Source: Verrucomicrobiota bacterium
GTDB lineage: Bacteria > Verrucomicrobiota > Verrucomicrobiia > Chthoniobacterales > UBA10450
Length of the DNA: 64,000 bases
Reading direction: 5' to 3'
Assembly (NCBI GenBank): GCA_003218975.1
Contig: QHPD01000099.1
Location: forward strand, 1-64,000
The notes beneath the pieces were generated by a model that was given only the letters and a program-made list of their open reading frames with translations, was not told the DNA's origin and did no database searches. Below are positions 1 to 64,000 of this stretch, one piece after another; position 1 is the first letter of the stretch, and each line of letters starts with the position of its first letter. Both the position numbers and the translations under genes were made by a program.

Positions 1-704
1 AACGCGGCCCGCGCCTGATCGATCGTCATGCCGGGTTTCAAACGCCCGATCACGCGCAGAAAACCGCTCCCGCGCATCACTCGTTCATAGGAGATCCCGG
101 GAACCAGGTACGGCTTCGTTGTCCAGATCTCGGCATTCGGTCCGATCCAGGAGAACGGCAGGTTGGGCAATACCCCCACGATCGTGTGCGGGACGCCGTC
201 GAGCGTAATGCTGCGGCCGATCACATTAGCGTCGCCCCCCAAGCGTTTCTGCCAAAAATTTTCGGTCACCATCGCCATGTCGGCGGTCTCCTCTTCCTCC
301 GGCAAAAAATTGCGACCGCGGATCGGTTGGACGCCGAGGACATCGAAGTAGTTCGACGTCACTTTGCCGCCGAAAAGCTGAACGGCATCGCCCACTCCGG
401 TCAAAGTGAACGGAATGATGTTTTCGCCGGCGAACCCGTCGAAAATCTTTTGGGCCGCGCGGAAATGTTGAAAGCGCGGCACCGAGACCGCGAGTTCCAG
501 CAAATTGCGCTCCCGCGCATTCGAATACATGTGCACGACGCGCTCCGGCTGTTTGAACGGAAGGCCGCGCAAAAACAGATCGTTGATCAAACTGAAGATG
601 GCAGTGTTCAGCCCAATCCCGAGCGCGAGCGTGATTACAGCGAGAAAAGTAAATCCGGGCGATTTGCGAAGTTGGCGTAGAGCAAACTTTAGATCAGCGA
701 TCAT
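1..704 (-). CDS. MacB/ADOP-type ABC transporter permease, partial (runs off window start)
   Basis: Reverse-strand translation MIADLKFALRQLRKSPGFTFLAVITLALGIGLNTAIFSLIND... typical of MacB_PCD permeases; ATG overlaps upstream ATPase stop (ATGA at 701-704). Confidence 0.88.
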   Translation of the reverse strand, partial: MIADLKFALRQLRKSPGFTFLAVITLALGIGLNTAIFSLINDLFLRGLPFKQPERVVHMYSNARERNLLELAVSVPRFQHFRAAQKIFDGFAGENIIPFTLTGVGDAVQLFGGKVTSNYFDVLGVQPIRGRNFLPEEEETADMAMVTENFWQKRLGGDANVIGRSITLDGVPHTIVGVLPNLPFSWIGPNAEIWTTKPYLVPGISYERVMRGSGFLRVIGRLKPGMTIDQARAA

Positions 705-1375
705 TGGTCTCCTTTCACGATCCAGCCGTCGCGCAGCTGTACAACGCGTTTGCCGTAAGATGCGTTTCTTTCCGAGTGCGTGACCTGCACGATGGTCATG
801 CCTTCGTTATTTAACTTGCGAAACAGCTCCATGATCTCCTCGCCCTGACTAGAGTGCAGGTTTCCGGTCGGTTCATCTGCGAGCAGAAGTTTCGGTCGAG
901 CGATGATCGCCCGCGCGACGCCGACCAGCTGTTGTTGTCCGCCGGAAAGCTGATGCGGATATAAATCTTTTTTGCCGACGATTTGGAAACGGTCGAGCAT
1001 GTCGGCTACGAGTGCGGCGCGCTCGCTTGTCCTGTACCGGCGATACGACAGCGGTATATCGAGGTTCTCGTAAACCGTGAGATCATCGAGCAAATGATAC
1101 TGCTGAAAAACGAAACCGATCTGCTTGTTGCGCAATGTCGCTCGCTCTTTTGGTTTCAAATGGTGCGTTGCAGTTCCGTCGAGAAAGTATTCACCGGTCC
1201 AGCCGTGATCGTGCATTCCCAGAATGTGCAGCAACGTCGATTTGCCTGCGCCGGACGGACCCATGATCGAGACGAAGTCGCCTTCCTGAACCTCCAGATT
1301 GATCTCGCGCAGAACGTAAAAGAACTTTTCCTTCGCCAAAGGATAGCAGCGTTCGATGTGTTGAAGCTTAATCAT
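701..1375 (-). CDS. ABC transporter ATP-binding protein (LolD/MacB-like)
   Basis: Walker A GPSGAGKST, signature LSGGQQQ, Walker B LLLADEPTGNL. Confidence 0.95.
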   Translation of the reverse strand: MIKLQHIERCYPLAKEKFFYVLREINLEVQEGDFVSIMGPSGAGKSTLLHILGMHDHGWTGEYFLDGTATHHLKPKERATLRNKQIGFVFQQYHLLDDLTVYENLDIPLSYRRYRTSERAALVADMLDRFQIVGKKDLYPHQLSGGQQQLVGVARAIIARPKLLLADEPTGNLHSSQGEEIMELFRKLNNEGMTIVQVTHSERNASYGKRVVQLRDGWIVKGDQ

Positions 1376-1385
1376 ATCGGGGCTT

Positions 1386-3839
1386 TCATTCGTAACGCAG
1401 CGCGACCATTGGATCGACAGCCAGTGCCCGGCGCGCGGGCAGGAAACAGGCCACCAAGGCTATTGACACAAGCAACAGCGAAATCGAAACAAAGGTCGCC
1501 GGATCGGTTGCGTTCACCTCGAAGAGCAAACTCGCCAGCAACCGCGTAAGGCCCCACGCGGCAGTCAAACCAATCGCAATACCTAACAATGTTAGTTTTG
1601 CGCCCTGGCCGAGGATGAGTCGCAGCACGTGGATAGGCTGTGCGCCTAGTGCCACGCGAACTCCAATCTCGGTTGTTCGTTGCGAGACCGAATACGCCAT
1701 TACGCCGTAAAGTCCGAGCGCAGCGAGCAGCAGACCAGCCGCAGCCAGCACGCTCATCAAAATTGCACTGAACCGTTCGGTCACCAGAACGCGGGCGAGA
1801 TTTTGGTTCATTGTCATCACATCCGAAATCGGCTGATCGGGATCGACAGCACGAGTCGCTTCGCGTATCGCGGTTGTTACACTCGAAGGATCATCACTCG
1901 TTCGCACAACAAGGTTAACGGGAAAATTGTTTTCGAGCTGCGCGTAGGGCACGTACCACACCGGACGGTTGACCCGATAATTGAACAAATCTTCTTTCAC
2001 GTCCCTGATAACGCCAATTACCGTCATCCATGGAAAATCCTGACCAGGCCGGACTCGCTTAATTCGTTTGCCGAGCGGATCTTCTCCCGGCCACGCCTCA
2101 CGCGCTAATTGTTCGCTGATCACCACGACCGGCGGCTGGCCTGCGCGATCAGTCTCCTCGATCAATCTACCCTTTAGCAGAGTCACACCGAGCGTTTTCA
2201 AATAATCCGGGCTGACCAGACGGTGTGATGTAATTGGAATATCGTTTGGGTTACGCGGCGACCGGCCTTCGACACTGAACCTGGCGTCGTAAGCAATCTC
2301 GCGCTCGAGTGGAATGTTTGTTGTGGTGCCAGCGGACACCACGCCAGGCAGATTTTTTAGCCGCTCAAGAACCTGATTAACAAATGCAACCCGCTGCCGA
2401 TGCTCGGAATATTTCGATTCCGGCAAAACCATTTTCAACGTGAGCAGATGATCCGGTCTGAATCCGAGATCGACACGCTGCAAGCGATTGAAACTGCGAA
2501 CGATCAATCCGCCGCCGACTAACAACGTCATCGCCACGGCGATTTCCGCGACGATCAGGATGTTGAGCCAACCATGGCCGGGCGCGCTCGCGCTGCGTTG
2601 GTCGCCTTGTCTGAGCGACGGCATCACTTCACGTTCACCGGTGCCTTTCAAGGCCGGGACCAATCCGAAGATCACTCCAGTGGCGAGTGTGACGCAGAAC
2701 GCGAAAATCAAAACGCGATTGTCGATCCTGAATTCGTGAAAGAATCCGGCGAGCGAAACACCCTGCACTGGATTGATCACTGCAAGCAGCGGAAGGATCC
2801 AATGGGCAAGCAACAAACCGCCCGCGCCGCCGAGCAATGCGAGCAACATGCTCTCGGTGAGAAGTTGTCGCACCAAACGCGATCGACTCGCGCCAAGAGC
2901 GCGCCGCAATGCCAGCTCGCGCGTACGCGCAATGCCACGCGCGAGCTGAAGGTTCGCGACGTTCGCGCAGCAGATTAGCAAGAGGAAGGCGACTCCGCCC
3001 GTTAGCGCGACAAGCGCTTTGTTTACTCGTCCCGCATAATCACCAAGCAACGCCTGCCGCAGCCAAAGCAATTTAACTGTCCAGCCGCGGCGGAACTGCG
3101 GGAATTCCTGCTCTAATTGGCGCGCGATGGATTTTGCTTCTGCATCTGCCTGTTTGAGGCTGATTCCAAGACGAAGCCTGGCTACGACTTCGCAGCTGGG
3201 GACAGCGCGCTGCGTCAGCGGCAGGCTAGCGATGTTGATTTGCATCGGTACCCAGATCGCGGCCGCCGCGGGCACATCAAATCCTGGCGGCATGACGCCG
3301 ATGATAGTGTAGGTACGAGCTTCGAGGTTCAGCGTTTCACCAATAATGTCCGCTTTTCCGCCAAAATGTTTTTGCCACAAACTGTGACTAATCAAGGCGA
3401 CTGCCGCGCCGCCTGGCCGGTCGTCCTCGGCGGTGAAACTGCGGCCGAGCACCGGTTTCACGCCGAGTGTGGTCAAGTAATCGGCCATGATGGAGGCGCC
3501 GCGAATGCGCTCAGGTTCACCGCGTCCGATCAAATTAAATGAGCGCTGCCTCGCAGCGCCGATGCTTTCGAAGGAATGACTTCGTTCCTGATAAGCTTGC
3601 AATTCGAGCAAAGATGATTCGTACGGATCAAAGCCTTCGCGCAGCGCCTGGCTGAGAACTAGCTGGTCCAAATTTTTCAACGGCAACGGGCGCAGTAACA
3701 GCGTATTGACCGCACTAAAAACCGCGGTGTTCGCGCCGATGCTTAGGGCGAGCGCTGCTACAGCGATGCCGGTGTAAGTAGGAGACTTCAGCAAAATCCG
3801 TGCGCCGTAGCGGACATCTTGCCAGAGTTCTTCAAACAT
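1386..3839 (-). CDS. ADOP-family ABC transporter permease (MacB_PCD + two FtsX domains)
   Basis: 817 aa; MFEELWQDVRYGARILLKSPTYTGIAVAALALSIGANTAVFS; C-terminal FtsX region with RRALAVDPMVALRYE. Confidence 0.93.
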   Translation of the reverse strand: MFEELWQDVRYGARILLKSPTYTGIAVAALALSIGANTAVFSAVNTLLLRPLPLKNLDQLVLSQALREGFDPYESSLLELQAYQERSHSFESIGAARQRSFNLIGRGEPERIRGASIMADYLTTLGVKPVLGRSFTAEDDRPGGAAVALISHSLWQKHFGGKADIIGETLNLEARTYTIIGVMPPGFDVPAAAAIWVPMQINIASLPLTQRAVPSCEVVARLRLGISLKQADAEAKSIARQLEQEFPQFRRGWTVKLLWLRQALLGDYAGRVNKALVALTGGVAFLLLICCANVANLQLARGIARTRELALRRALGASRSRLVRQLLTESMLLALLGGAGGLLLAHWILPLLAVINPVQGVSLAGFFHEFRIDNRVLIFAFCVTLATGVIFGLVPALKGTGEREVMPSLRQGDQRSASAPGHGWLNILIVAEIAVAMTLLVGGGLIVRSFNRLQRVDLGFRPDHLLTLKMVLPESKYSEHRQRVAFVNQVLERLKNLPGVVSAGTTTNIPLEREIAYDARFSVEGRSPRNPNDIPITSHRLVSPDYLKTLGVTLLKGRLIEETDRAGQPPVVVISEQLAREAWPGEDPLGKRIKRVRPGQDFPWMTVIGVIRDVKEDLFNYRVNRPVWYVPYAQLENNFPVNLVVRTSDDPSSVTTAIREATRAVDPDQPISDVMTMNQNLARVLVTERFSAILMSVLAAAGLLLAALGLYGVMAYSVSQRTTEIGVRVALGAQPIHVLRLILGQGAKLTLLGIAIGLTAAWGLTRLLASLLFEVNATDPATFVSISLLLVSIALVACFLPARRALAVDPMVALRYE

Positions 3840-3896
3840 AAAATGTCGATCCTGTTTTTAGGCAGCGACTCGATACGAATGCGTTCAGCAAATTCA

Positions 3897-6207
3897 TCAC
3901 TGGTCATGTAAGGCCCGGACTGGATCAATGCGTGTCGCGCGCCAGGCAGGCAAAAAACACGCAGCAAAGGATACCATCGTGATCACAACGACTGCCGATC
4001 CAAACGCCACGGGATCGCGTGGACTGACCTGGTAAAGCAAATTGCCCATCAAACGTGTCAGCAATACCGCAGCGATTGCGCCGATGACGATTCCGGCCGT
4101 CGTTAGCCGCAGGCCGCGCAAAGCAACGAGTCGCAACAGATCGCGTGTGCCGGCGCCGAGTGCCATTCGTAAACCAAGCTCTCTCGTTCCCTGCGAAACC
4201 GAATAGGACATTACCGCATACAATCCAATAGCGGCTAGGAACAGCGCCATCCCCCCAAAAAGTGCGACGAGCGTAACCGCTAGCCGCTGACTATAACTCA
4301 TTCGGTCGACCTGCTCCTGCAACCGGTAAGCGACTCCCGGCGCAAGGGTCGGATCAAGCGCGTGAACCTCGCGCGCGAGCGAATTCATGATCGCACCGGG
4401 CGTTTCCCGCGTGCGGATTAGCAAACTGTTTCGCACACCAACAAAATTTTGTCGCAGTGGCACGTAAAGGAACGGCGTTGGCGCCTCAATTTTCGTGCGG
4501 TAATTCGCATTTTTCGCGATCCCAATGATCTGCAACCAACGATCTCTGACCTTAAGTCGCTGACCGAGCGCATTCTTCCCCAGCCAATATTTCGCAGCCA
4601 TCGTTTCGTTGATAATCGCTACCGGCGGCGCGTTCTCATCGTCCGTGCGAATAAATGCGCGGCCGGAACACGCGAGTAAGCGCGGCCGATTCAACGCCGG
4701 GCAGTGTCCGAACCCGATCTAACAATTGGGTGTGAAAAATCTTGGCACGCTCGAGATTGTAGCCCCCCGAAAACAAATCTACTCCCGAAACGATCACATC
4801 TGTCGAGAAACCGGGACTGGCGTTTCGCATTTTGTTCAAGCTTTGCAAAAGCAACCCGGTGCCGGCGAGTAATACGAAGCTGAGTGATACTTGCACGAGC
4901 ACGAGCGCAGAACGTAATCGCGAGCGACTGCTTCCGCTAAGGACACCGCCGCCTTCGGTTTTCAGAGCGCTGGAAAGATCGACGTGGCTGGCGTGAATCG
5001 CGGGCACGAGCGCAAATAACAGAGTCGACCCGATACAAATTCCGGCGCTGACCGCGAGCACTCGCCAATCGATTTGACCCGGATAGTCGATTACGATCCC
5101 TGCCGCGGGTGAAGGGAATGCGAACACGAGTGCGTTGCGACACCAACACGCCACCGCAATTCCGCCGGCGGCTGCGATCAGCGAAAGCAACAATCCTTCG
5201 GTCAAAAGTTGCTTCACCAGACGGCGTCGACCGGCGCCAAGGGCGAGTCGCATCGTCATCTCGTGGCGGCGGAGCAAAGACCGCGCGAGCAAAAGATTGC
5301 TCACGTTCGCGCACGCGATGAGCAACACCAAAAACACGACCGCCATCGTGATCGCGAGCGTCGGCGACATATTTCCAGCGCCATTGAACGGCGTTTTCCA
5401 CAACGGGAAGAGCTGGACTTCGTGGCCGCGATTCGTATCAGGAAAATCGTTTTCCAACCGTTGCGCGATCGAGTTCAGCTCGGCCTGCGCCTGCTGACGC
5501 ATAACGCCAGGTTTGAGAAATGCGTAGCCTTCGATCCAACGCGCCCCACGGTTTTCCAATTTGTAACCGGTCGAGTCGAATGTCTCCTGCATCGACGTCG
5601 GCACCCAAAAGCTGAACGAGTAACCGATAAAGGTGCCGTGAAACTTTTCCGGTGCGACGCCAACGATCGTGTGCTGCACGCCATTGAGATATTGCGTCTT
5701 GCCGATAATCTCCGGGTCGGACTTGTAACGATCTCTCCAGGTTCGATAACTGATCACGACCACCGGATGCGCATTGCGTCCGGTTCCTTCTTCGGATCTG
5801 AATCCGCGGCCTAGAATTGGCCGCACGCCGAGTGCGTCGAAATAATTCGCCGTAACAATTCCCACCGATGCGATTTCGGCCCGATCGCCAACGCTCAAAG
5901 ACGTCCCCGTGATTTTATCGACAATGAACGATTCAAACAGCGTCGCGTTTTTTTCGAAATCGACAAAGTCAGGATAGGAAAGCCCGTTATGCCCTTCCAC
6001 CCCGCGTGTCGTGCCCACAAGCGCAAACATCCGGTCCTGGTGTGACACCAGTGGATAGGGCCGTATCAGAATTCCTTCGATCCAACTGAACACGGCCGCA
6101 TTCGAACCGATCCCGAGTGTGAGGCAAAGCAATGCGAGAACGGTAAAGCCGGGACTGCGCCGAAGCATTCGGAAGCCGAAGCGAAGATCTTGCAAAAGCG
6201 TTTGCAT
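3897..6207 (-). pseudogene. ADOP-family ABC permease interrupted by an out-of-frame internal deletion (two ORFs 4636-6207 and 3897-4694)
   Basis: 523-aa N-terminal part ends ...LPGVESAALTRVFRPRIYSHGR*; the other frame resumes ...GRAFIRTDDENAPPVAIINETMAAKYW, skipping the ~45 residues normally between these motifs. Confidence 0.8.
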
Positions 6208-6218
6208 TTACCACTTCC

Positions 6219-6959
6219 TTAGGCCGCGATCCTGTCTTCAACCACTCGGCCATCAAATAAATGCACTGTGCGATCGGCGTGCTGCGCGAAACGCTCGTCA
6301 TGCGTAACCATGCAGATAGTCGCGCCGACGGCGTGCAATTCTTTCAAGAGTTCCATAACCGCCTCGCCATTGCGTGAATCGAGATTTCCGGTTGGCTCGT
6401 CTGCCAGCAAAATAGCCGGCCTGCCAGCAAGCGCGCGCGCGACTGCGACGCGCTGCTGTTGGCCACCTGACAGCTGGCTCGGTAAATGTTTTGCCCGATG
6501 TGCCATGCCGACGCGTTCGAGTGCTTCGGTGACAAACGATTTGCGTTCACCCGCGCCCATCCCGCGGTAGGTCAGCGGCAACTCCACGTTCTCAAATACT
6601 GTGAGATCGCCGATCAAATTGAAACTTTGGAAGATGAAACCGATTTCGCGATTGCGAATCCGTGCACGATCCGCAAAGGAAAGATTGGCGACTTCGTTTT
6701 CTTTCAGGGAATAGCTGCCTTCCGAAGGAGTATCGAGCAGGCCGAGAATCGATAGCAGCGTCGTCTTGCCGCAACCTGACGGTCCCGCAATTGAAACATA
6801 CTCGCCGACACGAATGTCCAGGTGAATCCCGGAGAGCGCATGCGTTTCCACTTCATCGGTGAGAAAGACTTTCGTTACCCCACTCAATCGTATCAAAGGA
6901 CTTGAGCCGTTTGTCATAGGAGGTTGCATTGATTCAGTAGCAGTTGATGTTGAATTCAT
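6219..6959 (-). CDS. ABC transporter ATP-binding protein (MacB/LolD-like)
   Basis: GPSGCGKTT, LSGGQQQRVAVARAL, ILLADEPTGNLD. Confidence 0.95.
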   Translation of the reverse strand: MNSTSTATESMQPPMTNGSSPLIRLSGVTKVFLTDEVETHALSGIHLDIRVGEYVSIAGPSGCGKTTLLSILGLLDTPSEGSYSLKENEVANLSFADRARIRNREIGFIFQSFNLIGDLTVFENVELPLTYRGMGAGERKSFVTEALERVGMAHRAKHLPSQLSGGQQQRVAVARALAGRPAILLADEPTGNLDSRNGEAVMELLKELHAVGATICMVTHDERFAQHADRTVHLFDGRVVEDRIAA

Positions 6960-6975
6960 AGGTTTCAGTTTTGTG

Positions 6976-8358
6976 CTAGTTGAGGCGAATGCGTTCGTGC
7001 GCGTCCCACGCGCTGGTATCGGAGAGAATCACCTGATCTCCCGGTTCAAGGCCGTTTAGGATCTCAATCGTATTGACCGAGCTCTTGCCCAGTTTCACCG
7101 GTGTGCGGACAGCATTCGAGGTGCCGTTGACTAGTTTGAACATTCCTACGGTATTGTTCTCCTGGCCAAACGCTGGACGGCCGACATAAACCACATTGTC
7201 GAGACGCTCGAGCTCGATTGTTCCATCGACACTGAGGTCCGGCCGCGCGCCTTTGGGCAGCGCCTCATCGACCGCAACATCGACAGTGACAGTTCCCTGT
7301 TCGACTGCCGGATCGACGCGCGTGACGTGGCCTTTCACCGTGCCGTTCCGTGTATCGATCACCGCTTGTTGCTTAATCTGAATATCTTTCGCCTGCGTCT
7401 CCGCGATTTTGACTTGGGCTTTCAACTTCGTCGGGTCTGCGACGCGCGCCAAGTTGTCACCGACCTTCACGCGCTGTCCGATCTGAACGGGTAATTGTTG
7501 CAGGACGCCAGACATTCCAGCGCGCACGTGCAACGCTTCGACTTGATCCGCTTTTAACTTGGCAAGCTGCTTGGCTTGATCGACTGCCGCCTGTTTGGAC
7601 GCCAGCTGCGGATCAATGGAGTCATGCGCAAAATTGAGACGTTTCTCTTCGATCTCATTCCGGTTCGCCAATTCCGCCTCTTTCACTTTTGAGGTCTTGT
7701 ATTGGAGTTCGGCGATCAAGCCGTTCTTGGCTAACTGATCGTTGGTTTCGCGTTCCATTTTCGCCTGTTGGTAATCAGACTTTGCTTTCGCGGTAGTTGC
7801 CTCCTGATCGAGAAGCTCGCGCTGTAGGGTCGCCCTCAAGGTAGTTAATTCCGCCTCTGCGGCTGTCGCTTGCAGCTCGGCGTCGTGAGCGGCTTGCTCC
7901 AGCTCGGGACTGCTCAATTCCAAAATGACAGAGTCCGGTTCAACGTGCGTACCGGGCCAAATAATTATTTTTTCCACGCGACCTTCCGCGTTTACCGAAA
8001 TCCAGCGAATGTCTTCAGGAACGAGCGTCCCAAGACCGCGCACCTGTCGCACCATCGGTCCGCGTTTAACTGTGTCGATCCAAACCGTGGAGCGATCCAC
8101 ACTCGGCACTGCTGGTTTCAACCGTGAGATGGCAATCGTCGCCAGAATCAATCCAAGGGCAGACGCAGCAATGATAATGACGCGGCGCTTGCGCTTCTTT
8201 GCTGCAACCCCCGCGCGCGGCACATCCATCGACGAGAGAGTCGGTGTGAATCCAGCCGGCCGCACGATTGTCTCTTCTTTTAACTTTCGCTGAGGAGTCA
8301 CAGTTGAATCACGGCTGACCGAAGGCCCGGCAAAGTTCGGCAACGGCATATGCTGCAC
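6976..8358 (-). CDS. Efflux periplasmic adaptor (HlyD/MacA-like membrane fusion protein)
   Basis: N-terminal TM, coiled-coil hairpin, lipoyl-like halves (MSGVLQQLPVQIGQRVKVGDNLARV); start may be internal (MDVPRAG...). Confidence 0.9.
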   Translation of the reverse strand: MQHMPLPNFAGPSVSRDSTVTPQRKLKEETIVRPAGFTPTLSSMDVPRAGVAAKKRKRRVIIIAASALGLILATIAISRLKPAVPSVDRSTVWIDTVKRGPMVRQVRGLGTLVPEDIRWISVNAEGRVEKIIIWPGTHVEPDSVILELSSPELEQAAHDAELQATAAEAELTTLRATLQRELLDQEATTAKAKSDYQQAKMERETNDQLAKNGLIAELQYKTSKVKEAELANRNEIEEKRLNFAHDSIDPQLASKQAAVDQAKQLAKLKADQVEALHVRAGMSGVLQQLPVQIGQRVKVGDNLARVADPTKLKAQVKIAETQAKDIQIKQQAVIDTRNGTVKGHVTRVDPAVEQGTVTVDVAVDEALPKGARPDLSVDGTIELERLDNVVYVGRPAFGQENNTVGMFKLVNGTSNAVRTPVKLGKSSVNTIEILNGLEPGDQVILSDTSAWDAHERIRLN

Positions 8359-8587
8359 TCACCAATGGTATGGCCGCGGTGATCACTAGCATTGCGAACA
8401 AAATCGCTTCGCCGACGAAATCGTGCCGCGCTTCCCTTTGAAAGTATTGATGACTGATATTGCGGAAGGATGGCGTCAGCGGTTTTGCGCAGTGGCTACG
8501 ATAACCACTAAGGGTGACCGGATGGTAATTGCAGTCGGTAAGGGGGAACCTCGTGTGATTGCGAACTATAAAGGCCGTTGGTTTCAT
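8309..8587 (-). CDS. Possible small single-TM membrane protein
   Basis: C-terminal VGEAILFAMLVITAAIPLVSAAYAVAELCRAFGQP hydrophobic segment; between sigma-54 promoter and MFP gene; overlaps MFP start; N-terminus doubtful. Confidence 0.35.
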   Translation of the reverse strand: MKPTAFIVRNHTRFPLTDCNYHPVTLSGYRSHCAKPLTPSFRNISHQYFQREARHDFVGEAILFAMLVITAAIPLVSAAYAVAELCRAFGQP

Positions 8588-8650
8588 ATTTCTTTAGGAT
8601 GCGTTCGGTGGGTTGTTGGATTCAAAAGTTTTTCTGATCAGCAACAGCTA

Positions 8651-8667
8651 TTGCAATGTTCGTGCCA
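8651..8667 (-). promoter_or_regulatory. Sigma-54 (-24/-12) promoter for the efflux operon
   Basis: Reverse complement TGGCACGAACATTGCAA (preceded by T) matches YTGGCACGN4TTGCW at all defined positions; oriented toward MFP/ABC genes, adjacent to an NtrC-type regulator. Confidence 0.8.
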
Positions 8668-8691
8668 ACAGCGGCAAAGAAATCACATCGC

Positions 8692-8784
8692 GTGCCCGAT
8701 CAGGCACTTACGTTTGGTGGCCGAAAAACGGCGGAAGTCCGATTACTCCGATTCTGGGATTTCGGCGTCCCGATTTCGGGACGC
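8692..8784. promoter_or_regulatory. Candidate activator-binding palindromes upstream of the sigma-54 promoter
   Basis: gtgcccgatcaggcac (8692-8707, near-palindrome) and GCGTCCCGA-TT-TCGGGACGC (8765-8784, perfect 9-bp arms). Confidence 0.45.
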
Positions 8785-8801
8785 GCTTCGCAGAACTCAC
8801 C

Positions 8802-10136
8802 TCAGAATGGAAGTTGCAGCAATGCTTCTGCGCCTTTGCCGCCGCGTCGGTTCATTACCACCAACGAACCTCCGTGCGCTTCCGCAATTTGACGGCTCAG
8901 CGGCAGACCAATCCCAGAGCCCTCGGGCTTTGTGGTGAAAAATGGCACGAACAAATTCGCCGTGTTCATGATTCCGGGTCCTTCGTCCTGAACAAAAATC
9001 TCAACCGAATCTTCTTTCTCTCGCCAGCCGATTGCGACGTTTCCGTGTGTCTCAAGCGCAGCATCAACAGCATTGCGCACCAAGTTAATCAACAACTGTT
9101 CGAGCTGTGCCGCGTCGACATGAATCTTTCTCTTCGGGCCGGCCATGACCTTGACGTTCAACCTTGGTTCCAAATCCACGACACGCTGCACAAGTTCAGC
9201 AAGATCGACATCTTGTTTTTGAGGCGGCGGAAGCTTTGTCAGGCGCGTGTAAGCCTGTAGAAAGCGACTGAGCGAATCGGCGCGGGATGCAATAGAACTC
9301 AAGCCAGTACGCGCATCGTCCTTCCAATCTGCTGGAGGCGGATCGCGGCGTAGCAATGATTCGAGACTGGCGGCAAGCGACTTGATGGGCGCAAGTGAGT
9401 TATTCATTTCGTGACCGAGCACGCGCACCAATCGCTGCCAGGCGCGGCGTTCTTCTTCGCGCAGCGTGCGACTGAGATCCGTCAGCACGAGCAAGTCGTG
9501 CGGTAAACCCTGTTCACGAAACGTGCTGCGACGAATGCCCCATCGACCGGAACCCCCAGGAAAGCTGAGCGTAAGCGGTTCATCCTGGTCGGCATCGTAA
9601 CAGGGTTCGAGCCCAAGTTCCTTTGCCGTTTTGCCAAGTAATTTGTCCATTGGCTGACCGAGCAACGCTTCGCCGGCGCGATTGACGAGACGCAAACGCC
9701 GTTCTGGATCGAAAGTGAAAACCGCGACATCGATTTCCCCCATGATCGTGCGCAAAAGCGCCGTCGCTTCAAAGGCGCCGAGGCGTTGCCGACGCAACGT
9801 TTCGCCAAGCGAGTTGATTTCCAGCAGAACCTCCCCCAGTGCATTGTCGCCACCGGCGCCCCGCGCCCGGATTGAGTAATCACCTTCGCGTAATGCGGCG
9901 AGCAGATTGGACATTGTTTGCAACGGATGAACGATGTGCTCGCGCGCGCTGGAGATGAATCCAATGAAGCATGCAACGATCAGGATCGTTAGCGTCCACT
10001 GCACTTTCGCGCTGTAATCGCCGAACCAAAGAAGGGCGAGCGCAACAACAATCGCGGGAGCAGCCGCGCCAAGCGTCAGCCAGGTTAGTTTGCTTTCGTG
10101 GGACAGCCGGTAGCGACTTTTCGGTACCCGATTCAT
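8802..10136 (-). CDS. Sensor histidine kinase, NtrY-like (HAMP, PAS, HisKA, HATPase)
   Basis: VLGHEMNNSLAPIKSLAASL H-box; DEGPGI and GSGIGLPLSRQIAEAHGG ATPase motifs. Confidence 0.92.
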   Translation of the reverse strand: MNRVPKSRYRLSHESKLTWLTLGAAAPAIVVALALLWFGDYSAKVQWTLTILIVACFIGFISSAREHIVHPLQTMSNLLAALREGDYSIRARGAGGDNALGEVLLEINSLGETLRRQRLGAFEATALLRTIMGEIDVAVFTFDPERRLRLVNRAGEALLGQPMDKLLGKTAKELGLEPCYDADQDEPLTLSFPGGSGRWGIRRSTFREQGLPHDLLVLTDLSRTLREEERRAWQRLVRVLGHEMNNSLAPIKSLAASLESLLRRDPPPADWKDDARTGLSSIASRADSLSRFLQAYTRLTKLPPPQKQDVDLAELVQRVVDLEPRLNVKVMAGPKRKIHVDAAQLEQLLINLVRNAVDAALETHGNVAIGWREKEDSVEIFVQDEGPGIMNTANLFVPFFTTKPEGSGIGLPLSRQIAEAHGGSLVVMNRRGGKGAEALLQLPF

Positions 10137-10144
10137 TTGCGCGC

Positions 10145-10207
10145 TGTAGCGGCAGGCGTGCCGCCTGCAAAATCGAAAAATTCGCAGCCGACACGGCTGC
10201 CTCTACA
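10145..10207. repeat. REP/BIME-like bipartite hairpin
   Basis: TGTAGCGGCAGGCGTGCCGCCTGC-N15-GCAGCCGACACGGCTGCCTCTACA; related copy at 57011-57071. Confidence 0.75.
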
Positions 10208-10209
10208 GT

Positions 10210-11556
10210 TCATAATCCATATTGCTGTAACCGCCGGTAAAATGCGCTTCTGCTCAAGCCCAGAGCTTCCGCTGCTTTGCGCGCATTGCCGTCGTTCCGC
10301 GCCAGCGCCTTCTTAATTAGAAATGCTTCTACTTCTTCGAGACTCATCTCCTCAAGACTGCGAGACTCAGCCCCGGCAAACGCCAGGCCAAGATCGGCCG
10401 CTCTTATCTGTCGATCCTGCGCCATGAGCACGGCCCGTTCGACGACGTGATCGAGCTCGCGAACATTTCCAGGAAACCGATGTTGCAATAAGCGCTCCCG
10501 CGCGGCTTCATCGAAAACGCTAACCTGTTTCCGATATCGTTGCGCGTGTTGTCGCAGAAAGCTATTCGCCAGCGGCATAATATCCTCCCGTCGCTCACGC
10601 AACGCGGGTAATGAGATTTGAATTGTATTCAGTCGAAAGAGGAGATCCTGCCGGAAACGCCCGGCCACGATTTCGTCCTGCAGATTTGCGTTTGTGGCGG
10701 AAATGATGCGCACATTTGCGTGCATTGTCTTCGACGATCCAACACGTTCAAAATTGCCGGTCTCGATGACGCGCAGAAGCTTTGCCTGTTGGGCAAGCGG
10801 AATATTTGCGATCTCGTCCATAAAAAGCGTTCCCTCATCCGCAAGTTCAAATCGTCCTGCGCGATCTGTCTTTGCATCAGTGAACGCGCCTTTTACATGT
10901 CCAAACAATTCGCTCTCAAAAAGGGTTTCCGACAAGCCGCCCATGTTGACTGTAATCATCGTTCGCGATGCGCGTGGCGAGAGCGTGTGAAGCGCTTGTG
11001 CGATCAAGCCTTTGCCTGTTCCGTTTTCTCCTGTGATCAGCACGTTCGCGTCAGACGGCCCGACGCGTGAAATCATTTCCATCACCGGCCTCATCGCGGG
11101 CGATTCGGCAATCAGATTCGGCATGCTGCCACGTAGCAACTGATTTTCGGCTTCGAGTTTGCGGCCGCGGCGGAGGGCCGTCGCCAGCTCAATCTGTGTG
11201 CGCACAATTGTCAGAAGCCGCTCGTTATCCCACGGCTTCGTCACAAAATCCCGCGCACCGCGTTTCATTGCTTCCACCGCCAGATCGATTGATGCCCAGG
11301 CTGTCATCACGACAATCGGCAACGTGCTGTCGATCTCTTGAATTTTGGGAATGGCTGTCAAACCTTCCTGTCCCGACGTCGTATCGCGCGTGTAATTAAG
11401 ATCCATTACCAAGAGCGCGTAATCTTTCTTTTCCAGCGCATTAAACACCGCGGCGAGCGAAGTGACCGCTTCCGTTTGATAACCCTCGCCTTTGAGTAAG
11501 ATGCGCAGCGCTTCCAGCACGTCGCGCTGATCATCCGCAAGAAGAATCCGAGTCAC
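10210..11556 (-). CDS. Sigma-54-dependent response regulator (NtrC family: REC-AAA+-HTH_8)
   Basis: REC motif; GENGTGKG Walker A; ESELFGHVKGAFTDA (GAFTGA variant); Fis-like C-terminus. Confidence 0.95.
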   Translation of the reverse strand: MTRILLADDQRDVLEALRILLKGEGYQTEAVTSLAAVFNALEKKDYALLVMDLNYTRDTTSGQEGLTAIPKIQEIDSTLPIVVMTAWASIDLAVEAMKRGARDFVTKPWDNERLLTIVRTQIELATALRRGRKLEAENQLLRGSMPNLIAESPAMRPVMEMISRVGPSDANVLITGENGTGKGLIAQALHTLSPRASRTMITVNMGGLSETLFESELFGHVKGAFTDAKTDRAGRFELADEGTLFMDEIANIPLAQQAKLLRVIETGNFERVGSSKTMHANVRIISATNANLQDEIVAGRFRQDLLFRLNTIQISLPALRERREDIMPLANSFLRQHAQRYRKQVSVFDEAARERLLQHRFPGNVRELDHVVERAVLMAQDRQIRAADLGLAFAGAESRSLEEMSLEEVEAFLIKKALARNDGNARKAAEALGLSRSAFYRRLQQYGL

Positions 11557-11618
11557 CGCTTAACTCTCAATCGCGAATTCGACTCACTGTCAATCACGCA
11601 GCTCAGATCTCTTATACT

Positions 11619-11816
11619 TCAGAGAACACTTTGCCGCGCGGGCAATTCGGATATCGGTGGCCAGCTAATCGGCCGAAGATCAAGAATGTCCGAAGGCCGC
11701 TTCCTTTTGCGCTGACGCAGTTGATCGAGCGCGAGATAGATCACCGGAGTGGTATAAAGCGTGAGGATCTGCGAAACGATCAGGCCGCCGACGATGGCGA
11801 TAAAGCGCGCAATCTT
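11619..11816 (-). pseudogene. C-terminal remnant of an RND efflux transporter (AcrB/MdtB-type)
   Basis: Reverse-strand frame [65 protein letters not shown]; contains the RND 3' signature [19 protein letters not shown]. Confidence 0.8.
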
Positions 11817-13047
11817 GCGAAGTCGCTGACGGCGTAGTGGCGCCGGCGTTTTGTCTCCGGCATCGCGGTCGCGAAAATCGCGAGCGCGATGGAAGCGATT
11901 CCAGCCAGCGCGAGGAACGCGACGTTGTAGCCGGCACGTTGTACGATGAAACCGGCAACGCTATTGGACAGCGATGCCCAAGACCAGTAGCGGTCGCAAC
12001 CAAGCCCTGCACGAAATTGAATCGCCCTGTGCCGCGAGTGAGATCCGAAATAATGAGTACGCTCATGACGCCGAAAATTCCCGCCCCAATTCCGTCGAGC
12101 AATTGCACTCCGGTCAGATAAATCGGATTACCGCTCAGCGTGTAGAGGACGCCCCGAATGGGCAGCGCCGCGAACCCGATCAAAAAGACGGCGCGACGTC
12201 CCCATTCTGGCGCGAGCCGCCCCGCCATCAACGCGACCGGCACCATCACTAGTTGTGCGCCGACGATGCACACTGCCATGCAGAGGGAAGCTGCGCGCGG
12301 ATGTCCGACCGAAAGTTCCTGACCAACCAACGGCAACATCGCCGCATTCGCGAAATGAAAGAGCACTACCGAGAGGATAAAGATCGACAATGAGCGATTG
12401 ATCAGGACTTCGCGAAATCCGGAGACGTTTTGCTCGTTTGCCACTTCGCCTTTCTCGCAGCCCCGGGCCCATGCGAAATCGATTTCGTCCGCGCGGATGA
12501 AAAAGATCGCGACAATCGTAATCACGCAGTTCGCAGCGGTGAAATAGAAGATCGATTCGCGCGCAAAAATGTAACCGAGCAACCCAGCCGCGACTGCGCC
12601 GAAAACATTGCCCGCGTGATTAAATGTTTCGTTGCGCCCGATGCGCCAATCGAGGCCGGCGCGGCCGACAATTCCCAAGGTCATCCCTGCCATCGCCGGC
12701 GGGAAAAACGTTCCAACGACGCCCATTACGATCTGCGCGCCGACCATGTCAGCGAAGCTTTGGGAATAAATCACGGCCAGGGCGCCAATTCCAAGCAACG
12801 CCGTGCCGACGGCGAGCGCTACGCGTTTTTGTCGCAGTCGATCGACGAATGCCCCCACCGGCGTTTGCGCGATCAATCCTGCGATGCCGCCCGCAGAGAG
12901 CGCCACACCGATGGCGCGCGGATTCCAATGCCGCGATGCGGCCAGATAAATCGCAAGAAAGGGACCGACGCCAGTGTGCACGTCAGCCATCAGAAAATTG
13001 ACGGCGTCAAGTGCACGCAACGTTTGCTTGCTCGCCGCCGTTTTCAC
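11780..13047 (-). pseudogene. MFS transporter with a 1-nt frameshift near the C-terminus (spans ORF 11680-13173)
   Basis: 12-TM MFS protein; at ~11976 the frame breaks, and the next frame restores [51 protein letters not shown] start overlaps TGA of the upstream gene. Confidence 0.75.
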
Positions 13048-13388
13048 TTGTTGAAATTGAACGTGAAGTAAACGGCCGCGATAATGAGCAGGAACGACAC
13101 GATATTGTTCCAGCGCGGCATTTGCCGGAATAGCGCCCAGGCGATCGCCACGAACACGATGATGGTAATGCATTCTTGCATGACCTTGAGCTGCACGAGA
13201 TCGAAGCGTGCCGAGCCGATGCGATTGGCCGGCACCTGGAAGAGATATTCGAAGAATGCGAGCCCCCAGCTCGCCGCGATCGCGATCCAGAGCGGCGCCT
13301 GTTTGACTTTCAAGTGCCCGTACCAGGCGAGCGTCATGAAAATATTTGATATGATGAGCAGCAGTGCAGTGATCATTTTCGTTTTCAT
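13044..13388 (-). CDS. DMT-like membrane protein, DUF486 family
   Basis: LLLIISNIFMTLAWYGHLK...LAFFEYLFQVPANRIG...YFTFNFNK characteristic of DUF486. Confidence 0.9.
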   Translation of the reverse strand: MKTKMITALLLIISNIFMTLAWYGHLKVKQAPLWIAIAASWGLAFFEYLFQVPANRIGSARFDLVQLKVMQECITIIVFVAIAWALFRQMPRWNNIVSFLLIIAAVYFTFNFNK

Positions 13389-14080
13389 CAGGGCCGCGGC
13401 GGCATCAGCGCTGCGCCGTAAATCGGCGTGAGCGTTTGACCTTGAGCGCCAACCTCGGTCGCTTCAAAAGCGCGGCCGAATTCGTTTTCAGTGCCATAGC
13501 CTTTCGCGGAAATCGTCGCGCCTGTTTGCAGCAGCGCACTGAATTGCGTGCTTACGTGCGGCGCGATGCGCACGATCATGCCGTCGTCCAGCACCGCGCC
13601 CTCGATCTCGCCTCGCGGCGCATGCAGCACGACGCGAATTTTTTCGTCCGCCTGCATCGGTTTCAGATTTACGCCCTGCAAATCGGGCGGTGGTGGCGGC
13701 TGCATCGGACGCGCTTCGTTCAGCGATTGCCCGCTCGAGTTGGTGATCGTAAATGCGGTGAACACCGGCGACACTTCACGCACGCCTTGCGCAGTGATGC
13801 GCTCGTTAGGCTTTACCGAGCGTGTGAGATCGGCGCTCATGTGCGGCGGGAATTTCACCTGTGAGCCGTCGGCCAGCAGGAGGCCGTCCACTTCACCGCG
13901 CGGATTGAGCAAATACATGCTCACGGTGCCGGCGATTTGCTCCGTCGGAGGGACCGGCTGCGTGGCGGGCGTCGGCGGTACTGGTTGGGCAAGCGAAATC
14001 GCCGCTCCAACAACAAAACTCATGAGTATGATTGGAATGAGATGTTTCGTTTTCATGTCCATCGTTATTTCAACTTCCAT
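13388..14080 (-). CDS. Secreted hypothetical protein with two tandem ~60-aa homologous domains
   Basis: Signal peptide; PRGEVDGLLLADGSQVKFPPHMS...ITAQGV and PRGEIEGAVLDDGMIVRIAPHVS...ISAKGYG are internal paralogues. Confidence 0.75.
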   Translation of the reverse strand: MEVEITMDMKTKHLIPIILMSFVVGAAISLAQPVPPTPATQPVPPTEQIAGTVSMYLLNPRGEVDGLLLADGSQVKFPPHMSADLTRSVKPNERITAQGVREVSPVFTAFTITNSSGQSLNEARPMQPPPPPDLQGVNLKPMQADEKIRVVLHAPRGEIEGAVLDDGMIVRIAPHVSTQFSALLQTGATISAKGYGTENEFGRAFEATEVGAQGQTLTPIYGAALMPPRP

Positions 14081-14243
14081 GCCAGCGCCGAATGGCGTGC
14101 AAACCCCTGGAAATCAGCCCGCGAAACTGATCGAGTTTTTTGAAAACGTCCCCGAAGAAGACAACTCGCGTCCGGAATGCGGACAAGCGTGGCAGCGCAG
14201 TCCCGGGTAGCGCACGCGTCCCGTTTTCGCGGACACGCGGGAA

Positions 14244-15572
14244 TTACAGACCGTGCTCTTTTAGTTTCGTATAGAGAAATTGCCGGCGGATGCCGAGACG
14301 CCGCGCGGCTTCGGCGCGGTTGTTGCCGGTTTTGCGCAATGCTTTTTGCAACAGCATTTTTTCCAATCGCGCCGTCGCAGCCGGCAGATCGAGAGCAAGC
14401 AACTCGTCGATTGAGTCCCCCGGGGTCAGCGCGGTTTCAAAATCTAAATCGCCGTGATCGATCGCCACGCCGCGGACAGTGAGGCTCAGACTCCGCATCA
14501 AGTTTTCCAACTCGCGCACGTTGCCCGGCCAAGTGTGCTCAAGCAACGATTTCGCCGCTGCGGTGCTTAATTTCTTCGGCGCATCCGGCAAGGCGCGACG
14601 CAAAAAATGTTCGGCCAAAAGCAAAATGTCCGAGCCGCGCTCGCGCAGCGGCGGCAGCTCAATGCGCAAGACGTTGAGCCGGTAGAAGAGGTCTTCGCGA
14701 AATTTTTCCTCGCGTACGAGCGCCGCAAGATCGTGGCGCGTCGCGGCGATCACGCGAACATCGACATGTTGCACGGAGCTGCCCCCAACCGGCGTGATTG
14801 CGCGGTCCTGCAACGCGCGCAACATTTTCGCCTGCATCGCCGACGTCATGTCGCCAATCTCGTCAAGAAAAAGCGTGCCGCCGTCGGCCTCACGAAATCG
14901 CCCGGCGCGCGCCTGTAATGCGCCGGTGAATGCGCCGCGCACATGACCGAACAATTCGCTCTCGAGCAATTCGGCTGGAATCGCCGCGCAGTTCACGGCG
15001 ACGAAGGGACGCCGTGCGCGCTCACTGTGACAATGGACGGCGCGAGCCACGAGTTCTTTTCCAGTGCCCGTTTCGCCGAGGACAAGCACGGTCGCATCGC
15101 TCGAAGCGGCGAGGCCGATGAGCTTTTGCACTTCGCGCATCGGCAGGCTCGAGCCGATAAGCTCTTCCGCGCTGGAAATATCGATCTTTCCGGCCGCGAT
15201 CGTTGGCGGATGAGTGAGCGCACGCGCGAGCACGCCGCGAATGTCATCGCGGCCAATCGGCTTCGTCAGATGGTCGAACGCGCCGAGTTTCATCGCCTCG
15301 ATGGTGTTGGCACTATCGGCGAACGCGGTGAGAATCACGACCGGCGTGGATGCGCGATCGGGATGCGATTTAAGCGCGCGGAGCACTTCAAGTCCGTGCA
15401 TTCCGCGCAAGCGCAGATCGAGAAAAACCAGCGCGGCCCCGATTTCATCGAAGCGCGCAAGGGCGTCTTCGCCCGATGGCGCAATCGTCACCTCGTAGCC
15501 AAAATCGCGCACCGCCTCTGCGAGGCTCGATGCGAAGCCAGCGTCGTCTTCAACGATCAGGATTTTAGACAT
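14244..15572 (-). CDS. Sigma-54-dependent response regulator (NtrC family)
   Basis: REC; GETGTGKE; SELFGHVRGAFTGA; HTH_8 NRAEAARRLGIRRQFLYTKLKEHGL. Confidence 0.95.
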   Translation of the reverse strand: MSKILIVEDDAGFASSLAEAVRDFGYEVTIAPSGEDALARFDEIGAALVFLDLRLRGMHGLEVLRALKSHPDRASTPVVILTAFADSANTIEAMKLGAFDHLTKPIGRDDIRGVLARALTHPPTIAAGKIDISSAEELIGSSLPMREVQKLIGLAASSDATVLVLGETGTGKELVARAVHCHSERARRPFVAVNCAAIPAELLESELFGHVRGAFTGALQARAGRFREADGGTLFLDEIGDMTSAMQAKMLRALQDRAITPVGGSSVQHVDVRVIAATRHDLAALVREEKFREDLFYRLNVLRIELPPLRERGSDILLLAEHFLRRALPDAPKKLSTAAAKSLLEHTWPGNVRELENLMRSLSLTVRGVAIDHGDLDFETALTPGDSIDELLALDLPAATARLEKMLLQKALRKTGNNRAEAARRLGIRRQFLYTKLKEHGL

Positions 15573-17001
15573 GGCAATTCGATTTCAAAACGCGCGCCGT
15601 TTGTGCTTTCCACGCAGCGCAGCGTGCCGCCGTGCGCTTCGACAATTTCGCGCGCGATGCTGAGCCCGAGTCCGGCGCCGTTTCCGCGCGTGCTCACGAA
15701 TGGCTCAAATATTTTCTCGCGCTGCTCCGGCGCGATGCCGGGACCGGAGTCTTCGATAGCGATGCGGCAGCGCTCGTTGTGTAGCTGAATGTTAGCTTTG
15801 ATCCAGCCGCCGTGCGGCGTGTGTTGGACGGCGTTGAGCAAAAGATTGTCGAGCGCGCGAGACATGCTTTTTTCGTCGAAATTCCACTCGGCGTCCGGCG
15901 CGTCGCCGCTGAGCGCGAGATTTGTTTGCGCGGCTTGCTCGCGCACGTTGTCGATCCTCACTTGCAACCACGGCTTCAACGCAACCGGCGCACGGCGCAG
16001 CTCGCCGAGGCGCGTGATCGCGAGCAGGCGTTCGAGCAAATCGTCGAGCCGCTTGATTCCATCGAGTATTGCGCGCAACGCCGCGCTTTGCTGTTCGAGC
16101 GGCTTCACGAGTGCGTTCTCAGCTTTGAGTCGCATCGACGCGATCGGGTTGCGAATCTCATGCGCGATCTGCGCAGCCATCCGGCCCAAGGCGGCGGCGC
16201 GGTCGGCGCGCGCCAGTTTTTCAGAAAGCGCACGCGATTCGTCGCGTGCCGTTTTGAGCTTGGCATTGAGTTGATTTAGCGCGTTTACGATGCGATCGAG
16301 CTCGCGCTCACCGGTCGGTTTCAACGGCGGCAATTCCTCAGACGGTGTAGAGGCGATTGCCTTTTCGAGCGCGCGCACGCGAGCCGTCCAACTTTGCATA
16401 AACCACAGCACAGCCGCGCCTGAGAGCAGCGCGAAAATGAACAGCACGCCAAAGCCGAGCGTCAGTTTTTGATACGCTGCCGCCGCGCGAACGTGGGCGC
16501 GTCTCCTGCGCCGACCGGTTCTGCGCGCAGGATCAGCGTTTCCGTTTCGCTCGGAAATGACTGCGTTTGCGCGCTACCGCTGTTGAGCGCCGCCTGCGCG
16601 ACAGCGGCGATGCGCGCTGCTTCAGCTTCCGGCACATCTTTTTTCGGCACGCCCCCGCCAGCGTAACTGGGATATGCGTAGGCTAGGAAACCGTCGGGCG
16701 CACTCCAGAAGCCGCCTTCGACTTCCTTAAAATCTGCGAGCACGAGCTGAAGAATCAGCGTTAGCTCGCGGCGATGTTCGTCGGTCGCGAATGAACTGGG
16801 GGTTTGCGGAAAGCTAGCCTCGTAAGCGTTGAACCGCTGCGCCGTGAGGCTCGCCGCGCTTTCCACCTGCGTCTGCACGTGACCGATCTGCGCACCGACC
16901 CCCAACCGAAAGATCGACATCAACAAGAACGCAAGCGCGACGCAGATGACCACGATGAGCAGCCAGAGGCCAAGAAGCGACGCGCGGAGAGATGAAGTCA
17001 C
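15557..17001 (-). pseudogene. Sensor histidine kinase split by a 1-nt frameshift (ORFs 16462-17001 and 15557-16447)
   Basis: ORF1 ends ...GDAPTFARRQRIKN*; shifted frame reads AAAYQKLTLGFGVLFIFALLSGAAVLWFMQ into HAMP/HisKA/HATPase; break at ~16480-16489. Confidence 0.8.
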
Positions 17002-17094
17002 GCTTGCACTTTAATGGCTCTCATGTGGAATCCAACCGCCGCGCGAATCGCCCCATGTGAGCATGAAGCCGAAGCTCCGCCCACGTTGTGGCAG

Positions 17095-17540
17095 CTACCG
17101 ATGCACAGAACGTGCACGCCAGGGCAGATTTTCTTCGATGCCTTCAATCAACTCCGCCAAGCTGATCGGCTTGGCCAGGTACGGATGTCCCTCAATCCAC
17201 AAACCGGACTTTGTCTCTGCTTTGGTGACCAGAGCCGTCAGAAAGACAACCGGAACCCTACGCAACCCTGGATCAGATTGAATTCGAGCAGCGACTTCAC
17301 CTCCGTCCGTTTGCGGTATCGCAATATCCAGCAGGATTAAATCAGGCTTAAACCTCTGCGCTGTTTGGTGAGCTTTGGCCGCGTCGTTTTCTTCGCACAC
17401 AAAATAGTCTCGCGCCTTTTCCAATGCCAGCTTGGCCGAACGGGTGAAAGCATGGTCGTCATCGATAATTAAGATGCGCACTCTCTCTTTGACCGTTTCA
17501 GGGGTCTGAGGAAAAAAGTCTGCCTCGACTACCTTGTTCA
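17095..17540 (-). CDS. Single-domain response regulator (CheY-like)
   Basis: MNKVVEADFF...ILIIDDDHAF...LILLDIAIPQTDG...FLTALVTKAE; ATG at 17538-17540, the longer ORF is spurious. Confidence 0.88.
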
Positions 17541-17624
17541 TAATACCCCTTCGTACGCCTCTCCTGATTTTTGACCGCCAAAATATCAGCTCGGTTACAA
17601 TTTTTTGATGGAGTCTGCAATCGA

Positions 17625-18812
17625 CTAGCCGAGCGCGCCAAATGCGAGCCCGAGCCCGTAAGTCACAACGGCCACGATGATGCCGATCCAGGTCATTTCC
17701 AGACCCGATGCCCACCAGGAGCGGATCGTGATCAGCGATTTTAATGCGCCGACTAGAAAGTGCGCGACCAAACTGATGCTGAATGAAGTAATCACCGCTG
17801 GAATTCCGCCCAAGAAAAAGAAAGGGATAATTGGGACGAACGCACCAATCGCAGTCGAAATGCCCGCCGAGGACGCAGCAGTCCATTGATTCGGGAAACG
17901 GTGCTCGGAGAGTCCGAGCTCACTTTGTGCCATCGCCTGCACGAACTGCTCCGGCTGCTGGGCGAGGCGCTCCGCCATTCTTTGTGATTCTTCGGGCGTG
18001 AATCCCTGCAATTGGTAGAAGAGCGACATCTCTTCGATTTCTTCCTCCGGATTTTCCTCCACTTCCGCGCGCTCACGGGAAATCTCCGCTTCGTAAACCT
18101 CCGCTTCGCTCTTTGCAGCGAGATAGGCACCTGCGCCCATCGAGAGCGTGGAAGCAAGCATCCCCGCGAGGCCGGAAATAAGAATGTAATGTTGCTGGTT
18201 GTTTGTCGCGCCGGCCACACCTGAAACAATTCCGAACACCGCGCCCAACCCATCGTTTGCTCCGTAGATGGCGTCGGCCACCCAACTGCCGCCGCGCCCG
18301 TGCCAGCGTTCGCGCTTTAGAATCTTGTCGAGTGCAGTACGGGGGCTGACCGGTGGCGCCATGGCGCTCAACGCGCGGGCATGCGCTTTTTCCTCGAGCG
18401 CGCTCTTCCGCAAAAATTCCTGCACATCCTCTTCGCCAGCCAAGGTGCGCTCGGCTTGATCGTGAAATTCCGCCTCGTGCCGTTCTTCGGCGGCTTCCAT
18501 GCGGCGAATGGCAATCTCCGCGCCTGCGATCTTGTTCCACCAACGATTTAGCCGGCGCCCAAGCGTGTCTTTTAGAACAGGCGGCTCTGCGCCGAGGTCA
18601 ATCAGTTTTTTCTCCCAACGCTGCGCATGGCGCTCCTCGGCGTCCGCCATGCGCAAGAGAACGCCTTTGCGTTTCTCGTCCCGTTCGCGCTCGGCCAGAT
18701 CGCGATACACTTCCGCCGTTTCGACTTCCGCCCGCCAGTTGCGCTTGACCACTTCGATCGTTTGTCGTGGATCTTTCCGGTCATCCGATGGATTTTGGCT
18801 TTTCATGGTCAC
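17625..18812 (-). CDS. Ferritin-like/VIT1-CCC1 fusion membrane protein (MbfA-like)
   Basis: N-terminal rubrerythrin-like ExxH helices, C-terminal VIT1 domain DAIYGANDGLGAVFGIVSGVAGA. Confidence 0.88.
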   Translation of the reverse strand: MTMKSQNPSDDRKDPRQTIEVVKRNWRAEVETAEVYRDLAERERDEKRKGVLLRMADAEERHAQRWEKKLIDLGAEPPVLKDTLGRRLNRWWNKIAGAEIAIRRMEAAEERHEAEFHDQAERTLAGEEDVQEFLRKSALEEKAHARALSAMAPPVSPRTALDKILKRERWHGRGGSWVADAIYGANDGLGAVFGIVSGVAGATNNQQHYILISGLAGMLASTLSMGAGAYLAAKSEAEVYEAEISRERAEVEENPEEEIEEMSLFYQLQGFTPEESQRMAERLAQQPEQFVQAMAQSELGLSEHRFPNQWTAASSAGISTAIGAFVPIIPFFFLGGIPAVITSFSISLVAHFLVGALKSLITIRSWWASGLEMTWIGIIVAVVTYGLGLAFGALG

Positions 18813-19891
18813 TAATCGGCTGGCTCTATTGCGGCGCTAATTGGTGGTTCCGCTCTTTCTCTTAGTTGCTGCGCAGTAATGACCAACGCAACAGACCCGA
18901 TGATGAGCCCAGCCGCCACTAATGTTCGCATCCTCAAAGTTTCTCCAGCAAACGCGGCGCCCAACAGCACTGCCACAATTGGATTCACATAAGCATACGT
19001 AGCGACTTTTGCCGGATCACAATGTCGTAGTAGCCAAATGTAAGCGGTGTATCCGACCACGGCTCCGATAATCACTAAATAGGCAAATGATGCCAGCGAT
19101 AAGATCGACATTGAACTTGGATGCAAGCGTCGCGTTTCGCCCGTCACAACGCCGGCGAGCAAGAGAAGCAATCCGCCACAGATCATTTGTTGGGCAGCGG
19201 TGAGAAATGGCGAGGCTGCGTGTTTTGCTTTGCGTGAATAGAGCGAGCCAGCCGACCAGATAAACGACGAGAAAAGCAAGATCGACATCCCAATCGCAGG
19301 ATGGCGTCCGCCACTTGACGAGAAGCGGAGCGCGGGTCCGAGCAAGGTGCCGACCCCGAGAAAACCACCCACGAGACCCAGCCAGACAACTGGAATTGGC
19401 CGTCGCGCCATTCCGGTCGCCCACGCCAGCAGCACAATGTAAATGGGAACGATCGCCACGATCAACGCCGCCAATCCCGAATCGATATACTGCTCTGAGA
19501 TTGTCACCCCGCCATTGCCTGCGAGCAGCAAACAGGCACCGATGATCAACGACGTGCGCCAGTTCGCCCAAGTCGATTTACCGATGCCTTGCGACCACGC
19601 GATCGCGGACATGATCAGACCCGCAGCCACGAATCGCGCGCCCGCCATCAGAAACGGTGGAATTGTTTCAATGGCGAACCGAATTCCGAGAAAAGTCGAA
19701 CCCCAGATCAGATAGAGCGCAGCAAACGCGATGACGACTAAACTTCTTTTCGGCGCAGCCATGGAGCAATGACAATCTGCCATTCGCGCGAGCCAGCAAA
19801 CAGGGGTCGTTAAATCGTTGGAGCGTTGAAGCGCGGTATCCGTCGTGTCGAAATGTTGCACCCGGAATAAGTACAGAGGCGTTTGCGTCAA
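18812..19891 (-). CDS. DMT/EamA-family transporter (true start probably MAAPKRS..., ~19763)
   Basis: ALYLIWGSTFLGIRFAIETIPPFLMAGARF; two EamA repeats. Confidence 0.92.
   Translation of the reverse strand: MTQTPLYLFRVQHFDTTDTALQRSNDLTTPVCWLARMADCHCSMAAPKRSLVVIAFAALYLIWGSTFLGIRFAIETIPPFLMAGARFVAAGLIMSAIAWSQGIGKSTWANWRTSLIIGACLLLAGNGGVTISEQYIDSGLAALIVAIVPIYIVLLAWATGMARRPIPVVWLGLVGGFLGVGTLLGPALRFSSSGGRHPAIGMSILLFSSFIWSAGSLYSRKAKHAASPFLTAAQQMICGGLLLLLAGVVTGETRRLHPSSMSILSLASFAYLVIIGAVVGYTAYIWLLRHCDPAKVATYAYVNPIVAVLLGAAFAGETLRMRTLVAAGLIIGSVALVITAQQLRERAEPPISAAIEPAD
19809..19834 (+). repeat. Word-type intergenic repeat gttaaatcgttggagcgttgaagcgc
   Basis: Same words (GTTAAATCGTTG, GCGTTGAAGCG) recur at 63924-63945 on the minus strand. 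Confidence 0.6.
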
Positions 19892-19936
19892 ACGCCTGAT
19901 TAACGGGTTCGGTGCTCGCCGCGACGAGCACCGCTA
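19877..19936. repeat. REP/BIME-like bipartite hairpin
   Basis: AGGCGTTTGCGTCAAACGCCT and GGTGCTCG-CCGCG-CGAGCACC hairpins ending CTACAAC; architecture matches 58874-58939. Confidence 0.7.
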
Positions 19937-19955
19937 CAACACGCAATGCGTGTTT

Positions 19956-20216
19956 CTACGCACCACGCCTGAAAAGCAATCGATACAAAAGTAACAAGAT
20001 CATCGCCCCGACCACGGACATAATCCAACCGGCGACATAATTCTCGCCTACAAAAAGACGACCGATCCACGTTCCTACGAACGCGCCGGCGATGCCAAGC
20101 AAAATCGTGACGATGCAACCACCGGGATCTTTTCCCGGCATCAACAGTTTCGCGATGGCACCGATGACAAGGCCGATGACCAAAACCCAAATGATAGAGT
20201 GTGCGCTGAAGTCCAT
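19956..20216 (-). CDS. GlsB/YeaQ/YmgE (transglycosylase-associated) membrane protein
   Basis: IGLVIGAIAKLLMPGKDPGGCIVTILLGIAGAFVGTWIG. Confidence 0.92.
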   Translation of the reverse strand: MDFSAHSIIWVLVIGLVIGAIAKLLMPGKDPGGCIVTILLGIAGAFVGTWIGRLFVGENYVAGWIMSVVGAMILLLLYRLLFRRGA

Positions 20217-20352
20217 ATTCGACGAGTTTTATCGGATCGACTCATCCAGGACAAGAGAATTGGTTTGAACCGGATTTTTCGGAACGCTGTCGGCAGGCAG
20301 GAACGGCGCGCTGCGCTGTCCACGGCGGCCGGCGGTCGCGCCCTACCACAGG

Positions 20353-21942
20353 TTAAAATTCAATCACTTGCGCGGCGTGGATATCTTCGCTGGCGCGAAT
20401 TTCACTCATCAACCGGTCGCTGGGCGCACTGTCCAGATTTAAAACTGTAAGCGCAGTGCCGCCAGCTTGATTTCGGCTGAGCGACATGGTCGCGATGTTG
20501 ACGCCGTGATCACCGAGCAATGTGCCGATCCGTCCGACCATTCCCGGGCGATCGGTATTTTCTAAAACGAGGACGACCCCCTGCGGGCGCGCCTCGACGG
20601 GACGGCTGTAAATGCTGACAATGCGCGGTGTCGCCCCAAAAAATGCGCCGCCTACTGATACGGTTTTTCCTTCTCCTGCGGCGGACAACTCAAGCATATC
20701 AGTGTAATCGCCGGGCGCGCTTAATCGCGATTCGGTAAGTTTCAGACCGAGGCTTTTGGCAAATGCCGGAGCGTTTACCTCGTTCACGTCGGTTCCACCG
20801 GCGATCTGCAAAAATCCTTTCAGGATGGAGCGCGTGATCGCGGTTGTGTCCACGTCGTTTACTTTCCCGCTGTAGTTGATGTTTAGCGTATCGACGCGTT
20901 TCGGCGCAATTTGCGAGAGGAACCGGCCCAGCTTCTCGCCGAAACGCAGGTGCGGCCCGATGACCGCAAGCGTTTTCGCGTCGAGGCTCGGCATGTTAAC
21001 TGCGTTACGGATGGTGCCTTCGAGCAGCAGCGCGCGAATCGATTGCGCAATCTCGATGCCAACGCTCTCCTGCGCCTCAGCCGTGGACGCGCCCAAATGG
21101 GGAGTGAGGATAAGATTGGGCGCGGTACGCAATGGCGAATCAGCCGGCAACGGCTCAGTTTCGAAAACGTCGAGCGCCGCGGCTGCAACACACCGATCTT
21201 CTAACGCTTTGATGAGCGCGGCTTCATCGATCAGACCGCCGCGCGCGCAGTTCACAATGCGCACGCCTCGTTTTGTTTTCTGCAAACGCGCTGCATTAAG
21301 GATATGTCGCGTTTCAGGGGTGAGCGGTGTGTGCAACGAGATGAAATCCGCGTGCGTGAGCAAATCGTCGAGTTCGTCCACAAGTTCGACCTGTAAACTT
21401 CGCGCGCGCGTCGCCGAGAGGTACGGATCGTAGGCAATCACGCGCATCCCGAAAGCAATGGCACGCCGACTCAGTTCACTTCCGATCCGGCCCATCCCGA
21501 CGACGCCAAGCATCTTGTTGTAGAGCTCGACGCCTTCGAGATTTTTGCGGTCCCATTTACCGCCGCGCACGATTGCATCGGCTTGCGGAATTTTCCGCGC
21601 GACGCAAAGCAGCAGGGAAAATGCATGTTCGGCGGTCGAAACGGTGTTGCCGCCCGGCGCGTTGAGCACAACAACACCGCGTCGCGTCGCAGCTTCGACA
21701 TCGACATTATCAACACCGACGCCGGCACGGCCAATCACGCGCAACTTGGAGCCGGCATTCAAGACATCAGCGGTAACTTTCGTCTGACTACGGACAACCA
21801 GCGCGCTGAATTGCGGGATGAGATCGACAAGTTCGGGCTCGCTCAGGCCGGTTTTGATGGTGACCTCCAGCGCGTGGTCGCGCGAAAGCTCATCGATTCC
21901 GCGTTGGGAAACTGAATCTGCGATGAGTACCTTTGGCGTCAT
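20353..21942 (-). CDS. serA: D-3-phosphoglycerate dehydrogenase
   Basis: 529 aa; GRAGVGVDNVDVEAATRRGVVVLNAPGGNTVSTAEH; C-terminal ACT domain. Confidence 0.96.
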   Translation of the reverse strand: MTPKVLIADSVSQRGIDELSRDHALEVTIKTGLSEPELVDLIPQFSALVVRSQTKVTADVLNAGSKLRVIGRAGVGVDNVDVEAATRRGVVVLNAPGGNTVSTAEHAFSLLLCVARKIPQADAIVRGGKWDRKNLEGVELYNKMLGVVGMGRIGSELSRRAIAFGMRVIAYDPYLSATRARSLQVELVDELDDLLTHADFISLHTPLTPETRHILNAARLQKTKRGVRIVNCARGGLIDEAALIKALEDRCVAAAALDVFETEPLPADSPLRTAPNLILTPHLGASTAEAQESVGIEIAQSIRALLLEGTIRNAVNMPSLDAKTLAVIGPHLRFGEKLGRFLSQIAPKRVDTLNINYSGKVNDVDTTAITRSILKGFLQIAGGTDVNEVNAPAFAKSLGLKLTESRLSAPGDYTDMLELSAAGEGKTVSVGGAFFGATPRIVSIYSRPVEARPQGVVLVLENTDRPGMVGRIGTLLGDHGVNIATMSLSRNQAGGTALTVLNLDSAPSDRLMSEIRASEDIHAAQVIEF

Positions 21943-23867
21943 CAGCCGAAGATCAGAAGTTGAATCGAGTCGGGCAAATGTTGGGCGACGCTGGTGACCA
22001 CGCTGCCGCGAAGCAGCTTCGCCAGTGCCGTACGTTGCGTAGCCCCAATGAGGAGAAAATCTACTCCCATGGTCGCGGAAAGATCGACAATCGTTGCCGC
22101 CGCGTCCGGGCTTACAGCGTAGAGTGGCACGACAGAAATTTCCCGCTCAGCGCCAAGTTTGAGCATCAAGGACATGATCGCGTTCGCTTCCGGATCATCC
22201 TGCCAGCGTGCACGACCAAGCCTTGTTCCGCCGGCAGTGTAGTAGACAGCGACTTCCTTCACGTAGAGCACACATAAGGTCGCCTCACGCAACTGAGCTT
22301 CGTCAAGGGCAAAGCTGAGGACGGGCGTGATGCCGCGCGCAGCGACCATAATTTTTTGTGCATCAGACAAACGAGATTGCATGGTGGCGGGTAGTTCTGG
22401 CGTGACCATCGCTGCCACCTGCCGGTGCAGCATTACCGTAGTTAGCCCCTGGCGCTTCAATGTATATGCGCGCAAGGCCAAGCCACCGATCAAGACGGCA
22501 AGGACAAATTGCAGCGCGTCAAGCTTCGTATGAGCCAGTGTCAATTCGACAAACAGAAGAATCGCGAAAGTGATGCCAAAGAGAAGACGGTCGTACCAGG
22601 TGAATCCGACGCTGCGATTTGCTGCGCATGAGCCAACATTCACCGTGATTGCTCCGACCACTCCAATGGCGTAAAGGCCGGCGAGCGCAGTAAAGTTTGC
22701 CACGAAGAGCAACACCACCGCGGGCAGCCCAATTGAGATGATCAACGGGTATATTGGCACCCCGTGGCGATTCAGCCGTTTGAATTGCCGCGGCATTTCC
22801 CGATCGCGGGCCATCATGTAGAACAAGCCGATCATGGCGACGATGGCGGTGTTGGCCGCGCTCAACAGCAGCAGAAAAAAAACGATTCCGACAATCCACC
22901 CGAACACATTACCGACCGCCGCTGAGAACGTCGCAGTCGCGAATTGTTCTCCTATAAAACGCAGCATGTCTTCACTGCGCTGCTGGAGCACTGCGGCTAT
23001 GTCGCTACGGGCCGTGAGGTGAAGCGTTTTGCCAAGCACTTGCGGCAACGAGAGCATGGCCCAGCCGAGCAGCGCGGTTCCGAAAACAACTTCGATTGCT
23101 ACCGGCGCGATCGCCTTGAGCGATTCGCGTGCAACGCTCGGGTGCTCCATTGTCGATCCGGGATCGAGCTTCATTACGCCGGTCAGGTTGGCAATCGATT
23201 CCGCACCGGAGAGCGCAAGAATCACGCTGACGAATTGCACCCAAACTGTGGTTAGACTCTCATGCCTCGGTTCGAGAAAACGCGTGGTGAAATGCGGCAC
23301 ACTGATCGCAATCATTGTGATCACAACGAGCGCGGTTGGGATCGCTAAAGCGACAGCAAAGGTGCCAGAATGTTTCGGACCGAAATAATTAATCGCTCCC
23401 ATGATCAGCAGCACACCAATGGTCGTCAGCGCGATGTGATCGCGGAGCAACTTGATCGAAGTAATGTGCTCGGCGCCCGATGTGATGTAGCTCAAGGCCG
23501 ACCAACCGCTAAGCGCAGCGGTGACCGTTAAATCGGCCACAAGTAATAGCGCACCAACAACCGCAAGGGCCCGGCCCTGTGAGCGCGCTGCTGAGTACAC
23601 ACCACCGCCATCGGGAAAATGGCGGCAGATCACCATGTAGTTGATACCGACGAGACCCGTGACGGCGCAGACTGCGAGGATAATCGGCAATGACGAAAAA
23701 CCTGCCGCCAGGAATGCAAGCCCGATCACATACGCCTTGCTCGTGCCCCAGTCGCCATAGAGCAGAGCCGCCGCGCGTTTCCAATCGACGTTGCGCGGCC
23801 GATGCACCGCGCCGCTTTCCGTGACAATCAAGTCAGCCATTGCTGTTGAACTGAGTGTCTCGTGCAT
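21942..23867 (-). CDS. APC-family permease fused to C-terminal universal-stress-like domain
   Basis: 12+ TM APC permease; C-terminal ...SVVPLYAVSPDAAATIVDLSATMGVDFLLIGATQRTALAKLLRGSVVTSVAQHLP Usp-like segment. Confidence 0.82.
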   Translation of the reverse strand: MHETLSSTAMADLIVTESGAVHRPRNVDWKRAAALLYGDWGTSKAYVIGLAFLAAGFSSLPIILAVCAVTGLVGINYMVICRHFPDGGGVYSAARSQGRALAVVGALLLVADLTVTAALSGWSALSYITSGAEHITSIKLLRDHIALTTIGVLLIMGAINYFGPKHSGTFAVALAIPTALVVITMIAISVPHFTTRFLEPRHESLTTVWVQFVSVILALSGAESIANLTGVMKLDPGSTMEHPSVARESLKAIAPVAIEVVFGTALLGWAMLSLPQVLGKTLHLTARSDIAAVLQQRSEDMLRFIGEQFATATFSAAVGNVFGWIVGIVFFLLLLSAANTAIVAMIGLFYMMARDREMPRQFKRLNRHGVPIYPLIISIGLPAVVLLFVANFTALAGLYAIGVVGAITVNVGSCAANRSVGFTWYDRLLFGITFAILLFVELTLAHTKLDALQFVLAVLIGGLALRAYTLKRQGLTTVMLHRQVAAMVTPELPATMQSRLSDAQKIMVAARGITPVLSFALDEAQLREATLCVLYVKEVAVYYTAGGTRLGRARWQDDPEANAIMSLMLKLGAEREISVVPLYAVSPDAAATIVDLSATMGVDFLLIGATQRTALAKLLRGSVVTSVAQHLPDSIQLLIFG

Positions 23868-23939
23868 ACCAGGTGTGACAAGCTCTTTCTAGCGTCAGCG
23901 GTGATCCGCATGTACATGCCACATTCTTCCCGCCATCCT

Positions 23940-25020
23940 TCATTGGCACGACGCCGACGCGACGACTTCGATCTCGGCAGTCTGCGGAAACATATCCAGG
24001 GGGGTGACCGAATTGATGGTGAATTTCCCCCGTAGTTCTTTTAGATCGCGGGCCAACGTCGCCGGATTGCACGAAACATAAATCAGTGTAGCCGGCGCAA
24101 GATCGCCAATTGCGTTGCGAACAGCCAAGCTTAGACCGACCGCCGGAGGATCAATAATGAGTATCGTTCGCTCACGCTCCTCGAGCTCAATGCTGGCCAA
24201 CTCAAGATCCATATCGCCAGCGATGTAAGTTTCTTTTGCGGTCGCCTCTTGCTTCGCGGCGTCAATAGCGAATTTGTCCCAATCGATTCCGATTATGCGC
24301 TCAAACTTGTCGAGCAACGCCTTGGCAAAAAATCCGGCGCCACAATAGGCGTCGATGAGGAGCTTCTGATTTGCGGGGACAAGATCGACGATCAGGTCGC
24401 ACAACGCATTTGCGACCGCTTCGTTCGTTTGGGAGAAAACGCGCGCCCCGGACGAAGCGCGCAGCGTGTAATGCCCATCGCGCACGTGTGGTTGCTCGCG
24501 TAACTCGGTCAGCGCTCGATTGACTTCGTCTCGCGAAATGGGACAACGCTCGATGTCGATCAAACGATGCGAATCGCGACGGAAAAAACCGATCACGCCA
24601 TCTTGCGCGTGGACAGTGATGCGATTGCGATATCCATACTGCTCGAGCGACGCGATGATTGGCCGCATCGGAACGTCTCTGAATTTGCCGATGCGCTGCA
24701 AAGCATCGCGCACCTGACGCCACTTAATCGCAAGTTGATGTTCGTAGTTGATGTGTTGATACGTGCATCCGCCGCAACGGCCAAAGTATGGGCACTCCGG
24801 TGTAACGCGATGCGGCGAGCTTTCCTTAACACCTACTAGTTCCGCCTCGGCGAACTTCTTTTTTTCTCGCACGATTTCAGCCGAAACGGTCTCGTCCTCG
24901 ATCGTAAACGGAATGAAGATCGCCTTCCCGTTTTCCCGCGCGACACCCTTCCCACCAAAAGCGATGTCTTCGATTTTAAGATCGACGATGCGCAAAGAAG
25001 TATGCTCGCGCTGCAAATCG
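23940..25020 (-). CDS. RumA/TrmA-type RNA (uracil-5-)-methyltransferase (TTG start likely)
   Basis: TRAM-like N-terminus IEDIAFGGKGVA; Fe-S cysteines CPYFGRCGGCTYQH; IDPPAVGL, YVSCNPATLARDL. Confidence 0.92.
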
Positions 25021-25030
25021 CCTACGCTAC

Positions 25031-27061
25031 TTAACTCGAAACAGGTTCCGCTGCGATTGCGCGCTCCATCGCCGCTTCGAGTTTCTCGAGCTTCACCGGT
25101 TTGATCAAATGCTCGGAAAACCCTGCCTTCAGACTTTTTTCGATGTCCCCGTAGTTGCCAAATCCGCTGATGGCAATACCTGGCATTTTGGAAATGGCGT
25201 GCAACTGCATCATTAGTTCCATGCCGCTTCCGTCTGGCAGCGCAATATCGCTGATCAGAAGATCGAAACGATTGCGCACCGCGGCCTCCATCGCAGAGCG
25301 CACATTGTGGGTCGCTGCCACCAGGTGTCCGCGCCGGACAAGCAGTTTTTCCAGAGCAGCGCATGTGTCTTGGTGATCGTCCACCAGCAAAATTCGCAGA
25401 GCACGAGCTTCAATAGGAATCATCTCTGGCTCCGTTGGCCGCTCCTGTGGCGGCGCGACTGTGTTCATCGTCAAAACAAACGTGGAACCGCGGTCGCGCC
25501 CTTCGCTCGCCACGGCGAGCGTACCGCCATGGGCCTGCGCGAGCGATTTGGAAATTGCCAATCCCAGACCAAGTCCACCAAAACGCCGCTGGAATGACCG
25601 GTCGCCCTGCTCGAACGGATCAAAAATTCGTTCCAAGATTTCGGGTTCGATACCAATGCCTGTGTCCCCCACAATGATTGTCAAAACTTGCGGCGAAGGA
25701 TTTGAGGATGAAATCGTGATTTCACCATTTTCGTTTGTGAACTTGATCGCGTTCTTCAGCAGGTTCCAAATGATTTGCTGAAACTTCGTGACGTCCGCCG
25801 TCACATGGTGAGCGCCCGCCCGCAAGTTGAGATAAACCCGGAGTCTTCTGGCGTTCGCTTCCATCCTACAGATTTCGGCCACGTTCGAAATCGCTTGATG
25901 CGCATCAATTTGATCGAACTTCAGTTGCAATTTGTCTTTCGCGATTCGGGTCAGATCCAGCAGATCGTCAATGAGCTGACTTTCCAACTCCACATTGCGA
26001 CGAATCATCGCCAGCGAGGCTTTGGAATCTTCAGATTGGGACGGAACAGATTCCAGGACATCCAACGCGGCAATCACCGGCGTTAGTGGCGTGCGAAGTT
26101 CATGCGAAAGCATCGCCAGAAAATTGTCTTTTGTCCGATTCGCCGCTTCGACAACCGCTTTCTGTTGCTCGATAGCCGCCTCAGCGCGCCTCCCCTCCGC
26201 CATGCCCGCGGCAAGCGCAAGGGCCGTAATGACCAGCACGGCCGTAAAAGTTTGCGCGATAAGAAGCGACTGGTTTTCCGTGGCCATGACAAATGGCCCG
26301 AAACCGCGCAGCGTACCCCAAATCGCGATGGCCGAGAGAACGAAAATTCCCGTCGCCGTTTCGCGTTGCGTAAAGCGGAACGCCATCCAGATCACGATCG
26401 GTCCGCAAATGAATGAGATCGGATAATTTCTTGCGGTAATCGGGAACCATCCACCGAAGACCGCTTCACCGAGCATGAGCAGCACCAGGAGAAGGAGACC
26501 GACTTCAAGATGTCTCTTCGGATTCAAGCGCCACCTCGGTCCGATACTCCAGAGGATCAGTAACGGAGCCACCACCAGAGCGCCCGTTGCGTCGCCAAGC
26601 CACCAAGTCAACCAGATCGCGCGGTAATTCGCCCAGTCCGCCAAACCACCCACCGCCAGACTGGTCACACCGAAAGTTGGGCTAACCGCCGTGCTCACCA
26701 TCACCGCGAGGGCGAATTTGAAAACGTCTTGCGCGCGATCGAAGATGCGAGTGCCGCCGGCAAACTGATTCACCAGCCAGGCGCCGCAAACCGCTTCCAG
26801 CGTATTGCCCGTGGCGATGCAAAGCGAAGTCCCGATGTTGCCCGCCGTCGTGACATTCACCAGAAATGCGCCCAGAAAAATCGCGGGCCAGGTGCGATAA
26901 CCGAACACGACTAGCGCGGCCAGCGCGATTCCCGCAGGCGGCCACACCGGGGAAGCGCTCGGGTGCACAAACGCAAGCTGTAAACTCAGCTTGCCGACGA
27001 TGAAGTAGATAACCGTTAAAATGCCGATGGCCGGCAACGTGGAAAAACGTCGCGAATGCAT
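25031..27061 (-). CDS. Hybrid sensor histidine kinase (MASE1-HisKA-HATPase-REC)
   Basis: MASE1 segment SASPVWPPAGIALAALVVFGYRTWPAIFLGAFLVN; LSHELRTPLTP; C-terminal LLVDDHQDTCAAL receiver. Confidence 0.93.
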   Translation of the reverse strand: MHSRRFSTLPAIGILTVIYFIVGKLSLQLAFVHPSASPVWPPAGIALAALVVFGYRTWPAIFLGAFLVNVTTAGNIGTSLCIATGNTLEAVCGAWLVNQFAGGTRIFDRAQDVFKFALAVMVSTAVSPTFGVTSLAVGGLADWANYRAIWLTWWLGDATGALVVAPLLILWSIGPRWRLNPKRHLEVGLLLLVLLMLGEAVFGGWFPITARNYPISFICGPIVIWMAFRFTQRETATGIFVLSAIAIWGTLRGFGPFVMATENQSLLIAQTFTAVLVITALALAAGMAEGRRAEAAIEQQKAVVEAANRTKDNFLAMLSHELRTPLTPVIAALDVLESVPSQSEDSKASLAMIRRNVELESQLIDDLLDLTRIAKDKLQLKFDQIDAHQAISNVAEICRMEANARRLRVYLNLRAGAHHVTADVTKFQQIIWNLLKNAIKFTNENGEITISSSNPSPQVLTIIVGDTGIGIEPEILERIFDPFEQGDRSFQRRFGGLGLGLAISKSLAQAHGGTLAVASEGRDRGSTFVLTMNTVAPPQERPTEPEMIPIEARALRILLVDDHQDTCAALEKLLVRRGHLVAATHNVRSAMEAAVRNRFDLLISDIALPDGSGMELMMQLHAISKMPGIAISGFGNYGDIEKSLKAGFSEHLIKPVKLEKLEAAMERAIAAEPVSS

Positions 27062-27188
27062 CGCTCGACCGCCTCAGCGTGTCGCCTATCTGTACGTCGC
27101 CGCTGAGCGCGGTCAACTGTGAATCGCGCGCGCGTCGGCGCACGCATCCGCCAATCATTTATCTGCTGGGCCACGTTCCATTTCGCGA

Positions 27189-28024
27189 CTACTTTTCGGC
27201 GAGAAACTGAATCTGTTCGCCTCCTAAATAGCCATACTCCCGAGAGTAATAACAGAGTGCCGAGACACTGGAAAAGCCAACCTCGGTCATTTGTTGGAGC
27301 ATTCCCAGCCGAAATGCTGGAAGCATAGGGATCCTTTGGAATTTTTCGGATGGCCGTGATATTCAGGCGGGAGCAGATGCTCTATTGTCCCATCCGCGCG
27401 TATTCTGGCGCGAATCCGATTGTGTGTCGCTCTAGTATCGAACGGAACGGAAAACAACATTTTGCCGGCAGGCTTTAGAATGCGGGCGCACTCCGCAAAT
27501 GCCCGGTAGTAATCAGGAATGTGCTCTAGAACCTCAAAGCTCAGAATGACGTCGAAGCTTTTGTCATCAAACGAAAGATTGGTCAGGTCCTCATTTCGAA
27601 TACCCGCGGGATTATTTTGTCCATTTCGGAGCGCACCCTCGAGGTATTCGCTTCCCTCTACAAACGGAAAACATTTTCGCAAATGGCGATAAAGCGGAGA
27701 CCATTGTTCGGTCGCGTAAATGAAGGACCGTCTTGTTGGGTGGACGATCTCCATGAGCAAATGAATGCTCGCCCGCCTTCGATTATTCAGCTGACAAAGC
27801 GCACAGACCAGGTGTTCCCGCCAGTTAACCTGCAGATGACCGTCCATGCGATAAGCGAAATCCCACGAGCTCATAAATTCGGTCCACTGCTGACAGACAA
27901 AACAGAATCCTGGCGTTTTAAACTGCGGCTCGGGGTGAAGCGAGCTCGCGTTCCCATTGTCGTCGGGCAGCCACTGCTGCATTCGTTTGGACGGGGTAGC
28001 TTTGAAAATCAATCTGATTTGCAA
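27189..28024 (-). pseudogene. SAM-dependent methyltransferase with N-terminal CxxC pairs, frameshifted at ~27300
   Basis: VILSFEVLEHIPDYYRAFAECARILKPAGKMLFSVPF; ORF stops at FGWECSNK*, the shifted frame continues FGWE-MLQQMTEVGFSSVSALCYYSREYGYLGGEQIQFLAEK*. Confidence 0.8.
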
Positions 28025-28256
28025 ATCGCTCGATAAGTAGCGGCGGTGGCGGACGGCGCCGAATCTTGACCACCGAGCCTACGCCGGGCGACGCCCGATA
28101 ATTCCCAGCGATTAGATCGCGAACGATGTTGATGAGTCGCACACCCGCGGGCACCTTCGAGTCTTTCGAACATGCTGCGCATCGACACTGCGGTCAACGG
28201 GCAACGTAGCTGCTCAAATCATCCGAATACCACGCAAACTTCGATGAAAGCGAACC

Positions 28257-28691
28257 CTAGTTGGGATCTTGGTTGTAATCGCGTACGTAAGGATATTTCG
28301 ATTCGTTGCCGACCTCGGGAGGAAATTCTGCAAAGCCGGCGTGGATATACGGAATGTCTGGCGGCAGGATGGGATAATAGCTTCCGCGCAAAAACGATGG
28401 GAACGGCCACGTTAGAATTTCCATCAGACCTGCAACGTGTCGCGCGGCTGAGCGCCTGATGCCGCGGGCCAGGCCGTAGCTAAACGCAGCGGAATTGCCC
28501 TCCTCTTTGTTGAGCTGTTGAATGTTCACCGGAATTTCCGTCGGCGCGAAGAGAAGATTCGCGAGGCCACGGCCGAATTTGCGCGTCGGCCCATAATCAT
28601 TCATCGGCGGATCCTGAATGTCGCCGAACGAGCTTGCGACAAATCCGAGCACTAACGCGATGACCGTTAGGGTTTTCATATGCTGGTTCAT
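28257..28691 (-). CDS. Exosortase-system-associated protein, TIGR04073-like
   Basis: Signal peptide plus RKFGRGLANLLFAPTEIPVNIQQLNKEEGNSAAFSYGLARGI...SYYPILPPDIPY. Confidence 0.7.
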   Translation of the reverse strand: MNQHMKTLTVIALVLGFVASSFGDIQDPPMNDYGPTRKFGRGLANLLFAPTEIPVNIQQLNKEEGNSAAFSYGLARGIRRSAARHVAGLMEILTWPFPSFLRGSYYPILPPDIPYIHAGFAEFPPEVGNESKYPYVRDYNQDPN

Positions 28692-28724
28692 TGTTACCAG
28701 ATTCCCTATGTCTGATGCAACATT

Positions 28725-29720
28725 TTATTTTCGATCGTCAACCGCTGCGCGGTTCTGCGTCCTCAGGATCGAAATTACAACCGTAATCGCAAGAATGAGT
28801 AGGACTACGCCGAGGGAGATCGAAGTCGGCACCGGAAAATACTTGGCCACGATCATTTTGAGCCCAACGAAAGCGAGCACGAAGCCGAGGCCCGTTCTCA
28901 GGTAAACAAAGCGATTCATCAAGCGCGCCACCACGAAATAGAGCGATCGCAGGCCCATGATAGCGCAGATGTTTGAAGTATAAACGATGAACGGGTCCTG
29001 GGTGATCGCAAACACTGCCGGGATGGAATCGACCGCGAAAACCAGGTCCATCACATCGATGACGATCAACGCCACACCGAGTGGTGTGAGCATCCAGCGG
29101 TTATTCACGCGCGCTCTGAAATCTTCGCCGTAAAATTCCGGGGTGATGGGAATCCAATTCCTGCAAAAACGCATCACTAGGCTCTTCCCGAAATCTGGTT
29201 CGCCGGCCTTTCCAAAAAGCATTCGAATGGCGGTCACCACTAGGAAGATTCCAAAGATGTAAAGAATGAAATGAAACCGCGACACCAAAGTCACGCCGAG
29301 CAAGATCATGATGCCGCGCATGATAAGGGCGCCCACGATTCCCCATACTAGAGCGCGATGCTGCGCCATCGGCGGTACCTTGAAATAAGCGAAGATGATC
29401 ACGAAAACGAAGATGTTATCGACGCTCAACGAGTATTCGATCACGTAGCCGGTGAGAAATTCGAGGGCTTTGTCCGGCCCGCGCAGTTTCCACACTAGCA
29501 AATTGAAAAGGAGCGAGAGCACGATCCAGATGGCAGTGCGTTGGGTCGCCGCGCGCATGCTCAGTTCGCGTCCGCGGTGCTTGAATTGGGCGAGATCGAT
29601 CGTCAGCGCGACGAAAACGCCCGCATTGAACGCGAGCCAAAACCAGATACTCGTCGTCGGCACAGCGCGTAGAATTTCATTTCGCATGCTGGACGGCAAT
29701 GGAAATTGCGCGAGTTGCAC
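28725..29720 (-). CDS. TerC/Alx family integral membrane protein
   Basis: EYSLSVDNIFVFVIIFAYFKVP; VIDVMDLVFAVDSIPAVFAITQDPFIVYTSNICAIMGLRSLYF. Confidence 0.95.
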   Translation of the reverse strand: MQLAQFPLPSSMRNEILRAVPTTSIWFWLAFNAGVFVALTIDLAQFKHRGRELSMRAATQRTAIWIVLSLLFNLLVWKLRGPDKALEFLTGYVIEYSLSVDNIFVFVIIFAYFKVPPMAQHRALVWGIVGALIMRGIMILLGVTLVSRFHFILYIFGIFLVVTAIRMLFGKAGEPDFGKSLVMRFCRNWIPITPEFYGEDFRARVNNRWMLTPLGVALIVIDVMDLVFAVDSIPAVFAITQDPFIVYTSNICAIMGLRSLYFVVARLMNRFVYLRTGLGFVLAFVGLKMIVAKYFPVPTSISLGVVLLILAITVVISILRTQNRAAVDDRK

Positions 29721-29761
29721 AGACGACCTATAGGTGACCTGCGACGCATCCGTCGCGTAAA

Positions 29762-31654
29762 ATGGACACCGAACTGCAAAAGCTTGTCGAATCCGGAAAG
29801 CTCACTTCTAAAGCCGCCGAGCAGCTGGAGAAGCTGAAGCCTGGCACGTTTTGTTTGCACAGGAGTTGGGGGTTCGGGCGCGTGGCCGAATGGAACCTGC
29901 TCCTTAATCAGATCGTGATCGATTTTACCGGTAAGAAATCTCATCCGATGCAGGTCCAGTATGCCGCGGAAAATCTTACGCCGCTCGGCTCCGAACATTT
30001 TCTCGCGCGCAAGGCGAGCGATTTGCCATCGATCAAGAAGCTTGCCGCGGAGGACCCGGTGGCCGTCGTGCGAAGCATCATTGAGAGCCTTGGCGACCAC
30101 GCGACCGCCGCCCAGATCGGTGAGTGGTTGATCGGCGATGTTTTTACCGGAGCGGAATGGAAACGCTGGTGGGAGTCCACAAAGAAATTACTCAAAGCGA
30201 GCGGCGCTTTTTCTGTTCCTGCGAAAAAGACGGAACCAATTCAAATGCGCGCCGAAGGTATATCTCACGCCGACGAGTTGATCGCGGCCTTTCACAAAGC
30301 GCGCCAGCCAAAAGAACAAATCATCGCAACCGAGCAGATCATAAAATTCCACCAGCAATTCAAAGAACCAGAAAAACAACTGCAGCCGATCATCGCCACC
30401 ATCGAGAACATGGCCGCGCGAAACCAGAAGATGCATCCGCAGCTCGCTTTCGAGCTGATCATTGCGCGCGACGATCTGCTCGAGCGCGTCCCGCAACTGC
30501 ATACAACGCACATCGGCCTGACACTTTCGAAACTAATTAACGACGAAGAGAAGCGTTTACTGTCGATCTTGCCGAAATTAACAGCGGCAAAAGAAAAAAA
30601 AGTTTTGCAGGCGCTGCCGTCCGCGCTCGGTCAGCGCTGGACGGAGCGCGCCTTGCAATTGCTGCAAGGAAGTCACGGCCGCATGGTGGCGCAAATAGCG
30701 CGCATCTTGGGCGAGACGGGACAGCAGGGCGAACTTCGCTTGGTGCTCGAACACAGTATTCGCGAGCACTCCGCCACCAGTGAAATGCTGGCGTGGCTGT
30801 GCACCGAACGGGAAGGCTGGAGCGAGTTGATCACGCCGGAATTGCTCGGCGCGATTCTCGCGGCGCTGGAACGCGAACAACACGGCGCTCCCGGCCGCGC
30901 TAGCAAGTTGCACCGCGCATTTGTCGAAGATCGACAATTGCTGGGCCAAATGCTTGCGAACACCGACATTGGGATCGCTCGCGACGCCGTGCGGCGTCTG
31001 CAACTCAGCCCGCTGTTTGACGAGCTAACAAAACGCTCGCTGCTGGCACGTATCATTAGAATTCATCCGGAACTGGAAACCATGATCACCCGAGCGCAAC
31101 CAGAGGAAAAGGCAGCTCCGTTGATCGTTTCATGGAGCAGCCTCGAAAAACGCAAAGCTGAATACGAAGAGCTCGTGAGGGTAAAGATTCCGGAGAACAG
31201 CAAGGAGATCGCTCTCGCAAGATCGTATGGCGACCTGAGCGAGAATTTTGAATTTAAAGCGGCCAAGCAAATGCAAAGCGTGCTGATGCGCCGGAAAGCG
31301 GACCTAGAACAGATGCTGCACAACGCGCGGGGAACGTCGTTTAAAAATGTCGATATATCGCGCGTCTCGATCGGCACAATCATTAGGCTACGCAATGTGG
31401 AGACGAACAACGAAGAAAGCTACACCATTCTCGGCGCCTGGGACGGCGATCCTGAGCAACACATCATCTCGTATCAAACTGCCATCGGTCAGGCGCTGCT
31501 CGGGCATAGCGTTGGCGAAACGATTTCTCTCAATACGGAGCACGGCGTCGCTCAATTTACAATCGTTTCGATCGAGCCTGCGCCACCTGACGGGACTGCC
31601 CCCGCTCGGACTCTTCCCGCGGAGTCTGGCGTCGAGGCAGCAATCGCTGAATAG
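29762..31654 (+). CDS. Large protein with C-terminal GreA/GreB transcription elongation factor domain
   Basis: 630 aa; coiled-coil (SENFEFKAAKQMQSVLMRRKADLEQML) and GreA C-terminal fold (ISYQTAIGQALLGHSVGETISL). Confidence 0.85.
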   Translation: MDTELQKLVESGKLTSKAAEQLEKLKPGTFCLHRSWGFGRVAEWNLLLNQIVIDFTGKKSHPMQVQYAAENLTPLGSEHFLARKASDLPSIKKLAAEDPVAVVRSIIESLGDHATAAQIGEWLIGDVFTGAEWKRWWESTKKLLKASGAFSVPAKKTEPIQMRAEGISHADELIAAFHKARQPKEQIIATEQIIKFHQQFKEPEKQLQPIIATIENMAARNQKMHPQLAFELIIARDDLLERVPQLHTTHIGLTLSKLINDEEKRLLSILPKLTAAKEKKVLQALPSALGQRWTERALQLLQGSHGRMVAQIARILGETGQQGELRLVLEHSIREHSATSEMLAWLCTEREGWSELITPELLGAILAALEREQHGAPGRASKLHRAFVEDRQLLGQMLANTDIGIARDAVRRLQLSPLFDELTKRSLLARIIRIHPELETMITRAQPEEKAAPLIVSWSSLEKRKAEYEELVRVKIPENSKEIALARSYGDLSENFEFKAAKQMQSVLMRRKADLEQMLHNARGTSFKNVDISRVSIGTIIRLRNVETNNEESYTILGAWDGDPEQHIISYQTAIGQALLGHSVGETISLNTEHGVAQFTIVSIEPAPPDGTAPARTLPAESGVEAAIAE

Positions 31655-31734
31655 ATCTTGTAGCCAGCGCCATCTGGGCGGCGAGGGGCAGATCTGCTGC
31701 CATCACCAGGGTTGCGTTTCTCAGAGCAGAACGG

Positions 31735-32487
31735 CTACGTCAGCAATTCATAGGAGAGGACACTCAGACAATAAATGGCGGCAGTTTCCACTCGCAGGAT
31801 AATCGGACCAAGCGTGATGGGCTGGCACCCGTGACGGCGAGCGAGCGCGAGTTCCGCAGGCGTGAAATCGCCTTCCGGGCCGATCAGCATCAACACACGG
31901 AGGGGACGCTCCGGGTGTTCGCTTGAATAGTCCGCGAGGATTTGTTTTAAATGTTGCGCATCGGGCTGAAGCGAACCGACCAATCGAAGGTCGAATGACT
32001 CCTCCGCCGCAGCGGAAAACCATTCTGCGAGTTTCCTCGGCACATGCACGCGCGGCAGCCAGTTTTGTCCGCATTGCTTGGCTGCCTCGATGGCGATCTG
32101 CTGCCATTTGGTCTGTTTTTGTGCCACAGTTTCCGAATCGACCTGAACGATGGTGCGATCGGAGATGATGGGCGCAATCTCGGCAGCGCCAATTTCCACC
32201 GCCTTCTGAACGATCAACTCCATGTTTTTCCCTTTTGGAATCGCTTGCCCAAGAACGATTTGGCAGCGGAGCGGTGGAGTGTCTGCCTCGTGCAATTTTC
32301 GTAATCGAATCTCGTCGCCGTTGAGATCGACAACCTCTGCCGTCATCTCCCGTCCGCGTCCGTTGAAAAGAACGAGTTTCTCGCCGCGATTCATGCGCAG
32401 GACGTCGCGCGCGTGATGCGCTTCTGCTCCCGCCAACGTGGGCGCATCGGGATTCCACTGCTCAGGAGCAACGTAAAATCGGTGCAT
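31735..32487 (-). CDS. rsmE: 16S rRNA (uracil-1498-N3)-methyltransferase
   Basis: LIGPEGDFTPAELALARRHGCQPITLGPIILRVETAAIYCLSVLSYE. Confidence 0.94.
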   Translation of the reverse strand: MHRFYVAPEQWNPDAPTLAGAEAHHARDVLRMNRGEKLVLFNGRGREMTAEVVDLNGDEIRLRKLHEADTPPLRCQIVLGQAIPKGKNMELIVQKAVEIGAAEIAPIISDRTIVQVDSETVAQKQTKWQQIAIEAAKQCGQNWLPRVHVPRKLAEWFSAAAEESFDLRLVGSLQPDAQHLKQILADYSSEHPERPLRVLMLIGPEGDFTPAELALARRHGCQPITLGPIILRVETAAIYCLSVLSYELLT

Positions 32488-32541
32488 CAGCAGAGGTGCT
32501 TATAGGACTCAGTGATCGAGGGAAGAAGCAATGCGAATTCC

Positions 32542-33405
32542 TTATTCGTAATTCGAGGCGATGTCCGAGTTTAACATGAGGACCCCGGCTAGCGATTTAC
32601 CTATTGGCGGCTCGACGCCGCGCTGTCGCAGCGCCTCGATCACGCTCTCGGTTGGAATGTTCCCAACGAGCGCGTCCTGGGCGAATGGACACCCGCCGAG
32701 GCCGCCCACGGCCGAATCGAAACGGCGGCAGCCTGCATCGTACGCTGCGAGCACCTTGGCGGAAGCGCCGCCTCGCGTCCCGTGCAGGTGCACGCCGATG
32801 TCGTCGTCACTGTATTCGTCTATCACCGATTGCACCACGCGGGCGATCAGATCGGGCGCCGCCACACCAACAGTGTCTGCGAGCGAGATGGATGGGATCC
32901 CAAGGTCGACTATTACTTGGACAGCCTCGCGGACCTTGATCTCATCCCACGGATCGCCATACGGGTTTCCGAATGCCATCGAAATGTAAACGACCACGTC
33001 GAGTCCCGAATTGTCGGCTTTTCTTTTAATCGATTGCAAAATACTGCGGGCTTCTTCCGGCGATTGGTTCTGGTTTTCATACAGAAACGTCGCCGAGATG
33101 GAATAGGGATAACCGAGTGTGGTAACGGCTCGGGTTACAACGGCGCGCTCTGCGCCCTTCTCGTTCACCACGATCCCAATGATTTCGACATCGGACGGCC
33201 GATCGATTTGTTGCAGCACGTGCTCGCTGTCGGCCATTTGCGGCACGGCGTTTGGAGAGACAAAGCTGACAGCATCGATGTGCTTGAATCCCGCGGCGAT
33301 CAACGCGCGCAGATAGCGTGCCTTCAGCTCCGTCGGGATTTGTTTCTTCAGGCCCTGCCAGGCGTCGCGCGGACACTCGATTAGTTTGATGGGATCATCC
33401 GACAT
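32542..33405 (-). CDS. Hydroxymethylglutaryl-CoA lyase-like protein
   Basis: IECPRDAWQGLKKQIPTELKARYLRALIAAGFKHIDAVSFVSP; HLHGTRGGASAKVLAAYDAGCRRFDSAVGGLGGCPFAQDALVGNIPTE. Confidence 0.9.
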   Translation of the reverse strand: MSDDPIKLIECPRDAWQGLKKQIPTELKARYLRALIAAGFKHIDAVSFVSPNAVPQMADSEHVLQQIDRPSDVEIIGIVVNEKGAERAVVTRAVTTLGYPYSISATFLYENQNQSPEEARSILQSIKRKADNSGLDVVVYISMAFGNPYGDPWDEIKVREAVQVIVDLGIPSISLADTVGVAAPDLIARVVQSVIDEYSDDDIGVHLHGTRGGASAKVLAAYDAGCRRFDSAVGGLGGCPFAQDALVGNIPTESVIEALRQRGVEPPIGKSLAGVLMLNSDIASNYE

Positions 33406-33425
33406 CGTTGACCTAGCGGCAGAAT

Positions 33426-33508
33426 CCAGGTTTCACCCAAAAACAGCCAACGAACGCGCCATCTGAATGCTGAAACCTGGGCTCCGAAAAACCTGAACCC
33501 TGTTGTCT
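33426..33508. repeat. Word-type inverted repeat (CCAGGTTTCA / TGAAACCTGG / AACCTGAACCCTG)
   Basis: Perfect 10-bp arms at 33426-33435 and 33471-33480; begins at the TAG stop of the neighbouring minus-strand small ORF (restored frame). Confidence 0.6.
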
Positions 33509-33762
33509 AAGCAGGCGCGGCACTAGCTTCGATTCGTGTAATCAATGGCACACTGATGAGATGAACAGCTTCAGCATGTTCCAGAGCGACGACTAACACG
33601 CGCCCCACCGTGTGTTAACATGGCAAAATCCGGGTGTGGAATTTCGTATGCCTTTTGCTCGGCTGCGACGTGAACTTTAAACGGCACAAAAGGCATAGCA
33701 CGCAATAACTTCTTAATCTGATCCGCGCTTACAGACTGATCTAACGTGAAAGCGGACATCAA
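33507..33762 (-). pseudogene. Small hypothetical protein with G-run frameshift
   Basis: SADQIKKLLRAMPFVPFKVHVAAEQKAYEIPHPDFAMLTHGG then frame shift in GGTGGGGCG; other frame continues RVLVVALEHAEAVHLISVPLITRIEASAAPA*. Confidence 0.6.
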
Positions 33763-33830
33763 AACAAGAATGACAAGTCGAGGTTCAGAAAAGCCGCACC
33801 AAACCGCTCAACTCTAACATTCGAACTCGT

Positions 33831-34970
33831 TCACTTAAAAAATTCTTTCGCGCGCTCGAAGAAACTTTTCCGCAACGGCGTGTTATCGTCGCCGCAGAGC
33901 GCGGCGAATTCTTCCAGCTTGCGACGCTGTTCGGCATTCAGGCGTGATGGCACCTCAACAATCAGGCGGGCAAGCAAATCGCCGCGGCTGCGTCCATCGA
34001 TATTTGAAATTCCCTTTCCGCGCAGTTTGAACATTTGCCCACTTTGCGTGCCGGCTGGCACTTTCAAATGCGCTTTGCCTTCCAAAGTCGGTATGTCCAC
34101 TTCGCCTCCCAACGCTGCCACCGAAAACGGAATCGGCACCTCGCAATAAAGACTGTCTCCATCGCGCTGAAAGACTTTGTGCTCCTTAATGTGAATGACG
34201 ACGTAAAGATCGCCAGGCGGGCCGCCGCGGATACCCGCCTCGCCATTGCTTGATGAGCGCAACCGCGAGCCTTCCCGGATCCCAGCTGGGATTTTCAACG
34301 TCACACAGCTCCGTTTTTCGACGCGCCCTTCTCCGCGGCATTGTGGGCACGGTTTCTCGATGATTTCGCCGGCACCGCGACAGCGCGGACAGGTCTGCGA
34401 AACCTGAAAGAACCCTCGCGAACTGATCACCTGACCGCGGCCGCGGCAGGTGGGACAGGTGACAGCGCGCGAGCCCGGTTCTGCGCCCGTTCCGTCGCAC
34501 TTATCGCAGATGCCGAGCTTTTCGATCTCAATCTCCTTTTGAACGCCGAAAGCCGCTTCCTCGAGCGTGATCTCCATATCGTAACGCAAATCGGAGCCTC
34601 GATGTCGATCCTCTGTGCGCGTCCCGGCGCCGCCGAAAAACGTCTCGAAGATTCCGCCGCCAAATCCGCCGCCGAAAACTTCACGGAAAATATCGAACGG
34701 ATCATGAAAGCCACCGCCGAAACCTATGCCACCCGGCGCAAACGCAGCGTGACCGAAGCGATCATAGGCGGCGCGCTTCTCGGGATCCATCAGAACATCG
34801 TAGGCCTCGCCGAGTTCTTTGAATTTTTCTTCGGCATGCGGGTCGTCAGGATTTTTATCAGGATGAAACTTCACGGCGAGCTTGCGGTAAGCGCGCTTGA
34901 CTTCCTCGTCGGAGGCATTGCGCCCGATACCCAGCACTTCGTAGTAATCGCGTTTCTTCGTAGTAGCCAT
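33831..34970 (-). CDS. dnaJ: Chaperone protein DnaJ
   Basis: J-domain HPD; four CxxCxGxG zinc motifs. Confidence 0.98.
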
Positions 34971-35029
34971 GTGGCTATATGCGTATGTGATTTATGGGAC
35001 TGATGAGACTGAGAGGCAAGAAGCCTCCG

Positions 35030-35599
35030 TTATTTTCCTGGTCCGCTGGAAACGATCACGCGCGCTGGCCGCAGCAAGCGATCTTTGAAGCGATAACCAC
35101 GCCGGGTCTGGCGGATGACTGTTTCCTCTGGGAACTCGCTCGGTTCGTGTGCAATCGCTTCGTGCAAGTTCGGATCAAATTTTTTTCCTTCCGCTTCGAT
35201 CGGCTGCAAGCCGTTTTCGCTCAGTAAATCGTTAAGTTGTTTCAGGACGAGCGTCATTCCGGAATAAATCGGCGACTGGTCGCCTTCGCCCTTGGCCGCT
35301 TCGAGACCGAGCTCAAAATTGTCGATAATTGTCACCAGTCGCTCAAGCAACGCGCTGTTCGCGTATTTGACCGCTTCTTCCTTTTCGCGCGCGGCACGCT
35401 TTTTGTAATTCTCGAAATCGGCCTGACTGCGCAGCGCGAGATCGCGAAACCGGTCGAGATCGGCCTGCAAGCCGGCCATTGGATCTTCTGGCTCGTCAGC
35501 TTCCGCCCGAGGCACAGCGGCCCCGAGTCCAGCTGTCGATTTTTCCGAAGCCGGCCGTTCCGTCTCTTTGTTTTGCGCGCTACCAGAAATCTTTTTCAT
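35030..35599 (-). CDS. grpE: Nucleotide exchange factor GrpE
   Basis: DFENYKKRAAREKEEAVKYAN...GLQPIEAEGKKFDPNLHEAIAHEPS...RRGYRFKDRLLRPARVIVS. Confidence 0.95.
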   Translation of the reverse strand: MKKISGSAQNKETERPASEKSTAGLGAAVPRAEADEPEDPMAGLQADLDRFRDLALRSQADFENYKKRAAREKEEAVKYANSALLERLVTIIDNFELGLEAAKGEGDQSPIYSGMTLVLKQLNDLLSENGLQPIEAEGKKFDPNLHEAIAHEPSEFPEETVIRQTRRGYRFKDRLLRPARVIVSSGPGK

Positions 35600-37032
35600 G
35601 TCTTACGGATGGCAATCAGAGTGATGTCGTCATTTTGCGGATGCGAACCGGCAAAGTTGCGCACGTCCTCGATGACTCTTTTTACAATCGCCGGCGCTCC
35701 GCCAGTCGCACTGGCGCGCACCGATTGAGCCATGCGGTCGACGCCAAATTCTTCGCCTTCGCCATTGAGCGCTTCCGTGACGCCATCGGTATAGAGGACG
35801 AGGCAGTCGTCGCGCTCCAAGGGGAGGGCAAAATCGCTCGTCAGTCTATCGAACACGTTTCCGCTGTCAATTCCAACTACCATTCCCGGCGACTTGACCG
35901 GTGTAACAGTTTGCGCCTGGCGTTTGTAAAGCAAGGGCGCATCGTGGCCGGCACGGGCAAGAGTGACGCCGTTGTGCTCGTGGTCCAGAATGAGGTAAGC
36001 CATGCTGATAAACATGTCCTCCTTGATGTCGGGATAAAGTTGCCGGTTCACCTTTCGCAAGACATCGGCCGGAGAGGGATTGCGCGCCGCTTCAGTCCGC
36101 AACACGCTACGGCAAATCGCCATGATCAGGGATGCGGGGACGCCTTTCCCCGATACGTCTGCGATCGCCACGCCGAGCCGTTCGTCATCGACCCGGATGT
36201 AATCGAAATAATCGCCGCTCACTTGGCCAGCTGGGACATTGATACCGCTGATTTGAAACCCGTTAATTGCCGGCGCTTCGGCGGGAAGCAAAATACGCTG
36301 AATATCGCGCGCGATCTCAAGATCGTGATCCAGCCGCTTCTTTTCATTCGCCATCGAGTAGATGATGGCATTGTAGAGGGCGAACGCAGACTGCTCGGCG
36401 ATTGATTTAAAAACAACAAAATCGCCCTGCGAAAACGGCGCGCCGTTGGGACCGTTGGCGACAGCAAGAACACCTAGGTCTTGCTGCCCATAGCGGAGAG
36501 CCGCGGCCATGACCGATTCCGCGCCAAACGCGCTGCCGCGCAATTTCGCTAACTCCGGCGCTTGGGAAAGGTCATTGAAGCAAACCGGCTGTCCCCTCTC
36601 CCAGATGCGACCAAGCATACCTTCGCCCGGAGCAACGGTGTGCGACCGAAGAAAGCTCTCGAGCGTGATGGGCGTAATGGCCGCTTGTTGTAGGATCTGC
36701 GGTGGCACCTCCACGAGGGGAGGGCAGCCTTTGGAGATAAAAGCTGGAGTAAGTCTTGCGCCCGCCCAATCCGTCACGTAAAGCGCGCCGCCATGCGCAT
36801 CCAGAATGCGTGTCGCCCCCTCGACAATAAGGCGGTGTAGTTCACTGGGCCGAATGCTTTCCCTAAAGGCCTCCCCCAGCCCGTGCAAGAAATCGAATAC
36901 GAGAGTTTCCTCGACCTGAATTTCCTCATGTGAGCGCTCGAGCTTCCGAATCTTTCGCGCTTGGAACCAGGCGGTGAAAATCCACCCAGCCACAGACGTA
37001 GCAAGCAGTCCCAAGAGAAGGGTTGGCCACAT
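35596..37032 (-). CDS. GAF-domain SpoIIE/RsbU-type serine phosphatase
   Basis: ARDIQRILLP; VSGDYFDYIRVDDERLGVAIADVSGKGVPASLIMA. Confidence 0.92.
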   Translation of the reverse strand: MWPTLLLGLLATSVAGWIFTAWFQARKIRKLERSHEEIQVEETLVFDFLHGLGEAFRESIRPSELHRLIVEGATRILDAHGGALYVTDWAGARLTPAFISKGCPPLVEVPPQILQQAAITPITLESFLRSHTVAPGEGMLGRIWERGQPVCFNDLSQAPELAKLRGSAFGAESVMAAALRYGQQDLGVLAVANGPNGAPFSQGDFVVFKSIAEQSAFALYNAIIYSMANEKKRLDHDLEIARDIQRILLPAEAPAINGFQISGINVPAGQVSGDYFDYIRVDDERLGVAIADVSGKGVPASLIMAICRSVLRTEAARNPSPADVLRKVNRQLYPDIKEDMFISMAYLILDHEHNGVTLARAGHDAPLLYKRQAQTVTPVKSPGMVVGIDSGNVFDRLTSDFALPLERDDCLVLYTDGVTEALNGEGEEFGVDRMAQSVRASATGGAPAIVKRVIEDVRNFAGSHPQNDDITLIAIRKT

Positions 37033-37046
37033 GATGCAGGGCCAGC

Positions 37047-37589
37047 TTACTTCGAAGTCGTCTCGTGATGAAGGTCTTCTTTCAGGTACTCGAGAACGTC
37101 CTTAAAGCGAAATAGATTTTCCGGTGACGCTTCACAGAGGGCTTCGTGCGCTTCGAGCATCGTGCCGGCTTGCTCGCGTTTTCTCTCCTCTCGCGAAGTC
37201 TCCCCGCGTTCCAGCGTTTCACATTCGGGCGCGGTCGCGCCATTGGCGCGAATATCGAAGATATGGTCGAGCCCGAGCCCGGAGAGAAGTTCCCGGCTCC
37301 GATTGCCACAACGAACGACATGCAAATGGCCCTGGCCCAGCTCCTTCAGACGCAGCGCCACGCTGGCCATCGTTCCCATGAAGGTCGAATCCATCATCGC
37401 GCAATGCGCCAGATCAACAACAAACTCTCGATAACCGCGATCCAACATCCGGCGAGCGAACTCTTTCAAATTACCGCTGTTTAGGAAACTACCTTTCCCC
37501 TCTACTCTTACCCACACGGTGGGACCGCTTATCCCTACTAGAATCGATGACTCCACGTTCGCCATAAAAGATACCAGACCCGGCCACAA
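37047..37589 (-). CDS. STAS-domain anti-sigma factor antagonist
   Basis: FVVDLAHCAMMDSTFMGTMASVALRLKE conserved Ser-loop. Confidence 0.85.
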   Translation of the reverse strand: MWPGLVSFMANVESSILVGISGPTVWVRVEGKGSFLNSGNLKEFARRMLDRGYREFVVDLAHCAMMDSTFMGTMASVALRLKELGQGHLHVVRCGNRSRELLSGLGLDHIFDIRANGATAPECETLERGETSREERKREQAGTMLEAHEALCEASPENLFRFKDVLEYLKEDLHHETTSK

Positions 37590-37616
37590 ACTGTCAAACC
37601 TGCGGGCGCTAGCCTC

Positions 37617-38246
37617 TTACTTCCACATGTAGGAGCGATTTTCCGCTACGATCCTGCTATTTTCGATTAATAAACAGCGCCAAGCGATCACTCGCCCGTC
37701 ATCGAAGTAATCGTCGCCAATCACTTTGAATTCTGTCTTGTGAGTGCCGCGCATATTCCGATACGAAATCTCCTGCGCTTGAACGAAGTCGTGCAATTTC
37801 TCCTGACGATATTCCAAGCGAACCGTCACATCGGCGGGACGTTTGGCGCGCCAGAAGAAATCGAAGTAATCGCCGCAGCGTTGACGTTGGTCGAGGCCTG
37901 TCACCGCACCGAAAAGTCGATATTGCCGCTCAAACACGATTTGCGCATCCGCTAGTGTCGCCGTTTTCTGCGTGGGCGCTGCGCTTGAAAGCGCCCCGGG
38001 TGAAAGTTTGCTGGCACTCTGTTGCGCGTGTTCACCGGGTTTCGGAGCCTTTTCGCTCAGAAAGAACAGCTTCGTCTTTCGAAACTCAAAATCTTTGCTC
38101 AACGCCACGGGAAGCGGCGTGACCTTTTCGAGAACCCTAGGTTCGTTCGTCGCCCCGAATAAAGCGTTCGCAGCAATGAGTAAACCAAGCGCTGCGGAAA
38201 TAAACCTCATTCCAATAATGAAACCGGTTGATTTGCGAGATGTCAA
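37617..38246 (-). CDS. Secreted hypothetical protein
   Basis: Signal peptide-like N-terminus, intact ORF aligned with neighbours. Confidence 0.6.
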   Translation of the reverse strand: MTSRKSTGFIIGMRFISAALGLLIAANALFGATNEPRVLEKVTPLPVALSKDFEFRKTKLFFLSEKAPKPGEHAQQSASKLSPGALSSAAPTQKTATLADAQIVFERQYRLFGAVTGLDQRQRCGDYFDFFWRAKRPADVTVRLEYRQEKLHDFVQAQEISYRNMRGTHKTEFKVIGDDYFDDGRVIAWRCLLIENSRIVAENRSYMWK

Positions 38247-38313
38247 TATGGGGCATACGGACGCCTAAAGTGCGGCTGTTTCGCTTCCCAGGTTTCCCGA
38301 CTACATTTTCTGA

Positions 38314-41025
38314 GTGATTGATGTTCGTTATCAGAGGGGCGTTTATCTGCCGGAGCAGGATTTTTGGCTCGACCCGTGGGATTCAAAACGGCTCGCCTTC
38401 GTCTCGCACGCGCATAGCGATCACATTGCGCCGCATGCGGAGATTATCGTTTCCGAGCCAACTGCTGCGTTGATGCGAAAGCGGCTTCCCGCGATACGAA
38501 CAGAGCATCTCCTCCCGTTTCGTGAACGCCGGACCGTGCGCGGCCTCGATATTATGCTGCTGTCGGCCGGTCACATTTTTGGTTCGTCACAAATGTTCCT
38601 TTTCGCCGATGGTGAAACGCTGCTTTACACCGGCGATTTCAAACTGCGTCGGGGCAAATCCGCCGAGCCGGCGGAATGGCGCCAGGCCGATACGCTCATT
38701 ATGGAAACGACCTTTGGCCTCCCACGCTATCGCTTTCCGCCAACGGAACAGGTCATCGATCAAATCGTCGCGTTCTGCCGCGAAACAATTGAAAACGGCC
38801 AGGTGCCGGTGCTGCTCGGCTACTCGCTGGGCAAGGCGCAAGAGATCTTGTGCTCGCTCGAAGGAGCGGGCCTCACGCCCATGCTGCACGGCTCGGTCTA
38901 TCAGATGACGCGTGTTTACGAGCAGTTCGGCCAATCATTTTGCAAATATGTGCGCTACAAACCGAACGATGTCACCGGCAAAGTTCTCATCTGCCCGCCA
39001 AGCACAAATGGGTCGCGCTTGCTGGAAAAAATTCCGCGCAAACGCGTCGCGATGCTCAGTGGCTGGGCAGTCGAACCAAATGCAATATATCGTTACCGGG
39101 TCGATGCCGCATTCCCTCTGTCCGATCACGCTGACTACAACGACTTAGTCCGCTATGTCGATCTAGTTCGACCCAAGCGCGTCCTTACTCTCCACGGATT
39201 CGCTGCCGAATTTGCCCGCGACTTACGCGAGCGAGGCCTCGAAGCGTGGGCGCTAAATGTGGAAAACCAGATGGATTTGCAGCTAAACTCTCCGCAGCCC
39301 GGAAAGCTCGCGGCGACCGCGCTTCCGCAGACGCAGGACGGGGCGTTTGTTCCTTCCGAATCCGAATTTTGGGCATTCGCGAAAGTAGGAGAAAAAATCG
39401 CAGCCACTGCGGCAAAGCTGGAGAAGATCAGTCTACTTTCAGATTATCTGCGGACACTTGATCATAAGCGGCTCTCGCTAGCGGCGACTTACTTCACTGG
39501 AAGAGCTTTCCCACAGAGCTATCTCCGCACCTTGCAGGTGGGCGGCTCCATTATCTACCGCGCAATCATGGCGGCAGCGAAGCTGAATGAGGCAGAATTT
39601 CGCCGCATTGCTCATAGCCACGGAGACGCCGGAAAAACGGCATTTGAAGCGCTCGATGGACGAACCCAGCCCAAGCCATTCACGCTTTGCCAGTCGCGCG
39701 ATTTCTTTGAGGCGCTGCAGAAAGCCCGGGGCCCAGTTGCCAAAATCGACCTGTTACAATCGCAACTGGCCAGGCTTTCCGCGTTGGAGGGTCAGTATTT
39801 GGTAAAAATTCTCAGCGGAGATCTGCGCATCGGTTTGCGAGAAGGATTGGTAGAAGAAGCAATTGCTCGCGCGTTCGAGGCGCCGCTGGATCAGGTGAAG
39901 CAAGCCAACATGCTCCTGGGCGATATCGGGGCGGCGGCCGTTCTCGGTCTTCGAAAAGAATTGCATCGCGCGGAATTGTCGATCTTTCGCCCGATCAAGT
40001 GCATGCTGGCCAGGCCCGAGCCGACCGCCGAAGCGATCTGGGAACGATTTGCCGACCAAAAATCTCCACTCGTTTATGCAGAAGACAAGTTTGACGGTAT
40101 TCGCGGGCAACTTCATCGCGACGCGAGCCGCGTGGAAATTTTCTCGCGAGACCTCAAACGAATCACTGATCAATTTCCCGAACTATCCGAGCGAGCACGT
40201 GGCTTCGATGTCGATCTTATCCTCGACGGCGAAATCATCGCCTTTGAGGACGGGCGCAGGTTGACGTTTTTCGATTTGCAAAAGCGGCTCGGTCGCAAAA
40301 CCGACGGTCCAGATCTGTTCCCCACGTCAACTGCGGAAGTGCCAGTTGTCTTCGTCGCATTCGATCTGCTTTGGTTGAACGGCCGATCGCTGTTGAAAAC
40401 GCAATTGCGCGAACGGCGCGAACTACTGCGCGATTTAAAAGTACCGGCACAATTTCAGATCTCGGAAGTTTTTCCGGCACGTTCTGCCGGGGAGATCGAA
40501 CGAATCTTCCGGCACGCGCGTCGCCGTTTGAATGAAGGGATCATGGTCAAAGACCCGGAGAGCTTTTATTTGCCTGGAAGTCGCGGGATGGTTTGGTTCA
40601 AGTTAAAGAAAGAGTTGGCCACGCTGGATGTGGTGGTTGTGGGGGCAGAGCTCGGCCACGGCAAACGCAATCGTGTCTTGAGCGATTACACATTCGCGGT
40701 GCGCGACAAGGCCACCGGCGAACTTTTGCCCATCGGCAAAGCCTACAGCGGATTGACTGACGCGGAAATCGCGGAATTAACCGAGCACTTCAAACAAAAT
40801 ACTACCGCTGTTCATGGCCAATACCGGGAAGTGAAACCGGATGTCGTGCTCGAGGTCGCATTTAATTCGATCCAGCGTAGCACGCGCCACGCGAGTGGAT
40901 TCGCGCTGCGTTTCCCAAGAATTAAAGCCATTCGGCGCGATAAAAATGCCGATTCCATCGATACACTCGAATACGTTCGGGAACTGGCGGCGCAGTATGC
41001 AAAATCATCTGTCGATTCCTACTAG
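38314..41025 (+). CDS. Fused ligase-associated MBL/beta-CASP exonuclease + ATP-dependent DNA ligase
   Basis: N-terminal HAHSDH, ETTFG, LSDHADYNDLVRYV; C-terminal nucleotidyltransferase motif I EDKFDGIR, DGEIIAF, EGIMVKDPES, WFKLKKE. Confidence 0.93.
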   Translation: MIDVRYQRGVYLPEQDFWLDPWDSKRLAFVSHAHSDHIAPHAEIIVSEPTAALMRKRLPAIRTEHLLPFRERRTVRGLDIMLLSAGHIFGSSQMFLFADGETLLYTGDFKLRRGKSAEPAEWRQADTLIMETTFGLPRYRFPPTEQVIDQIVAFCRETIENGQVPVLLGYSLGKAQEILCSLEGAGLTPMLHGSVYQMTRVYEQFGQSFCKYVRYKPNDVTGKVLICPPSTNGSRLLEKIPRKRVAMLSGWAVEPNAIYRYRVDAAFPLSDHADYNDLVRYVDLVRPKRVLTLHGFAAEFARDLRERGLEAWALNVENQMDLQLNSPQPGKLAATALPQTQDGAFVPSESEFWAFAKVGEKIAATAAKLEKISLLSDYLRTLDHKRLSLAATYFTGRAFPQSYLRTLQVGGSIIYRAIMAAAKLNEAEFRRIAHSHGDAGKTAFEALDGRTQPKPFTLCQSRDFFEALQKARGPVAKIDLLQSQLARLSALEGQYLVKILSGDLRIGLREGLVEEAIARAFEAPLDQVKQANMLLGDIGAAAVLGLRKELHRAELSIFRPIKCMLARPEPTAEAIWERFADQKSPLVYAEDKFDGIRGQLHRDASRVEIFSRDLKRITDQFPELSERARGFDVDLILDGEIIAFEDGRRLTFFDLQKRLGRKTDGPDLFPTSTAEVPVVFVAFDLLWLNGRSLLKTQLRERRELLRDLKVPAQFQISEVFPARSAGEIERIFRHARRRLNEGIMVKDPESFYLPGSRGMVWFKLKKELATLDVVVVGAELGHGKRNRVLSDYTFAVRDKATGELLPIGKAYSGLTDAEIAELTEHFKQNTTAVHGQYREVKPDVVLEVAFNSIQRSTRHASGFALRFPRIKAIRRDKNADSIDTLEYVRELAAQYAKSSVDSY

Positions 41026-41430
41026 TTCTTGTGTAACCCGACAGATGACTATCGGATCAAGTCGCTCAATGCGCTGGCGTCGACGGCGGATTCGTGGGTT
41101 TCACGATAACGGTCTCGACCTGGTTGCGACGCCAGCGTTGAACGTTGGCATAAACAGCCAGCAGCGCCATTGACGAGAGGATGATCAGCAGTAAGACCAC
41201 GGCGGCCTTGGAAACTCGTAGCTGACCCGGTTTGTCGCTAGCCGGATGAGTCGGATTCACGTTGGAAATATCGGTGTCGCCAAACCTGCCTCTGGCAGGC
41301 AGCTACTTCAAGCCAGATCCATCATGTAGGAACAATCACGCGAGTCGAAGGGGCTGGGCGATCCAGCCAGTTCAATAAATCGGCGGCCCTCCGGGCGCGA
41401 AAGCGGATCGATCTTACGCGCGCAAACAAC

Positions 41431-42078
41431 TCACTCGAACTCTAATGCCGCGATCGCGTCCATGATGCGCTGACTCAGTCCTCCGTAGGTGTCCTTCCCT
41501 CGCAGCTCCACGTCGGCCGGCGAAAAAAGAATCGGCTTCCCAATCACGATTGTGATTGGCCTGAGACGCAACCCACCGCCCCGCGGCAAAGCTTCGTGCG
41601 CGCCAAAGATTCGCATCGGCACCACCGGAGCGAGCGTTTTCGCAATCACGAGACCTAATCCTGGCTCGGCGGGCTGCAGATTACCGTCGAGTGTTCGCGA
41701 ACCTTCTGGAAAAACCAGCGCAGCGTTTCCTGATTTTAGGATGTTGATTACGGCCTTGAGCGCACTGCGGTCAACTCCCTCCTGATTAACCGGGATCACG
41801 TTCAATTTTGGCAACAGCCAGCCTAGCAATGGCACGTCCAGCAGCGTTTTGCGCGCCAGAAAATAAATTGCCCGATCGCATGTGATTCCGGCGAGCGGTG
41901 GATCGAGATAACTCTGGTGGTTCATCGCTAGAATCACCGGGCCGCTTTGAATCATGCGCTCTCGGTGAACTACTCGAAAACGAAAAAGCAACCCGGAAAC
42001 CAGGCGAGAAAGCTGGTACCCGAGCCAGTAATAAATGTTCATTGAAGCGGGAACGATTTTGCTAAATCGACAGACCAA
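41431..42078 (-). CDS. plsC: 1-acyl-sn-glycerol-3-phosphate acyltransferase
   Basis: NHQSYLDPP (HX4D), FPEGSRTLDG. Confidence 0.92.
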   Translation of the reverse strand: MVCRFSKIVPASMNIYYWLGYQLSRLVSGLLFRFRVVHRERMIQSGPVILAMNHQSYLDPPLAGITCDRAIYFLARKTLLDVPLLGWLLPKLNVIPVNQEGVDRSALKAVINILKSGNAALVFPEGSRTLDGNLQPAEPGLGLVIAKTLAPVVPMRIFGAHEALPRGGGLRLRPITIVIGKPILFSPADVELRGKDTYGGLSQRIMDAIAALEFE

Positions 42079-42712
42079 TTTGCCTTAGCCGCGCAATGAT
42101 CTCGTTGACCACTCCTTCAATCGTAAGATGCGAAGTGTCGATGATCTGAGCATCCTTCGCGACGATCAGCGGTGAGATCGGCCGCGATGAATCAGCGCGG
42201 TCGCGCATGATAATTTCGTCGCGCTGCCCCTCTGCGGCGCGCCGGCGCAGCCGCACCTCGGGCGAAGCATCGACGTAAAACTTATAGGGAGTCTTCGGAA
42301 AAACGACCGAGCCGATGTCGCGTCCTTCGACAACCAAATCATTATACCGCGCGTACTGACGCATGTTTTGCACGACAATTTTGCGGACGCGTGGGATGCT
42401 GCTGACACGGGAAACATTTTTGTTCACGCGATCGTCACGCAAATGCTCCGATGGATCGACATCATCGATCACGATGTGCGACTCGTTATTTTGGAGGCGG
42501 CAACTGATCCGCGCGGCTTCGGCGGTTTGTGCGATGCGCTCAGTGTCTCTGCCATCAATTCCTTTCTGCAGAGCATCCCAGGTGATGGCTCGATAGATCG
42601 CGCCAGAATTGACATAGGCAAACCCAAGCCGTCGGGCAAGCTCCCGCGCAACACTGCTCTTCCCCGACGCGGCCGGACCATCAATGGCGACGACCCGATG
42701 AATGTGTCCCAT
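42062..42712 (-). CDS. cmk: Cytidylate kinase
   Basis: VVAIDGPAASGKSSVARELARRLGFAYVNSGAIYRAIT; VVEGRDIGSVVFP. Confidence 0.96.
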   Translation of the reverse strand: MGHIHRVVAIDGPAASGKSSVARELARRLGFAYVNSGAIYRAITWDALQKGIDGRDTERIAQTAEAARISCRLQNNESHIVIDDVDPSEHLRDDRVNKNVSRVSSIPRVRKIVVQNMRQYARYNDLVVEGRDIGSVVFPKTPYKFYVDASPEVRLRRRAAEGQRDEIIMRDRADSSRPISPLIVAKDAQIIDTSHLTIEGVVNEIIARLRQIGLSI

Positions 42713-42735
42713 CTGTCTTAACCCACCTCGCGTGG

Positions 42736-44094
42736 CTATGCTTCCTCGACTGGAGCGGGGCTGAGCGAGCCGATTACAGGGGTGCTGATCTGCATCCGTT
42801 TCGGGTTGGTAAACTCCTCGAGCACGGTTTCGAATCGCGGATAGGATTCGCGAATACAGTCGGCGTCCTGCACGATGGTTTCGCCTTCAGCAAATAAACC
42901 CGCGATGCCAAACGCCATGGCGATGCGGTGATCGCCAAAACTCGCGACGCGCGCGCCGTGAAGCGGCGCCGGACCATAAATTTCGAGGCCATCAGTCAGC
43001 TCGGAGACTTGCGCGCCCATCGTCCGCAAATTGTGTGCGATCGCAGCGATGCGATCGGTTTCCTTGACGCGCAGTTCTCCGGCATGGCGAATGATAGTTT
43101 TGCCATCTGCAAGCGCGCCGGCAACCGCCAGTATCGGCAGTTCATCAATGAGCTGCGGCACTTCTCTGCCTTGAATCACTGTACCTTTGAGAGGAAAACC
43201 GGTGACTTCGACGATCCCCCGCGGTTCCAGTTGATCGACGTCTTCGATGGCCTCGCGCACTTGCGCACCCATTCGCAGCAGAACGCCAAGCAACGCTGTG
43301 CGCGTGTTGTTTAAACCCACGTCGCGCACGAGCAAGTGACCTCGCGGTTGGACCGCCGCCGCGACTAACCAAAACGCAGCCGAGGAAATGTCCCCGGGGA
43401 TTGTAAAATCCCGCGACTCGGGAACCTGATCGCCGAAGACTGTGACAGTGTCATTCTCATCCTTCACCGTGCGAACGAGAAAATAATTAAGCATCAGCTC
43501 CGTATGGTTTCGTGTCGGAACAGGCTCTTCGACGGTGGTTTTGCCCTTCGCAAACAGCCCCGCGAGCAGCAAGGCGCTTTTGACCTGCGCGCTGGCAACC
43601 GGCAAACCATAACGAATTCCGCGTAACGAGCCGCCATGAATGCGCAGGGGCGGCGTTTCTTCCGGGCCTTCAGCAACAATGTTGGCCCCCATTTTACCCA
43701 GCGGCGCGATCACGCGGTCCATCGGACGCCGAGAGAGTCTAGCATCACCCACCAGCCGGCTCTCGAAGGTCTGTCCCGCGAGGAGCCCGGCCAGAAGCCG
43801 CATGGTCGTCCCAGAATTTCCGCAGTCGATTTCTTTCTTCGGCGGGGTTAGCACGCGCTTTTTTCCATGCACAATCAGCGTATCCGGCTCGGGTTGTTCG
43901 ATCCTGACGCCCAAAGTGCGCAGGGCGTTCACCGTATGCATGCAGTCCTCGCTTGGAAGAAATCCACGCAGCGTGCATACGCCGTTGGACAAAGCAGCAA
44001 TAATCACGGCGCGATGCGAAATGCTTTTATCCCCCGGGACAGTGATTTCGAGATCGATTCGGGGCGCTCGTTTGACCCGTAATTCCATAGCCAA
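42736..44094 (-). CDS. aroA: 3-phosphoshikimate 1-carboxyvinyltransferase
   Basis: PGDKSISHRAVI; DCGNSGTTMRLLAG; RVKETDRI; FGDHRIAMAFGIAG. Confidence 0.97.
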   Translation of the reverse strand: MAMELRVKRAPRIDLEITVPGDKSISHRAVIIAALSNGVCTLRGFLPSEDCMHTVNALRTLGVRIEQPEPDTLIVHGKKRVLTPPKKEIDCGNSGTTMRLLAGLLAGQTFESRLVGDARLSRRPMDRVIAPLGKMGANIVAEGPEETPPLRIHGGSLRGIRYGLPVASAQVKSALLLAGLFAKGKTTVEEPVPTRNHTELMLNYFLVRTVKDENDTVTVFGDQVPESRDFTIPGDISSAAFWLVAAAVQPRGHLLVRDVGLNNTRTALLGVLLRMGAQVREAIEDVDQLEPRGIVEVTGFPLKGTVIQGREVPQLIDELPILAVAGALADGKTIIRHAGELRVKETDRIAAIAHNLRTMGAQVSELTDGLEIYGPAPLHGARVASFGDHRIAMAFGIAGLFAEGETIVQDADCIRESYPRFETVLEEFTNPKRMQISTPVIGSLSPAPVEEA

Positions 44095-44110
44095 TGAACG
44101 GAAAGCGATA

Positions 44111-44178
44111 TTAGATGCTGGTACTCGATAAAAACAGCGCTGCGCTAATTCAGTATCCAGTATCTAGCACCTAGCATC
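44111..44178. repeat. Word-type inverted repeat (GATGCTGGTACTCGAT / CCAGTATCTAGCACCTAGCATC)
   Basis: Imperfect inverted arms upstream of aroA; related words (GGATACYGGA) at 46904-46991. Confidence 0.5.
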
Positions 44179-44214
44179 AGCCGCAACCCCAAGAGCAATC
44201 CGGCAGCAAACCAG

Positions 44215-44649
44215 TTACGGCACCAAAAAGATTTTGTCGGTGTACGGGTCTTTCACTTCCGTTCCTGGGGGAAATCCTTCCACGTCGACGTACTTGCCGG
44301 GCGAATAAGGGCTTTCCACCAAGTGCGGTTTGCCAGGAACTGGAATTCCGTAGGGATAATCTCCCTTTGCCACCTTCGTCGGAGCGGCCGTGGGCGGAGG
44401 CGATGCGGGCCCCTCTTCTCGGGGCGGAGCGGGCTGGGCGGGTCCGTTCGGATTGAACGGCTGTTGTGGCGGGGGATACTCCCCGGGCGCGGTTGGCGGA
44501 TAATTTGCGACGCGATGCCGGGTGGGTTGCGGTGGTGGTTCTTCGGAACACGCCGCGACGAGGAACATGGTGAGCAGGGCAAGCAACACTAAGAATCTCA
44601 TAAATGGAAAGCTGTCATAAACCGTATCCACAGTTCCACTCGTTGCCAA
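44215..44649 (-). CDS. Proline-rich lipoprotein, hypothetical
   Basis: Lipobox LVAAC after TM-like N-terminus; Pro-rich linker; conserved-looking C-terminus SPYSPGKYVDVEGFPPGTEVKDPYTDKIFLVP. Confidence 0.7.
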   Translation of the reverse strand: MATSGTVDTVYDSFPFMRFLVLLALLTMFLVAACSEEPPPQPTRHRVANYPPTAPGEYPPPQQPFNPNGPAQPAPPREEGPASPPPTAAPTKVAKGDYPYGIPVPGKPHLVESPYSPGKYVDVEGFPPGTEVKDPYTDKIFLVP

Positions 44650-44744
44650 TCAATAAATCGTTTTCTCCTTTAACCGGCGTTGCGCTGGCGAAGATCAATA
44701 TCAATACGATGATGGAGCGGTCTTGATCCGAATCCAAAGAGAAG

Positions 44745-45911
44745 ATGTCGAACAACTCCCATGCCGAAATTTTGATCGTAGATGATGATTCCACGAGCCG
44801 CAAAATTCTGGCGCACCTGCTGGTGGCCGCCGGTTACAAGTGCCGAGAATGCGAGGATGGTACCAAGGCACTCCAAACAATTCAGGAGAGACAGCCTGCG
44901 CTTCTTCTCCTTGATTTCGATATGCCGGGGCTGAACGGGGCGGAAGTGCTAAAACGCCTGCGCTCGGATAACGATCCGGCCGTCGCGCAAATTCCGACGA
45001 TCATGCTGACGGCGCATGGAAGTGAAGAAAGTGAAGTGCGCTGTTTGCAAGCCGGCGCGGATGATTTTGCTACCAAACCGATCAATACTGCGGTGTTGCG
45101 GGCGCGAATCGAGACTCAACTTCGCCTGCGCTCGATGCGGCGCCAATTGGAACGCCAAAACGACGAACTCGAACAGTGGCGCAGCAATCTCGAGCGCGAC
45201 CTGGCGGCCGCACGGTTGACCCAACAATCCCTGATTCCGCAAAAACCCCCGGCGCTGCCCGGATGGGAGGTTGCGACTTGTTATCGTCCAGTCATCCAGG
45301 TGGGCGGCGATATTTATGGATGGCTGCGAATGAAAGATGGCCAGATCTTATTCTGGATCGCCGATGGAACCGGCCACGGCGCGGCTGCGGCGCTGCTGAC
45401 CACTCTCGCAAAACTCCTTTTTCACCATGGCAGCGTGGAACACGATGCTCCAGCGAGCGTGATGGAAGCGGTTAACCACGATTTCCGCAGCATCTTTGGC
45501 GCACGATCCTTTATGACTGCGATGTGCGTTGCAGTTGATCCAGCAACCGGACGCGCCAGCGTCGTCGGCGCCGGGCATCCGCCGCTTTTGATTGCGCGCC
45601 GCAGCGGCGCGACTGAGGCGATCGCTTCGGTAGTGCCGCCATTGGGCCTAATTGAACATCCCGAATTTACCGAAACGATTGTCGATCTAAAACCGGGCGA
45701 TACTTTTCTCCTCTACACGGACGGGTTGTTCGGCTCAAGGAAAGGCAAGCAACCGCGCCTGACTCCGCAACGCTTGGAAAAAATGCTCGATCACACCGCG
45801 CCCAGCGCCGAGGCACTGCTTGGGCGAATATTAACCGAGGCGGCGCCAGCTAAAGGCGAAGAGGCCCTGCCCGATGACCTGGCGGCACTGGCGGTACGCC
45901 GAGTCGCCTAA
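44745..45911 (+). CDS. Response regulator with SpoIIE/RsbU phosphatase output
   Basis: ILIVDDDSTSRKIL REC; VGGDIYGWLRMKDGQILFWIADGTGHGAAAALLTTLAK. Confidence 0.93.
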   Translation: MSNNSHAEILIVDDDSTSRKILAHLLVAAGYKCRECEDGTKALQTIQERQPALLLLDFDMPGLNGAEVLKRLRSDNDPAVAQIPTIMLTAHGSEESEVRCLQAGADDFATKPINTAVLRARIETQLRLRSMRRQLERQNDELEQWRSNLERDLAAARLTQQSLIPQKPPALPGWEVATCYRPVIQVGGDIYGWLRMKDGQILFWIADGTGHGAAAALLTTLAKLLFHHGSVEHDAPASVMEAVNHDFRSIFGARSFMTAMCVAVDPATGRASVVGAGHPPLLIARRSGATEAIASVVPPLGLIEHPEFTETIVDLKPGDTFLLYTDGLFGSRKGKQPRLTPQRLEKMLDHTAPSAEALLGRILTEAAPAKGEEALPDDLAALAVRRVA

Positions 45912-45974
45912 AAAATTTTGGCTTGAGCAAAAATTAATGTTGCTCTCCTTCGAGCAAAACGTTAATCAGCGTCC

Positions 45975-46256
45975 ATGCCGAAAACCAAAAAGAAAACTTC
46001 CAAACGCAAACCGAATCCCGCCTTTATGAGACCGGTCCAGCCCGACGACAAGCTTGCTGCCGTTGTTGGGTCAGCGCCGCTGCCACGTTCCGAGCTTACG
46101 AAAAAGCTTTGGAACTACATCAAGAGGCGCGGTCTGCAGGACAAAAAGAAACGAACTATGATCAACGCCGACGACTCACTGCGGCCGGTGTTTAATGGCA
46201 AGAGCCAAGTGAGCATGTTCGAGATGACCAAGCTTGTCTCGAAGCATCTGCGCTAG
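45975..46256 (+). CDS. SWIB/MDM2 domain protein
   Basis: PLPRSELTKKLWNYIKRRGLQDKKKRTMINADDSLRPVFNGKSQVSMFEMTKLVSKHL. Confidence 0.92.
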   Translation: MPKTKKKTSKRKPNPAFMRPVQPDDKLAAVVGSAPLPRSELTKKLWNYIKRRGLQDKKKRTMINADDSLRPVFNGKSQVSMFEMTKLVSKHLR

Positions 46257-46274
46257 ATCGACAATGCCGTTTCA

Positions 46275-46300
46275 TAGCCCGGCGTTCCTGCGCCGGGCTA
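46275..46300. terminator. Strong hairpin after SWIB gene (possible terminator)
   Basis: TAGCCCGGCG-TTCCTG-CGCCGGGCTA perfect 10-bp stem, no clear U-tract. Confidence 0.45.
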
Positions 46301-46427
46301 TCTGCGGACATCGAGAAACAGACAAGGCCCGTTAAGGTAGAGAACAAGCGACGCCGGCCGGCGATGCGCTCCGAGCTGCCGTCAAGATCAAAAGGTTGAA
46401 GAGATTGCCCTAATTGAAGACAGCTCG

Positions 46428-46826
46428 TTACGTCAGCGCGATACATTGGAAAGAGCTGACCACGTCATCAGGGCCTTTTTCGGCGAAGAAGCTTTCGTAA
46501 TAACCGGGGCCGAGGTCCCAGTAAGGGCCTTTGTAGTATTCGTCGCGATAAAATCGCCAGACGCCGCTCACCACAATGAGGCAACTGATGCGGTCGTTCC
46601 AAAAATCGCCGATATAATGAAAACTCAAGTTGGTGCGCGCGTAAGCGCCTTTAAATCCGACGTGATCGTAAAGTACGAGCTCCGGCAGCCGTATGGGTTC
46701 TGTCACCATCGACACTTCTATTTTCCCGGCAGCAGAAGCGTGATAGCTCAGGGGACCAAGTTTCCATTTCATGTCGATGATACAACCGTTGTCCGGCGAC
46801 AATTCAGTTTTCGGTATTTGTTTCAT
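46428..46826 (-). CDS. Beta/gamma-crystallin family protein
   Basis: ELVLYDHVGFKGAYARTNLSFHYIGDFWNDRISCLIVVSGVWRFYRDEYYKGPYWDLGPGYYESF Greek-key motifs. Confidence 0.85.
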   Translation of the reverse strand: MKQIPKTELSPDNGCIIDMKWKLGPLSYHASAAGKIEVSMVTEPIRLPELVLYDHVGFKGAYARTNLSFHYIGDFWNDRISCLIVVSGVWRFYRDEYYKGPYWDLGPGYYESFFAEKGPDDVVSSFQCIALT

Positions 46827-46903
46827 AAGCGCAAAGGTTCAACATCGATCTTGAACCACAGAGGCTGCGATGTCGAGAAGAGAGATTTCTCCATTTCGCA
46901 TAC

Positions 46904-46991
46904 CGGATACCGGATTACGGATAGAAACGGTCCGTGTATCCTGGATTCTGTTGCTCTTTCCAGTATCCGGTTCCCGCTTTCCGGTTTCTTC
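46904..46991. repeat. Word-type inverted repeat (ACCGGATACCGGATTACGG ... CCAGTATCCGGTTCCCGCTTTCCGG)
   Basis: Imperfect inverted arms abutting the TGA stop codon of glpX (46990-46992). Confidence 0.6.
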
Positions 46992-48060
46992 AAATCAAGT
47001 GCTCGCGATTATCGGAGCGGAGCCGGATCGTTTTTGTTTGCAAATTGTGCCTCGCCCGAATGAAACGCACGGTCTTGCTCTTGGCACGCATGAGGATCGA
47101 ATGCGTGACGGCCGTGACGCCGCCGTGGGCCCGCACGCCGCGCAACAACGCGCTGTCGCTGATCCCAGTCGCGCAGAAAAGGATGTTCTGGCCGTTAGCC
47201 AGATCATCAGCTGAATAAATGCGGTCCAGATCTTTCTTGTAGCCCGCGTCGATCAATTTCTTTCGTTCCTTCTCGTCGCGCGGCCACATTTTGCATTGCA
47301 TATCGCCACCGAGGCACTTGATCCCAGCCGCCGCCAGCACAGCTTCGGGCGAACCGCCGATTCCCATGTAAAGATCAACGTCGGACTCTGGCAGCGATGG
47401 CGCGATGGCCGCCGCAATGTCGCCGTCGCCGATCATGCGCAACGACGCGCCTGCCGCACGAATTTGTTCGACGATTTCCTTGTGCCGCGGTCTGTCGAGC
47501 ATCATAACGGCCACGTCCTGGACGCGTTTGTCCACCGCGCGCGCAACAATCGCCAGCATCTCGGCAATCGGCATGTCGATCTGGAGCGAGTCGCCGCGTT
47601 TTTTCATGTAATCGATGACGCGCGGCCCATAAGCCAGCTTCGACATGTAAAACGATGGCACATCCCGCAGCGCCACTTTTACGCCTTCTTCTGGGCTTGC
47701 TGCCGCAATGCAACTGATCGAGTTCGGCGCACCTTTGGAGATGTTGGTCGTGCCATCTATCGGATCGATAGCGATGTCGAACTGCGGCGAACCAGGAATC
47801 CATGTGCCGAGCTGTTCGCCTTTGAAAATGCCGGGCGCTTCGTCCTTGATTCCTTCGCCGATCACGACCTCACCGCAGATGTTCATGAGATCGAACATGC
47901 CGCGCATCGCGTCGCAGGCGGCTGCGTCGGCTGCTTCCTTGTCGCCGCGTCCGAGCCAGCGCAACGCATTCAGCGCGGCGGCTTCTGTTGCGCGCACAAA
48001 ATCGAGTTCGATGACGCGCTCGATGTCCTGGTAATCCTGTTTCGGCAATCGCAGAGCCAC
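46990..48060 (-). CDS. glpX: Class II fructose-1,6-bisphosphatase
   Basis: IDPIDGTTNISKGAPNSISCIAAAS; GIGGSPEAVLAAAGIKCLGGDMQ. Confidence 0.95.
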   Translation of the reverse strand: MALRLPKQDYQDIERVIELDFVRATEAAALNALRWLGRGDKEAADAAACDAMRGMFDLMNICGEVVIGEGIKDEAPGIFKGEQLGTWIPGSPQFDIAIDPIDGTTNISKGAPNSISCIAAASPEEGVKVALRDVPSFYMSKLAYGPRVIDYMKKRGDSLQIDMPIAEMLAIVARAVDKRVQDVAVMMLDRPRHKEIVEQIRAAGASLRMIGDGDIAAAIAPSLPESDVDLYMGIGGSPEAVLAAAGIKCLGGDMQCKMWPRDEKERKKLIDAGYKKDLDRIYSADDLANGQNILFCATGISDSALLRGVRAHGGVTAVTHSILMRAKSKTVRFIRARHNLQTKTIRLRSDNREHLI

Positions 48061-48210
48061 GGAGCGTCAATTTTCACGCATCTCGCGCGCGATGACAAGC
48101 GGGGACGACGGAACTCGTGAATCGTAACCGGGAATCGCGAATCGGTGGGAGCGTAGGATGCATCTTGGTTCGCCTTGGCCCGGCGTTGGCGCGGCGAACG
48201 ATTCGCCGTG

Positions 48211-48231
48211 CATTACGCAACACGCGTAATG
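48211..48231. repeat. Hairpin CATTACGC-AACAC-GCGTAATG
   Basis: Perfect 8-bp arms in intergenic REP-like region. Confidence 0.5.
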
Positions 48232-48449
48232 TGAGAAACCCTTCTCGGACACGAGAGCGTGATGAGAGGCTAATACCAGATGCAACTTACAAAGCTTCGT
48301 ATTCCAAAAAGGAGGTCGGTTTCTTCATTATCTTGTGTTCAAGAATTCTGGTGCGTGCGGTTACTGTGCAGCGATAGGCGCATTCGCAGAAGCGGAAGGC
48401 CTATGCCGCCGTTGCGGCCACTTGATCATAGTAGTAATCTCTCGGCACG

Positions 48450-48812
48450 ATGGGATTGACCAAAGTTACAACCAAGCTCACGAGCCTGACGGACTCGAAG
48501 AGATCGTTCGAGTCGTTGTTTTTGGTGAATACCGGAGCGACGGACTCGATGGCCCCCTCTGATGAACTCGAAAAGCTCGGGGTCAAACAAGAAGGAAAAA
48601 TGGCGTATGAGTTGGCGGACGGCACCGTCAAAGAGTACCCTTTCGGCCTGGTCCGGATTGAGTTCATGGGCGAAACCACTGCGGGCCGCGTAGTCTTCGG
48701 TGCCACCGGAACAGAACCGCTTTTGGGCGTGACAGCGCTTGAGTCGGTGGGGATCATGGTCGATCCAACCGACAAGACGCTCAAACGTCTTCCGGCTATC
48801 CCGCTCAAGTAG
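48450..48812 (+). CDS. Retropepsin-like aspartic protease (clan AA)
   Basis: FLVNTGATDSMAP active-site-like motif; GVTALESVGIMVDPTDKTLKRLP C-terminus. Confidence 0.8.
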   Translation: MGLTKVTTKLTSLTDSKRSFESLFLVNTGATDSMAPSDELEKLGVKQEGKMAYELADGTVKEYPFGLVRIEFMGETTAGRVVFGATGTEPLLGVTALESVGIMVDPTDKTLKRLPAIPLK

Positions 48813-48896
48813 ATCAAGCCGCACCAAAACAGCGGGGCACACTTCGCAGAACGCCGCCTGAGATAATGCAGGCTTGATTTCCGCGGGACTTTTTAC

Positions 48897-49682
48897 TTGG
48901 ATGGCGGTGTGCCTCCTCAGGATGAGGTGACTTCGTTGACCGGCATTGGTCCAGCAGTTGCGGGACAACAGGGGCGTGTCGCGTTTACGACGACACATTG
49001 GAGCATCGTGCTGGAGGCACAGATTGAATCGCCAGCGGCACAGGAAGCGCTCGAAAAACTTTGCCGCACTTATTGGCGACCCATCTATAGCTTCGTGAGG
49101 CGACAGGGGATTGGGCCAGAGCAGGCGGAGGATCTCACGCAGGGTTTCTTCGCGCTGCTGCTCGAACGCCGAGATCTGAACGTCGTCCGGAAAGAAAAGG
49201 GGCGACTTCGTTCTTATCTGCTTGTGTCGCTCAAACATTTTCTATCCGACGAGCGGCGTCGTGCGATGACTGCCAAGAGAGGCAAAGGTCAGCGACCGAT
49301 TCCATTGGAGGAGCTGGGCGCGAACGAGCGGGCCGATATTGAACCAGCGGATCCATTGACCGCCGAGCGAATTTACGAACGCCACTGGGCTTCGACAGTA
49401 TTGGAGCAAGTGTTCAGGCGATTAAAGGATGAATACCATGGGGCAGGTAACGCCACGTTATTTGATTGCCTGAAACAATTGCTACCGGACGAACCTGGCG
49501 CGCCATCACAGGGGGAGATCGCCGCGCGCTTGGGGATGACCGAAAATGCGATCCGTCAGGCGTTCCACCGATTTCGAAGGCGTTATCAATTCTTATTGCG
49601 GGAGGAGATTGCGCATACCGTTGCCATGCCCAGCGATATCGAAGACGAGCTGCGCCATCTCATTGCAGTGGTCCGCGCGTAG
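48897..49682 (+). CDS. ECF-type RNA polymerase sigma factor
   Basis: TTHWSIVLEA...LCRTYWRPIYSFVRRQG...AEDLTQGFFALLLER; region 4 GEIAARLGMTENAIRQAFHRFRRRY. Confidence 0.9.
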   Translation: MDGGVPPQDEVTSLTGIGPAVAGQQGRVAFTTTHWSIVLEAQIESPAAQEALEKLCRTYWRPIYSFVRRQGIGPEQAEDLTQGFFALLLERRDLNVVRKEKGRLRSYLLVSLKHFLSDERRRAMTAKRGKGQRPIPLEELGANERADIEPADPLTAERIYERHWASTVLEQVFRRLKDEYHGAGNATLFDCLKQLLPDEPGAPSQGEIAARLGMTENAIRQAFHRFRRRYQFLLREEIAHTVAMPSDIEDELRHLIAVVRA

Positions 49683-49789
49683 ACACGAATTACACGAATT
49701 GTCACGAATTTCATAAGACTTGAGTCAACCGTTGGATCAATTGGTGTGAATTAGTGAAATTCGCTTCTCGATCGATGTAATTTGTGTCT
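49681..49789. repeat. Type-1 word repeat, left flank of GxxExxY cassette A
   Basis: agacacgaattacacgaattgtcacgaatt (49681-49710) starting inside the sigma TAG; ttggtgtgaattagtgaaattcg (49741-49763); gatgtaatttgtgtct (49774-49789). Confidence 0.85.
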
Positions 49790-50158
49790 GAACTACTTTA
49801 CAAGGAAGAGGTTTTTCAACTCGTGGGTCTTTGCATGGAGATCCATCGTGAGTTGGGAAAGGGCCACGACGAAGTCATCTACAAGGACGCTCTAGTCGTT
49901 GAACTGAGTCGCGCTGGAATTCCGTTTTCGCGCGAGAAAAATTACGAAATCACATACAAAGGAGTTATCCTGCCTCACTATTACTACGGGGACTTCGTTG
50001 CCTGGGATAAAATTCTCTTCGAGGCCAAGGCCGTCGAAAAGCTGACCGACTCGCACATCAAACAAGTGTTGAACTATCTGGCCGCCTCGAACCTTCGCAT
50101 CGGCTTGCTGGTCAATTTCGGTGGCGATGTGTTGGAATGGAAAAGAGTTATTTTATAG
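49784..50158 (+). CDS. GxxExxY protein (PD-(D/E)XK nuclease-like), cassette A
   Basis: GHDEVIY; D...FEAK (YGDFVAWDKILFEAKAVEKL); GTG start lies in the flanking repeat, TAG stop starts the right repeat. Confidence 0.88.
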   Translation: MSELLYKEEVFQLVGLCMEIHRELGKGHDEVIYKDALVVELSRAGIPFSREKNYEITYKGVILPHYYYGDFVAWDKILFEAKAVEKLTDSHIKQVLNYLAASNLRIGLLVNFGGDVLEWKRVIL

Positions 50159-50257
50159 ACACGAATCGCACGAATAGTCACGAATGCGGCTGAGCAACTA
50201 GCGTGGGTTGGTGAAATTCGTGTCTGGTATTGGTGTGAATTAGTGAAATTCGTGTCT
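50156..50257. repeat. Type-1 word repeat, right flank of GxxExxY cassette A
   Basis: tagacacgaatcgcacgaatagtcacgaat (50156-50185), attcgtgtct at 50216-50225 and 50248-50257; 23-nt exact direct repeat of 49741-49763 at 50230-50252. Confidence 0.85.
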
Positions 50258-50331
50258 CATAAATAGAGGCGAGCGTAACGTATGGCAGAATTTTACGGAG
50301 TACAAAGGGGAGTGCCCGAGCGACTCCGACA

Positions 50332-53178
50332 ATGATTAGGGTAATCAGAATTTGCCGAAAGTGCGGCGCGAAAATCTTTTCTGACGCACCAGAAGGACTT
50401 TGCACCGGGTGCGTGCTGGAAACCGCGCTCGGGATGGCTGTAGCCGCTGGCGACTCGTCCGCCGTAGCCTCGGCGAAGGCGGATGGCTGCGGCTACCTGG
50501 ACAAGGTTGAAGGCGGAAATGTGAAGTCAGCGCAACACAAGATAGCCGCGCGCTCCGTGGAGATACTGGGAGAGTTGGGCGACTACGAGTTGCTGGAAGA
50601 AATCGGCCGCGGCGGCCAGGGCGTGGTATTTCGCGCACGACAAAAGAGTCTCAACCGCACAGTCGCGTTAAAAGTCATTGGACTCGGCCAGTGGGCGACG
50701 AAGGCGCATCTCCAGCGATTCCGTCTCGAAGCCGAGGCTGCGGCAAGTTTGGACCATCCATGCATTGTCCCAATTCACGACGTCGGCGAGCGCGAGGGCT
50801 GCTGCTACTTCAGCATGAACTTCGTCGAGGGGGGACAACTCGATGAAGTGGCCAGGCGCGAACCGATGCCGATCCGTCGCGCAGCAGAACTCATCGCAAA
50901 GCTGGCCCGCACGGTGCACTATGCGCACGAGCATGGCATCCTGCATCGAGACATCAAGCCGGGGAACGTTCTGCTTGATGCAAAAGGCGAACCGCATCTG
51001 ACCGATTTCGGGCTGGCACGACTGGTCGAATCGGAGAGCACCGTGACGCGCACGATGGAAGTTTTGGGCACACCCAGTTACATGGCGCCAGAGCAAGCAA
51101 TCGGTAACAACGCGCGCGTCGGCAGAGCCACAGATGTTTACGGGCTTGGCGCAGTGTTCTACCAATTGCTCACTGGCCACCCCCCTTTTGCTGGAGGGAC
51201 GACCTTTGAAACTGTGCGGCTGGTTTTGGACACCGAGCCGCGGAATCCGCGGCTCTGGAACCCAAAAGTCGATCGCGATTTGGCAACAATCTGCCTCAAA
51301 TGCCTCGAGAAAGATCCGCAGCGCCGTTACTCCTCGGCTCTGGCGCTGGCCGAAGATCTTGAACGCTGGCTAAAGCACGAACCGATTCGGGCGAAACGAA
51401 GCGGATTCTTCACGCACGGCCGCAAATGGGTGTGGCGGAATCCAACTATTGCCGTGTTGGTAGCGTCGTTGTTCGCACTGGCAGTGGCCGTGGGTGTGAT
51501 TATTTGGAAGAGCGAATTAGTTCAGCGCCCGACCCCGGTCAGGATCGCCGTGCTGCCATTTAAAAATCTGAGCACCGATCCGGAAAATGCATTTTTCGCC
51601 GACGCCGTACAGGACGAAGTGCTGACGGTTTTGGCAAAGGTCGCCGACCTCGAGGTCATTAGCCGAACATCAGCGGCGCATTACAGGACTGGGGTCGATC
51701 GCAATATGCGCGACATCGCCCACGAGTTGGGGGTCGCTTACGTGGTCGAAGGCAGCGCGCAACGTGCGGGCGATCGCATCCGTATCTCCGCTCAGTTGAT
51801 TAGTGCCCGCAGGGACACCCACCTCTGGGCCGAACACTACGACCGCCAGATCGCCGATGTGTTTGCCGTCCAGAGCGAAATCGCGCAACAGATCGCCGAT
51901 CAACTTCACGCCAGGCTTTCACCGGAAGAGAAAACAGCCATCGGCGAGCGACCCACCGCCGACTTGAAGGCTTACGCGCTTTACACGGAGGCAAGGGCAA
52001 TTGGCTCGTGGGACGACTGGAAGGGAGCAGAAAGAAGCATGGCCCAAAAAGTGGAGCTCCTGGAAGAGGCAACGCAGCGTGATCCGAAGTTTGTGCTCGC
52101 CTGGTGCGCCCTCGCGAAAGTGCAAGACGACTTTTTCGTTGCCGCGGGCGATCACACACACCTCGAGTTGGCGAAGAAAGCCGTAGACACCGCATTGCGA
52201 TTGCGACCGGACTTGGGCGAGACCCACCGGGAACTGGCACGTTACTACTTTTACGCTAACGAGTCCGATCGGGCGTATGACGAGCTGGCCGTCGCGCGTC
52301 GCACGCTGCCGAATGATTCTGAGGCGCTCTTCATCGCCGGCCGGATCGATCGCCACAAAAATCGCTGGGACGCTTCGCTGGCCAATTTACGAAAAGCGAG
52401 CGCACTCGACCCGCGTAATGAGGAGGTCACTTACCACCTCGCGCAGGATTACCGCTACCTGCGTCGCTATGACCTTTGGAAACACGACATTGAGAAACGC
52501 ATCGGCGAAGAGAGGACGGATGCATGGAATCAGTTGGGGCTGGCTGAGCTGAAATTGGATCAGGGCGATCTGATCGGCGCCCAGGCTGTTCTCGCGCAAA
52601 TGCCGCAGGACTGGAGTCCGACTTACGAGGTCTGGGATACTCGATTCACGACAGCCCTTTACCTGCACGATTATGATGCGGCCAGCCGGGTGATCGCGGC
52701 TGTTCCTGCGAGGTTCGCTGATTCCGTTATCGGTGGGAAACGCCCACGGAGTTGGGCCGACGGGCTGATTGCTCGTGCACGGGGCGATGGGCAGAAGGCG
52801 CAGGCCGTCTTTTCAGATGCGCGGAAGAAGGTGGATGTGACATGGGGCAACGGGGTCAAGGATGAGGATTACTTCGCGCAAATCGCAGGTCTCGATGCTG
52901 GGCTGGGCCGCAAAGATGAAGCCATCCGCGAGGCACGGCGGGCGGTCGATCTCATGCCGATTACCAAGGATTCGTGGACAGGTCCGCGGCTGCTCACCAA
53001 CCTGGCACTGGTTTACGCTTGGACCGGCGAGCGCGATCTGGCGATAGAGCAGCTCGAGAGACTCGCGAAAACTCCGGGCGGTCCAACCTACGGCGACCTC
53101 CGCTTCAATCCATGCTGGGGTTCTCTGCGCGGCGATCCGCGCTTTGAAAAAATCGTCGCCTCGCTCGCGCCGAAATAG
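50332..53178 (+). CDS. Ser/Thr protein kinase with Zn-ribbon N-terminus, TolB/CadC-like domain and TPRs
   Basis: CRKCGAKIFSDAPEGLCTGC; GRGGQGVVFRARQ; HRDIKPGNVLLD; DFGLARL; IAVLPFKNLSTDPENAFFADAVQDEVLTVLAK; TPR region. Confidence 0.95.
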   Translation: MIRVIRICRKCGAKIFSDAPEGLCTGCVLETALGMAVAAGDSSAVASAKADGCGYLDKVEGGNVKSAQHKIAARSVEILGELGDYELLEEIGRGGQGVVFRARQKSLNRTVALKVIGLGQWATKAHLQRFRLEAEAAASLDHPCIVPIHDVGEREGCCYFSMNFVEGGQLDEVARREPMPIRRAAELIAKLARTVHYAHEHGILHRDIKPGNVLLDAKGEPHLTDFGLARLVESESTVTRTMEVLGTPSYMAPEQAIGNNARVGRATDVYGLGAVFYQLLTGHPPFAGGTTFETVRLVLDTEPRNPRLWNPKVDRDLATICLKCLEKDPQRRYSSALALAEDLERWLKHEPIRAKRSGFFTHGRKWVWRNPTIAVLVASLFALAVAVGVIIWKSELVQRPTPVRIAVLPFKNLSTDPENAFFADAVQDEVLTVLAKVADLEVISRTSAAHYRTGVDRNMRDIAHELGVAYVVEGSAQRAGDRIRISAQLISARRDTHLWAEHYDRQIADVFAVQSEIAQQIADQLHARLSPEEKTAIGERPTADLKAYALYTEARAIGSWDDWKGAERSMAQKVELLEEATQRDPKFVLAWCALAKVQDDFFVAAGDHTHLELAKKAVDTALRLRPDLGETHRELARYYFYANESDRAYDELAVARRTLPNDSEALFIAGRIDRHKNRWDASLANLRKASALDPRNEEVTYHLAQDYRYLRRYDLWKHDIEKRIGEERTDAWNQLGLAELKLDQGDLIGAQAVLAQMPQDWSPTYEVWDTRFTTALYLHDYDAASRVIAAVPARFADSVIGGKRPRSWADGLIARARGDGQKAQAVFSDARKKVDVTWGNGVKDEDYFAQIAGLDAGLGRKDEAIREARRAVDLMPITKDSWTGPRLLTNLALVYAWTGERDLAIEQLERLAKTPGGPTYGDLRFNPCWGSLRGDPRFEKIVASLAPK
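50440..50496. repeat. REP-like nested palindrome embedded in kinase ORF
   Basis: GTAGCCGC (50440-50447)/GCGGCTAC (50489-50496) outside TCCGCC (50458-50463)/GGCGGA (50478-50483). Confidence 0.6.
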
Positions 53179-53183
53179 ACTTC

Positions 53184-53210
53184 ACCGCGGATTACACTGA
53201 TCACGCGGAT
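53184..53210 (+). repeat. Type-2 word repeat, left inverted flank of HicAB cassette
   Basis: accgcggattacactgatcacgcggat, 5 nt after kinase TAG. Confidence 0.85.
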
Positions 53211-53277
53211 AAGTTGGGAGACGGGCTTAACAGGCTGTATGGCAAACTCCTCACCCAGCAAACGTGGCAGCGACTGA

Positions 53278-53523
53278 TCACGCACGCTGCAGCTTCGGCT
53301 CGTTCTGAATCACGATGGTCGGATTCGGATTGGACGCTGGTACGGGCAAGCCTTGCTGACGCAGCATCTGCGTGTGATCTGCCATGCCCCAACGCGCTTT
53401 ATAAAGGCAATCTTCGATCGAATGGCCGATGCCGGTGAACCCTTCAAGGTCAGGAGAGTAAAAGCCAAAAAAATCAGGCTCCCCGGTAGCTTCGATAACG
53501 AGTGAATACGGCAACGTAATCAT
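53278..53523 (-). CDS. HicB-family antitoxin
   Basis: MITLPYSLVIEATGEPDFFGFYSPDLEGFTGIGHSIEDCLYKARWGMADH partial RNase H-like fold; immediately downstream of hicA. Confidence 0.8.
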   Translation of the reverse strand: MITLPYSLVIEATGEPDFFGFYSPDLEGFTGIGHSIEDCLYKARWGMADHTQMLRQQGLPVPASNPNPTIVIQNEPKLQRA

Positions 53524-53531
53524 GATTCTCT

Positions 53532-53732
53532 CTATTTTCCTTTCAGACCAGCAGCTTTCATGATCGCATGGCACGTGCCCGTCGGGACTTCTTTCGCGCC
53601 ATGGAAATCTACACGAATCAAATGAGGATGGCCAGCTTTCATGTAATAGCGAATCGATCCTTTCTGTTTTATCAGACGGAAGCCTTCCTGTTCGAGCAAC
53701 CGAATCAGCTCGCTGAATTTCATTCGCGGCAA
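53532..53732 (-). CDS. HicA-family toxin
   Basis: KFSELIRLLEQEGFRLIKQKGSIRYYMKAGHPHLIRVDFHGAKEVPTGTCHAIMKAAGLK. Confidence 0.85.
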   Translation of the reverse strand: MPRMKFSELIRLLEQEGFRLIKQKGSIRYYMKAGHPHLIRVDFHGAKEVPTGTCHAIMKAAGLKGK

Positions 53733-53840
53733 CGATAGCAGGACGGGAGAAATACCTGCAAGCCGGCAGCCGATTCAACGCGTCAACTCCGAAAGCATTC
53801 TTCGCTGCCTTGGTTTCCTTCTGTTTCGTTTGTTCCCCAT

Positions 53841-53867
53841 ATCCGTGTAATCCGCGACATCCGCGGT
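53841..53867 (-). repeat. Type-2 word repeat, right inverted flank of HicAB cassette
   Basis: Reverse complement accgcggatgtcgcggattacacggat. Confidence 0.85.
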
Positions 53868-53940
53868 TCCTAAATCTTCACCTTTCCGCGTAACGGGCGG
53901 CCAAATTTCGCGCAGTACACCAGTGAACGGTCAGAAACGG

Positions 53941-53957
53941 CTTCTCACGGTGAGAAG
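53941..53957. promoter_or_regulatory. Palindrome cttctcacggtgagaag upstream of S74 protein gene
   Basis: 8-bp arms CTTCTCAC/GTGAGAAG, 36 bp before the ATG. Confidence 0.35.
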
Positions 53958-53992
53958 TCGAAGAAGGCCAAAATAAGAAAAGGAAATCAAAT

Positions 53993-55183
53993 ATGAAAAA
54001 ACGAAACATTACATTCACAACGATTCTGCTGGTGCTTGGCTGCTTTTCGCTTTCGCCGACGGCTCGCGCGCTTAACCCGCCACCCGACGGAGGTTATCGC
54101 AACCAAACTACCGCTGAGGGTGATGGTGCGCTCTTCAGCCTTACAACCGGCGCCGACAACACGGCGATTGGTTTTAATGCGCTCCATAGTCTTACCATCG
54201 GTTCGGAAGCTACGGCCACTGGCTCTCTAGCGCTTTTTAACGACACAACCGGCTTCAACACAGCCTACGGTTTTAAAGCGCTCTATAGCAACACAGACGG
54301 GTTCGCCAACGTGGCCATTGGTCGTAACGCAATGCGGGACCACACGACCGGCGACCACAACACGGCCACTGGTGGTGCAGCGCTCTTATTCAACACGGAC
54401 GGCACCGGCAACACCGCCACCGGTCGTGCAGCAATGGGTTTCGGCACAACCGGCTCCATAAACGCCGCCACCGGTTGGCAAGCGCTCTTTAACAACACCG
54501 GCGACGAAAACACGGCCGACGGTGCTTTTGCGCTCTATAGCAACACCACTGGTAACGGAAACATCGCCTTGGGCGCTGGCGCCGGTGACAATCTCACCAC
54601 CGGCGACAACAATATCGACATCGGCAACGAAGGTTTTGCTGGCGAGGCCAACACTATCCGCATCGGCACGAGCGGAGATCAGACAAAAACGTTTATCGCT
54701 GGCATTAGTGGGACAGCGGTTACGGGTGTGGCAGTTCGTGTAAGCAGCAGCGGTCAACTTGGCACAGCGCCCTCCTCGGAGCGTTTCAAGGACGAGATCA
54801 AGCCCATGGACAAGGCAAGCGAAGCGATTCTGGCGCTCAAACCGGTCAGCTTCCGCTACAAGCACGAGGTCGATCCGGAAGGTACTCCGCAGTTTGGCCT
54901 CGTGGCTGAAGAGGTGGAAAAAGTGGACCCCGCTCTCGTGGCTCGCGATGCCCAAGGGAAAGTCTACACCGTGCGTTACGAGGCGGTAAACGCGATGTTG
55001 CTTAACGAGTTCCTCAAACAGCACCGCAATGTGCAGGAATTGGAAGCGACGGCTGTGGAGCAGCAGAAAGAAATTAAAACCCTCACTGCAAGCCTGAAAG
55101 AGCAAGCATCACAAATCCAAAAGGTGAACGCACAGCTCGCAGTGAGCAAACCTGCGCCGCAAATGGTCCTCAACAATCAGTAA
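53993..55183 (+). CDS. Secreted YadA-head-like repeat protein with C-terminal peptidase S74 intramolecular chaperone domain
   Basis: Signal peptide; repeats NTAxGxxALxxNTxG; C-terminus SSERFKDEIKPMDKASEAILALKPVSFRYKHEVDPEGTPQFGLVAEEVEKVDPALV. Confidence 0.9.
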   Translation: MKKRNITFTTILLVLGCFSLSPTARALNPPPDGGYRNQTTAEGDGALFSLTTGADNTAIGFNALHSLTIGSEATATGSLALFNDTTGFNTAYGFKALYSNTDGFANVAIGRNAMRDHTTGDHNTATGGAALLFNTDGTGNTATGRAAMGFGTTGSINAATGWQALFNNTGDENTADGAFALYSNTTGNGNIALGAGAGDNLTTGDNNIDIGNEGFAGEANTIRIGTSGDQTKTFIAGISGTAVTGVAVRVSSSGQLGTAPSSERFKDEIKPMDKASEAILALKPVSFRYKHEVDPEGTPQFGLVAEEVEKVDPALVARDAQGKVYTVRYEAVNAMLLNEFLKQHRNVQELEATAVEQQKEIKTLTASLKEQASQIQKVNAQLAVSKPAPQMVLNNQ

Positions 55184-55218
55184 AGCTCTGACCTAACAAG
55201 CAGCTGTATTTGGCAATC

Positions 55219-55254
55219 AGCCGCCACACTTTACCGCGTGGCGGCTTTTTGTTT
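55219..55254 (+). terminator. Rho-independent terminator
   Basis: AGCCGCCAC-ACTTTACCGC-GTGGCGGCT followed by TTTTGTTT. Confidence 0.9.
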
Positions 55255-55359
55255 GCGAAGCGGAGATGTCCAACTTTACGACAGCCACGTAACTCGACTT
55301 CGCTCGGGATAACAAAATGCCGGCGCTAGCGAGCATTCTCTGATAAAGTTGAGCGCCGC

Positions 55360-56994
55360 TTATTTTTCCATTCCGGCGACAGCGTGCTCGGGGTGCTCAT
55401 GTACACCATGACCGTGCAACGAGGGACGAATGCGCAGGAAAAATTCAAAGGCGTAACCGAGATCGTCTCCATAGTAGCGATCGAGACGATCGGGGCGATC
55501 GTTGATCGTGAATTGCGTGCCGAGTCCGATGTCGAGGCCGTTGCCATGCGACAAATCGCGCACGTATCCGATCGTGTATCCGCTCACTGGAAAGATGCGC
55601 GATTCATCCGGTGGATCGAGAACCAGTTCGTGACCGGATTTCTCCACGCGCTCCCAACGCGCGTAAACGGTGTCGCGTCCGCGCTGATAATTTGACTCGA
55701 CCAGGAACGATTGCGTTTTCCCTTCGCCCGTATCGTGGTTTTGGCCCCAAACAAAAGTGTTCGACCAATTGCTATCGTTTCCAAGCGGGAGGTTATAAAT
55801 GGCGGACGCAGTGGTGCGATGCCGTTTCAGGTCTGGCTCGAGCGCTTCAGGGCTTTTGATGTAACCGTACGAAACTTGCAGTGCCAGATTTTGCGTAGGG
55901 TTCCAGGAGATGCGGCCGCTGTAGGAATCGAATCGTGGCTCATCGAAATTGTAGCGGTCTTCGTCCGGCTCGCGCCCGGTAAACACGCTGCCTTCGACTT
56001 TGATGTTTCGCCAAACCAGACCGCCCGTGGCCACGCCGAAGGTGACGTGCGTCGAATCCTGCCAGTGATGACCGAGCGGTGCATCCGGATCGTCCATCGC
56101 CGATGGGCGGTGCATGAAAGTGGGCGGTCCGAGCGCCGGTTCGCCTGGATAACCAAAATACAAATACGCGCTCAGACTGTCTTCGAACTTCTGCGAATAA
56201 CTAATCGACAATTCATCGAACAAATCGTGCGGATGTTGCCGGTCGTGCAATGGTTGGTCGTGCCACGATTCGCCGCTTTGAAATAAGAGCGGATAACCGC
56301 GACCGCCCTCTGTCAGCGGATCTAAGCTCATCATTAAGCGCCCGCCGAGTTGAGCGCTGTCGCCTAGCGGATGCGAATACATTCCCATGATCCAATTCGG
56401 CGCATCGATCCGATCGTCCCCGCGCTGCGTGCTGACGTACGTGTAGCGCGGGAAAATCGCGCCATGCAGCATCAGCATGTCATTACCGAACATGAACATT
56501 TTGCCGTACATCGGAGATGAATCAGGCAGCCAGCTCGTGCCCGAACCTTCGCGGCTCATTGGATCCGCAATATCCACGGAGGATCGCATCGACATCTGCA
56601 TATGTGACATGTCGTGCGGTTCGTGCCCCTGCATAGAGTGCATTTGATGTGATTCACGTGGCATCGTTTCATCGCCGTGATGCTGATGCATTTCGTGATT
56701 AGCGTGCATCTTTTGCATGTCGCGCGACTCGCGCGCGTCGTTTTTGGCTTTTGCGTTAGTCGCCTTTTTTTTGAGGACCAATTTCATTCCGCATTTCGGG
56801 CAATTGCCGGGATGATCCATAATGATTTCGGGATGCATCGGGCACGTGTATTCCTGTCTATTCTCTTTCTCTTGCTCATGCTCGTGCTCTTGCTCACCAT
56901 GCGGGCGATTGAGGTCAATCGCCCCTACCTTCGCGCTGGTGCTAATCGCGAGCACAATTGCGCTGATTAGAATAAAAATCCGTTTCTGCTGCAT
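55360..56994 (-). CDS. Heavy-metal-binding-domain/Met-His-rich outer membrane beta-barrel protein
   Basis: YTCPMHPEIIMDHPGNCPKCGMKLV; MQKMHANHEMHQHHGDETMPRESHQMHSMQGHEPHDMSHMQM; C-terminal amphipathic strands. Confidence 0.8.
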   Translation of the reverse strand: MQQKRIFILISAIVLAISTSAKVGAIDLNRPHGEQEHEHEQEKENRQEYTCPMHPEIIMDHPGNCPKCGMKLVLKKKATNAKAKNDARESRDMQKMHANHEMHQHHGDETMPRESHQMHSMQGHEPHDMSHMQMSMRSSVDIADPMSREGSGTSWLPDSSPMYGKMFMFGNDMLMLHGAIFPRYTYVSTQRGDDRIDAPNWIMGMYSHPLGDSAQLGGRLMMSLDPLTEGGRGYPLLFQSGESWHDQPLHDRQHPHDLFDELSISYSQKFEDSLSAYLYFGYPGEPALGPPTFMHRPSAMDDPDAPLGHHWQDSTHVTFGVATGGLVWRNIKVEGSVFTGREPDEDRYNFDEPRFDSYSGRISWNPTQNLALQVSYGYIKSPEALEPDLKRHRTTASAIYNLPLGNDSNWSNTFVWGQNHDTGEGKTQSFLVESNYQRGRDTVYARWERVEKSGHELVLDPPDESRIFPVSGYTIGYVRDLSHGNGLDIGLGTQFTINDRPDRLDRYYGDDLGYAFEFFLRIRPSLHGHGVHEHPEHAVAGMEK

Positions 56995-57010
56995 GCTGCT
57001 GGTATGTTTC

Positions 57011-57071
57011 TGTAGTGGCAGCCGTGCCGGCTGCGGGTCTGCACGATGCAGGCGACACGCCTGCCGCTACA
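57011..57071. repeat. REP/BIME-like bipartite hairpin
   Basis: TGTAGTGGCAGCCGTGCCGGCTGC...GCAGGCGACACGCCTGCCGCTACA; reverse complement of the 10145-10207 architecture. Confidence 0.75.
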
Positions 57072-57102
57072 GCTGAAGATCCGCGATGCGGATCGCTGTT
57101 CG

Positions 57103-57636
57103 TTAGGCAAGAAAAGGCGGAGCGTGAGCGAGAAGGCTCCGCTGTAAGGTCAGCTCAGCAAATGAGCGCGCGCCGGGCGGCCCGGTGTCGAGCAACAACA
57201 GCGCCTGCGTGCGCAACGGACGCGCGATGAGCGCGAACTCTTCAACGCGAAGATCGACATCGGAAAACTTGGCGTCATCTCGCGCCCAACTTTTCGTTTT
57301 CGCGAAAGGAACAGCACGCAGGACTTTGCAGCACTGCACCTGCGATGATTGCTCTTTTTGCTTTGTAGGCTTGGAATGGAACGGGCACTCGGCTTGCGCC
57401 GAATCCGTCCTTGTCGCGAGCGCAGCAAACGCGCAATGATTCGAGATCGCGAACCAGGAACAGATCGCAATTGCCACCACGGCGCAGCGAATGCTCGCTT
57501 TCATTACAGCTGTAGTTAGTCGAACCATAGTCAACAACTCAAACATTTTCTTCAGCGGGATCGGCAATCGGCGCAACAGCACCCGAAGCAATTCCGCCCG
57601 GCGGCACGGCTTCGCTTGGTTCGACTGGTTTTTCAC
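57103..57636 (-). CDS. Small secreted Cys-containing hypothetical protein (start may be MKASIRC..., ~57503)
   Basis: Signal-like N-terminus; ECPFHSKPTKQKEQSSQVQCCKVLRAV. Confidence 0.5.
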   Translation of the reverse strand: MKNQSNQAKPCRRAELLRVLLRRLPIPLKKMFELLTMVRLTTAVMKASIRCAVVAIAICSWFAISNHCAFAALATRTDSAQAECPFHSKPTKQKEQSSQVQCCKVLRAVPFAKTKSWARDDAKFSDVDLRVEEFALIARPLRTQALLLLDTGPPGARSFAELTLQRSLLAHAPPFLA

Positions 57637-58906
57637 TCGGCTGGCCGAATTGCGGTTGTTCTACGCGCGTCGCTAGTAGCATCGCAGTGAACAACAACAC
57701 AGCTGCCAGATAATACGGCGCGCCGGGAATATGAAACGAGTGCTTCGGGTTGATGAACCAGGCGAATATTCCTGAGAAGAGGAACGGCCCAATGACAAAC
57801 GCTATGGAGCGCAAGCTCTGGATCGCTCCCTGCAATTCACCTTGTTCGCGCTCGCTCACGCGGTGGGTCATCATTCCCTGCGCCGCGGGGAAAGAAATAT
57901 TCCACATCGAGATCACCGGGATGGAGGCCATATAAACGATCCCGTTTCTCGCGAGACCGGCAATGACCATGCCGACCGCGCCGAAAAACTGGCCGATGTA
58001 AAGTGTGCGCCGTTCACCGAGCCACGCCACGATTCGCCCAGTAAGGCCGCCAGAAATGGCCGCCGTGAAGATCCCCACGATCGCGAGAGAAGCGCCAATC
58101 ATGGTTTGGCTCCACTCGTAACGGTAAATCGCGTAGAGCGCCCAAATCACGAAGACTTCGTGCGAGACGTAGGCAAGAAACTGTAGCGTGGCAAGCTTCC
58201 ACAGCTCCGAATGGGAGCGAAGCAACACGAGCGAGCCGATCGGATTCGCCCGGCGCAATGTGACTTCTTTGCGATGTTCCTTTCGCAACGATTCCGGCAC
58301 AAACAAGTAACCGTAAAGCCAGTTGACCAGGCTAAATCCAGCGGCAACCCAGAACGGCAGGCGCGGGCTGATGTCCCCGAGCGGCCCGCCAATTCCCGGT
58401 CCGAGAATAAAACCGAGACCGAAAGCCACGCCGATCATGCCAAATGCGCTGGCACGTTTTTCTTTCGGAACGACGTCAGCGATATAAGCCATCGCCGTTG
58501 GAATACTGGAAGCAGTGATTCCTGAAATAATCCGGCCGAGAAAGAGCCAACCAATCGTAGGCGAGAGCGCCATGACGATGTAGTCGAGGCCGAGCCCGAG
58601 GTTAGACAGTAGGATAACCGGGCGCCGGCCAAATTTATCGGACAAAACACCCAGCACTGGCGAAAAGAAAAATTGCATCAGCGCGAAAACAGTTCCGAAA
58701 ACGCCAAGCCAGTTTGCTGCGCTTGTCGCACTACCGCTCAGAAAGTTCAGAATAAGCTTCGGCAAAACCGGCGCGATTAACCCCAGCGCCAGCATGTCGA
58801 GCATGACCGTGACGAAGATGAATGCGATGGCAGCCGGGCGTGATTTCATTGCAAGCGGAGCATGAACGCAACGTTGTAGCGGCGATTGTGTCAACCGCCG
58901 AAGCAA
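57539..58906 (-). CDS. MFS transporter, TetA-like
   Basis: FSPVLGVLSDKFGRRPVILLSNLGLGLDYIVMALSPTIGWLFLGRIISGITASSIPTAMAYIADV. Confidence 0.9.
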   Translation of the reverse strand: MLRRLTQSPLQRCVHAPLAMKSRPAAIAFIFVTVMLDMLALGLIAPVLPKLILNFLSGSATSAANWLGVFGTVFALMQFFFSPVLGVLSDKFGRRPVILLSNLGLGLDYIVMALSPTIGWLFLGRIISGITASSIPTAMAYIADVVPKEKRASAFGMIGVAFGLGFILGPGIGGPLGDISPRLPFWVAAGFSLVNWLYGYLFVPESLRKEHRKEVTLRRANPIGSLVLLRSHSELWKLATLQFLAYVSHEVFVIWALYAIYRYEWSQTMIGASLAIVGIFTAAISGGLTGRIVAWLGERRTLYIGQFFGAVGMVIAGLARNGIVYMASIPVISMWNISFPAAQGMMTHRVSEREQGELQGAIQSLRSIAFVIGPFLFSGIFAWFINPKHSFHIPGAPYYLAAVLLFTAMLLATRVEQPQFGQPSEKPVEPSEAVPPGGIASGAVAPIADPAEENV

Positions 58907-58939
58907 ATGAAGGCGTTCGCCGCGGCGAACGCCACTATA
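58874..58939. repeat. REP/BIME-like bipartite hairpin
   Basis: TTGTAGCGGCGATTGTGTCAACCGCCG...GGCGTTCG-CCGCGG-CGAACGCC..CTATAAC. Confidence 0.7.
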
Positions 58940-58958
58940 ACTAATCTGCCGCTAAATC

Positions 58959-59477
58959 ATGATGCCGCTCTCTTATCGCTCGCCCAAGACGGAAGTCCGC
59001 GAGAGTAAAATCCACGGCCGCGGGCTGTTTGCCACGACGGACATTGCCAAGGACGAAATCGTCGCGGTCAAAGGCGGGCATATTGTTGATCGAAAAACTT
59101 TGCGCGAAAAAATCACGCCGCGGCTCGGGCCGGTGGAAATTCAGATCGACGATGATTTATTCGTCGCGCCGGTAAACGACCAAGAGCGCGAGCTGTCGAT
59201 GTTGTATTCGAATCACTCGTGCGATCCGAATCTCGGGATGCGCGGCGAGATCACATTCGTGGCCATGCGCAATATCCGCGCTGGCGAAGAACTCACGCAC
59301 GATTGGGCGACGACTGATGACGACGACTATTCCGTGGAATGCCAATGCGGCGCGCCCAATTGCCGGAAAATTCTTACCGGCAAAGATTGGCAATGGCGGG
59401 CTTTGCAAAAACGTTATGCCGGTTATTTCTCAGCTTATTTGGCGCGCAAGATCGCCATGCTCGATATGGGACATTAA
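58959..59477 (+). CDS. SET domain protein-lysine methyltransferase-like
   Basis: SKIHGRGLFATTDIAKDEIV; LYSNHSCDPNLGM; IRAGEELTHDW; CQCGAPNCRKILTG post-SET. Confidence 0.93.
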   Translation: MMPLSYRSPKTEVRESKIHGRGLFATTDIAKDEIVAVKGGHIVDRKTLREKITPRLGPVEIQIDDDLFVAPVNDQERELSMLYSNHSCDPNLGMRGEITFVAMRNIRAGEELTHDWATTDDDDYSVECQCGAPNCRKILTGKDWQWRALQKRYAGYFSAYLARKIAMLDMGH

Positions 59478-59501
59478 ACACTAGCGAAATTCTGCCGCAC
59501 A

Positions 59502-59843
59502 ATGTACGAGCGCCGAAAGCATCCTCTTCTCAGCCGGGCTGAATTTCGCAAACGCGTTGGGCGTCACGGTCTGGTAGCGCTTGGAGTTTTGCTGTTTGGA
59601 CTTGGGATCGGCGTTCTCGGTTATCATTTCCTCGCACATTTGAGCTGGGTCGATTCGCTCTTAAATGCGTCAATGATTCTCGCTGGGATGGGTCCAGTCG
59701 ATCCACTGCCGACTGACGCGGCAAAAATTTTCGCGTCGTGTTACGCATTGTTTTCAGGTCTTGCGTTTATCGGCATTGTATCGGTGCTGCTCGCGCCGTT
59801 TGTGCATCGCATGCTGCATCGCTTTCACGCGGAGGAGCGGTGA
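59502..59843 (+). CDS. Two-TM membrane protein, hypothetical
   Basis: Two hydrophobic helices; next to TMEM175-like gene. Confidence 0.65.
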   Translation: MYERRKHPLLSRAEFRKRVGRHGLVALGVLLFGLGIGVLGYHFLAHLSWVDSLLNASMILAGMGPVDPLPTDAAKIFASCYALFSGLAFIGIVSVLLAPFVHRMLHRFHAEER

Positions 59844-59847
59844 CGAC

Positions 59848-60474
59848 ATGGATTTGTTGAAGCGCTTTACGCAAGGAGAACTCGGTCTTAGCCGAATCGA
59901 AGCGTTCAGCGACGGCGTGTTCGCGATTGTCGTGACGCTACTCGTGCTCGAGCTCAAAGTCCCGATTCTGCACGAGCGCAACAGCACCAGCGAGCTTGGT
60001 CACCAGCTTATCGATCTGTTACCAAAATTTCTGAGCTGGCTGATCAGTTTCATAATCGTCTGCAAATTTTGGCTGAATCATCATCACCTGCTCACGTTCG
60101 CGCGGCATGCCACGTACGGAATGATTTGGCTGAACTCAATCTTCCTCATGGGCCAGTCGTTCATCCCCTTTCCAACAGCGTTGATGGGCGAGTATCCCAC
60201 GAACGCGCTGGCGGTGAGTTTGTTCGGCGTCGTCATGGCCGTGAACACGCTGCTCTTCATTGCGCTGCAATCGTACATCCTGCGAAACTTAATTAAGCCC
60301 GAGATGGCAGGCACGGTCGTGCCCCATCTCACGCGCAAATCTTTCGTCGGCGTGGCTTCGTATCTGCTCGGTGTCGCCGCGACGTTCTTCAATGTGCACC
60401 TTGCGTTCGTTCTTTACGCACTGACGCCGCTATTTTTTATCACCCCTCCGCAACCGCGAAGGAGTAACTTATGA
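59848..60474 (+). CDS. TMEM175/DUF1211-family membrane protein
   Basis: RIEAFSDGVFAIVVTLLVLELKVP signature; longer ORF start at 59761 overlaps upstream gene. Confidence 0.9.
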   Translation: MDLLKRFTQGELGLSRIEAFSDGVFAIVVTLLVLELKVPILHERNSTSELGHQLIDLLPKFLSWLISFIIVCKFWLNHHHLLTFARHATYGMIWLNSIFLMGQSFIPFPTALMGEYPTNALAVSLFGVVMAVNTLLFIALQSYILRNLIKPEMAGTVVPHLTRKSFVGVASYLLGVAATFFNVHLAFVLYALTPLFFITPPQPRRSNL

Positions 60475-60574
60475 GTAAAATTGTTCGAGGAAGTTGGGAT
60501 GCAGCTATGCCGAAGTGACAAGTGTGGCATTGATCTGATAGAATGGACGCCAAAGATTCACTGTCCAAAAGCGC

Positions 60575-60823
60575 ATGAAATCAGACGAACTTGAAGAAGC
60601 GCCGAAAAAGTTCGGGCCGGTTGCGGTTCGCGCGCTCGCAGTGGGCGCGCAATCTATCGGCGCCATCGCCGCTGGCGCGATCGCTATTGGCGCGGTGACG
60701 CTTGGGCTGGTCGCGATTGGCCGACTAGTAGTTGGGCGCGCGAGAATCAAACGTCTCGAAATCGGTGAGTTAAGAGTAACTCGTCTGCACGTCACCGAAT
60801 CGCTCTCCACGCCGAATCAGTAG
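60575..60823 (+). CDS. Small protein with five-residue periodicity
   Basis: [50 protein letters not shown]. Confidence 0.6.
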
Positions 60824-62247
60824 CGATAATGCTCAGATTTAAACGGGCCGTCGATTGGCACGCCGAGGTAATCGGCTTGTTTTTCAGAAAGCTTCGTGAG
60901 TTTGACGCCGATTTTTTCCAGGTTCAGGCGCGCGACTTCTTCGTCGAGCTTCTTCGGCAAAACGTAAACGCCGACTTTATACGTGTCGCGATTTTCCCAG
61001 AGATCCAACTGCGCAAGAACCTGGTTGGAAAATGAGTTGGACATGACGAAGCTCGGGTGACCAGTGGCGCAACCGAGGTTTACCAGGCGGCCCTCGGCGA
61101 GCAGGAAAATTTCGTGTCCATCCGGGAACGTGTACTTGTCCACCTGTGGTTTGATGTTGGTTTTTTTCACGCCTTTGGCTGCGTTGAGCGCATCGACCTG
61201 AATTTCGTGGTCGAAATGGCCGATGTTGGCGACGATCGCCTGATCTTTCATCTGCTGCATGTGTTCGAGCGTGATGACGTCGACGTTGCCGCTGGCAGTA
61301 ATATAAATGTCGCCGCGGCCCAGTGTCTCTTCGACAGTCGTGACCTCGTAGCCTTCCATTGCCGCCTGCAACGCGTTGATCGGATCGATCTCAGTAACGA
61401 CCACACGCGCGCCTTGGCCGCGCAATGATTGCGCGCACCCTTTGCCGACGTCGCCGTAACCGCAAATGACGGCGACCTTGCCGGAAAGCATCACATCCAG
61501 CGCGCGATTTAATCCATCGACCAACGAATGCCGACAGCCGTAAAGATTATCGAACTTCGATTTCGTGACAGAATCGTTGACGTTAATCGCAGGTACAAGG
61601 AGCCGGTTCTCCTGATGCATTTTATAAAGCCGATGCACGCCGGTCGTAGTTTCTTCCGAAACGCCGCGCCAATCCTTCACGATCTCATGCCAGCGATACG
61701 GATTTTCACGATGAATTTCGAGCAGCAAATCTTTGATGACCTGTTCTTCCTTGTTCGCCGATTTTGTTTTTGCCCAATCGCTGCCTTCTTCGAGCTCGTA
61801 GCCTTTGTGAATGAGCAAGGTGGCGTCGCCGCCATCATCGACTACCAGTTGCGGCCCTTTGCCGTCCGGGTGTGAAATCGCCCGGTAGGTGCACCACCAG
61901 TAATCTTCGAGCGATTCGCCTTTCCACGCGAACACAGACACGCCGCTCTGCGCGACCGCAGCCGCAGCATGATCTTGCGTTGAGAAAATGTTGCAGCTCG
62001 CCCAGCGCACGCTTGCGCCGAGATCGGAAAGCGTTTCAATCAAAACCGCTGTTTGGATCGTCATGTGCAACGAGCCAGTGATGCGCACGCCTGCGAGCGG
62101 TTTCTGTGCCGCGTATCTTTCGCGGATTGCCATCAGACCCGGCATCTCCTTTTCCGCGATGGAGATTTCTTTTCTTCCGAAATTCGCCAACGAGATGTCG
62201 GCGATCTTATAATCCGTTTTCGTGTCTTCGATTGTCGATGTTTTCAT
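60817..62247 (-). CDS. ahcY: Adenosylhomocysteinase
   Basis: [18 protein letters not shown]-like region; [29 protein letters not shown]-terminal [11 protein letters not shown]. Confidence 0.97.
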
Positions 62248-62672
62248 AATGCGATTGGTTCGAGGTCATCCGCAGATTTCGCAGATTTACGCGGATTCCC
62301 AGAGGAGGTGAGAACGAGCCGTTTAAATTGTAGGCTTGATGCGCCGAAATTCAGCAGCAAGCCGCGCTGAAAACCGGCGGCTTTTACCTCGTTGATCAGC
62401 TGTGCATCATCTGTGCGTGTGAGTTCGGCGATCGCTTTCGTTTCTACGAGCAGTTCTTCGTAGCAAATGAAGTCGGCTCGGTAACCACATGTGAGCAGGT
62501 TGCCTTTGTAGCGAACGGGCAGCGGGACCTCAGCGCGAAATGATATTTGTCGTTCTTGGAATTCCAGTGCCAGTGCGCATTGATATACGGCTTCGAGAAA
62601 TCCGAAGCCGAGTTCGCGATGCACTTCCATTGCGGCACCGATGACCGCGTGACTCTGTGGATTCTTCTGCAT
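62244..62672 (-). CDS. GxxExxY protein (PD-(D/E)XK nuclease-like), cassette B
   Basis: [34 protein letters not shown]; stop overlaps ahcY ATG (ATGA). Confidence 0.9.
62267..62297 (+). repeat. Type-3 word repeat, left inverted flank of cassette B
   Basis: catccgcagatttcgcagatttacgcggatt. Confidence 0.85.
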
Positions 62673-62676
62673 TTTT

Positions 62677-62698
62677 AATCTGCGTAAATCTGCGGATG
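62677..62698 (-). repeat. Type-3 word repeat, right inverted flank of cassette B
   Basis: Reverse complement catccgcagatttacgcagatt, directly after metK TAG (62700-62702). Confidence 0.85.
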
Positions 62699-62699
62699 C

Positions 62700-63878
62700 C
62701 TAACTGGCTGCCTTTTTCAGCTCGTCCGCTTTGTCCGTGCGTTCCCACGTCAGCGCATCAACATCGTCAACACGCCCAAAATGACCGTAGTTGGTTGTCT
62801 TCCGATAGATCGGGCGAAGCAGATTCAGCTGCTTGATGATCTCGGCAGGTTTGAAATTGAAAACTTCCCAGATGGCGCGCTCCAATTTTTCCTCGTCCAC
62901 TTTCCCGGTGCAGAACGTATCGACACTCACGCTTACCGGCTCGGGGTGACCAATGGCATAGGCAAACTGAACTTCGCACCGCTCCGCCAGACCTGATGCG
63001 ACAACGTTCTTAGCGATCCAGCGCCCCATGTAGGCTGCGCTGCGATCGACCTTGCTAGGGTCTTTTCCCGAAAACGCTCCACCGCCGTGCCGGCCCATTC
63101 CGCCATAGGTATCGCAGATGATCTTGCGCCCGGTTATTCCAGCGTCGCCTTCCGGGCCGCCGATCACGAACCGTCCCGTTGGATTGATCAGGAAAGTTGT
63201 CTTCTCATCGAGCCATCCGGACGGCATTACTTTTTTGATGAGAAGTTCCGTCAGCGTCTCGCGGACTTCTTTTTGCTTAACATCCTCGGTGTGCTGCGAA
63301 GAAACGACCACCGTTGTGGCGCGCACCGGTTTATAGCCATCGTATTCGATGGAGACCTGCGTCTTGCCATCGGGACGCAGCCACGGGATCTCGCCCGATT
63401 TACGCAACCGCGTTAGCTCCCGCCCGAGCTTGTGGGCAAAAGAAATGGGCGCTGGCATCAGCTCCGGCGTTTCGTTGCAGGCAAAGCCGAACATCAACCC
63501 CTGATCGCCTGCGCCTTGTTCTGCCGTGCCTTTCCCCTCCGCGGCGACGCTATCGACTCCTTGCTTAATATCGCGGGATTGTTCGCTCATTTCGCAGATC
63601 ACCCGGCAGGTGTCGGCGTGAAAAATGCAGTCGCCGTTGACATATCCGATGTCGCGGATGCCAGTGCGGACGCGGTCTTCAAAATCAAATTTCGCGTTGC
63701 TGGTAATTTCCCCAGCGAGCACAACGAGGTTGCCTTTGGCAAGTGTTTCGCAAGCAACTCGGCTCAATGGATCTTGCTCGAGACAGGCGTCGAGAATGTA
63801 ATCACTAATGGTATCGCAGACTTTATCGGGATGGCCTTCGGTGACGGACTCGGAGGAAAAGATATAGCGGCGGGACAT
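62700..63878 (-). CDS. metK: S-adenosylmethionine synthetase
   Basis: [54 protein letters not shown]. Confidence 0.97.
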
Positions 63879-63923
63879 GATTGACGTTAAAGCGGATCAA
63901 CTTTTTCAATTAGCCAACTGACT

Positions 63924-63945
63924 CAACGATTTAACGCTTCAACGC
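63924..63945 (-). repeat. Word-type repeat copy gcgttgaagcgttaaatcgttg
   Basis: Shares both words with 19809-19834. Confidence 0.55.
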
Positions 63946-64000
63946 TGAGATCATATTGACCAATCATGATACGTCGATATATCGTGGGGCGACAGAATGA

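Follow-up and report, generated by a model that had tools for sequence, protein, structure and literature searches.

Sigma-54 promoters of the NtrC type, such as glnAp2, combine a −24/−12 element with tandem dyadic sites at approximately −110 and −130, and their activators are response regulators with an AAA+ domain and a Fis-type helix-turn-helix. The locus described here is like NtrC/glnAp2 in its −24/−12 site, its tandem upstream dyads and the domain set of its regulator, but differs in having a GTCCC-N6-GGGAC operator, a site spacing of 22 bp, a GAFTDA loop and an export operon as its target. Targets of the same kind have been reported in a 2025 in silico study of the Opitutia regulon, where COG0577 permeases and COG1136 ATPases were enriched under predicted sigma-54 promoters (PMC12316311), and the general link is thus known as a statistical prediction. 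The sections of that study available to us call the link between sigma-54 and such genes the first evidence of its kind and do not name a regulator, an operator or a small protein for these ABC genes, and its main text contains no match for "UAS" or "Chthoniobact".

The window, i.e. the whole stretch of 64,000 nucleotides analysed, is contig C77 of a 3,061,121-base assembly (∼3.06 Mb) that is 97% complete, and its closest named relatives are soil MAGs of Verrucomicrobia, including Candidatus Udaeobacter and other Chthoniobacterales. The minus strand carries, in order, an NtrC-type regulator, a kinase, a gap, an adaptor, an ABC ATPase, two MacB/ADOP-type permeases and a second ATPase, with the promoter and the dyads lying inside the gap of 0.4–0.5 kb between the kinase and adaptor genes. 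The adaptor gene probably begins with a GTG at 8265. RpoN is encoded in the genome (Sigma54_DBD, 193.8 bits, contig C48). A second pair of an NtrC-type regulator (GAFTGA) and a kinase is found close by, at 14244–16447 on the minus strand.

Table 1. Position of the genes and predicted regulatory elements in the window.
Feature	Position	Strand	Remarks
NtrC-type response regulator / enhancer-binding protein, GAFTDA loop	10210-11556	-	Response_reg + Sigma54_activat + HTH_8
Sensor histidine kinase	8802-10136	-	HATPase_c, PAS_8; N-terminal hydrophobic stretches
UAS1, GTCCC-N6-GGGAC dyad	8767-8782	-	centre ~-133; core of the 20-bp palindrome of the preliminary description
UAS2 ATCCCAGAATCGGAGT, degenerate copy of UAS1	8745-8760	-	22 bp downstream of UAS1; centre ~-111
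Second palindrome of the preliminary description, gtgcccgatcaggcac / GTGCCTGATCGGGCAC	8692-8707	-	self-match to reverse complement 14/16; lineage-specific
Sigma-54 -24/-12 promoter TTGGCACGAACATTGCA	8652-8668	-	exact core consensus; predicted transcription start ~8641
Small ORF, 92 aa, first cistron 3' of promoter	8309-8587	-	conserved; one predicted membrane helix
Membrane-fusion (adaptor) protein	6976-8265	-	HlyD_3 / HlyD_D23; RND_mfp over cut-off
ABC ATPase, LolD/MacB/DarD-like	6219-6959	-	ABC_tran
MacB/ADOP-type permease 1, frame interrupted	3897-6207	-	MacB_PCD + FtsX split over two frames
ADOP permease 2	1386-3839	-	TIGR03434 ADOP 914.9 bits vs cut-off 622.3
Second ABC ATPase	701-1375	-	ABC_tran

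The GG and GC of TTGGCACGAACATTGCA are separated by 10 bp and all positions of YTGGCACG-N4-TTGCW are matched, so that the fit to the −24/−12 consensus at each defined position, as claimed in the preliminary description, is borne out, and the coordinates given there are correct. This is the sole exact occurrence of the pattern in the 3,061,121 bases, with 14 matches at one mismatch, where a letter count (∼24 bits) gives a chance expectation for the exact core of ∼0.4 per genome and ∼0.01 per window. Loose −24/−12 matches show no genome-wide excess over the reversed pattern, and a single match is consequently uninformative by itself. The exact core alone is suggestive of a sigma-54 promoter at 8652–8668, and the comparative evidence given below turns this into a strong prediction. 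A further candidate, at 14070–14084, has two mismatches and lies where a coding region begins, and was dropped.

The two dyads upstream are predicted enhancer sites, and their centres at approximately −133 and −111 are phased and fall in the range of 80–150 bp upstream. The larger palindrome, GCGTCCCGATTTCGGGACGC at 8765–8784, had been taken as perfect over 20 bp and is in fact imperfect, with nine pairs flanking a central T-T mismatch (18/20). The second palindrome originally listed, at 8692–8707, has no counterpart in other lineages among the relatives compared and does not represent a conserved site; gtgcccgatcaggcac was rejected as a second activator site because the relatives have no such dyad there, and the real second site is the unlisted copy at 8745–8760. 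In the stretch corresponding to 8692–8707, 25 of 72 non-redundant sequences from relatives have an IHF-like CAR-N4-TTR motif near −53, with ∼4 expected anywhere in that stretch from shuffled controls. The window has no CAR-N4-TTR motif in the stretch around 8692–8707, and its genome has one HU/IHF-family gene. These observations are only suggestive of an involvement of IHF between the dyads and the promoter in relatives.

The comparison set consisted of 80 loci with the regulator, most of the Verrucomicrobia loci having the order regulator-kinase-adaptor-ATPase, and the composite was defined as a GTCCC-N6-GGGAC dyad with a downstream −24/−12 site. The first scans of the loci used an approximate sigma-54 weight matrix and showed the dyad between the kinase and adaptor genes in nearly all loci of this order, followed ∼114 bp on by a −24/−12 site. 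A plain pattern was used instead for the counts given below upstream of the adaptor, kinase, ABC and regulator genes. Of the loci, 53 extend 350 bp or more beyond the adaptor alignment on its upstream side, and 52 of these carry the composite ahead of the adaptor gene, with a dyad-promoter distance of 111–114 bp in 50. The same search found it once on the reverse strand. Dinucleotide shuffling, repeated for twenty rounds, produced no composite, and none lay ahead of the kinase or ABC genes. The proposal that the kinase/NtrC pair controls the efflux genes through RpoN is supported by these counts, the evidence being comparative throughout and the loci being largely draft MAGs that are related and hence non-independent; 72 composites are left when identity across the 95 bases nearest the promoter is kept below 60%.

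Spacing across 121 distinct composites falls into classes that step by one helical turn, at 111–116 (94 composites), 122–125 (20) and 134 (3), with four outside. Moreover, 102 of the 121 have a second TCCC at an offset of 23 measured from where the first dyad begins, equivalent to the 22-bp site spacing, as compared with at most four at any other offset tested. As this second site was absent from the search criteria, it provides independent evidence for the tandem arrangement. A search of 388 genomes of the phylum located the composite at 71 places in 26 genomes, with a maximum of six per genome, and the reversed-pattern control gave four matches; the genome of the window has one copy only. 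The loci DNA examined for acidobacterial orthologues of the regulator, which have a similar recognition helix, contained no composite. In some genomes (G014, G018 and G024) another composite lies ∼1.5 kb upstream of the first, and in one locus (L063, 8225–9545) this second composite is located ahead of two other predicted exported-protein genes.

The preliminary description had raised the concern that the large palindrome might be a terminator of the kinase gene, in which case the promoter match would be coincidental. The palindrome begins 17 bp past the kinase stop codon and does fold as an RNA hairpin with an 8-bp stem (region z −1.9), but it has no T tract, is not called by a terminator scan, and has arms that are near-invariant in sequence among relatives. 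In seven loci where the kinase and adaptor genes are 2–4 kb apart (L084, L091, L098, L108, L110, L115 and L122), with two unrelated genes separating them in L091, the composite is found by the adaptor gene, such that the dyad is far from the kinase and at a fixed distance from the −24/−12 site. An element that keeps to the adaptor gene across such a split is not a kinase terminator; the concern is unsupported, and a terminator with a chance promoter match is extremely improbable.

The regulator has receiver, AAA+ sigma-54 activation and Fis-type helix-turn-helix domains, placing it in the NtrC family, with GAFTDA in place of GAFTGA in the window and in all 80 of 80 orthologues. A survey counts GAFTDA among the variants expected to be compatible with activity (PMC4641369), while a study of VfmH, also a GAFTDA protein, did not detect sigma-54 and left the question open (PMC10714721). 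The constant association of the present regulator with near-consensus sigma-54 promoters argues that GAFTDA may work. Of 76 loci, 28 (mostly of Opitutales) have the composite ahead of the regulator gene as well, which suggests that the regulator may activate its own gene in those loci. No composite was found upstream of the regulator gene in the window and autoregulation was rejected there.

It is also conceivable that the promoter depends on sigma-54 while a different enhancer-binding protein encoded in the genome occupies the dyads, the neighboring pair being a bystander or acting indirectly. Three or more other NtrC-type regulators are present in the genome (38–43% identity), and four genus-level genomes (G003, G007, G008 and G024) have the composite with no close regulator detected, possibly because their assemblies are incomplete. 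Against this, the order regulator-kinase-adaptor-ATPase is retained in most loci, and the same composite precedes the regulator gene itself in Opitutales. In addition, a comparison of 14 same-order genomes outside the genus showed the composite only where a close orthologue of the regulator is present: two of the three genomes whose regulator is 59% identical or more have it, and none of the other 11, the numbers being small. Control by a different activator is consequently considered unlikely, and the co-occurrence supports our inference that this regulator binds the dyads.

The preliminary description had the promoter pointing at the adaptor, ABC and permease genes; the direction is correct, and a small membrane-protein gene intervenes before the adaptor gene. 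This unannotated ORF lies 54 nt from the predicted transcription start, and ∼50 Chthoniobacterales sequences (tblastn; some loci fetched twice) have a relative of it in the same position, their alignment preserving an initial MKP and a Y-F-x2-E pattern. A dN/dS of 0.11–0.57 and the greatest variation at codon position three are observed among these relatives. The protein has one hydrophobic stretch, and the AlphaFold model (pTM 0.34) contains helices at residues 40–52 and 54–90, with confidence only for 54–90 and low confidence elsewhere. Searches of Pfam, NCBIfam and the PDB with the small protein returned nothing significant. Among 236 genomes of the class it was found only in the taxonomic family of the window, in two to five copies each; the genome of the window itself has four paralogues in other contexts with no sigma-54 site. 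These paralogues of the MKPT small membrane protein (G000, L237–L240) are at C104:5490–5798, C143:11534–11791, C122:24351–24620 and C40:30323–30475, and one of the four overlaps a lipoprotein-like gene. The adaptor gene in Opitutales begins soon after the promoter, and the small ORF is thus absent there. Tentatively, and with considerable doubt, the 92-residue protein may belong to an undescribed, lineage-specific family and may serve the sigma-54-controlled pump in an accessory or feedback role as one of its subunits, being the first product of the operon in Chthoniobacterales and missing from the equivalent operon in Opitutales.

The pump genes resemble MacA/MacB and the darobactin exporter DarBCD in combining an adaptor, a LolD-like ATPase and a MacB-fold permease, but the permeases in the window are of the ADOP type and the ATPase is a separate protein. 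Scores fall short of the equivalog cut-offs for MacA (33.5/342), DarC (95.6/450) and DarD (252.5/375), the last being the best NCBIfam match of the first ABC ATPase. By analogy, the pump may work like a MacAB or DarBCD exporter, with equivalog scores making it a member of neither. Permease 2 is over the curated cut-off of the ADOP family (TIGR03434). ADOP permeases are named as orphans, unlike those of the window, which adjoin ATPase and adaptor genes.

Permease 1 is split over two overlapping frames and has ∼95 bases fewer than the intact 815-residue gene in relatives (L096 and L245), as a result of either a deletion or an assembly fault. The shortfall could be read as a sign that the element is conserved while the operon degenerates in the lineage of the window. 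Nevertheless, the promoter, the dyads and the small ORF remain intact and constrained, permease 2 is likewise unbroken, and faulty assembly may account for the break, making degeneration of the operon very unlikely.

Twenty composite places were read in a survey of the Opitutales regulon. Several lie ahead of adaptor-ATPase-permease operons, of ADOP-like permeases, of LolD-like ATPases, of the regulator-kinase pair or of outer-membrane efflux channels (TolC-type, OEP domain), and one lies ahead of a TonB-type gene. Four Opitutales loci (L204, L209, L215 and L216) have no evident target and a spacing ∼11 bp longer.

Taken together, these data suggest that the pair very probably turns on the neighboring export-pump operon through the sigma-54 promoter and the tandem activator sites. 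Points that speak against this reading are the GAFTDA loop, the four genus-level genomes with the composite and no close regulator detected, the lack of a composite ahead of the regulator gene in the window, and its absence from the acidobacterial loci DNA examined. The kinase would sense an envelope or drug-type signal and phosphorylate the NtrC-type regulator, an oligomer of which would bind UAS1 and UAS2. DNA looping would then carry the regulator to the closed complex of RpoN-RNA polymerase at 8652–8668, which would be opened through ATP hydrolysis. The transcript from ∼8641 is predicted to be one operon encoding the small membrane protein, the adaptor, the ATPase, the two ADOP-type permeases and the second ATPase, whose products would presumably function in efflux.

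No paper was found joining Verrucomicrobia and enhancer-binding proteins, or sigma-54, MacB and NtrC. The proposed cognate pair, the fixed-spacing tandem operator, the possible self-activation and the channel targets in Opitutales, the extension to Chthoniobacterales and the small cistron appear new. Contig 99 of a Candidatus Udaeobacter MAG (JAALOD010000099.1) has been singled out for its MacA/MacB genes, in a report that Candidatus Udaeobacter profits from antibiotics (PMC7343977); the sections of that report at hand describe the resistance genes of the contig and do not cover their regulation. The same contig contains one of our composites (L066; dyad 3296–3311, promoter 3409–3425), and a literature search on the switching of Candidatus Udaeobacter pumps found nothing. 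Candidatus Udaeobacter ranks among the most abundant bacteria of soils, and its relatives form an abundant group there that is uncultured; for the pump, the present analysis proposes a specific regulator together with its operator and promoter. The proposed regulon would reach permease, ATPase and outer-membrane channel genes in culturable relatives of the Opitutales, and whether a GAFTDA activator can act with sigma-54 is a question for which the system provides a natural test.

Follow-up and report, generated by a model that had tools for sequence, protein, structure and literature searches.

A hicA-hicB pair in the loop of a probable resident word palindrome, and word-armed GxxExxY and S23 cassettes at other loci

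Introduction

Within the 64-kb window (the whole stretch of DNA analysed), a hicA-hicB gene pair lies between a Ser/Thr kinase gene and a tail-fibre-like gene and is flanked by short, inward-pointing arms built from repeated 7-nt words. We consider it probable that these arms belong to one word palindrome resident at the site, with hicAB as a passenger in its loop. By itself the hicAB case describes one unusual occupant, but it exposes a pattern that crosses phyla: a small, nuclease-like GxxExxY gene, matched word arms that follow the lineage of the protein, and both empty and alternative fillings at a single site. This pattern provides GxxExxY with a role that can be tested, and raises anew the old question of how 23S rRNA intervening sequences (IVS) originated and whether they are mobilised by the S23 protein. 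Word-armed single-gene cassettes are well supported, their mobility being putative; arm-driven movement of hicAB is not supported.

Results

Word arms around the hicAB pair

The left arm (53184-53211, forward strand) reads ACCGCGGAT TACACTGAT CACGCGGAT A, and the reverse complement of the right arm (53840-53867, reverse strand) reads ACCGCGGAT GTCGCGGAT TACACGGAT A. Each comprises three CRCNRAT words at a period of 9 nt, pointing inwards around hicB and hicA, and the two arms stand 628 nt apart with a complementarity of 79% over 28 nt (15/16 in a 16-nt core). With its words left out of account, the inverted repeat stands out only moderately, its local score of 27 being reached by 0.56% of 1960 random flank pairs of equal size from the same genome; this score is below the cut-off of 30 used for GxxExxY loci (see below), and the arms were accepted on the basis of concordant word structure at the gene borders. 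It is because of this word structure that the arms are considered non-random: six three-word CRCNRAT arrays occur in the window versus none in 200 shuffles, and 136 word pairs occur in the genome versus two for a reversed control pattern. The original observation of inverted arms at this place is confirmed.

The kinase-TPR gene (50332-53178, forward strand), which shares its 3' end with many paralogs, several having word palindromes downstream, terminates in a TAG at 53176-53178; the left arm begins 5 nt downstream, as had been noted. The claim that the arms bracket exactly the hicA-hicB pair holds for the bracketing and fails for its exactness, with gaps of 66 nt from the left arm to the hicB stop and 116 nt from the hicA start to the right arm. 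The arm word, CRCGGAT, was correctly recognized as a third repeat word, beside the CACGAAT and CRCAGAT found at two genuine GxxExxY genes (TIGR04256/PF13366) in the window.

Properties of the hicA and hicB genes

Both genes are on the reverse strand, hicA (53532-53723; 63 aa) upstream of hicB (53278-53523; 81 aa), the order found in type II toxin-antitoxin systems of this family (PF07927; PDB 4c26, 6g26). The predicted HicA belongs to the HicA fold family, matching PF07927 with E=5e-14 and the structure 4c26 with E=8e-9. It differs, together with three relatives, in having GSI in place of GSH at the start of beta-2 and thus an isoleucine where characterised HicA toxins need the histidine (PMC12297915), so that toxicity of the window protein is only putative. 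The HicB-like product, with relatives 85-86% identical in three genomes, had no match in Pfam or NCBIfam at E<=0.001, and it is named for its location and for being conserved together with hicA. Purifying selection acts on both genes (dN/dS about 0.03-0.08 for hicB and 0.04-0.08 for hicA, among pairs that could be estimated). A segment preceding hicA (53724-53768, reverse strand), similar in genomes G024, G008 and G039 by a partly by-eye alignment, may serve as promoter or leader of the hicAB unit.

The kinase-S74 site with and without hicAB

The right border of the site is a conserved segment (53880-53999, forward strand) upstream of a repeat gene (53993-55183, forward strand) that has no NCBIfam hit and is taken to be S74/tail-fibre-like. 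This kinase-to-S74 arrangement recurs in the genus. Six instances, which are paralogs or relatives rather than proven strict orthologs of the window locus, keep the left junction without hicAB (G000:C140, G000:C116, G023:C138, G023:C177, G014:C206 and G020:C203): the kinase stop is followed by a few nucleotides ending in CACC and then by the word arm, and the resulting unfilled palindromes have a loop of ~95 nt in common. The outer flank of the right arm in the window, GGTTCYTAARTCTTC, is common to unfilled sites; the outer right junction (GGTT.. and then TTTCCGCGTAA) is retained in C140, C138, C206 and C203, the last two of which have a right arm in partial decay, and lost in C116 and C177. 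Some kinase-S74 junctions, such as that of G015:C2, have no palindrome at all. The best DNA matches to the kinase (in G025, G028, G009 and G032) were rejected as empty-site orthologs, being neither syntenic nor provided with words, and kinase-S74 pairs were taken instead.

The window locus has arms in which 7-nt words of CRCNRA type stand about three in a row at a 9-10 nt period, and a gene-less short form at the corresponding site, features of GxxExxY-type word-armed elements, with hicAB between the arms in place of a GxxExxY gene. No trace of the original ~95-nt loop is left in the window, so that the favored reading has to suppose that the loop was replaced and not simply inserted into.

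Relatives of hicAB at other loci

Relatives at 85-86% identity are rare. Four HicAB relatives are unbracketed. At G012:C69 there are no words; at G008:C75 a closed palindrome lies next to the pair and not around it; G024:C190 has a tandem pair among scattered words; and at G030:C346 a hicB remnant adjoins an S74 gene, without arms. The tandem pair is on a small contig (locus L163), where other toxin-antitoxin-like genes also occur among the words. In G039, a member of another genus, a closed palindrome at the end of a kinase gene has a hicB remnant directly beside it, on the outside; given this remnant, the association of hicAB with the palindrome neighbourhood may be older and since rearranged.

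Among 28 HicA loci of the genus with usable flanks, only the window copy has, as its best inverted pair, concordant words that lie at the borders of the genes, and none of the 28 attains a score of 30, the window copy (27) included, versus 24 of 31 GxxExxY loci examined with a different flank width. The hicA gene at G000:C90 is accompanied by ACAGAAT words, but at a distance. Taken with the unbracketed relatives, these scores indicate that hicAB is not generally bracketed, though the kinase-end neighbourhood recurs. The same hicAB with arms at independent sites was not found among the relatives, the HicA loci of the genus or G039; no HicB match was found on plasmids, and viral contigs yielded only distant HicA matches (40-50%).

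GxxExxY cassettes and their arms

Two cassettes of the GxxExxY family (TIGR04256/PF13366, PDDEXK_3) occur in the window and have arms of the same CRCNRAT word class as the hicAB element, from which they differ in that its loop holds hicAB. Cassette 1 (49681-50258, forward strand; gene 49784-50158) is flanked by CACGAAT-word palindromes, both nearly closed rather than two half-arms. Cassette 2 (62244-62697, reverse strand; gene 62244-62672) lies between metK and ahcY, with CRCAGAT arms at 62271-62296 and 62678-62694. A further GxxExxY gene, at G000:C90, is likewise armed, with CGCGGAT words. In contig C39 a frame-broken GxxExxY copy (L392, 6548-6992) still has its arms.

Using a score cut-off of at least 30 that was fixed after a first look, with loci placed by match coordinates and flanks of family-specific width (220-260 nt for GxxExxY and S23, 350 nt for RAYT, 650 nt for HicA), matched inverted arms were found at 24 of 31 GxxExxY (PF13366) loci of the genus, a few of the counted pairs consisting of words not of the CRC type. 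Control ORFs reached the cut-off in seven of 758 cases (0.9%; Fisher p about 1e-33 against the genus loci), a conservative comparison given that these ORFs were drawn from contigs chosen for having words. Wider sets gave 25/28 loci in the phylum and 54/77 in a multi-phylum collection. Between 8 and 10% of mismatched left-right arm pairs also attained the cut-off, indicating that words are common to some loci while the best match is within a locus. Similarity of words tracks similarity of the GxxExxY proteins in the multi-phylum set (Mantel r=0.56, 2000 permutations, p<=0.0005), for 51 loci preselected for arms of at least 30 from sequences fetched with CRCAGAT-clade patterns and enriched for that clade. 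Such a correlation would be equally expected if gene and arms were inherited or moved as one unit, rather than through recognition.

The concern that homologous repeats might never flank discrete genes in other genomes is dispelled by these counts and by the S23 genes described below, which are armed with other words; the suggestion that cargo type and repeat word might be related is borne out, as the word depends on the lineage of the cargo.

A structure model of GxxExxY (pLDDT 89.5) has a PD-(D/E)XK-like fold. Its best PDB match is SSO0001, presumably a Cas4-like protein (E=4e-3), with a Holliday junction resolvase further down, and no PDB match was obtained at E<=0.001; a profile match to T7 endonuclease I (E=0.3) is a lead only. 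Judging from the predicted fold, a nuclease directed at junctions or hairpins is plausible.

Alternative occupants of the metK-ahcY site

Among 30 metK-ahcY loci in the genus (L424-L453), the spacing is 26-69 bp, or empty, in 18. The site is filled with GxxExxY and CRCAGAT arms in G000, G034, G013 (shortened) and G026, and G017 contains a 192-bp GxxExxY remnant. In G012, G023 and G025 the occupant is an S23 (PF05635) four-helix-bundle gene with different word arms of its own; the other loci of the 30 are intermediate, cut off or unmeasurable. No target duplication was defined at this site, where the flanks of empty copies are too diverged. Considering all S23 loci of the genus (L454-L483), arms are present at 22/30, versus 8.5% of mismatched pairs, with words of another grammar that include GTTGAGA, GTGACGA and GGTCAGA, among others. 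The search for empty sites that had been proposed thus succeeded, with empty and filled states at metK-ahcY and unfilled palindromes at kinase-S74 sites. The cassette layout proposed by analogy is supported for GxxExxY and S23 genes and not supported for hicAB, whose relatives are unbracketed and whose palindrome occurs without it in paralogs and other species.

Gene-less palindromes in the genome

In a partial survey of 1.40 Mb of this genome, taken in stretches and partly biased to word-rich contigs, about 19 inverted word pairs, chosen by eye for matching words, enclose ~16-100 nt and no gene. Where matching-word pairs in the same 1.40 Mb do enclose a gene, it is GxxExxY, with hicAB as the sole exception. 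Seven gene-less palindromes were folded, and all form long predicted hairpins (z -3.5 to -6.8). Mixed word arrays are very dense on the contigs of three loci, L031 (C90), L046 (C31) and L045 (C62), with hicA, HepT-like and GxxExxY genes among them.

Discussion

Origin of the hicAB arrangement

In the explanation we favor and consider probable, the arms would be two halves of one word palindrome that already resided between the kinase and S74 genes: a short, hairpin-forming element, each arm of which repeats a 7-nt word about three times, from the family that brackets GxxExxY in many phyla. Its ~95-nt loop would have been replaced in this genome by the hicA-hicB pair with its own leader. Word palindromes would be short, non-autonomous relatives of GxxExxY cassettes, and the PD-(D/E)XK protein may act, with a word preference, on the extruded hairpin or junction. 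The hicAB genes may have been captured in the loop or have landed there, and would be kept by selection of their own and not by the arms. The nuclease role and the mobility are inferences, as are the succession of events and the entry route of hicAB; parsimony suggests that the change ran from the unfilled to the hicAB-filled state.

If the arms and hicAB instead travelled together as a single mobile unit, in the manner of a GxxExxY or S23 cassette, matched words shortly behind a stop codon, a natural boundary, would be expected, and word-armed cassettes of both kinds do exist, different ones even occupying the same metK-ahcY site. This reading is nonetheless unlikely, as no HicAB relative is bracketed, no HicA locus, the window copy included, reaches the arm score attained by 24 of 31 GxxExxY loci (flank widths differing between the two sets), and the same outer junctions occur without hicAB. 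Slightly less likely still is that two separate elements of one word class flank hicAB, each having lost its inner half. Word palindromes are indeed common next to kinase ends, and closed ones lie beside and not around hicAB in G039 and G008, but the window locus has the outer borders of a single unfilled palindrome, and half of an element would have to have been lost twice independently. It is very improbable that the arms are ordinary regulatory signals of the kinase or hicAB (a terminator, RNase III site or operator). Their position just after stop codons and the good folding of the closed form would agree with this, but 628 nt with hicAB separate them, the same words also enclose GxxExxY genes in different phyla and vary in step with the protein, and arms are missing at other hicAB loci.

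Relationship to known elements

Besides the resident palindrome proposed for the window, the broader set of word-armed loci can be compared with described systems. The nearest known architecture is that of 23S rRNA IVS with an S23 ORF (PF05635), followed by REP/REPIN-RAYT and TIRtrons. In Coxiella the IVS is a 428-nt sequence with an S23 ORF, its terminal inverted repeats forming a stem and the small ORF lying in the loop, and such sequences are regarded as selfish (PMC4990558). The window element differs in its location, an intergenic kinase-S74 site rather than rRNA, in its tandem degenerate words and in its hicAB cargo. S23 genes of the genus are also word-armed and, unlike those of 23S rRNA IVS, are, judging from metK-ahcY, not located in rRNA; GxxExxY and S23 elements use different words.

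Tentatively, and with less confidence than we place in the resident palindrome, word-armed single-gene cassettes may be minimal mobile elements of a class not described so far. The GxxExxY nuclease and the S23 bundle would each recognise their own word grammar in hairpin arms, gene-less palindromes would be non-autonomous copies able to acquire genes from elsewhere, hicAB among them, and 23S rRNA IVS would be one branch. The element type is widespread and apparently undescribed, and hicAB seems to be an uncommon passenger in it. A search of open-licence papers turned up no description of word arms at GxxExxY genes, an absence that is no proof of novelty.

MITEs (PMC10969869) resemble these palindromes in being short and non-coding, in having inverted repeats and in lying beside genes; they differ in that word elements have no known parent transposase, and in that the arms of word elements vary between copies yet match within a copy. 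REP/REPIN sequences with RAYT and TIRtrons (PMC3733652) share the combination of many short palindromes with a few gene-carrying copies that have inverted ends, but the window element has no Y1 transposase. RAYT (Y1) transposases were rejected as owners of the words, their ends being different: loci of the genus (L223-L246) have long double-hairpin ends of their own (21/23), unrelated to the words. The window also contains a REP-like inverted pair, GCTGTAGCGGCAGGCGTGCCGCCTGCA, at 10143-10169 and 57047-57073 (96%), and similar sequence occurs in other kinase-S74 junctions.
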